32,954 nt of DNA from Rhodospirillales bacterium. GTDB lineage: Bacteria > Pseudomonadota > Alphaproteobacteria > Rhodospirillales > Defluviicoccaceae. The notes under the pieces were generated by a model. It did no database searches and had not been told where the DNA came from. It saw nothing but the letters and a program-made list of their open reading frames with translations. Below, piece after piece: positions 1 through 32,954 of the stretch; the first letter of the stretch is position 1; every line of letters begins with the position of its first letter. The stretch lies in assembly GCA_025458035.1 (NCBI GenBank), contig JALOTH010000012.1, positions 1 to 32,954 on the forward strand, written 5' to 3'. The position numbers and the translations under genes were made by a program.

Positions 1-882
1 ACTCAGCCGCTTCAGGATGTCGTCAAGCTGTTCGAGCGAACGATAGTGAAGGACGACACTGCCAGCGCCGGCACGATGACGGATTTCGACGGTTAACCCG
101 AGGCGACCGCTCAAGTCCCGTTCCAGCGCGGCGATATCGGCGGTCTTCGCGGCGAGGGCGCCGGGAGCGGACCGGCGCCGCTGCGAACGGGCGGCGGGAC
201 CATCGCCACGGGACTGAGCGACAAGCCGTTCCGTCTGCCGGACATTGAGGGCACGCCGGGCGACGGTGCGGGCGAGGACTTCCGGATCCGCCGCGGCAAG
301 CAGCGCGCGGGCATGCCCCGCCGTCAGCAGGTTGGCGTCGAGCATCGCCTTGACGCCGTCCGGCAGCGCCAGCAGGCGCAGGGTGTTGGCAACGTGGCTG
401 CGGCTCTTGCCGATGCTCTCCGCCAGCGCCTCCTGGGTATGGCCGAATTCGTTGATCAGGCGGCGATAGCCCTCCGCTTCGTCGAGCGGTGACAGATCCT
501 CGCGCTGCAGGTTCTCGATCAGCGCGATTTCCATGGCCTCGCGATCGGACAAGGCCTTGACCACCACCGGCACTTCGTGCAGCTGCGCCAACTGTGCGGC
601 GCGCCAGCGGCGCTCGCCGGCGATGATTTCGAAACGCCCCGCCTCATCGGCCGCGGCACGCACAAGGATCGGCTGCAGGACCCCTTTCGCGGCGATCGAC
701 TGGGCAAGGTCGCGCAGGTCATTTTCGGTCATCCGGCGCCGCGGCTGGAAGCGGCCGGGCCGGAGACTTTCGATTGGCAGCGACCGGGCGCCGGGGGCCG
801 CTGCGCCGGCGTCGGCATCCTCGCCGAGCAGTGCCGAGAGGCCGCGGCCGAGGCTCCGGCTGCGCTTGGTCTCGCCGCTCAC
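1..882 (-). CDS. parB: Chromosome partitioning protein ParB (C-terminus runs off the left edge)
   Basis: Manual minus-strand translation from GTG at 882: VSGETKRSRSLGRGLSALLGED...IESLRPGRFQPRRRMTENDLRDLAQSIAAKGVLQPILVRA...FEIIAGERRWRAAQLAQLHEVPVVVKALSDREAMEIALIENLQREDLSPLDEAEGYRRL... This is the typical ParB/Spo0J N-terminal domain plus HTH. No internal stop; GTGA overlap with parA. It is absent from the ORF track because the frame is open at the edge. Confidence 0.96.
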   Translation of the reverse strand, partial: MSGETKRSRSLGRGLSALLGEDADAGAAAPGARSLPIESLRPGRFQPRRRMTENDLRDLAQSIAAKGVLQPILVRAAADEAGRFEIIAGERRWRAAQLAQLHEVPVVVKALSDREAMEIALIENLQREDLSPLDEAEGYRRLINEFGHTQEALAESIGKSRSHVANTLRLLALPDGVKAMLDANLLTAGHARALLAAADPEVLARTVARRALNVRQTERLVAQSRGDGPAARSQRRRSAPGALAAKTADIAALERDLSGRLGLTVEIRHRAGAGSVVLHYRSLEQLDDILKRLS

Positions 883-1703
883 GGCTGCACCGCAATGCCG
901 TCGCGGCGCAGGACCTCGCCGGCAAGGTGAATGTAGGCCTGCGAGCCCGCACAGTGCGTGTCGTAGACGAGCACCGGCCGGCCGTGCGAGGGGGCTTCGG
1001 AAACGCGCACGTTGCGCGGGATGACGGTGCGGAAGACGCGCTCACCGAAGTGGGCGCGCACATCATTGGCAACCAGCTCGGACAGCTTGTTGCGTTTATC
1101 GAACATCGTTAACACAATACCTTGTATCTGAAGCCGGGAATTGAAGCTGCGGCGGACACGCTCAATGGTCTTCACGAGGTGGCTGACGCCTTCGAGCGCG
1201 AAGAACTCGCACTGCAGCGGCACGAGGACGGCGTCGGCGGCGGCGAGGGCGTTGACGGTGAGCAGCCCCAGCGCCGGCGGACAGTCGATGAAAACGTAAT
1301 CCCAGGCGCCGGCGGCGCCGGCGAGTGCCGCCGTCAGGAACGTTTCCCGTTCCGGCATCGCCACCAGCTCCACCTCGGCTCCCGACAGCTCGACGCCGGA
1401 CGGCACGACCTCAAGGCGGGGAACCAGCGTCGGTCTCGCCGCCGCACGGACCGCCACCTCGCCGATGAGCACCTCATAGCTGCCGGGACGGCGCTGGCCG
1501 TGGGCGACGCCAAGGCCGGTTGAGGCATTGCCCTGCGGGTCGAGATCGAAGACGACGACGCGGCAGCCGGCAGCGGCGAGGGCGGTGCCGAGGTTGATCG
1601 CCGTTGTCGTCTTGCCGACGCCGCCTTTCTGATTGGCGATGGCAATGATTCGCGGGCCAGTACGGGACGGCGCCGGATCTGTCATCGCCGCAGCGGTCAA
1701 CAT
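879..1703 (-). CDS. parA: Chromosome partitioning ATPase ParA/Soj
   Basis: RIIAIANQKGGVGKTTTAINLGTALA deviant Walker A; DYVFIDCPPALGLLTVNAL; adjacent to parB. Confidence 0.97.
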   Translation of the reverse strand: MLTAAAMTDPAPSRTGPRIIAIANQKGGVGKTTTAINLGTALAAAGCRVVVFDLDPQGNASTGLGVAHGQRRPGSYEVLIGEVAVRAAARPTLVPRLEVVPSGVELSGAEVELVAMPERETFLTAALAGAAGAWDYVFIDCPPALGLLTVNALAAADAVLVPLQCEFFALEGVSHLVKTIERVRRSFNSRLQIQGIVLTMFDKRNKLSELVANDVRAHFGERVFRTVIPRNVRVSEAPSHGRPVLVYDTHCAGSQAYIHLAGEVLRRDGIAVQP

Positions 1704-2320
1704 CGCGGTTCAATATCCGTCAGTTGCAGGATGACACCGGCCGCATCGCTGCGGCTGGGATGCATCGTCAGTCGCATTGTCCATGCTACGCCGGCAGCCG
1801 TCAATTCGGCGGTGGCGCCGGCGCCCTTGAGCAGCAGACACTGGCCGGCGGCTCGCAGGATGGGCGCCGCCAATGGCAGGAATTGCGGCAGCGGCTTCAA
1901 CGCGCGTGCCGTGATGACGTCGGCGCTGCGCGGCGCAAGGCTTTCGATGCGAGCGGGCCGAATGCTCACCGCGGTCCCGGTGATGCGCGCCGCCTCGCGG
2001 AGAAAGGCGCACTTGCGCTGATCGCTGTCGACGAGGGTCACCCGGCCGGCGCCAACAATCGCCAGGACGAGGCCAGGAAAGCCGGCACCGCTGCCGAGGT
2101 CGACGATTTCCGGTGCACCGGCCGGAATGAGCGGGCGCAGTTGCGCCGAATCGAGAATATGCCGGCGCCAGGGATCGTCGAGGGTGGAGCGGCCGACGAG
2201 GTTGATCTGGTTCTGCCAGCGGCCGAGAAGTGCCAGGTAGCGGGCGAGCCGGTCCATGACATCGTCGTCGAGGCCGAGGATCGCCTGCACGCCAGCGGCA
2301 TCGAGGGGAGGCTGTTTCAC
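1697..2320 (-). CDS. rsmG: 16S rRNA (guanine527-N7)-methyltransferase RsmG/GidB (GTG start)
   Basis: QINLVGRSTLDDPWRRHILDSAQL...IVDLGSGAGFPGLVLAI SAM-binding motif; located between mnmG and parA. Confidence 0.95.
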   Translation of the reverse strand: MKQPPLDAAGVQAILGLDDDVMDRLARYLALLGRWQNQINLVGRSTLDDPWRRHILDSAQLRPLIPAGAPEIVDLGSGAGFPGLVLAIVGAGRVTLVDSDQRKCAFLREAARITGTAVSIRPARIESLAPRSADVITARALKPLPQFLPLAAPILRAAGQCLLLKGAGATAELTAAGVAWTMRLTMHPSRSDAAGVILQLTDIEPRC

Positions 2321-2328
2321 GTGAAACG
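2313..2328. promoter_or_regulatory. parS-like ParB-binding site TGTTTCACGTGAAACG
   Basis: 15/16 match to the canonical parS palindrome TGTTTCACGTGAAACA; overlaps the rsmG start region, about 1.4 kb from parB. Confidence 0.9.
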
Positions 2329-2338
2329 GCGGGCTCGC

Positions 2339-4198
2339 TCAGCTCGCCGCTGCCTGCTTGCGCACATGGCCCAACACGGCGGCGAGGGCTGCCGGCGTCA
2401 TCCCCGGGATGCGGCTGGCGGCAGCGAGGTCGGCGGGACGGCTGCGTTCCAGCTTTTGCCGCAGTTCCGTCGATAAGCCGGCGATTTCCGTGTAGTCGAG
2501 CGCCTCGGGCAGCCGCGCCGCCGCCTCGCGGCGGAGCGTCCGGATATCCGCTTCCTGCCGCTCCACATAGCCCCGGTAGCGGACATCGGCCTCCAGTTGC
2601 GCGGCGATGGCGGCCGGCACCGCCGCCAGTTCCGGCCAAATCGCGGCGAGCCGGTCAACCGAACATCCGGCGATCGCCAGCAGGTCGAGGGCCGAGCGCC
2701 ACTGGCCGTCGTCATTGACGGTCAACCCGTGCTGCCGCAACGCCGCCGGCGTCAGCCGGCACGCGGCGAGGCGCTGACGCGCCGCCGCCAGCGCCGCGCT
2801 CTTTGCCGCGAACGCCCCGGCCCGCCGGGATCCCACCAGCCCGATGGCCTCGCCCCTCGGCGTCAGCCGCTGATCGGCATTATCGGCACGCAGGCGCAAC
2901 CGGTATTCCGCACGGGAGGTGAACATGCGATAGGGCTCATCGGCGCCGAGCGTGACCAGATCATCGATCATGACGCCGATGTAACTCTCGGCGCGATCCA
3001 TGATGAAGGCACCGCCACCGCCCGCGGTCAGCGCCGCGTTCGCCCCCGCCACCAGCCCCTGGCCAGCGGCTTCCTCGTAACCGGTGGTGCCGTTGATCTG
3101 CCCGGCCAGGAACAGCCGCGGCACCCGCCGGGTTTCCAGCGTCGGCCGCAATTCGCGCGGATCGATGCCGTCATACTCGATGGCGTAGCCGGGCCGCAGC
3201 ATTGTGACCTGCTCCAGTCCCGGGATCGTCCTCAGCAACTCCCGCTGCACATCCGCCGGCAGCGACGTGGAGATGCCGTTGGGGTAGACGGTGTCGTCGT
3301 CCAGCCCCTCCGGCTCCAGGAAGATCTGGTGGCGCTCGCGGTCGGCAAAGCGCATCACCTTGTCCTCGATGGACGGGCAGTAGCGTGGGCCCAGTGAGCG
3401 GATCTGCCCCGTATACAGCGGCGCGCGATGGATGTTGTCCCGGATCAGCGCGTGCGAGCGCGCCGTCGTGCCCGTCAGGTGGCAGACGATCTGCGGCGTC
3501 GTGATCCGCTCGTTCAGAAAGGAGAACGGCGTCGGCGGGTCATCCCCCGGCTGCGTCTCCAGCTCGGCCCAGCGGATGGTGCGGCCATCGAGCCGCGGCG
3601 GCGTCCCGGTCTTCCAGCGGCCGAGACGGAACCCCAGCCGGCGTAGCGCGTAGCTGAGGCCGACGGCTCGCCGGTCTCCCAGCCGCCCCGCCGGCAGCCG
3701 CTGCTCACCGACGTGAATGACCCCGCGCAGGAACGTCCCCGTCGTCACCACCACGGCACCGGCGGCCCACGCCCTGCCGTCATCGGCGATCACACCGGCG
3801 ACATGGCCGGCGCCATCGAGGATCAGGTCCTCGACTGTCATCGCGACGAGGGTCAGGTTGGGCTGCTTCAGCAAGCGCGCCCGCATCGCTCGGCGATAGC
3901 GTTGACGGTCAGCCTGCGCCCGCGGCCCCTGTACCGCCGGCCCGCGCGAGCGGTTGAGCACCCGGAACTGGATCCCGGCGTCGTCGATCACCCGCCCCAT
4001 CAGCCCGTCGAGGGCATCGATCTCGCGCACAAGCTGCCCCTTGGCAAGGCCGCCGATGGCCGGATTGCACGACATCTCACCGATCGTATCGAGACGCTGT
4101 GTCGCCAGCAGCGTCCGCGCACCGAGGCGCGCTGCCGCCGCCGCCGCTTCGCAGCCGGCATGGCCACCGCCAACGACGATGACGTCGTATCGCTCCAT
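2339..4198 (-). CDS. mnmG: tRNA uridine-5-carboxymethylaminomethyl modification enzyme MnmG/GidA
   Basis: [23 protein letters not shown]...[29 protein letters not shown]...[24 protein letters not shown]. Confidence 0.98.
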
Positions 4199-4212
4199 CT
4201 CGCCCCGCTTAG

Positions 4213-4228
4213 TGTTTCCCGTGAAACA
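4213..4228. promoter_or_regulatory. parS-like site TGTTTCCCGTGAAACA
   Basis: 15/16 match to canonical parS (one central substitution), in the mnmE/mnmG intergenic gap. Confidence 0.85.
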
Positions 4229-4231
4229 TCG

Positions 4232-5563
4232 CTACTTGCCGATACAAAAGTCCCGGAACACCACGTCCAGAAGCTCGTCGATGTCGATACGCCCGGTGAT
4301 CCGGCCGAGGGCAACCGCCGCCGCCCGCAATTCTTCCGCCCGCTCCTCGACCGCGCTCACGGTCAGCGCCCGCCGTAGCGCCTGCTGGCATTGCTCCAGC
4401 CCATGGCGATGGCGCTCGCGCGTCAACGCGGGCGCCTCGCCAACACCAAAGCGCTGGGCCAGGCGTTCCGTCATCACCGCCACCAGCCGATCCAGTCCAG
4501 CGCCGGTGACCGCCGAGACCGCGAGCGCCGGCCGGCCGCTCACCTGCGGTGCCGGCGGCAGCGCATGACAGTCCGACTTGCTGATGACGACGATCGCCTC
4601 GCTCCCCGCAAGTTCGGCGACCTCGTCCTCGACATGCGGGAATCGCGCGCCGTCGATCACCACCAGCCTCAGCTCCGCCGCCGCCGCCCGCCGCCGCGCC
4701 CGGCGCACGCCCTCCTCCTCCACCGGGTCGCCGCCCGCCCGCAGCCCGGCGGTATCCGCCAAGATCACCGGGTAGCCGCCGATGTCGAGAGCCACCTCGA
4801 CGACATCGCGGGTCGTGCCGGGATGGGCCGAGACGATCGCCGCCTCACGGCCGGCCAGGGCGTTCAGAAGACTTGATTTGCCGGCATTGGGAGCGCCGAC
4901 GATGGCCACATCGACGCCGTCGCGCAGCCGTTGGCCGCGTCGCCCGTCCTTGAGATGGCGTTCGATCTCCGCCGCCAGCGCCGTCACTCCAGCGACCACC
5001 CCGCGATCCACTCCCTCCGGCAGCTCCTCGTCCGCAAAGTCGATAACCGCTTCAAGGTGAGCGGACAAGGCGATCAGCCGCGCCCGCCACGTCTCGTAGC
5101 GGGCGCCGAGTGCCCCCTGCATCTGCATCAGCGCCTGCCGCCGTTGCGCCGCCGTCTCCGCCGCCACCAGATCGCCGACGGCTTCCGCCTGCGTCAAATC
5201 CAGCCGGCCGTTGACGAAGGCGCGGCGGGTGAACTCGCCGGCGGCGGCGGGGCGCAAGCCCGGGACCGCCGCCAACGCCGCCAGCACCGCCTCCGTGCAC
5301 GCACGCCCCCCGTGAACGTGGAACTCCGCCACGTCTTCCCCGGTTGCCGATGCCGGCGACGCAAACCAGAGGACCAGGCCGCGATCCAGAACCTCGCCGT
5401 CGGCGCTGCGCAACGTGCGCAACCCCGCGCGGCGCGGCGCGTCCGGCGGCGCACCGGTCAGGCCGCGGATCGCCGCCGCCGCCGCCGGCCCGCTGACGCG
5501 AATGACCGCGACGGCACCGCGAGCCCGCCCCGAACTCAGCGCGAAGATCGTCTCATCGGTCAT
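4232..5563 (-). CDS. mnmE: tRNA modification GTPase MnmE/TrmE
   Basis: [28 protein letters not shown]...GAPNAGKSSLLNALAG...DTAGLR...C-terminal FCIGK. The ORF extends to 5611, but the conserved N-terminus starts at 5563. Confidence 0.97.
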   Translation of the reverse strand: MTDETIFALSSGRARGAVAVIRVSGPAAAAAIRGLTGAPPDAPRRAGLRTLRSADGEVLDRGLVLWFASPASATGEDVAEFHVHGGRACTEAVLAALAAVPGLRPAAAGEFTRRAFVNGRLDLTQAEAVGDLVAAETAAQRRQALMQMQGALGARYETWRARLIALSAHLEAVIDFADEELPEGVDRGVVAGVTALAAEIERHLKDGRRGQRLRDGVDVAIVGAPNAGKSSLLNALAGREAAIVSAHPGTTRDVVEVALDIGGYPVILADTAGLRAGGDPVEEEGVRRARRRAAAAELRLVVIDGARFPHVEDEVAELAGSEAIVVISKSDCHALPPAPQVSGRPALAVSAVTGAGLDRLVAVMTERLAQRFGVGEAPALTRERHRHGLEQCQQALRRALTVSAVEERAEELRAAAVALGRITGRIDIDELLDVVFRDFCIGK

Positions 5564-5960
5564 CGGCCGCCGCGGCCGCGGTCGATGCCGGCTGCCGCGC
5601 GGCGATGTCATCCGCCGTCTGATCCTGCGGCATCATCATCAGCCGTTCGATCCGCTCGCCACGGCACAGATGGCGCAGCAGAATCTCATCGACGTCGTCC
5701 CGGGTGCGGCACTGATACCAGATGCCTTCCGGATAGATGACCACCGACGGCCCAAGTTCACAGCGATCAAGACACCCCGCGGCGTTGATCCGGACGTCGC
5801 TGAGACCGAGTTCCTTGGCGCGGGCCTTCATGTAATCGCGAAGCTTCACCGAACCCCGCCGCGCGCACGACCCGCGCCCGTGGCCGGCCGGCCGTTCGTT
5901 GGTGCAACAGAAAACGTGGCAGCGATAAAACGGTCTGGGATCGCCCGGCAGCGCGCTCAC
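5553..5960 (-). CDS. (2Fe-2S) thioredoxin-like ferredoxin domain protein
   Basis: GTG start at 5960 overlaps the upstream stop (GTGA). Sequence [22 protein letters not shown]...[25 protein letters not shown] has the four-Cys pattern of thioredoxin-like 2Fe-2S ferredoxins. Confidence 0.88.
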
Positions 5961-6232
5961 GTGCCCTTGGTCCCGCCGTCCACGGTCTTGCCGGCGGCGC
6001 CCGCCGCGCTGGACAGCTTCGACCACAGGAACTTCTGCCATTGCTCGAGGCCCTGGATGCCCGCCGGCAGCCACATGCTGAACAGCGCCTCCGGTTCCAT
6101 GGCGGCAAGCGTCTTTTTCATCCGCGCCTCGATCTGCGCCATCAGCGCTTCCTGCATCGGTTTGACGTCCGGCAGACCGAACAGCGTCCGAGCCTCTTCG
6201 GGCGTGCAGTCGATGTCGATATGGATCTTCAT
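5957..6232 (-). CDS. DUF6489-like small conserved protein
   Basis: [38 protein letters not shown]...; resembles small conserved alphaproteobacterial proteins of this type; overlaps the ferredoxin start. Confidence 0.75.
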
Positions 6233-6367
6233 GTGTTGCCACTCCAGGACTGGGTGCCGGCCGGCCGCAGCCTTGCCGCCCCTCGCACCATGCCCAAGTT
6301 ATGCAATAGGACTTGCGCGCGCAACGGTGTGACCGGGTCGCGTTCACCATCATCGGGGATCTTCGTC

Positions 6368-8431
6368 ATGACCGGCTCATCAACCACCCTCGCGCCCGCT
6401 TCCGGCAATCGCCTTGCCGCGGAAACCAGCCCCTACCTCCGTCAGCACGCCAACAATCCCGTTCATTGGCGGGCTTGGGACGCGGAAGCCCTGGCCGAAG
6501 CGAAGCGGCTGGACCGGCCGATCCTGTTGTCGATCGGCTATGCCGCCTGCCACTGGTGCCATGTCATGGCCCATGAAAGCTTCGAGGATGACGCCATCGC
6601 CGAGTTGATGAATGGCCTGTTCATCAACATCAAGGTGGACCGGGAGGAGCGTCCCGACCTCGACGCCCTATACCAGTCGGCGCTGGCGATGATGGGTGAA
6701 CACGGTGGCTGGCCATTGACGATGTTTCTGACCCCCGATGGCGAACCGTTCTGGGGCGGCACCTACTTTCCCCCGGAGCCGCGCTACGGCCGTCCCGGCT
6801 TCGGTCAGGTTCTGCGCCACGTTGCCACCCTTTACCGCAACGATGCCGCCGCCATCGCCAAGAACGTCGCCGCACTGCGCGAGGGGTTCGTGAAGCTGGC
6901 AACCCCCAATGCGGGCTCCGGCCTGTCCGTCGCCCTGCTCGACGAGGCGGCGAGTTCCGCCTTCCGCCTCATTGATCCGATCCGGGGTGGCACCGCCGGC
7001 GCGCCGAAGTTCCCGCAGCCGATCCTGCTGCGGCTGCTATGGCGAGCGTACCTTCGGACCCGACGCAATCTGTTTTCCGACGCCGTGACGCTGACCCTCG
7101 ACGCCCTCTGCCAGGGCGGCATCTATGACCACCTGGGCGGCGGCTTTGCCCGCTACTCCACCGACGTCGACTGGCTTGTGCCGCATTTCGAGAAGATGCT
7201 GTACGACAACGCGCTGCTGGTCTCGCTGCTGACGGAAGTGTGGCAGGAGACCGCCCGCCCGCTCTACGCCGTGCGCATCGCCGAAACGGTGCAATGGGTG
7301 CTGACCGAGATGGCGGTCACCGCTGACGACGGCGCGACGGCTTTCGCCTCCGCCCTCGATGCGGACTCCGAAGGCGAGGAGGGCCGTTACTACGTTTGGG
7401 ATGCCGCCGAGATCGAGGCGATCCTGGGCGCCGACGCCCCCCTGTTCGCCCGCACCTACCACGTGACGCCGGCGGGCAACTGGGAAGGCCGAACGATTCT
7501 GCATCGCGATCGGTCCGCGGGCCTGTTGTCAGAGGCCGAGGAACGGCGGCTCGCCGATGCGCGCACGCGCCTGCTCGCCGCCCGCTGGCAACGGGTGCCG
7601 CCGGCCCGCGACCACAAGGTGCTCGCCGACTGGAACGGCATGATGATCCGCGCTCTTGCGGACGCCGCGCCCGTGTTCGACCGCGCCGATTGGCTGGCCG
7701 CCGCCCGCTCGGCCTTTGCGTTCATCTGTCGCCACCTCACCGCCGCCGATGGCCGCTTGTTGCACACATGGTGCGACGGTAAGGCCCGCCACCCGGCGAC
7801 GATCGAAGACTACGCGCAGATGGCGGCGGCGGCGCTGGCGCTTCATCAGACGACGGCGGAACCGGTCTTCCTCGACCGCGCCGTCGCGTGGGTCGATATC
7901 GCCGACCGCCACTATTGGGATCACGTCCTCGGCGGCTATTTCCTGTCCGCCGACGACACGACGGACATCATCAGCCGCTCCAAGCCGATCGCCGATAATG
8001 CGACGCCATCGGGCAACGGTGCGATGCTGGAAGTGCTCGCGCGGCTGTTCCTTCTCACCGGCGAGGACCGCTATGGCGAACGGGCCGAGGATCTCGCCCG
8101 GCTGTTTTCGGGCGATCATCTGCAATATCTGCTTGGCATCCCTGGCCTGCTGACCCACTACGAGCTGCTGGCCAGCTCGCTGCAGGTGGTGATCATCGGC
8201 ACGGCGGACGATCCGGCAACGGCAGCATTGCATCGCACCGCCGTCACCGCCGCCGTCCCCAACCGCGTCGTCAGCGTCGTTGCCCCCGGCACGGCGCTCC
8301 CCGCCGGCCATCCGGCGGCCGGCCGTGACGCCATCCAAGGCCGGCCCACCGCCTACGTCTGCCGGGCGATGGTCTGCGGCCTGCCCATCACCTCGACAGA
8401 GGCGTTGCGCGCGGCCCTGCTGGCGACTTAG
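6368..8431 (+). CDS. Thioredoxin domain-containing protein, DUF255/YyaL (spermatogenesis-associated protein 20) family
   Basis: [29 protein letters not shown]...[20 protein letters not shown]...[14 protein letters not shown] hallmark motifs. The upstream extension of the ORF to 6041 is not family-like. Confidence 0.95.
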
Positions 8432-8442
8432 CCTTGCCGACC

Positions 8443-8913
8443 ATGGCTCACGTTTCGCTGCACAGCCCGTTCGGCTCACTCACCGTGTTCGAGGAAGACG
8501 GCGTCCTGGTCGCCCTGGAATGGGGCTGGTCGCCGGCCGCCGGCGTGTCGTCCGTTCTCGATCGGGCCATCCGGCAACTGGAAGCCTACTTCGACGGAGC
8601 CCTGACCGGCTTCGAGCTGCCGCTCGCCGCGGCGGCAACGCCGTTTCAGGCCCGCATGCGCGCCGCCATGGTTGCGATTCCCTATGGCGAGACCGTCAGC
8701 TATGGCGACCTCGCCCGCTGGCTCGGCAGTGCACCCCGGGCCGTCGGCCGGGCCTGCGCCCGCAATCCGCTTCCGGTGATCGTCCCCTGTCACCGGGTGC
8801 TTGCCGGCGGTGGCCGGATCGGCGGCTATTCCGGCGGCGTGGGCATCGAGACCAAGCGCGCGTTGCTGCGCCTCGAGGGCTGTCGCGGTGACCGCGAGAT
8901 CGTTGCATCCTGA
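8443..8913 (+). CDS. Methylated-DNA--[protein]-cysteine S-methyltransferase
   Basis: IPYGETVSYGDLARWLGSAPRAVGRACARNPLPVIVPCHRVLAGGGRIGGYSGG with the PCHR active site. Confidence 0.95.
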   Translation: MAHVSLHSPFGSLTVFEEDGVLVALEWGWSPAAGVSSVLDRAIRQLEAYFDGALTGFELPLAAAATPFQARMRAAMVAIPYGETVSYGDLARWLGSAPRAVGRACARNPLPVIVPCHRVLAGGGRIGGYSGGVGIETKRALLRLEGCRGDREIVAS

Positions 8914-8973
8914 CGGCTGTCACCGCAAACTCGGCGTCGCCGCGCCCGCCATTCGCTGTTGAAGGAGCCGCCG

Positions 8974-9951
8974 ATGCCGCACGCCATCCGCATTCACGCC
9001 TACGGCGGCCCCGAACAGTTGCGCTGGGAAGAGATCGAGGTCGGCGAGCCGGGACCGGGGCAGGTGCGGCTGAAGCAGACCGCCGTCGGCCTCAATTACA
9101 TCGATACCTATCACCGCACCGGGCTTTATCCGCTGCCGGCGCTGCCCGGCGTCCTTGGCATGGAGGCGGCCGGTATCGTCGACGCAGTGGGACCGGGGGT
9201 GACGGAATTCGTGCCCGGCAGCCGCGCCGCCTATGCCTCGCCGCCGCCGGGAGCCTACGCTGAAGTCCGGCTGGTGGCCGCTGACCGGCTGGTGCCGGTC
9301 CCCGATGACGTCAGCGACGAGCAGGCGGCCGCCGTCCTGTTGCAGGGAATGACCGCGTGGTACCTGCTGCGCCGCACGTATCCGGTGAAAGCCGGCGATA
9401 CGATCCTGATCCATGCGGCCGCGGGCGGCGTCGGCCTCATGGTGTGCCAGTGGGCGAAGGCCCTCGGCGCGACCGTGATCGGCACCGTCAGTTCGGACGA
9501 CAAGGCGGCGCTCGCCCATGCCAACGGCTGCGATCATCCGATTGTCTACACCCGGGAAGACGTCGTTGCGCGGGTGCGGGCGCTGACGCACGGCGAGGGT
9601 GTGCCCGTCGTCTACGACAGCGTCGGCAAGGACACCTTCACCGCATCGCTGGACTGCCTGCGCCCGTTGGGGCTGATGGTCAGTTTTGGCAACGCATCGG
9701 GGGCGGTGCCGCCATTCGAGCCAGCGATCCTGGCACAGAAAGGCTCGCTGTTCCTGACGCGCCCGACCCTTTTCCACTACACGTCGAATCGGCGAGAGCT
9801 TCTCGCCGCTGCCAGCGAACTGTTTGCGGTTCTGCGCTCTGGCGCGGTGCGCATTCACCTCAACCAGCGCTACCCCTTGAAGGATGCCGCGGTGGCGCAT
9901 CGCGACATTGAGGCCCGCCGCACCACCGGCTCCACCGTGCTGATCCCGTAA
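8974..9951 (+). CDS. Quinone oxidoreductase, zinc-independent MDR family (Qor-like)
   Basis: MPHAIRIHAYGGPEQLRWEEIEVGEPGPGQVRLKQTAVGLNYIDTYHRTGLYP...AAAGGVGLMVCQWAKALGATVIGTVSS; GAAGGAG Shine-Dalgarno before ATG 8974. Confidence 0.95.
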   Translation: MPHAIRIHAYGGPEQLRWEEIEVGEPGPGQVRLKQTAVGLNYIDTYHRTGLYPLPALPGVLGMEAAGIVDAVGPGVTEFVPGSRAAYASPPPGAYAEVRLVAADRLVPVPDDVSDEQAAAVLLQGMTAWYLLRRTYPVKAGDTILIHAAAGGVGLMVCQWAKALGATVIGTVSSDDKAALAHANGCDHPIVYTREDVVARVRALTHGEGVPVVYDSVGKDTFTASLDCLRPLGLMVSFGNASGAVPPFEPAILAQKGSLFLTRPTLFHYTSNRRELLAAASELFAVLRSGAVRIHLNQRYPLKDAAVAHRDIEARRTTGSTVLIP

Positions 9952-9970
9952 GGACCAACATCAACGGCGG

Positions 9971-11227
9971 TCAGCTGTTCATTGCCTCGAAGAAGCCCTC
10001 GTTGGTTTTCGACGACTTCAGCTTGTCGATCAGGAACTCCATGGCGTCGGTGACACCCATCGGCATCAGCACGCGGCGGAGCACCCACATCTTCGACAGC
10101 GTGCCCTTGTCGACGAGCAATTCCTCCTTGCGGGTGCCGGACTTGGTGATGTCGATGGACGGCCAGGTGCGCTTGTCGGCAAGCTTGCGGTCGAGGATGA
10201 TCTCGGAATTGCCGGTGCCCTTGAACTCCTCGAAGATGACCTCGTCCATGCGCGAGCCGGTATCGATGAGCGCCGTCGAGATGATGGTCAGCGACCCACC
10301 CTCTTCGATGTTGCGCGCAGCGCCGAAGAAGCGCTTTGGCCGCTGCAGCGCGTTGGCATCCACACCACCGGTCAGCACCTTGCCCGACGACGGCACCACC
10401 GTGTTGTAGGCGCGGGCGAGCCGCGTAATAGAATCCAGCAGGATGACGACATCGCGCTTGTGCTCGACGAGGCGCTTGGCCTTTTCGATGACCATCTCGG
10501 CCACCTGCACATGGCGGGCCGCTGGCTCGTCGAAAGTGGAACTCACCACCTCGCCCTTCACCGAACGCGCCATGTCGGTCACTTCTTCGGGGCGTTCGTC
10601 GATGAGCAGAACGATCAGATAGCATTCCGGGTGGTTGTGGGCGATGGCATGCGCGATGTTCTGCAGCATGACGGTTTTGCCGGTACGGGGCGGCGCCACG
10701 ATCAACGCCCGCTGTCCTTTGCCGATCGGCGTGATCAGATCGATGACGCGGCAGGTCAAGTCCTTCCAGGTCGGATCGCCGATTTCCATGGCCAGCCGGC
10801 GCTGTGGATAGAGTGGCGTCAAGTTGTCGAAATTGATGCGGTGGCGCACTTCGATCGGGTCCGCGAAGTTGATCGACGTCACCCGCAGCAGGGCGAAGTA
10901 GCGCTCCCCATCCTTTGGCGCGCGGATTTCGCCCTCGACCGTATCCCCCGTGCGAAGGCCGAAGCGGCGGACCTGACTGGGACTGACGTAGATGTCGTCA
11001 GGACCAGCGAGATAGTTGGCCTCGGGAGACCGCAGGAAGCCAAAGCCATCCTGAAGAACTTCCAGCACCCCGTCGCCGAAGATCGGCACGTCGTTATCGG
11101 CCAGTTGCTTCAAGATGGCAAACATCATTTCCTGCTTGCGCAGGGAACTGGCATTTTCAATTTTCAAGTCTTCTGCGTAGCTCAGCAACTCGGCTGGCGG
11201 CTTCGACTTCAACTCCTTGAGATTCAT
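9971..11227 (-). CDS. rho: Transcription termination factor Rho
   Basis: [21 protein letters not shown]...[45 protein letters not shown]...[27 protein letters not shown]. Confidence 0.99.
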
Positions 11228-11468
11228 TGTCTATCAGTCGCCTTTGATAAGAGCGCGGCGGTGGCGTCGGTTACTGGGGAAGGGATGTCTGGCTCAGCTC
11301 GCGCACCTTGGCGCGCTAGATGGCGCCGTTGCAACGGCCGTCTGAGATGTGATGTCAGCGATCGAGAAGACAAGCAGGAGATGGCTGGCACAACGCTCTG
11401 CCAGCAAGACTATCGCTCAATTCAGCGGTCCATGTCAAACAACAAGTGGTCGCCGTAGTTGCCCACGG

Positions 11469-11906
11469 CTAAAACGGCTTGACGGTGACGAGAATGACGA
11501 TGCCGATCATCAGCAGCGTTGGCCCCTCGTTCATCCAGCGGTAGAATCGCGACGACCGCCTGTTGCGGTCCTCAGCGAACTCCCGCCGCCACCTGGCCAT
11601 CAGTCCGTGCATGGCGGCCATTGCCACCACCAGGGTCAGCTTGCCGTGCAGCCAACCCTCGCTGAAGACGCCGGAGCCGAGCAACCAGATCAGCCAGATG
11701 CCGGTGATGAAGGAGGCGATCATCGCCGGGTTCATGATGTATCGAAGAAGCTTCAGCTCCATGACCTTGAATGTTTCCGACGCCTCCGACCGCATAGGCA
11801 CCGTCGTATGATAAACAAATAACCGCGGCAGGTATAAAAGCCCCGCCATCCAGGCAATGATACTGATGATATGAACGGCTTTCAGCCAAAGATAGAAATC
11901 CGCCAT
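11469..11906 (-). CDS. hemJ: CopD/HemJ-type membrane protein (protoporphyrinogen oxidase HemJ family)
   Basis: MADFYLWLKAVHIISIIAWMAGLLYLPRLFVYHTT...; in a hem gene cluster; start overlaps the hemH stop (TAATG). Confidence 0.9.
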   Translation of the reverse strand: MADFYLWLKAVHIISIIAWMAGLLYLPRLFVYHTTVPMRSEASETFKVMELKLLRYIMNPAMIASFITGIWLIWLLGSGVFSEGWLHGKLTLVVAMAAMHGLMARWRREFAEDRNRRSSRFYRWMNEGPTLLMIGIVILVTVKPF

Positions 11907-13003
11907 TAGCTTACTCCTTTATCTTCGGCCGGGCATGTCTCTTCAATAACGGCGCAGGGACACAGCCGAAGGTTCCGCCCGCACAACCGCCGTCCGCTAT
12001 CGGGAGCGGTGCTGCCGTCCCGCGTCAGAGCTGCCGTCACCATCGTCGCCAAACCATCAATGAACTCGGGAGCCGTGCCGACCGCCGCAACCCGTATGTA
12101 GGTGCGAATACCGAGGGCCATCGCCCGTTCGCGGTATTCCACATCAAGCTCAACCAACGTTTCCGAGTGCTCGGAGACGAACGCGATCGGCACCAGCACC
12201 GGAACAACGCCATCCGCCGCCGCCCGCTCGATTTCCGCTTCGGTGGACGGTCCAATCCATTCGAGCGGTCCGACGCGACTCTGATAGCAGACGCTGTGGT
12301 CAATGGGTGATCCCGGCTCCCCACCTGCCGCGAGTGCGTCGAGCACCGCCGCCGCTGTCCGCTCCACCTGCCACTGATAGGGATCGCCGCCGGCGATGAT
12401 GCGTTTCGGCAATCCATGTGCCGAGAACAGCACGCGCGGTCGTTCACCCTTGGGAACCGAGCGTAACGCCGCAGCGATCAGCGTGGCCTGTGCCGTGATC
12501 CAGCCGCGCGCCAGCGGATAGCAGCAGATGACCTGTGTCGGCACGTTCATTCGCGCCACACTGGCGGCCCGATGCCAGGCCGCGATCGAGGAGCCGCTGG
12601 TGGTTACCGAGAACTGCGGATAAAGCGGCAGCAGAACGATGTGATCGGGGCCAAAGCGGCGCACCTCATTTGCCGTCTCGTCACTCATCGGATGCCAGTA
12701 GCGCATGGCGATGAAGACCCGTGCTTCTGGCCAGATCGCCCGTAACCGGAGTTCGAGCGCCTGCGCTTGTTGCTGCGTCAGCGGCAGCAACGGCGAGGCG
12801 CCGCCCATCCGCGCATAGATTTCGCTGGCGATCGGCGCCCGCCGTCGCGCGATCATCCACGCCAACGGCCGGCGCAGCAGGGCCGGTACCGACAAGATCG
12901 CCGGGTCCGAAAACAGGTTCTGCAAGAACGGGCGGACGGCGCCCGGATGGTCAGGGCCGCCGAGGTTGAACAGGACGATGGCGGGGCGGCGCACGGCCGT
13001 CAT
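11906..13003 (-). CDS. hemH: Ferrochelatase
   Basis: AIVLFNLGGPDHPGAVRPFLQNLFSDPAI...RYWHPMSDE...LFSAHGLPKRII...PIAFVSEHSETLVELDVEY. Likely start ATG 13003 overlapping the hemE stop (ATGA); the ORF extends to 13015. Confidence 0.96.
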   Translation of the reverse strand: MTAVRRPAIVLFNLGGPDHPGAVRPFLQNLFSDPAILSVPALLRRPLAWMIARRRAPIASEIYARMGGASPLLPLTQQQAQALELRLRAIWPEARVFIAMRYWHPMSDETANEVRRFGPDHIVLLPLYPQFSVTTSGSSIAAWHRAASVARMNVPTQVICCYPLARGWITAQATLIAAALRSVPKGERPRVLFSAHGLPKRIIAGGDPYQWQVERTAAAVLDALAAGGEPGSPIDHSVCYQSRVGPLEWIGPSTEAEIERAAADGVVPVLVPIAFVSEHSETLVELDVEYRERAMALGIRTYIRVAAVGTAPEFIDGLATMVTAALTRDGSTAPDSGRRLCGRNLRLCPCAVIEETCPAEDKGVS

Positions 13004-14052
13004 CGTCGAGTCCACGCTCGGACCTGATCTGCGACCTGTGCGACGTGGTCTGGCGGCGTATGCGGCAAGATTCCATGACCCAGATTGAATACGAAACCGC
13101 CGCCCGAGAGGCTGGCCAGAATGCGCTGAACCTCTTCGTCGAGCGCCTGACCACCGTACATCAGCAAGAGATTATCGAGATTTCCTTGCACCGTTCCCCC
13201 GGTTTGCAGGGTCGTGACGGCCCAACTCAATGGCACCGTTGAATCAAGGCTGACGGCATCAACGCCCGTAATCGCGAGATAGGTGCCGTACATGGCGCCC
13301 GCTCCTCGCGGAAAGCCGATAATCGGCACCTGTGGATGGTCCCGCCGCAAAGCAGCAACGATTTGCTTCGTCGGTTGGATCACCCAAAGGTGAAATTCCG
13401 CCTCGGTCAGTTGACCCGCCCAACTGTCAAACAGCTGAACGGCGTCGGCGCCGTGACGGATCTGCTGTTCCAGGTGTTCGATGACGGCCTCGGTCAGGCG
13501 GTCGATGAGGCGGCCGAAACCTTTTCCATCCCGCCATCCCCAATGGCGGACCTGCTCACATGCCGTGCCGCCCCGTCCCTCGACCATGTAAACGGCAAGC
13601 GTCCACGGCGCGCCGGAAAACCCGATCAGCTCGGTGCCTGCCGGCAGTTTCGCCTTGAGACCCGACACCGATGCGTACACCGGCGCCAGTTGCGCGACAA
13701 AGCGGTCCGCGTCCCACGCCGGCACCGCTTCCGGCGTGCGGATCGGAGCCAGCATCGGTCCCACGCCTTCGACGAAGCGGACATCGCTGCCGAGCGCATG
13801 CGGGACGACCAGGATGTCACTGAACACGATCGCCGCATCCATGGCGTAGCGGCGCAGCGGCTGCAAGGCTGCCTCGATGGTAAGGTCGGGCCGATAGCAG
13901 AACCGCAGGAAGTCCGGTTCCTCGGCGCGCAGCTTCTGATACTCGGGCAGATATCGCCCCGCTTGACGCATGAACCAAAACGGTGGCCGAACCTGCCGCT
14001 CCCCGCGCAGCTCGGCGATGAGCGATGGCTGCTCCTGGGCTGGGCGGGTCAC
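13000..14052 (-). CDS. hemE: Uroporphyrinogen decarboxylase
   Basis: PPFWFMRQAGRYLPEYQKLRAEEPDFLRFCYRPDLTIEAALQPLRRYAMDAAIVFSDILVVPHALG; GTG start at 14052. Confidence 0.97.
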   Translation of the reverse strand: MTRPAQEQPSLIAELRGERQVRPPFWFMRQAGRYLPEYQKLRAEEPDFLRFCYRPDLTIEAALQPLRRYAMDAAIVFSDILVVPHALGSDVRFVEGVGPMLAPIRTPEAVPAWDADRFVAQLAPVYASVSGLKAKLPAGTELIGFSGAPWTLAVYMVEGRGGTACEQVRHWGWRDGKGFGRLIDRLTEAVIEHLEQQIRHGADAVQLFDSWAGQLTEAEFHLWVIQPTKQIVAALRRDHPQVPIIGFPRGAGAMYGTYLAITGVDAVSLDSTVPLSWAVTTLQTGGTVQGNLDNLLLMYGGQALDEEVQRILASLSGGGFVFNLGHGILPHTPPDHVAQVADQVRAWTRR

Positions 14053-14294
14053 GACGGACGGCTTTCGAGCCGGAGTTCGAGCGTTCCCTTCACCTTTCTC
14101 TTCCTTTAGAAACGAGTCTGGATGATGTAGTGGTCAAGCCAATAGCATGCATTACTCCTTTTCCACAGCCTATGCACCGGTTCCGCCGACCGCCATGCGC
14201 CGCCCCCGAGGGGGCCGGTGCCAACGCCTGTTTCGCTGCTTAGGCCGTTGGTTTTGCACACATCCAATTGTGAAGGCGGGGGTTGGGCAACAGG

Positions 14295-14326
14295 GATCGG
14301 CGGGTGCTCTTGGCGATCCGCCGATC
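14295..14326. repeat. 9-bp inverted repeat GATCGGCGG-N14-CCGCCGATC inside the candidate oriC
   Basis: Perfect arms at 14295-14303 and 14318-14326. Confidence 0.7.
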
Positions 14327-14431
14327 ACAGCTGTGGATGGTGAGCGGCGGCTGACTGGGTGCTGTGGACAAGCACCGCCTCCATCCTCTGACCCCAAGCA
14401 TCTGGTTTCGTCCGATCGGGTTGCCGGTCAC

Positions 14432-14440
14432 TTATCCACA
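14432..14440 (+). promoter_or_regulatory. Consensus DnaA box TTATCCACA
   Basis: Exact match to the high-affinity DnaA box. Confidence 0.85.
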
Positions 14441-14490
14441 GGAAAGCGTGTCAAAGCAGCCCCCATTCGCCGTCTGTAAAGGTCCTTCCG

Positions 14491-15096
14491 ATGCGTCGAC
14501 AGTTGAGTGTCTCCGTCTTCTCCGGCGTGGATCGCGCCCGCCGCCGGCAACAAAGTGAACCCGGTCCGGTTCCCGCGTCTGAGCCGTTCCGTGCGGCGGC
14601 TCCATGGTCGATGCCGATGCGGTCGTCGCTGGCTTCCGAACCGGGCGGGCCAGCACAGGCATCGCCACTGGAAGTGCTGGCGCGAGCGGAAGTCATCGTT
14701 GTCGGCGTCCCCGGCATTGGCAAGACGGCGATCTGCGAGTTTCTCAGCCGGCATGGGCTGCGTGCCGTTCCGGTGGAGCTGGAACGGGGGCGGGCCCTGC
14801 CGGAAGCCGTCATCAGGGCCCGTGGCCTGGTGATCGGGGTGATGATGCGGCCGGACCGGCTGATTGCGGAACGGCGCATGCGGACCGCGGCACAGCCGGA
14901 CCGCTCGGCCGACATCGATCCGCAATCCGTCCGTGACGAATTGATCGCTGCCCGTCGGCTGTTTACCGCTGCCAAGTGGCATATCATCGATATCAGTCAC
15001 CAGTCTTCGTCAGCGGTGGCGGCGCGGATGATTGCGCTGTGGCAGCGTCGACAAGCGGAAAGGCGTGTCGGAAACGAGACCGATCCCGCGGAATGA
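14491..15096 (+). CDS. DUF299/PpsR-like (kinase/pyrophosphorylase family) protein, N-terminally reduced
   Basis: LEVLARAEVIVVGVPGIGKTAICEFLSRHGLRAVPVELERGRALPEAVIRARGLVIGVMMRPDRLIAERRMR...SVRDELIAARRLFTAAKWHIIDISHQSSSAVAARMI resembles the C-terminal P-loop half of DUF299 proteins. The N-terminal half is not recognisable; start codon uncertain. Confidence 0.75.
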   Translation: MRRQLSVSVFSGVDRARRRQQSEPGPVPASEPFRAAAPWSMPMRSSLASEPGGPAQASPLEVLARAEVIVVGVPGIGKTAICEFLSRHGLRAVPVELERGRALPEAVIRARGLVIGVMMRPDRLIAERRMRTAAQPDRSADIDPQSVRDELIAARRLFTAAKWHIIDISHQSSSAVAARMIALWQRRQAERRVGNETDPAE

Positions 15097-15698
15097 ACCC
15101 AGCGCCGTCGTTGATTTTGGCATCGGCGAGCACGGTACGCGCCCGCATTCTCACCGCCGCCGGCATCAGCGTGAGCATCGAGCCCGCGCATCTCGACGAG
15201 GATGCCATCAAAGAGGAAGCCAAGGCGGCGAAGCTCAGCGCCGCCGATGGCGCGTTGCGTCTGGCCACGGCGAAGGCGATGACGATCAGCGGCCGGCGGC
15301 CGCGTGCCCTGATTATTGGCGCCGATCAGATGCTGGAATGCGCCGGTCGCTGGTTCGACAAACCGCGCGACCGTGCCGATGCACGGGAGAACCTGTTGTT
15401 TCTGCGCAGCCGCGAGCAGCATCTCGTGTCTGCCGTCGCTGCCGTCCGGGATGGTGTCGCGATCTGGCAAACGATTGACATCGCCCGCCTGTGGATGCGG
15501 CCGTTCAGTGAGTCGTTCCTGGATCGCTATCTGGAAATCGCTGGTGACGAAGTTTGTCAATCGGTGGGAGGCTGTAAGCTCGAAGGCCTTGGTATTCAGT
15601 TCTTCGAGCGCATCGAAGGCGATTTTTTCACCATTCTTGGCCTGCCGATTTTGCCGTTACTGGCGTTCCTGCGCGACTACGGCGCACTCGGCGAATGA
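15093..15698 (+). CDS. Maf-like nucleotide pyrophosphatase
   Basis: LILASASTVRARILTAAGI...LIIGADQMLECAGRWFDKPRDRADARENLLFLRSREQHLVSAVAAV; ATGA overlap with the upstream gene. Confidence 0.9.
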   Translation: MNPAPSLILASASTVRARILTAAGISVSIEPAHLDEDAIKEEAKAAKLSAADGALRLATAKAMTISGRRPRALIIGADQMLECAGRWFDKPRDRADARENLLFLRSREQHLVSAVAAVRDGVAIWQTIDIARLWMRPFSESFLDRYLEIAGDEVCQSVGGCKLEGLGIQFFERIEGDFFTILGLPILPLLAFLRDYGALGE

Positions 15699-16597
15699 AC
15701 CCCGCCTCGTCGCACCCGATCACCACAGCTGGCGCGGCTGTTGCGATAACCGGGCGCGCCCGCATCGCCGGCGTGATCGGCTGGCCGGTCGACCATTCCC
15801 TGTCACCGGTGCTCCACGGCTGGTGGCTGCATCACTACGGGATCGATGGGGCGTATGTCCCACTCGCCGTCCGTCCACCCGATTTGTCCGCTGCCCTTGC
15901 CGCCTTGCCGAAATTGGGCTTTGCCGGAGCGAACGTTACCGTCCCGCACAAGCAAGCGGCCGCGGCCTGCGTCGACGCCTTGACCCCGACGGCACAGCGC
16001 CTTGGCGCCATCAACACCATCATCATCGATGCGCACGGACGCCGGCTCGGCGACAGCACCGATGGTTTCGGATTTCTCGAAAACCTGCGCGAAGGCGCCG
16101 GCCACTGGCGGGCGGATCGTGGACCGGTGGTCGTTATCGGCGCCGGCGGCGCCGCGCGGGCGATTGTCGCCGCCCTTGCCGATGCCGGGGTCCCCGAAAT
16201 CCGGCTGTTCAACCGGACACGGGAACGCGCCGATCGCCTGGCGGCGGATCTGGGCGGACCGATCATCTGTCGGCGGTGGGAGGAGCGGCACGCGGCGCTG
16301 GCGACGGCTAGCCTGCTGATCAACACGACGACGCAAGGCATGACGGGCCAGCCGCCGCTGGACCTTGATCTTGAAACCCTGCCCACCGAAGCCGTGGTCA
16401 GCGATCTCGTTTATGTCCCGCTGTTAACCCCTCTGTTGGCAACGGCGCAGCGCCGGGGCAACGCCATCGTCGATGGGCTCGGCATGCTCCTGCACCAAGC
16501 ACGGGCCGGCTTTCGCGCCTGGTTCGGCATCGAACCGCAGGTCACCGCGGCACAACGGGCCTTCCTGCTTGCGGCTCTCAGCCAACACCAGCGTTAG
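15695..16597 (+). CDS. aroE: Shikimate dehydrogenase
   Basis: IAGVIGWPVDHSLSPVLHGWWL...GANVTVPHKQAA...GDSTDGFGFLENL...VIGAGGAARAIVAAL; ATGA overlap with maf. Confidence 0.97.
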   Translation: MNPASSHPITTAGAAVAITGRARIAGVIGWPVDHSLSPVLHGWWLHHYGIDGAYVPLAVRPPDLSAALAALPKLGFAGANVTVPHKQAAAACVDALTPTAQRLGAINTIIIDAHGRRLGDSTDGFGFLENLREGAGHWRADRGPVVVIGAGGAARAIVAALADAGVPEIRLFNRTRERADRLAADLGGPIICRRWEERHAALATASLLINTTTQGMTGQPPLDLDLETLPTEAVVSDLVYVPLLTPLLATAQRRGNAIVDGLGMLLHQARAGFRAWFGIEPQVTAAQRAFLLAALSQHQR

Positions 16598-17910
16598 AGG
16601 AATTTGACCAGGCTGAGCTGGCGCACCAGCGAAATCGCCTTGTACGCGGCCTCCAGCGCCGCGTTTGCGGACAGCAGCCGCGCCGATGCCTCGTTCGGAT
16701 CGGCGTTTTCCGTTTCGGCAATCTTGATCTCCAGCGTTGCGACAAATTCGTCCTGTCGCGATCGCGTCTCGTGCAGGAGCGATTGCTGAAACCCGAGTTC
16801 GCGGCGAACGTCGTCAAGGTTGCCGAGCCGCTCGCTGCCGAAGGGCGCCGGAAGGCTGGGCGCACGCTCCAAAGCCTGGTTGATCAAATCGATCGCCCAG
16901 CCGATGCGCTCCGGATGATGAGCGAGATCGCCTTGGCTTCCCGGCACACCCTGGGCGATCAATCCGAAAGCCCGCAGCGCCTTTTCAAATGCCGGATCGA
17001 CGGCATTGAGATCGAAGGTCTCCAACCGCTGGTCGTCAACACGATGCTGGTGCGCCTGTTCGTCGCCCTTGTACCAACGGCTCATGGACAGTGTTGCGGC
17101 TGCCGATTCGGGGCCGTCGGCGAGGGTGGCTTGTACGTCCAGCGAGACCTCGGCACTGAACGACAGCGTGCCACTGACAACCAGTTCATGGGGGCTTGGC
17201 TTGGCGACGACGGTATAGGACCCGCTATTGCCGAGGCTGCTGCCGGCAAGGGTGATGGTTGCGCCGACGGCGATCTGAGCGAATGGGGACGGCACCGCCG
17301 CGGTGTTCGCCGCGGCGATGGTGTTGCCGCCGGAGATGATCAGGCCCCCCGTGTCCGCCGATGTGAGTGTCAAATCTGCGCCGAGGTGGCTGTCGCGGGT
17401 CGGCGGGTAAAGCGTTTGTATGCCATCGTAGCGGTTTTGAAAGGCCGCCAGGTCCGAGAGGCCCAGGTCAACGGGGCGGGTTGCGGCGCGGGAACCCGAG
17501 AACAGGAAGCGGCCATCCGCCTGCGTGTTGAGAAAGGCTTGCACGTCGGTCATGGCCCGGAACGCGGCCAATTGGATTTCCTGCGCCTGTTCAGCCTTCA
17601 GCGGACTGCTGCCGCCCACCGTCATCAGCACCTCGCGAAATCCGCGCATCGAACCGTCGATGGCGGTCAGTGCCTTCTCGCCGATATCGAGCCGGCGCAG
17701 GTTCGCTTCGTTGCTGCGGGCCAGGCGGTCAAACGTAATCCGGCTCGTTTCCAAACGGAGCAAACGGCCGCTATCGGCAGCGAGGCCCTGATAGGTTGGC
17801 GCGCGCTTGCCACTGGCCACCTGCCAGTTGGCTTCATCGAGTTTTGCCTGCTGCGCGAATACGGCGCTCAGCATCCTGCTGTGAGATGCGTAGGTTGAGA
17901 TGCGGTCCAT
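16594..17910 (-). CDS. flgL: Flagellar hook-associated protein FlgL (flagellin-like)
   Basis: MDRISTYASHSRMLSAVFAQQAKLDEANWQVASGKRAPTYQGLAADSGRLLRLE...NTQADGRFLFSGSRAATRPVDL...ANAALEAAYKAISLVRQLSLVKFL; immediately downstream of flgK. Confidence 0.92.
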   Translation of the reverse strand: MDRISTYASHSRMLSAVFAQQAKLDEANWQVASGKRAPTYQGLAADSGRLLRLETSRITFDRLARSNEANLRRLDIGEKALTAIDGSMRGFREVLMTVGGSSPLKAEQAQEIQLAAFRAMTDVQAFLNTQADGRFLFSGSRAATRPVDLGLSDLAAFQNRYDGIQTLYPPTRDSHLGADLTLTSADTGGLIISGGNTIAAANTAAVPSPFAQIAVGATITLAGSSLGNSGSYTVVAKPSPHELVVSGTLSFSAEVSLDVQATLADGPESAAATLSMSRWYKGDEQAHQHRVDDQRLETFDLNAVDPAFEKALRAFGLIAQGVPGSQGDLAHHPERIGWAIDLINQALERAPSLPAPFGSERLGNLDDVRRELGFQQSLLHETRSRQDEFVATLEIKIAETENADPNEASARLLSANAALEAAYKAISLVRQLSLVKFL

Positions 17911-17924
17911 CGGCTAGGATCTCC

Positions 17925-20123
17925 TCAAGCGACTGCCCGCTCCAGAGCGTCGAACATCGCCTGGATGGTGCTCATGATACGGGCGGCGGCGCCGTAAGCC
18001 TCCTCATAGACGATCAGGTTCGCCATCTCCTCGTCCAGGTTGACGCCGCTGAACGACTGGCTCTGGGCGGTCAGGCTGTCCACCAGCGCCGTCTCGAATT
18101 CCGCCTCCTCGCTCTTGCTCGCAGCGTCGCGGGAGTGACCGGATACGATCGCCGTCGCATAGTCGGCCAAGCTCACCGAAAGTGATGCGATGGTGCCGGA
18201 ACTCGGCAGCGCCATCGGCATCGACAAACCGTCGGCGAGCTGCCGCGCGATGGCGCCATTGCCCGCACTGATGCCGTAGCGGCCGCCGAGACCTTCGCTG
18301 GGCTGCCAGGCCGGCTGAGCGCTTGCCAACAGCGAGGGAGCGCGCGAAAGGTCGCCGCGCACACCGATCTGGCCGCCGTAACCGATGTTCGACGGCGCCA
18401 GGGAGAGGTCGGCGAGAAGCCGGTTGCCGGCATTGCTGTCGTCGGCGAGCAGAAAGGTTCGGCCGTCCTGGCTGGTTACGACCAGCCGCTGGCCGCCGCC
18501 TTCACGGATGACATTGGCCTGAATGCCTGGCACCGTTGCCAACAGGCCGGCGATGTCGTCCAAGCTGGCTCCCGCCGGTACGGTGATACCGTCGACGCCG
18601 CCGGCGCCATCCGGCATGACGCCGCCGCTGTCGACCAGCTTCACGCTCGCTGGGGTCGCGGTCGTAAATCCGTTGACGAACAGTTGCGATGCATAGGCGA
18701 CAGGACCGTTACCGCCGACGAAAACATCATTCAGGCCAAAGAATGCGGAAAACCCGCTGGTGCTGCCGATGGTGCGCGGCTGACCGCTGAGATCGCCTGT
18801 GTCGACGGCATGGGTCAGTGCCGCCGGCTGTGCGGGCGCGCCAGTGCTGCCGTTGGCGATATCGAGAAGGCCAAATCCCAACCCCGGGTTGACAACGCTG
18901 ATGGTCAGCCGGCCGCCTGCATCAAACTGCACCGCCCCATCCGGCTGCAGCCATCCATCCATCGCCTGTTGGATGTCTGCGATGGATCCACCGGTGCCGC
19001 CGCCCAGCAATGTGCGCACCGTCGTCCGCCGCACCTCGTTGCCCTTGTCATCGAACAGGATCAGCGCGGTGTCCGCATCGCCGGCCCAGCTCAAAGTCTC
19101 GGCGGCCGCATTGACGACGGGCCGCGTGCCTTGCAGGCTGCTGGCACCGGGCCACGCCGTACCTTGGTTGTGGGCGGCATTGATCTGGTTGCGGAGCCCG
19201 GCAGCCAGCGTATCGATGGACGCCTGCAGATCGGCGAGCCGGCGGTCGCGCAGGTCGATGAGACCGGCCATGCCGCCGCCGCGAACCTCGGCGGTGATGT
19301 CGACGGTTGATCCGCCGATCGACAGCATGATGCCATCGAAGCCGCCGCCGCCCACGGTGACGCCGGCGGCGACGCTCGACGCCGGCCGGTGCGTCAGTTG
19401 CGCCGGCTGATCATCGACAAGGGTCCGCCCCGAGCCGGTAAAGACGACGACATCGCCTCGTGGCCGCGGATAGGTGCGAACGTCCATCAACTCCGACAAA
19501 CGATTGAGCGCGAGATCGCGCGCATCCTCGGCATCGGCCGCGCTCTGGTTCATCTCGTTCGCGCGCACGATCTTGTCATTGAAGTCGGCGATGCGACGCA
19601 GAAGGGTGGAGACTTCATCGGCGTTCGCCGCGATCTCGCGATCGGCCTCGGCGCGCAGATCCTGGACGGTTGCGCTCATCTGACGCAATGAGGCGCTTGT
19701 CGTCTCGGCCTGGCGAATGACCTCGCGCTGATTGAGAGAGCTTTCCGGCGTCGTTGCCAGAGACTCGAACGCGGCCTGCAACTGGGCAACGGCGTGCGGC
19801 AGCGCGGCATCGGCATCGACGCCGCCAAATTGATCCTGGACGCGCGCATCGTAGCGGAGATGGACGCGCGCCGCCTGCATCGTCGACAACTCGACCCGCA
19901 GATTGCGCAGCAGCCCCTCCTCAACAGAACGCTGAATGCCGGCCAGTTGCACGCCGCGCCCGCCGCCGGCGATCGTATTGGTCTGAAAGCTGACGGTACG
20001 CCGGGCGTAGCCGGCGTTGTTGGCATTGGCGATGTTCTGCGCGGCGACATCCAGCGCCTGCTGTTGAGCCAGCAAACCGGAATTCGCCGTTCGTAATGCG
20101 GTAAACAGGTCGCCGACGATCAT
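17925..20123 (-). CDS. flgK: Flagellar hook-associated protein FlgK
   Basis: MIVGDLFTALRTANSGLLAQQQALDVAAQNIANANNAGYARRTVSFQ (rod/hook N-terminal motif); C-terminal SGVNLDEEMANLIVYEEAYGAAARIMSTIQAMFDALERAV. The ORF extension to 20243 is rejected. Confidence 0.95.
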   Translation of the reverse strand: MIVGDLFTALRTANSGLLAQQQALDVAAQNIANANNAGYARRTVSFQTNTIAGGGRGVQLAGIQRSVEEGLLRNLRVELSTMQAARVHLRYDARVQDQFGGVDADAALPHAVAQLQAAFESLATTPESSLNQREVIRQAETTSASLRQMSATVQDLRAEADREIAANADEVSTLLRRIADFNDKIVRANEMNQSAADAEDARDLALNRLSELMDVRTYPRPRGDVVVFTGSGRTLVDDQPAQLTHRPASSVAAGVTVGGGGFDGIMLSIGGSTVDITAEVRGGGMAGLIDLRDRRLADLQASIDTLAAGLRNQINAAHNQGTAWPGASSLQGTRPVVNAAAETLSWAGDADTALILFDDKGNEVRRTTVRTLLGGGTGGSIADIQQAMDGWLQPDGAVQFDAGGRLTISVVNPGLGFGLLDIANGSTGAPAQPAALTHAVDTGDLSGQPRTIGSTSGFSAFFGLNDVFVGGNGPVAYASQLFVNGFTTATPASVKLVDSGGVMPDGAGGVDGITVPAGASLDDIAGLLATVPGIQANVIREGGGQRLVVTSQDGRTFLLADDSNAGNRLLADLSLAPSNIGYGGQIGVRGDLSRAPSLLASAQPAWQPSEGLGGRYGISAGNGAIARQLADGLSMPMALPSSGTIASLSVSLADYATAIVSGHSRDAASKSEEAEFETALVDSLTAQSQSFSGVNLDEEMANLIVYEEAYGAAARIMSTIQAMFDALERAVA

Positions 20124-20151
20124 CGCCGTTGCGCTTTCGTCCAGGTTTGGG

Positions 20152-20610
20152 TCAAAGGGACCGGCATAGCGCCACCGGCGCCGCCGAGGATCGCCGGCCG
20201 GCCGCTGTTCCGGCAGCACCATCCCGCCCATAGGGCGCGGCACTGGCGGCTGCCTCGCGCGCCGCCTCCGCGACGCAGGCGATCAGCCGGCGTTCGGCTT
20301 GCACAGCGGCGGCCAGCCGCCGTTCATGGGGTGCCAGCGCGGCACGCAGTGCGCTCGCCGACGCGGCGAGTTTGGCGCGGTCGGCCTCGGGCAAAGGACC
20401 CGCCGCCGCCAGCGCTCGCACGTTTGCCTCATAGCTCTTCGCCAGCGCCGTCGCCTCCTGCGCGGCTGCCGCCAGCGCACTGCGGTCGCGATCGCGCAGG
20501 GCGGCGATGCTGTGCTCGGCGCTCGCCGTGAGTTGTGCCGAGAGACGGACGAGGTTGGCGATGGCGTCCTCGATCGCCGCCGGCGCGATCGTTGCGGCCG
20601 CCGCGCTCAT
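20152..20610 (-). CDS. FlgN-like flagellar export chaperone
   Basis: [67 protein letters not shown]...; position between flgJ/cheL and flgK; ATGA overlap with the upstream gene. Similarity is compositional and positional. Confidence 0.65.
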   Translation of the reverse strand: MSAAAATIAPAAIEDAIANLVRLSAQLTASAEHSIAALRDRDRSALAAAAQEATALAKSYEANVRALAAAGPLPEADRAKLAASASALRAALAPHERRLAAAVQAERRLIACVAEAAREAAASAAPYGRDGAAGTAAGRRSSAAPVALCRSL

Positions 20611-20906
20611 CGACCCGCACCTTCCTGCAGGGCGAGCATCTCGCGATACACATGATCGGCCAGTCCGATGCCGCCGGCGCGGGCAATCGCCTTGCCGAAT
20701 TCTTCGATTTGCAGCGACCGCCACGTTTCCTCCGCATGGCCGCCGCCAAACGGCGCCTCCGCCGCAATGGCCGTGAACATGGGAGCCAGCATCTGCGCCA
20801 GAAACACGCCTTCGAATTCCTCGGCGGCGGCGCGCAGCGCCGCGGGATTGCCAGTCTTCGGGATTGCCGGCATGGCCATGGGCAACGTCACATCGTCGAT
20901 CATCAC
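20607..20906 (-). CDS. Rod-binding protein (FlgJ N-terminal domain / CheL)
   Basis: ALRAAAEEFEGVFLAQMLAPMFTAIAAEAPFGGGHAEETWRSLQIEEFGKAIARAGGIGLADHVYREML. Confidence 0.9.
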   Translation of the reverse strand: MMIDDVTLPMAMPAIPKTGNPAALRAAAEEFEGVFLAQMLAPMFTAIAAEAPFGGGHAEETWRSLQIEEFGKAIARAGGIGLADHVYREMLALQEGAGR

Positions 20907-22051
20907 ATCACCTCGATGTCCGCTTGCAGGGCGCCGGCCGCCTTGATGGCCTGCAAGATCGCGATCAGATCGCGGGGGCCGATTCCCAGCGCGTTGAGGC
21001 CGTTGACCAGTTCCTGCAGGGTGACGCCGCTTTTGACCACCGCCAGCCGGCGCTGCTGGTCTTCGTCGACACTGACATCGGTGCGCGGCACGACGACGGT
21101 CTGGCCGCGCTCGCTGAAGGCATTGGGCTGAGAGACCTGCGGCGTCTCGGTGATTGTGATCGTCAGATTGCCCTGGGCGATGGCGACCGTGCTCACCCGC
21201 ACGTTTTCGCCCATGACGATGATGCCGGACGTCTCGTCAATCAGCACGCGGGCGGGCTGGTCAGCTTCCACGAGCAGCTGTTCGACGTCGGTGATCAGGT
21301 TGACAACGTTACCGTCGTAGCGGCTCGGCACGTTCAGGTGGACAGTCGTCGGATCGCTGGGCATGGCCACGCCATCGTCCAGAAAGGCGTTGATTGCCTG
21401 GGCAATGCGCCGTGCCGTGGTGAAATCGGGATTGCGCAGGTTGAGCTTCACCGTGTCGCGGTTGGCCATCTCGTACCCGACCTCCCGCTCGATGATCGCC
21501 CCGTTCGCGATCTTGCCGGTGGTCGGCACGCCCTTGACGACGCTTTCGGCGGTGCCCTTGGCGGAGAAGCCGGCCACCGTCACCTGGCCCTGTGCAACGG
21601 CGTAGACCTCGCCGTCGGCGCCGAGCAGCGGCGTCACCAGCAGGGTGCCGCCGAGCAGGCTGGTGGCATCGCCGAGGGACGATACGGAGATATCGAGCGG
21701 CGTTCCCTGGCGAGAGAACGCCGGCAGCGACGCCGTCACCATCACGGCGGCGACGTTCTTGGAATCGATGCCCTTTTCCGTCGGCTTGACGCCGAGGCGA
21801 TTGAGCATGGACTGCAAGCTCTGCGAGGTGAAGCCGCCCCGCTTCAGCTTGTCGCCGGTGCCATTGAGGCCGACGACGAGGCCATAGCCGACAAGCTGGT
21901 TATCGCGAACCCCCTCGACGGTCACCATGTCCTTGATTCGTGACGGGACCGCTGCCGCCATTGGCACGAACGAGGTGATCGCGGCGATCGCGGCGCCCGC
22001 GAACACGGCCGCCCTCGCCATCATCCAGCCTGACTTCTTCGCGCTGAGCAT
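20903..22051 (-). CDS. flgI: Flagellar basal body P-ring protein FlgI
   Basis: SRIKDMVTVEGVRDNQLVGYGLVVGLNGTGDKLKRGGFTSQSLQSMLNRLGV...ARVLIDETSGIIVMGENVRVSTVAIAQGNLTITITETPQVSQPNAF...LQELVNGLNALGIGPRDLIAILQAIKAAGALQADIEVM. Confidence 0.98.
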   Translation of the reverse strand: MLSAKKSGWMMARAAVFAGAAIAAITSFVPMAAAVPSRIKDMVTVEGVRDNQLVGYGLVVGLNGTGDKLKRGGFTSQSLQSMLNRLGVKPTEKGIDSKNVAAVMVTASLPAFSRQGTPLDISVSSLGDATSLLGGTLLVTPLLGADGEVYAVAQGQVTVAGFSAKGTAESVVKGVPTTGKIANGAIIEREVGYEMANRDTVKLNLRNPDFTTARRIAQAINAFLDDGVAMPSDPTTVHLNVPSRYDGNVVNLITDVEQLLVEADQPARVLIDETSGIIVMGENVRVSTVAIAQGNLTITITETPQVSQPNAFSERGQTVVVPRTDVSVDEDQQRRLAVVKSGVTLQELVNGLNALGIGPRDLIAILQAIKAAGALQADIEVM

Positions 22052-22091
22052 GGTTGCCTCGTAACCCCAACACCGATTGCCGCATCTTTGC

Positions 22092-22108
22092 TTGCGAGCC
22101 CCGTGCCA
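22092..22108 (-). promoter_or_regulatory. Sigma54-like (-24/-12) promoter upstream of flgI
   Basis: Minus strand reads TGGCACGGGGCTCGCAA: TGGCACG-N4-TCGC, against consensus TGGCACG-N4-TTGC, with correct GG/GC spacing; 40-57 nt upstream of the flgI ATG. Confidence 0.7.
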
Positions 22109-22173
22109 GTCGTCTAACAGTGTGAGATTATTGGCGAAGACGGCAAATTACCGATGTCTGGCGAGGCCCGCTG

Positions 22174-22210
22174 CGGCAGCTTTTCCCCAGGTGATCGGCA
22201 AAAGCTGCCG
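22174..22210. repeat. 11-bp perfect inverted repeat CGGCAGCTTTT-N15-AAAAGCTGCCG
   Basis: Arms at 22174-22184 and 22200-22210, in the flgI/pqiA divergent intergenic region. Confidence 0.8.
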
Positions 22211-22309
22211 GTCTCGCGCCATCTTGCTCGCAGAAAATTCCCTACGCTCCGCCGCGCGGCCAGCGTATAAACGCGTTTATCCTCAAGCCGTTGGCCTCGC
22301 CCCGAACCG

Positions 22310-23557
22310 ATGCCGTCAAGCCCGTCAACGCCACTCCCGCTGATCGCCTGTTTTCACTGCGATCTGTTGCAGTCGATGCCGGCGTTGGCAGAAAACACGC
22401 GGGCGGTCTGTCCCCGCTGTGGCTCGGTGCTCTACGCAGACAAGGGGGCGACGATCCAGCGGACACTGGCGCTTTACATCGCATCACTGGCGTTGTTTAT
22501 TCTCGCGAACGCTTTTCCTTTCCTGACTCTGTCGATGCAGGGGCTATCACAGTCCGGGCACTTGATCTCCAGCCCCATCGCCTTGTGGCAGCGGGGGATG
22601 CCGGAGGTGGCGGCGGTGGTGGCATTCTTCGTCATTATCGCGCCGGCGGTGCGCATCCTCTCCGCGCTGTCGGTTCTGGCGCCGCTCGCCGTCGGGGTGC
22701 GTCCGCCGTGGCTGGCTCCGGCCATGCATCTGATGCATGCGATGAAGGAATGGGCGATGCCCGAGGTGTTCGTGCTGGGTGTGCTCGTTTCCTATGTGAA
22801 GCTCGCCGGCCTCGCGACCGCCCACTTTGACGTCTCGTTCTACGCATTCGTCGCGATGACGGTGACGCTGACCTGGGCGCAGGCCGCCTTCGAACCGCAC
22901 GTCGTCTGGGACCGGTTGATGCCGATGCCGCCGCGGCCGGCACCCGGTCCCGGCCAGCGCGGCCGCCTCATCAGTTGCCATGCCTGCGGTCTCGTCGGCG
23001 AAGCCGACGCCGGTCACGGCCGGTGTCGGCGCTGCGGTGCCGCCCTGCACCGGCGCAAACCCGACAGCCTCAATCGTGCGGCAGCGCTGGTCGCCGCGGC
23101 GGCCGTGTTCTACATCCCGGCGAATGCGCTGCCGGTGATGAACATCGTCTTTCTCGGCTCCGGCGAGGCCGACACCATTCTCAGCGGCGTCATCACCCTG
23201 ATCGAGTACGGAGACTGGCCGTTGGCGCTGTTGATCTTCTTCGCGTCGGTCACCGTGCCGCTGGCCAAACTCGTCTGCCTCGTGTTCCTGATCATCAGCG
23301 TCAAGCGCCACTCACGCTACCGGCCACGTCAGCGCACACAACTGTTCCGCTTTGTCGAGGGTGTCGGCCGCTGGTCGATGATCGACGTGTTCGTCGTCGG
23401 CCTGCTGGTATCGCTCGTCCAGTTCGGCACCCTGTCAACCATCGAGCCGAAGGGCGGCGCGATCTTTTTCTGCGCGGTCGTTGTCGTGACGATTTTCGCA
23501 GCGATGGCGTTCGATCCGCGGTTGATCTGGGACGCCGCAGGAGAAAACCATGACTGA
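22310..23557 (+). CDS. pqiA: Paraquat-inducible protein A family (PqiA/LetA-type) membrane protein
   Basis: Two zinc-ribbon motifs (CFHCDLLQ...CPRCGSVLY and CHACGLVGEADAGHGRCRRCGAALH), each followed by TM blocks; FPFLTLSMQG and NALPVMNIV motifs. Confidence 0.94.
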   Translation: MPSSPSTPLPLIACFHCDLLQSMPALAENTRAVCPRCGSVLYADKGATIQRTLALYIASLALFILANAFPFLTLSMQGLSQSGHLISSPIALWQRGMPEVAAVVAFFVIIAPAVRILSALSVLAPLAVGVRPPWLAPAMHLMHAMKEWAMPEVFVLGVLVSYVKLAGLATAHFDVSFYAFVAMTVTLTWAQAAFEPHVVWDRLMPMPPRPAPGPGQRGRLISCHACGLVGEADAGHGRCRRCGAALHRRKPDSLNRAAALVAAAAVFYIPANALPVMNIVFLGSGEADTILSGVITLIEYGDWPLALLIFFASVTVPLAKLVCLVFLIISVKRHSRYRPRQRTQLFRFVEGVGRWSMIDVFVVGLLVSLVQFGTLSTIEPKGGAIFFCAVVVVTIFAAMAFDPRLIWDAAGENHD

Positions 23558-25190
23558 ACCGACTGACGTGGCGGTGGGCGCCGTGCCATCGCCCGAGACC
23601 AAACCGCGCCCGCGCCTTTCCCTTGTCTGGATCATCCCGATCGTGGCCCTGCTGATCGGTGGCTGGCTGGTGTGGAAGACGCTGTCGGAAAAGGGTCCGA
23701 CCATCACCATTACCTTCACCTCGGCGTCCGGCCTCGAGCCCGGTAAGACCCGGGTCAAGTATCTTGACGTCGATGTCGGCTCGGTGCGGGCGGTGCGTTT
23801 GAGCGATGACCTGGGACAGGTGATCGCGACCGTCGAGATGTCGAAGGACATGGAGCATCACCTGAACGAGGCGACGCAATTCTGGGTCGTACAGCCGCGC
23901 TTGAGCGCAGGCGGCGTCAGCGGCCTCGGCACGCTGCTATCCGGCTCATACATCGGCATGCTTCCCGGTGCGCCGGGAGGCGCCGGCAAGCGCGCGTTCT
24001 CGGCGCTGGTCGAACCGCCGGTTCTGGATTTCGACGCTCCCGGCCGGCGGTTTACCTTGAAGGCGGACCGGCTTGGTTCGATCGGGGCCGGGTCGGCGAT
24101 TTATTTTCGCGGCGTCGATGTCGGCACGGTGCTGGGTTCTGAACTCGACCGCGATCGCCAAGGCATCGAGTTTCTGATCTTCATCAAGCAGGAGTTCCAG
24201 GATCTGGTGCGCCCGCGCACGCGGTTCTGGAATGCCAGCGGCGTCCGTGTCGAGTTGGCGGCCGGCGGTGTCACCGTTCAAACGGAGTCGCTGCAGTCGA
24301 TCCTGACCGGCGGTATCGCCTTCGACACGCCGCTGGAGGCGTCAAACGATCCGCCGAGCGCCGAAGGCAGCGTCTTTACGCTGTTCCCCGACTATGATGC
24401 GGTGAAACGGGCCGGAATCACGACGCGCATTCCGTTTCTCGTCGAGTTCGACGGTTCGGTGCGCGGTCTGAAAGTCGGCGCGCCCGTGGATTTCCGCGGC
24501 ATTCAAATCGGCGTCGTCACCGACATCCGGCTCCTGCTCAATCCTCGCGCCAACATCTTCAAGATACCGGTTGTCATCGAACTGGAGCCCGAACGCGCTC
24601 AAGTTGTCGCTGACACGACCGGCACCAAGCCCTACGAGTATATTGACATGCTGGTTAAACAGGGTTTGCGAGCGCAGCTGGCGTCGGGAAGCCTGATTAC
24701 CGGAGAATTGCTCGTTGCCCTCGATTTCTTTCCCGACGCCAAGCCCGCCGAAGTCATCATGAGTGGCGAATATCCGCAGATTCCGACGATTCCCTCTGAC
24801 CTTGAGTTACTTTCCGGTAAAGCGCAGAAATTCCTCGATAACCTGGCGACACTACCCTTGCCACAACTGGTCGACGAGTTGCGCCAGACCGTGCGCAGCG
24901 CCGACCAGCTGCTGTCGGTGCAAGGCAAGAAATCCCTGGAACGGCTCGACCCACTGCTGCTCAGCCTGACCAACACCTCGAACGAGGCGCGTAGCGCCCT
25001 CGCACAAATGGATGCCACGCTGAAATCGGTGAATGGCATGGTTGCCGACGATTCGCGGCTGCGCTACGACCTGTTGCGGATGATCGAGGAGTTGACGAAG
25101 ACCGCCCGCACCCTGCGTGCGCTCGGCGGGACCATCGAGCGGCAGCCCGAGTCGGTGATTTTCGGCAAGGAAGGAAAATCCGCACCATGA
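23550..25190 (+). CDS. pqiB: MCE-domain intermembrane transport protein PqiB
   Basis: LVWIIPIVALLIGGWLVWKTLSEKGPTITITFTSASGLEPGKTRVKYLDVDVGSVRAVRLSDD; repeated MCE modules; overlaps the pqiA end. Confidence 0.95.
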   Translation: MTEPTDVAVGAVPSPETKPRPRLSLVWIIPIVALLIGGWLVWKTLSEKGPTITITFTSASGLEPGKTRVKYLDVDVGSVRAVRLSDDLGQVIATVEMSKDMEHHLNEATQFWVVQPRLSAGGVSGLGTLLSGSYIGMLPGAPGGAGKRAFSALVEPPVLDFDAPGRRFTLKADRLGSIGAGSAIYFRGVDVGTVLGSELDRDRQGIEFLIFIKQEFQDLVRPRTRFWNASGVRVELAAGGVTVQTESLQSILTGGIAFDTPLEASNDPPSAEGSVFTLFPDYDAVKRAGITTRIPFLVEFDGSVRGLKVGAPVDFRGIQIGVVTDIRLLLNPRANIFKIPVVIELEPERAQVVADTTGTKPYEYIDMLVKQGLRAQLASGSLITGELLVALDFFPDAKPAEVIMSGEYPQIPTIPSDLELLSGKAQKFLDNLATLPLPQLVDELRQTVRSADQLLSVQGKKSLERLDPLLLSLTNTSNEARSALAQMDATLKSVNGMVADDSRLRYDLLRMIEELTKTARTLRALGGTIERQPESVIFGKEGKSAP

Positions 25191-25825
25191 TCCCGCCCGC
25201 CTTCGCCCGCTGTCTGATCGTGCTTCTCGCCATCGGCATCGCCGGCTGTTCAACTCAGGAGACGCGCCACTACACCCTGGCGCCGGTCGGCCTGCCGGCG
25301 AAGATCGGCATTACCGGCGGGCCGGCGATCACCGTCGGCGTCGGTCCGGTGAGATTGCCCGACTACCTCGACCGGCCGGAAATCGCCATCCGCCTCAGCG
25401 ATTACACGGTCGACCTGCTGACCTTTGAACACTGGGCGGCACCGTTGGACCAACAGTTTCCGCGGGTGCTGATCACCAACATGCAGGCGGAGATGCCGTT
25501 CGCCCGTGTCATCGGCTTTCCTCCCGTTCAACCGACGCCGGTGGACGTGCAGGTGGAGGTCGATGTCCAGCAGTTTGATGTCGATGTCGCGGGCACCGCG
25601 GTGCTGATCGCCAATTGGCAACTGCGCGGTCCCGGCGGGCAATCCATTCTCTCGTCGGCGCAGGCCCAGGTGATGGCCAATGCCAAGGAAAATACCATGC
25701 CGGGACGGGTTGGCGCGCTCAGCGAGGCTGTGGCCAAACTTGCCCGGGCGCTGAGTGACGCGGTGGTGGCGCTGCCGCCCAAGGGGGCGCCGCCCGCGTT
25801 CGGCCAGCGTCCGAACACCCCGTGA
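25187..25825 (+). CDS. pqiC: PqiC/ABC-type transport auxiliary lipoprotein
   Basis: N-terminal lipoprotein signal LLAIGIAGCSTQETRHYTLAPV; IGVGPVRLPDYLDRPEI-type motif; ATGA overlap with pqiB. Confidence 0.93.
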   Translation: MIPPAFARCLIVLLAIGIAGCSTQETRHYTLAPVGLPAKIGITGGPAITVGVGPVRLPDYLDRPEIAIRLSDYTVDLLTFEHWAAPLDQQFPRVLITNMQAEMPFARVIGFPPVQPTPVDVQVEVDVQQFDVDVAGTAVLIANWQLRGPGGQSILSSAQAQVMANAKENTMPGRVGALSEAVAKLARALSDAVVALPPKGAPPAFGQRPNTP

Positions 25826-26964
25826 GCACGCCAACCCAAGAAGCGCCAAGCGTGGCGGTGCCTGCCTCGCCACGCGGGGATCAGATCGCGCTGATTGCCG
25901 GTGTCGTCATCCTCGTTCTGCTGCTGATCGCGGGATTTCTCATCGTCCGACCGTTCCTGTCCTCCCTGTTGTGGGGGGTCATCCTGGCCATCGGCACGTG
26001 GCCGCTGTTCGTGCGGGTCCGCCATCTCACCGGCGGCCGTGCGCTGCTTGCCTCCACCCTGCTCGTCATCGTCTACATGGCGGTGCTCGTCGTGCCGCTG
26101 GTGATGGTCGGTGACGGTCTGATCGATCATGTTTCCAGCCTTTCCAGCCATGTGTCGGGAATGCTGGAAAAGGGTCCGCCGCCGCCGCCGGTCTGGCTCG
26201 GCGACCTGCCGCTGATCGGCAAAAAGGCGGTCGCGTTCTACAAGGAGATCGCGACCGGCGGGGCCAAGGCGGCGCAACTGGCGCGTAGCGCCATTGGACC
26301 CGTCACCTCGTGGCTGCTCAATTTCGCCAGCAGCATCGGTTTCGCGCTCGCCGAACTCGTGCTCGCGCTTGTCTGCACTGGCATCTTTTACGCCAACGGC
26401 GAGGCCGCCACCTGCAGCTTGCGCGGCGTGGTGACGCGGATCGGCGGCGAGCGGGCGCAGCGGCTGATCACCATAGCCCACGGCACCATCCAGTCGGTGG
26501 TCTATGGCATCGTCGGCTCGGCGCTGGCGCAGGCTATCCTCGCCGGCATCGGCTTTGCCATCGCCGGTATCGGCAGCGCCTTTCCGCTGGCGGTGGCAAC
26601 GTTTTTCGTTGCCCTGCTGCCGACCGGCGCGCTGCCGGTGTGGTTGCCGGTGACCATCTGGGTGTTCGTGCAGGGCGATACCGAGTGGGGCATTTTTCTC
26701 CTGCTGTGGAGCATGCTGCTGACCGGCCAGGTCGATAACTTCATCAAGCCATATTTTATCGCCCGAGGCAGCCCGCTGCCGCTCCTGCTCGTCTTCCTCG
26801 GCGTCCTGGGCGGCGCCGTCGCGTTCGGCTTTCTCGGGCTTTTTCTCGGGCCGACGATCCTCTCCATCCTCTACGTGCTGATCCGCGAGTGGAGCCCCCC
26901 CGTCGCTGCCGCCACCGTTCCGGCGCCGCCATCGCCGCAGGCCGCCTCCGCGACGGCACCGTGA
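25822..26964 (+). CDS. AI-2E transporter (PerM/UPF0118) family permease, GTG start
   Basis: Multi-TM protein; GVILAIGTWPLFVRVRHLTGGRALLASTLLVIVYMAVLVVPLVMV...QVDNFIKPYFIARGSPLPLLLVFLGVLGGAVAFGFLGLFLGPTILSILYVLIREW. Confidence 0.93.
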   Translation: MSTPTQEAPSVAVPASPRGDQIALIAGVVILVLLLIAGFLIVRPFLSSLLWGVILAIGTWPLFVRVRHLTGGRALLASTLLVIVYMAVLVVPLVMVGDGLIDHVSSLSSHVSGMLEKGPPPPPVWLGDLPLIGKKAVAFYKEIATGGAKAAQLARSAIGPVTSWLLNFASSIGFALAELVLALVCTGIFYANGEAATCSLRGVVTRIGGERAQRLITIAHGTIQSVVYGIVGSALAQAILAGIGFAIAGIGSAFPLAVATFFVALLPTGALPVWLPVTIWVFVQGDTEWGIFLLLWSMLLTGQVDNFIKPYFIARGSPLPLLLVFLGVLGGAVAFGFLGLFLGPTILSILYVLIREWSPPVAAATVPAPPSPQAASATAP

Positions 26965-28697
26965 CCGTCATCCGCCAAGGTCAACCTGCCCGGCGGACGG
27001 GAGCAGTCATCGCCGCCTTCGCCATCGCGGCGCTCCTCGCGCTCGGCCTCTGGTGGGTGCTGTCGCGCCCCGTGACTGTCGTCGAAGCGCCGTCAGCGCG
27101 GCTGCCTTGCCTGTCCTATGCGCCCTACCGCGACGGGCAGACGCCGTTCGACGGGAACCTCGTCGTGCCGAGGGCGCAGATTGAGGAGGATCTCCGCATC
27201 CTCGCCGCCCACACCTCGTGCGTTCGCACCTATTCCGTCGATCAAGGTCTCGATGTTGTTCCCGAGATTGCCGAGACGCTCGGACTGAAGGTCCTGCTCG
27301 GCGCGTGGGTCGGGCGGGAGACGGCAAAGAACGAGGTGGAACTGGCGCGCGCCATCACCCTCGCCAATCGCCACCCGGAGACCATTCGCGCAGTGATCGT
27401 CGGCAATGAGGTCCTGCTGCGCCGCGAGCAGCCGCCCGATCGCCTCGCCGCGCTGATCGCCGATGTCAGGGCGAGGGTGCCGGTGCCGGTCACCTATGCC
27501 GACGTCTGGGAGTTCTGGCTCAAGCATCCCGAGATTGCCGCCACCGTCGATTTCATCACCGTGCACATGCTGCCCTACTGGGAGGACGAGCCGATCGCCG
27601 TCGATCGCGCCATCGTCCACGTGCTGGCGATTTGGGACGAGGTGGCGCGCGCCTTTCCCGGCCGGACGATCTTCATCGGCGAGGCAGGCTGGCCCAGCGC
27701 CGGGCGGATGCGCGAGGGCGCACGTCCCGGCATCGTCGAGCAGGCCACCTTCGTCCGCGGCCTGCTCGCGGCGGCGGCGGAGCGGGGTATCGACCTCAAC
27801 CTGATCGAAGCCTTTGACCAGCCATGGAAGCGGAAAATGGAGGGCACGGTCGGCGGCCACTGGGGCCTGTTCGATGCCGCTCGGCTAACAAAATTCGCGA
27901 TGACCGGTCCCGTTGACGGCAATCCCCGTTGGCGGTTGCAAGCCGCAGCGGCGGTGACACTGGCACTGATCCCCATGGTGTTCCTCATCAGATGCTGCCC
28001 GCCAATGGCTTTCATCGCCGCACTCGCCGTCGCCGCGGCCGCGCAATTGGCATCTGCCGCAATCGTCGTCGCGATGGTGGAAAGCTTCGACGCCAGTTTA
28101 ACCCTCGTGGACTGGCTGGTGGCGAAGATCCGCGTCGTCGTCAGCCTGGCCGCGTTCGCACTGGTCGCCTATGCCGTGCTCTCGCCGTCAAGACCGGCGG
28201 CGGTGCCAAGCGCGGTATTGCTGGCGGCGATGGCGGGGCGCCAGTTGCCGCAGGTGTCGTCCGTTGCCGCGTTCGCCCTCGGCGCGGTGCGGCTGATCAC
28301 CCTCATCGCCGTGGCGGCGACGACGCTGGCGCTGCTGTTCGATCCGCGCTACCGGGATTTCCCGGTCGCGGCCTTCCTCGTCCCGGCGCTGGCTTTCCTG
28401 CTTCTCGCGGTGCTGCGGCCCGCACCAGCCGGTGACGATGCCCGCGAGGATGTGCTGCTGGCCGGGGTGCTGGCCATCGGCGGCATCGCCCTCATCGTCC
28501 GCGAGGGCATTGATAACATCCAGGCTGTCGCATTCAGCGGCATCGCCGTGGCGCTGGCGATCGCCGTCGGACTGGATCAGCGCGCCCGCTGGTCAGCCGG
28601 GGGTGCCGATGATGGTAAAGGCAGGGCGGCGGCGGGGAGTCTGAGCGCCCGCAGCAGCGACAGCAGCACCGCTACCGACCCCGCTCCCGCGCCATAA
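26961..28697 (+). CDS. Membrane-anchored glycoside hydrolase family 17-like protein (beta-1,3-glucan related) with C-terminal TM region
   Basis: LSYAPYRDGQTPF...CVRTYSVDQGLDVVPEIAETLGLKVLLGAWVGRE...IRAVIVGNEVLLR (acid/base NE) and IFIGEAGWPSAGRMREGA (nucleophile E), followed by hydrophobic segments. GTG 26961 overlaps the preceding stop (GTGA). Confidence 0.88.
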   Translation: MTVIRQGQPARRTGAVIAAFAIAALLALGLWWVLSRPVTVVEAPSARLPCLSYAPYRDGQTPFDGNLVVPRAQIEEDLRILAAHTSCVRTYSVDQGLDVVPEIAETLGLKVLLGAWVGRETAKNEVELARAITLANRHPETIRAVIVGNEVLLRREQPPDRLAALIADVRARVPVPVTYADVWEFWLKHPEIAATVDFITVHMLPYWEDEPIAVDRAIVHVLAIWDEVARAFPGRTIFIGEAGWPSAGRMREGARPGIVEQATFVRGLLAAAAERGIDLNLIEAFDQPWKRKMEGTVGGHWGLFDAARLTKFAMTGPVDGNPRWRLQAAAAVTLALIPMVFLIRCCPPMAFIAALAVAAAAQLASAAIVVAMVESFDASLTLVDWLVAKIRVVVSLAAFALVAYAVLSPSRPAAVPSAVLLAAMAGRQLPQVSSVAAFALGAVRLITLIAVAATTLALLFDPRYRDFPVAAFLVPALAFLLLAVLRPAPAGDDAREDVLLAGVLAIGGIALIVREGIDNIQAVAFSGIAVALAIAVGLDQRARWSAGGADDGKGRAAAGSLSARSSDSSTATDPAPAP

Positions 28698-29002
28698 AGG
28701 AACAAGGCAGCAGCGCCGAGCCCGGCGGCGATGAGCGCCGTTCTTCGCCCGGCGCCGAGGAGCGCCAGCAACGCCACCGCCAGCGCTACCCCGCCAAGGG
28801 CACCCCACTGCAGGGCCATGATCAGGATCCGGCGTGGCGGGCACCAGAACGGCGGATCGGCGACCTGACACGCCCAGCCCAGCGAAGCGGGCTCGATCAG
28901 GCCATAACGCACGGCGGCGCCGGCGGCAAGGCCGGCCATCGCCGCGATGATGGCTCGGGTCAGGAGGCTCGCCGACGAGGTGGGCGCGGCCGTCGCCATC
29001 AC
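28577..29002 (-). CDS. Small hydrophobic membrane protein of unknown function
   Basis: MMATAAPTSSASLLTRAIIAAMAGLAAGAAVRYGLIEP...CPPRRILIMALQWGALGGVALAVALLALLG...; GTG start overlaps the stop of the flgE-like gene (GTGA); 3' end overlaps the GH17 gene antisense. Confidence 0.6.
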   Translation of the reverse strand: MMATAAPTSSASLLTRAIIAAMAGLAAGAAVRYGLIEPASLGWACQVADPPFWCPPRRILIMALQWGALGGVALAVALLALLGAGRRTALIAAGLGAAALFLYGAGAGSVAVLLSLLRALRLPAAALPLPSSAPPADQRAR

Positions 29003-30288
29003 ACCCGCTTCAGATCGCGCGCGACCTGGGACATTTCGTCGACGGTGCGGAACGCCTGCGCCGCCGAGTTGTAGGCGTGCTGAACGAGAATCATGCGGCT
29101 GAACTCTTCGGCCAGATCGACATTCGATTGCTCGATGGCGCCACCGACGACCGATCCGCGGGCGCCATCGCCGGCAGCACCAAGCGCCGGAGACCCCGAC
29201 AGCTCGGTTGCCGCATACACCGTGCCGGACAGCGGAGCAAGCCCGTCCGGGTTGATGAAATCGGCGATCGCCAGCTGGAACAACGGCGAAGCGCGTCCGT
29301 TGTCGAAAGTGCCGACGACGCGGCCCAGACGGTCGAAGGCGATGGACTGCAAGGCGCCGGGTCCGTATCCGTCTTGCGCGAATGAGAGGCTGCTGCCGTT
29401 GCCGGACTGACGGACACCGGCCAAGTCGACCTGGAACGTGCTCGCTGGCCCGCTCGGCGGCGTCAGCGTTACTGTCAGCACGGCGGGGGGAAGCGGTTGC
29501 CCCAGCCCGTCAAACGCCAGCACCGGCGGCTGGCCGGGCGCGGCCGTGGGCGTGAGCGATACGGTTGCACCGGCGCCGGCGTCGATCGCCACCGACCATT
29601 CAGTCGCCGTCTGACGGGACAAAGTCAGCGACAACGGCTGTGTCCGGCTCGACCCGTCGTACACCTGCAGACCGAGGGCAACCTCGCTGCCGATGGCAGC
29701 GGTCGCCGGCACGTCACCGCTAACCCGCACCGTGGTCGTCGTTCGGCCCGGATCGGCGAGGCTGCCAAAGTCGACGGTGATCGGCGCCGGTGCCGCGGTG
29801 GTCGCTGCTGTTCCCGTTGCGTCGACCGGCCAGCCGAGTACGGCATAGCCATTTTGATCAACGAGCGTGCCGCCACTCTGACCCGGCGCTGCCGGCAGCA
29901 GTCCAAAGTGACCGGCGCGCCCGTAAACCAAATCCGTTGGCTTCGCCGGGTCGGCTGCGAGGACGAAGAAGCCCTTGCCGGCGATCGCGGCGTCGAGGGC
30001 GTTACCGGTGGGGATGATGCTGCCCGCCTCAGCAATGCGATGGCGTTCGATGGCGACAACGCCGCCGAGATCGGATTGCGCGTTGCGCGGCGCCGCTTCG
30101 CCGGCGGCGCCGGGAGCGCTCGCCACGGTTCGGCTCATCAGCGTCGCGAATGAGACTTCGGCCCGCTTGTAGCCATCGGTGGTGGCATTGGCGATATTGG
30201 CGCTGATCGCGGCGAGCGCCGCCCCCTGCCCATAGAGGCCGCTGGCACTGGGCTGAAACCAGGGTGATCCGACCATGCTTCGCTCCAT
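28999..30288 (-). CDS. flgE: Flagellar hook protein, FlgE-like (hook-basal body family)
   Basis: ASGLYGQGAALAAISANIANATTDGYKRAEVSFATL...SLSFAQDGYGPGALQSIAFDRLGRVVGTFDNGRASPLFQLAIADFINPDGL...GAIEQSNVDLAEEFSRMILVQHAYNSAAQAFRTVDEM. Start at 30288 or 30276; the ORF extension to 30681 is unlikely. Confidence 0.9.
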   Translation of the reverse strand: MERSMVGSPWFQPSASGLYGQGAALAAISANIANATTDGYKRAEVSFATLMSRTVASAPGAAGEAAPRNAQSDLGGVVAIERHRIAEAGSIIPTGNALDAAIAGKGFFVLAADPAKPTDLVYGRAGHFGLLPAAPGQSGGTLVDQNGYAVLGWPVDATGTAATTAAPAPITVDFGSLADPGRTTTTVRVSGDVPATAAIGSEVALGLQVYDGSSRTQPLSLTLSRQTATEWSVAIDAGAGATVSLTPTAAPGQPPVLAFDGLGQPLPPAVLTVTLTPPSGPASTFQVDLAGVRQSGNGSSLSFAQDGYGPGALQSIAFDRLGRVVGTFDNGRASPLFQLAIADFINPDGLAPLSGTVYAATELSGSPALGAAGDGARGSVVGGAIEQSNVDLAEEFSRMILVQHAYNSAAQAFRTVDEMSQVARDLKRV

Positions 30289-30445
30289 CGCGAGCTGTGA
30301 CGGCGACAATCCGCCGCGTTGCCAGCCGTTGTGAGCAAGATCCGGGCCTGCCGCGGAAAAAGCCATAAGCTCCAGTGATTTGAAGAAACTGGCGCGAGCC
30401 AAGCGGGTTTCATCGACGCCAGCGGCACAGTAGCGAGCGGTGCGT

Positions 30446-30460
30446 CGGCAAAAGATGCCG
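30446..30460. repeat. Palindrome CGGCA-AAAGA-TGCCG upstream of fliX (possible ftr-like/FlbD-type element)
   Basis: Perfect 5-bp arms between the divergent flgE and fliX genes; shares CGGCAAA with 22141-22153 (CGGCAAATTACCG) near flgI. Confidence 0.45.
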
Positions 30461-30562
30461 GGTAGAGACTGCCGCTTGGGGACGGGCCTTAACGGCGGCT
30501 TTACCACCGCCCGCGCAGCATGGTGGCGATCCTTAGTGACCGCGTGGACAAGGCTGCCCGCC

Positions 30563-30997
30563 ATGATCAGCACCGCCGGAATTGACGGCAACAGATCCCT
30601 CGACCGCTCGCGCCGCACCAAGGAGCGGGCAGGGGCGGGCGCGGACTTCGCCCAGCTTCTTGGTGGCGAGGGCGAGAGCATGGTTGCTGCCGCCGGTGCC
30701 AGTACCGTTGCCGGCCTCGCCGGCCTCGATGCCCTGCTCGGTCTTCAGGAGGTCACCGGCGACGATGGCGAGCCGCGGCGGGCGGCCTGCCGCTACGGCA
30801 CCGAACTTCTGGACGGGCTGGAGGGGCTACGCCGTCAGGTCTTGGGCGGCGCCGTAGCGGTGGACGACCTTACCGCGCTCGCTCAAACCCTTCGCGCGCG
30901 TCATCGGCGGAGTGGTGACGATGCGCTAGAGGCGGTCATCGCCGATATCGAGCTGCGCGTCGAGGTCGAAATCGCCAAACTTCACGCGGGGCGCTGA
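30563..30997 (+). CDS. fliX: Flagellar assembly regulator FliX
   Basis: MISTAGIDGNRSLDRSRRTKERAGAGADFAQLL...ALLGLQEV...ACRYGTELLDGLEGLRRQVLGGAVAVDDLTALAQTL...VIADIELRVEVEIAKL. Confidence 0.88.
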   Translation: MISTAGIDGNRSLDRSRRTKERAGAGADFAQLLGGEGESMVAAAGASTVAGLAGLDALLGLQEVTGDDGEPRRAACRYGTELLDGLEGLRRQVLGGAVAVDDLTALAQTLRARHRRSGDDALEAVIADIELRVEVEIAKLHAGR

Positions 30998-31077
30998 ACG
31001 CCCAAGCCGGACCTTCGGCGGACAGGATTTACCAACAGTATCAGCCCTTTGCCGTTTACCGCTGAAGCGCTTTCCGC

Positions 31078-31106
31078 TTGCGATGACAAGATCGCGCCCA
31101 TATAGT
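31078..31106 (+). promoter_or_regulatory. Sigma70-like promoter for dksA
   Basis: TTGCGA (31078-31083), 17-bp spacer, TATAGT (31101-31106); 36 bp upstream of the dksA ATG. Confidence 0.55.
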
Positions 31107-31142
31107 GCGCGCCAATAATGGGGATGCCATCACGTCAAACGG

Positions 31143-31565
31143 ATGACCATGCAGGTGAGGATTCCACCCGGATACTGCCCGTCCGAGGACGAGCCGTTCA
31201 TGAATCCGGTGATGCGCGAGTACTTCCGCCGCAAGCTGCTGGCATGGCGGGAGGAGTTGCAGTCGGAAGCGGCAGAAACCCTGTCCTCGTTGCAGGAGAC
31301 CGGTGTCGCCGAGCCTGACATCGCGGACCGGGCAACGGCCGAAGCCAATCGGGCGCTCGAGCTTCGCACTCGCGATCGGGCGCGGAAACTGATTGGCAAG
31401 ATCGACGAGGCATTACAGCGGATCGAGGACGGCACCTATGGCCTGTGCGAGGAAACGCATGAGCCGATCGCCATCTCCCGGCTGGAGGCGCGCCCCATCG
31501 CTACCCTCAGCGTCGAGGCACAGGAGCGTCACGAGCGGATGGAAAAGACCCACCGCGAAATGTGA
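31143..31565 (+). CDS. dksA: RNA polymerase-binding protein DksA (single-Cys zinc-finger variant)
   Basis: PPGYCPSEDEPFMNPVMREYFRRKLLAWREEL...DRATAEANRALELRTRDRARKLIGKIDEALQRIEDGTYGLCEETHEPIAISRLEARPIATLSVEAQERHERMEK. Confidence 0.96.
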   Translation: MTMQVRIPPGYCPSEDEPFMNPVMREYFRRKLLAWREELQSEAAETLSSLQETGVAEPDIADRATAEANRALELRTRDRARKLIGKIDEALQRIEDGTYGLCEETHEPIAISRLEARPIATLSVEAQERHERMEKTHREM

Positions 31566-31655
31566 ATCGCTCGCGGCTGGGCCGGCGGCGTCCGATGGAT
31601 GCCGGGTTGTGTCTGCTCAAGCCGCAGCTTGTCGCGTCCGCAGGATCACGTTCGC

Positions 31656-32954
31656 ATGACCAAGGCGCGAAATGCCGAAGGCCGGCCGCCGGCGCATCCG
31701 AAGGCATCGCCCGCCGCCGCCGCGGCAATGTTGCAGGCCGCGGTCACCCGCCATCGCGCCGGCGCCCTGGATGAAGCGGCCGCCCTGTACGCCCGCCTGC
31801 TTGCCGTCAATCCCAATGACGCCAACGCTCTCCACCTTTCCGGCGTCGTCGCCCATCAGCGCGGCGATCATATGGCGGCGCTGCCGCCGATCCGCCGGGC
31901 GATCGCGCTCGACCCGCGCCAGCACGCCTTCCACAATGCCTTGGGTGTCGTCCTGCTGGCCTTGAAACGCCCGGATGACGCGGCGAAGGCGTTTCAGCGG
32001 GCGTTGCAGCTCGCTCCCGATTTCGCCGAAGCCCACAACAATCTCGGCAACGCGCTGCAAGCAAAGGGTCAGCCGGGTGCCGCCTGCGAGGCCTATGACC
32101 GCGCCATCGCCATCCGCCCCGCTTACGCGGAGGCCCACTCCAACCGCAGCGTTGCGCTGCGTGCCCTCGGCCGGCTTCGCGAGGCGGAGGAAGCGGCCCG
32201 CGCCGCCATTGGTCACAATCCCCGCTATGCCTCCGCCTTCGCCAACCTCGGCCTGATTCTGCAGGACCAGGCGCGATACGAGGAGGCGCTGGCCTGCACC
32301 GAGGCGGCACTCGCCATGGCGCCGGATCATGCCGAAGCACACTGCAACCGGGCCGTTCAGCTGTTGCAGCTGGGGCGGTTCAGCGAGGGCTGGTCCGAAT
32401 ACGAGTGGCGGTGGCAGACCGGCGGCTTTACCACGCCGAACCGCGACTTTGCCGAGCCGTCATGGAACGGCGCGCCGCTGGGCGGGCAGACGATCCTCCT
32501 GCATGCCGAGCAGGGCATGGGGTCGGCCATCCAATTTGTTCGCTACGTGCCGATGGTCACGGCACGTGGCGGCAGGGTCATCCTCGAGTGCCAGCGGCCG
32601 CTACACCGCCTGTTTTCCCATGGCCAAGCCTTCTCCGGCAGCGGTGGCGCGGCGGCGGCGGTCATCGCCAAGGGTCACCCCTTGCCCCGCCGCGACGTTC
32701 AGCTGCCATTGATGAGCCTGCCCGCCCGTATGGGAACAACCCTGGAGACGATTCCGAGCAAGGTGCCTTACCTATTCGCCGATGAGGACGCGAGCGAGCG
32801 CTGGCGACGGCGCTTCGAACACTTGGTACGCCCGCGCGTCGGCCTCGTTTGGGCCGGCAACCCTCATCACAAGAACGATCGCAACCGCTCGCTTCCGGCA
32901 ACGGCACTGAAACCGCTGGTCGCCGGCGGCCGCGGCAGTTTCATCAGCCTGCAG
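31656..32954 (+). CDS. Tetratricopeptide-repeat protein, probable TPR-glycosyltransferase-like (runs off the right edge)
   Basis: Manual translation from ATG 31656: several TPRs (e.g. AFHNALGVVLLALKRPDDAAKAFQRALQLAPDFAEAHNNLGNALQAKGQPGAACEAYDRAIAIRPAYAEAHSNRSVALRALG), then FSEGWSEYEWRWQTGGF...LGGQTILLHAEQGMGSAIQFVRYVPMV...PRVGLVWAGNPHHKNDRNRSL. The frame is open to the window end, so it is not in the ORF track. Confidence 0.9.
   Translation, partial: MTKARNAEGRPPAHPKASPAAAAAMLQAAVTRHRAGALDEAAALYARLLAVNPNDANALHLSGVVAHQRGDHMAALPPIRRAIALDPRQHAFHNALGVVLLALKRPDDAAKAFQRALQLAPDFAEAHNNLGNALQAKGQPGAACEAYDRAIAIRPAYAEAHSNRSVALRALGRLREAEEAARAAIGHNPRYASAFANLGLILQDQARYEEALACTEAALAMAPDHAEAHCNRAVQLLQLGRFSEGWSEYEWRWQTGGFTTPNRDFAEPSWNGAPLGGQTILLHAEQGMGSAIQFVRYVPMVTARGGRVILECQRPLHRLFSHGQAFSGSGGAAAAVIAKGHPLPRRDVQLPLMSLPARMGTTLETIPSKVPYLFADEDASERWRRRFEHLVRPRVGLVWAGNPHHKNDRNRSLPATALKPLVAGGRGSFISLQ

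Follow-up and report, generated by a model that had tools for sequence, protein, structure and literature searches.

A very probable hemE-linked chromosomal origin with an apparently eroded unwinding module in an uncultured Defluviicoccus-group alphaproteobacterium

The origins of Caulobacter crescentus (Cori) and Rickettsia prowazekii and those predicted for Wolbachia and Ehrlichia are bounded by hemE and a COG1806 gene (PMC1914354). A site for IHF (WATCAN5WTR) is listed as usual in such origins (PMC1914354), and Cori carries weak G- and W-boxes for DnaA (PMC4468827). In Bacillus subtilis, the basal unwinding system (BUS) consists of DnaA boxes, a GC spacer and DnaA-trios, a trio having a central A (PMC8287927). 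In the present study, the gap at positions 14053-14490 beside hemE is very probably the chromosomal oriC of an uncultured Defluviicoccus-group alphaproteobacterium that belongs to the same GTDB genus as Defluviicoccus sp. SSA4. Positions refer to the window, i.e. the whole stretch of 32,954 nucleotides that was analysed, which is contig C9 in its full length; the draft assembly comprises 239 contigs and 3.1 Mb, with a completeness of 96%.

The gap belongs to the already known hemE/COG1806-linked kind of alphaproteobacterial oriC. It has the boundary genes of the origins above and resembles them in its length of about 400 bp, in the presence of several DnaA boxes, in an A+T content above that of the genome and in a GC-skew minimum, the latter seen in relatives of the focal organism. 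It differs from them in that CtrA and IHF consensus sites are absent and the COG1806 neighbour is cut down to its C-terminal half. The boxes are of the high-affinity type TTWTNCACA, in contrast to the weak ones of Cori. Overall, this is an origin of an ordinary kind in the expected place, for which the evidence is good, with one unusual feature, an unwinding module that appears eroded.

Genes around the gap

The non-coding gap of 438 bp is bounded on the left by hemE (13000-14052, minus strand) and on the right by the remnant of a COG1806/PF03618 kinase-PPPase gene (14491-15096, plus strand), its length falling within the interval of about 300-600 bp taken for this class. The original prediction of flanking genes diverging from the gap was confirmed for hemE and for maf and aroE (15093-16597, plus strand), all transcribed away from it; the neighbour announced as a ppsR/DUF299 gene, however, is not whole. 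The corresponding ORF matches positions 134-254 of the 256 positions of the profile, and as the match starts only at residue 62, the right edge of the gap is uncertain. The full-length PPPase gene of the focal genome was found on another contig (C185). Similarly, in all nine relatives of the family with a hemE match, PPPase is absent from the origin and encoded in full length elsewhere. The focal C-terminal half has stayed at the ancestral place, with a four-base overlap with maf. It carries a P-loop (VGVPGIGKT) and may be a relic, or else a small protein that has taken on a new role. A partial PPPase match (profile positions 200-256) at a contig edge of a same-genus relative (G001:C36:5-175) is perhaps another remnant.

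At the left end of the window, parB and parA (1-1703, minus strand) are followed by two parS-like 16-mers (2313-2328 and 4213-4228) with one mismatch each. The predicted vicinity of parAB/parS was thereby borne out for parA and the two sites; parB is partial at the contig end and was named by its position only. Between mnmE and rho, genes for a DsbH-like thioredoxin, an O6-methylguanine methyltransferase and a zinc alcohol dehydrogenase were observed on the plus strand (6041-9951).

The gene order is rearranged to the right of aroE, where flgL, flgK and flgI follow directly; in the same-genus relative G003, two ORFs are found there which have the size of coaE and dnaQ, judged by size only. The flagellar genes (16594-22051) are oriented head-on to the origin, and the breakpoint of the rearrangement lies about 2 kb from it. 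Misassembly inside the gap was considered and rejected: the order hemE-gap-PPPase-maf-aroE is common to many other families, and the contig therefore looks sound at the gap.

DnaA boxes, unwinding stretch and control sites

Three forward TTWTNCACA boxes had been predicted at 14159, 14252 and 14432, together with two boxes on the opposite strand, and all five are present as placed. The consensus box TTTTCCACA (14159-14167) has the same register as the forward TTATCCMCA box of relatives. It is followed by the consensus box TTTTGCACA (14252-14260) and by the perfect box TTATCCACA (14432-14440), located close to the right edge; a forward TTATCCMCA is found there in several relatives. On the minus strand, TTGTCCACA (14363-14371) displays one mismatch and is also found in the hemE gap of the complete same-genus genome, and the weak box CCATCCACA (14332-14340) displays two. 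When the gap was shuffled 3000 times with dinucleotides preserved, the count of three consensus boxes (shuffle mean 0.02) was never reached, nor was that of four TCCACA cores (mean 0.24). The 3.1-Mb draft genome contains 35 TTWTNCACA in total, and the gap holds the only cluster of three, the simulated chance of three boxes within 282 bp anywhere in the genome being about 1e-4. The gap also contains more consensus boxes than the gaps of the genus relatives. The DnaA protein of the focal genome is intact and displays the box-binding motif GGRDHTTVMHAV.

The runner-up in the genome is a pair of TTWTNCACA in a short non-coding gap on contig C158. At about 14132-14370 of that contig (L252), TTTTCCACA, TTTTGCACA and TAATCCACA were observed within about 210 bp of non-coding DNA; this second DnaA-box-rich place possibly has a regulatory role.

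The gap has a G+C content of 59.6%, compared to 66.4% in the window, which serves as a proxy for the genome. A less GC-rich stretch had been proposed for unwinding, and the region 14088-14162, at the hemE edge, is indeed the least stable part of the gap and ranks second for low stability among the 75-bp stretches of the 33-kb window. In relatives, an AT-rich element is found at the corresponding position, and the stretch is a candidate DNA unwinding element. The repeats of the original prediction exist as well. An inverted repeat of 9 bp (GATCGGCGG/CCGCCGATC, 14295-14303/14318-14326), for which no evidence of function was obtained, is equalled in size in 6% of the shuffles, and as for the direct repeat GCTGTGGA (at 14330 and 14361, 31 bp apart), a repeated 8-mer occurs in 75% of them. 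Both are within chance and were rejected as evidence for an origin.

The predicted absence of a CtrA site was borne out, as a search of the gap with the consensus TTAA-N7-TTAA and TTWW-N7-TTWW, the mark of a Caulobacter-type Cori, found none. The IHF consensus WATCAN5WTR, a usual but not defining feature of hemE/COG1806-linked origins, was not found in the gap either. Control by CtrA in the style of Caulobacter is thus not indicated. No Rfam family matched the gap.

GC skew in relatives and on the focal contig

As the whole-chromosome skew of the focal genome is out of reach in a draft of 239 contigs, the skew was read in relatives. In the complete genome of Defluviicoccus sp. SSA4 (G004, CP058705.1), sampling every 109 kb placed the skew maximum near 1.8 Mb, with the skew falling until about 3.78 Mb. 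A continuous reading of 401 kb narrowed the cumulative minimum to the surroundings of hemE, and at higher resolution it fell at 3,781,884. This position lies inside the 5' end of hemE (3,781,105-3,782,094), 210 bp from the gap. The dnaA gene of SSA4 is located at 2.94 Mb, 840 kb from this minimum, and an origin next to dnaA is therefore not supported in this relative. In two further complete genomes of the order, the regional minimum and the 5' end of hemE were 230 bp apart in one and 3.6 kb apart in the other. Among five draft relatives, the distance was 74-556 bp in four and 4.8 kb in one. The position of the skew minimum had been proposed as a check of the original prediction, and the result in relatives is in its favour: the candidacy of the gap as oriC is supported by the unique cluster of boxes together with skew minima at hemE in eight relatives.

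On the focal contig itself, a skew of -0.041 (s.e. 0.015) to the left of the gap gives way to -0.005 (s.e. 0.009) on the right, where it does not become positive. The gene-sense GC3 skew on the right is -0.130 for head-on and -0.056 for co-directional genes, and +0.015 on the left side. The signal of the contig itself is weak, yet it has the right direction.

The hemE-side module in relatives and in the window

In the hemE gaps of relatives, a common arrangement was found next to hemE, made of AT-rich DNA, three to five TWG triplets, GGTGAATnn-CGGGGATTA, which represents two inverted weak DnaA boxes, and a forward TTATCCMCA. Counting of k-mers in 104 hemE-upstream regions showed that TTATCCACA, TTATCCCC/GGGGATAA and TWG triplets are in strong excess, the triplets lying nearly all on the plus strand and, for the most part, 30-90 bp away from hemE. 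The enrichment of TTATCCCC matches that of TTATCCAC (72 and 56 counts, with 2-3 expected), and TAG (117) and TTG (115) contribute about equally to 304 triplets. The class-wide triplets and inverted TAATCCCC-like boxes can be seen, for example, in the gaps L099, L101 and L113. Viewed from the opposite strand, inverted tandem boxes, short spacer, triplets and AT-rich DNA occur in the order and on the strand of the BUS, whose rule requires a central A, in contrast to the mixed triplets of the relatives. In the partial literature collection that was searched as text, no origin paper naming TTATCCCCA boxes was found, and none joining DnaA-trios, Alphaproteobacteria and oriC, save a survey of Epsilonproteobacteria.

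A model of the module (R1) was built from the sequences of 31 relatives, with the window excluded, and applied with a threshold of E <= 0.01. It matches 173 of the 188 genomes of the order (92%), nearly always in one copy each. In a sample of 143 genomes of the class, 77 match. Wherever hemE coordinates could be compared (26 genomes), the distance between the match and the 5' end of hemE was 57-173 bp. This weighs against another reading, in which DnaA would bind the gap for regulation, at the promoters of hemE and of PPPase-maf-aroE, or be titrated by its boxes. In favour of that reading, DnaA boxes are present in further non-coding gaps of the genome (e.g. C158:14140-14348); against it stand the typically single-copy module adjoining hemE in every cross-checked genome and the skew minima at the hemE gap in eight relatives, and this reading is highly improbable.

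At E <= 0.01, R1 also matches each of the nine relatives of the family that gave a hemE match. The focal genome is an outlier of the family, as R1 gave no match anywhere in it at this threshold. Its best match (13.9 bits, C185:8762-8792) lies inside a coding ORF. Unfiltered, R1 scored best in the window at 31103-31128, with a chance-level 5.7 bits; the gap ranked next, at 3.8 bits. A profile of the left-edge module, also built with the window excluded, has its best match in the window at 14122-14177, ungapped and in the right place and orientation. The score is 5.3 bits, compared to 14.5-53.7 bits in 53 relatives (leave-one-out), and is reached by 3 of 2000 shuffled gaps. The alignment in register at a low score suggests that the register survives and that the inverted boxes are eroded. 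AT-rich DNA, triplets and the forward box are kept in register at 14119-14167. The triplet repeat TGG ATG ATG TAG TGG (14119-14133, plus strand) is the counterpart of the DnaA-trio-like TWG tract of relatives (GGATGTTGTAGTGGT in G003, locus L099; GGATGATGTAGTGGT in the window). In the ungapped profile alignment, the two inverted boxes, GGTGAATCA-tGGGGATTA in relatives, correspond on the minus strand (14137-14154) to AGCCAATAG (14137-14145) and ATGCATTA (14147-14154), the latter having apparently been eroded from GGGGATTA. A BUS calls for three or more 3'-NAN-5' triplets no further than 16 bp from a DnaA box. The window retains the AT-rich DNA and the triplets, but beside the latter no recognisable box in the BUS orientation was found within 14119-14167. 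Judged from these alignments, the unwinding module kept by nearly all relatives is badly worn in the focal organism. The oriC of SSA4, in its hemE-maf gap (CP058705.1), is alike in place, in the skew minimum at the gap and in the TTGTCCACA box; in contrast to the focal one, its module is intact (31-32 bits), and its gap contains neither a PPPase remnant nor a consensus TTWTNCACA box.

With such a low profile score, a right arm rearranged after aroE and a flat right-arm skew, one may ask whether this lineage now starts replication at another site, the hemE gap being a former origin in decay. This is very improbable, since three consensus boxes survive in the gap, more than in the gaps of genus relatives, neither another box cluster nor an intact module was found elsewhere in the draft genome, and parA and parS are still adjacent to the gap. 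With an assembly 96% complete, an origin missing from it is possible but unlikely.

The preferred reading thus remains an origin in the hemE gap, whose place comes from comparison; the steps of DnaA binding, opening, loading and segregation are given as we infer them. From the consensus, DnaA would bind four boxes, three forward (14159, 14252, 14432) and one reverse (14363). Its assembly would proceed toward the hemE edge and open the unstable stretch at about 14088-14162, and by analogy with the BUS of B. subtilis, DnaA may keep the triplets at 14119-14133 single-stranded. Helicase loading would follow, then forks in both directions, as the skew in relatives and the gene polarity in the window indirectly suggest. 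ParAB/parS, 10-12 kb away, would segregate the new origins. As the two inverted weak boxes appear eroded, opening in the focal genome probably leans more on the forward boxes.

It is conceivable, if doubtful, that most members of the order open their origin via the hemE-side module with W-centred triplets, partly outside the A-centred trio rule, and that the focal lineage has lost the inverted boxes, with a different DnaA geometry or a moved origin as the outcome. The module makes testable the use by DnaA of TTG as well as TAG triplets, and the fate of an origin once the adjoining boxes erode. Being typically single-copy, the hemE-side module offers a simple origin finder for Alphaproteobacteria. 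For an uncultured bacterium available only as a draft, placing the origin allows growth-rate estimates from read coverage and the correct orientation of contigs.
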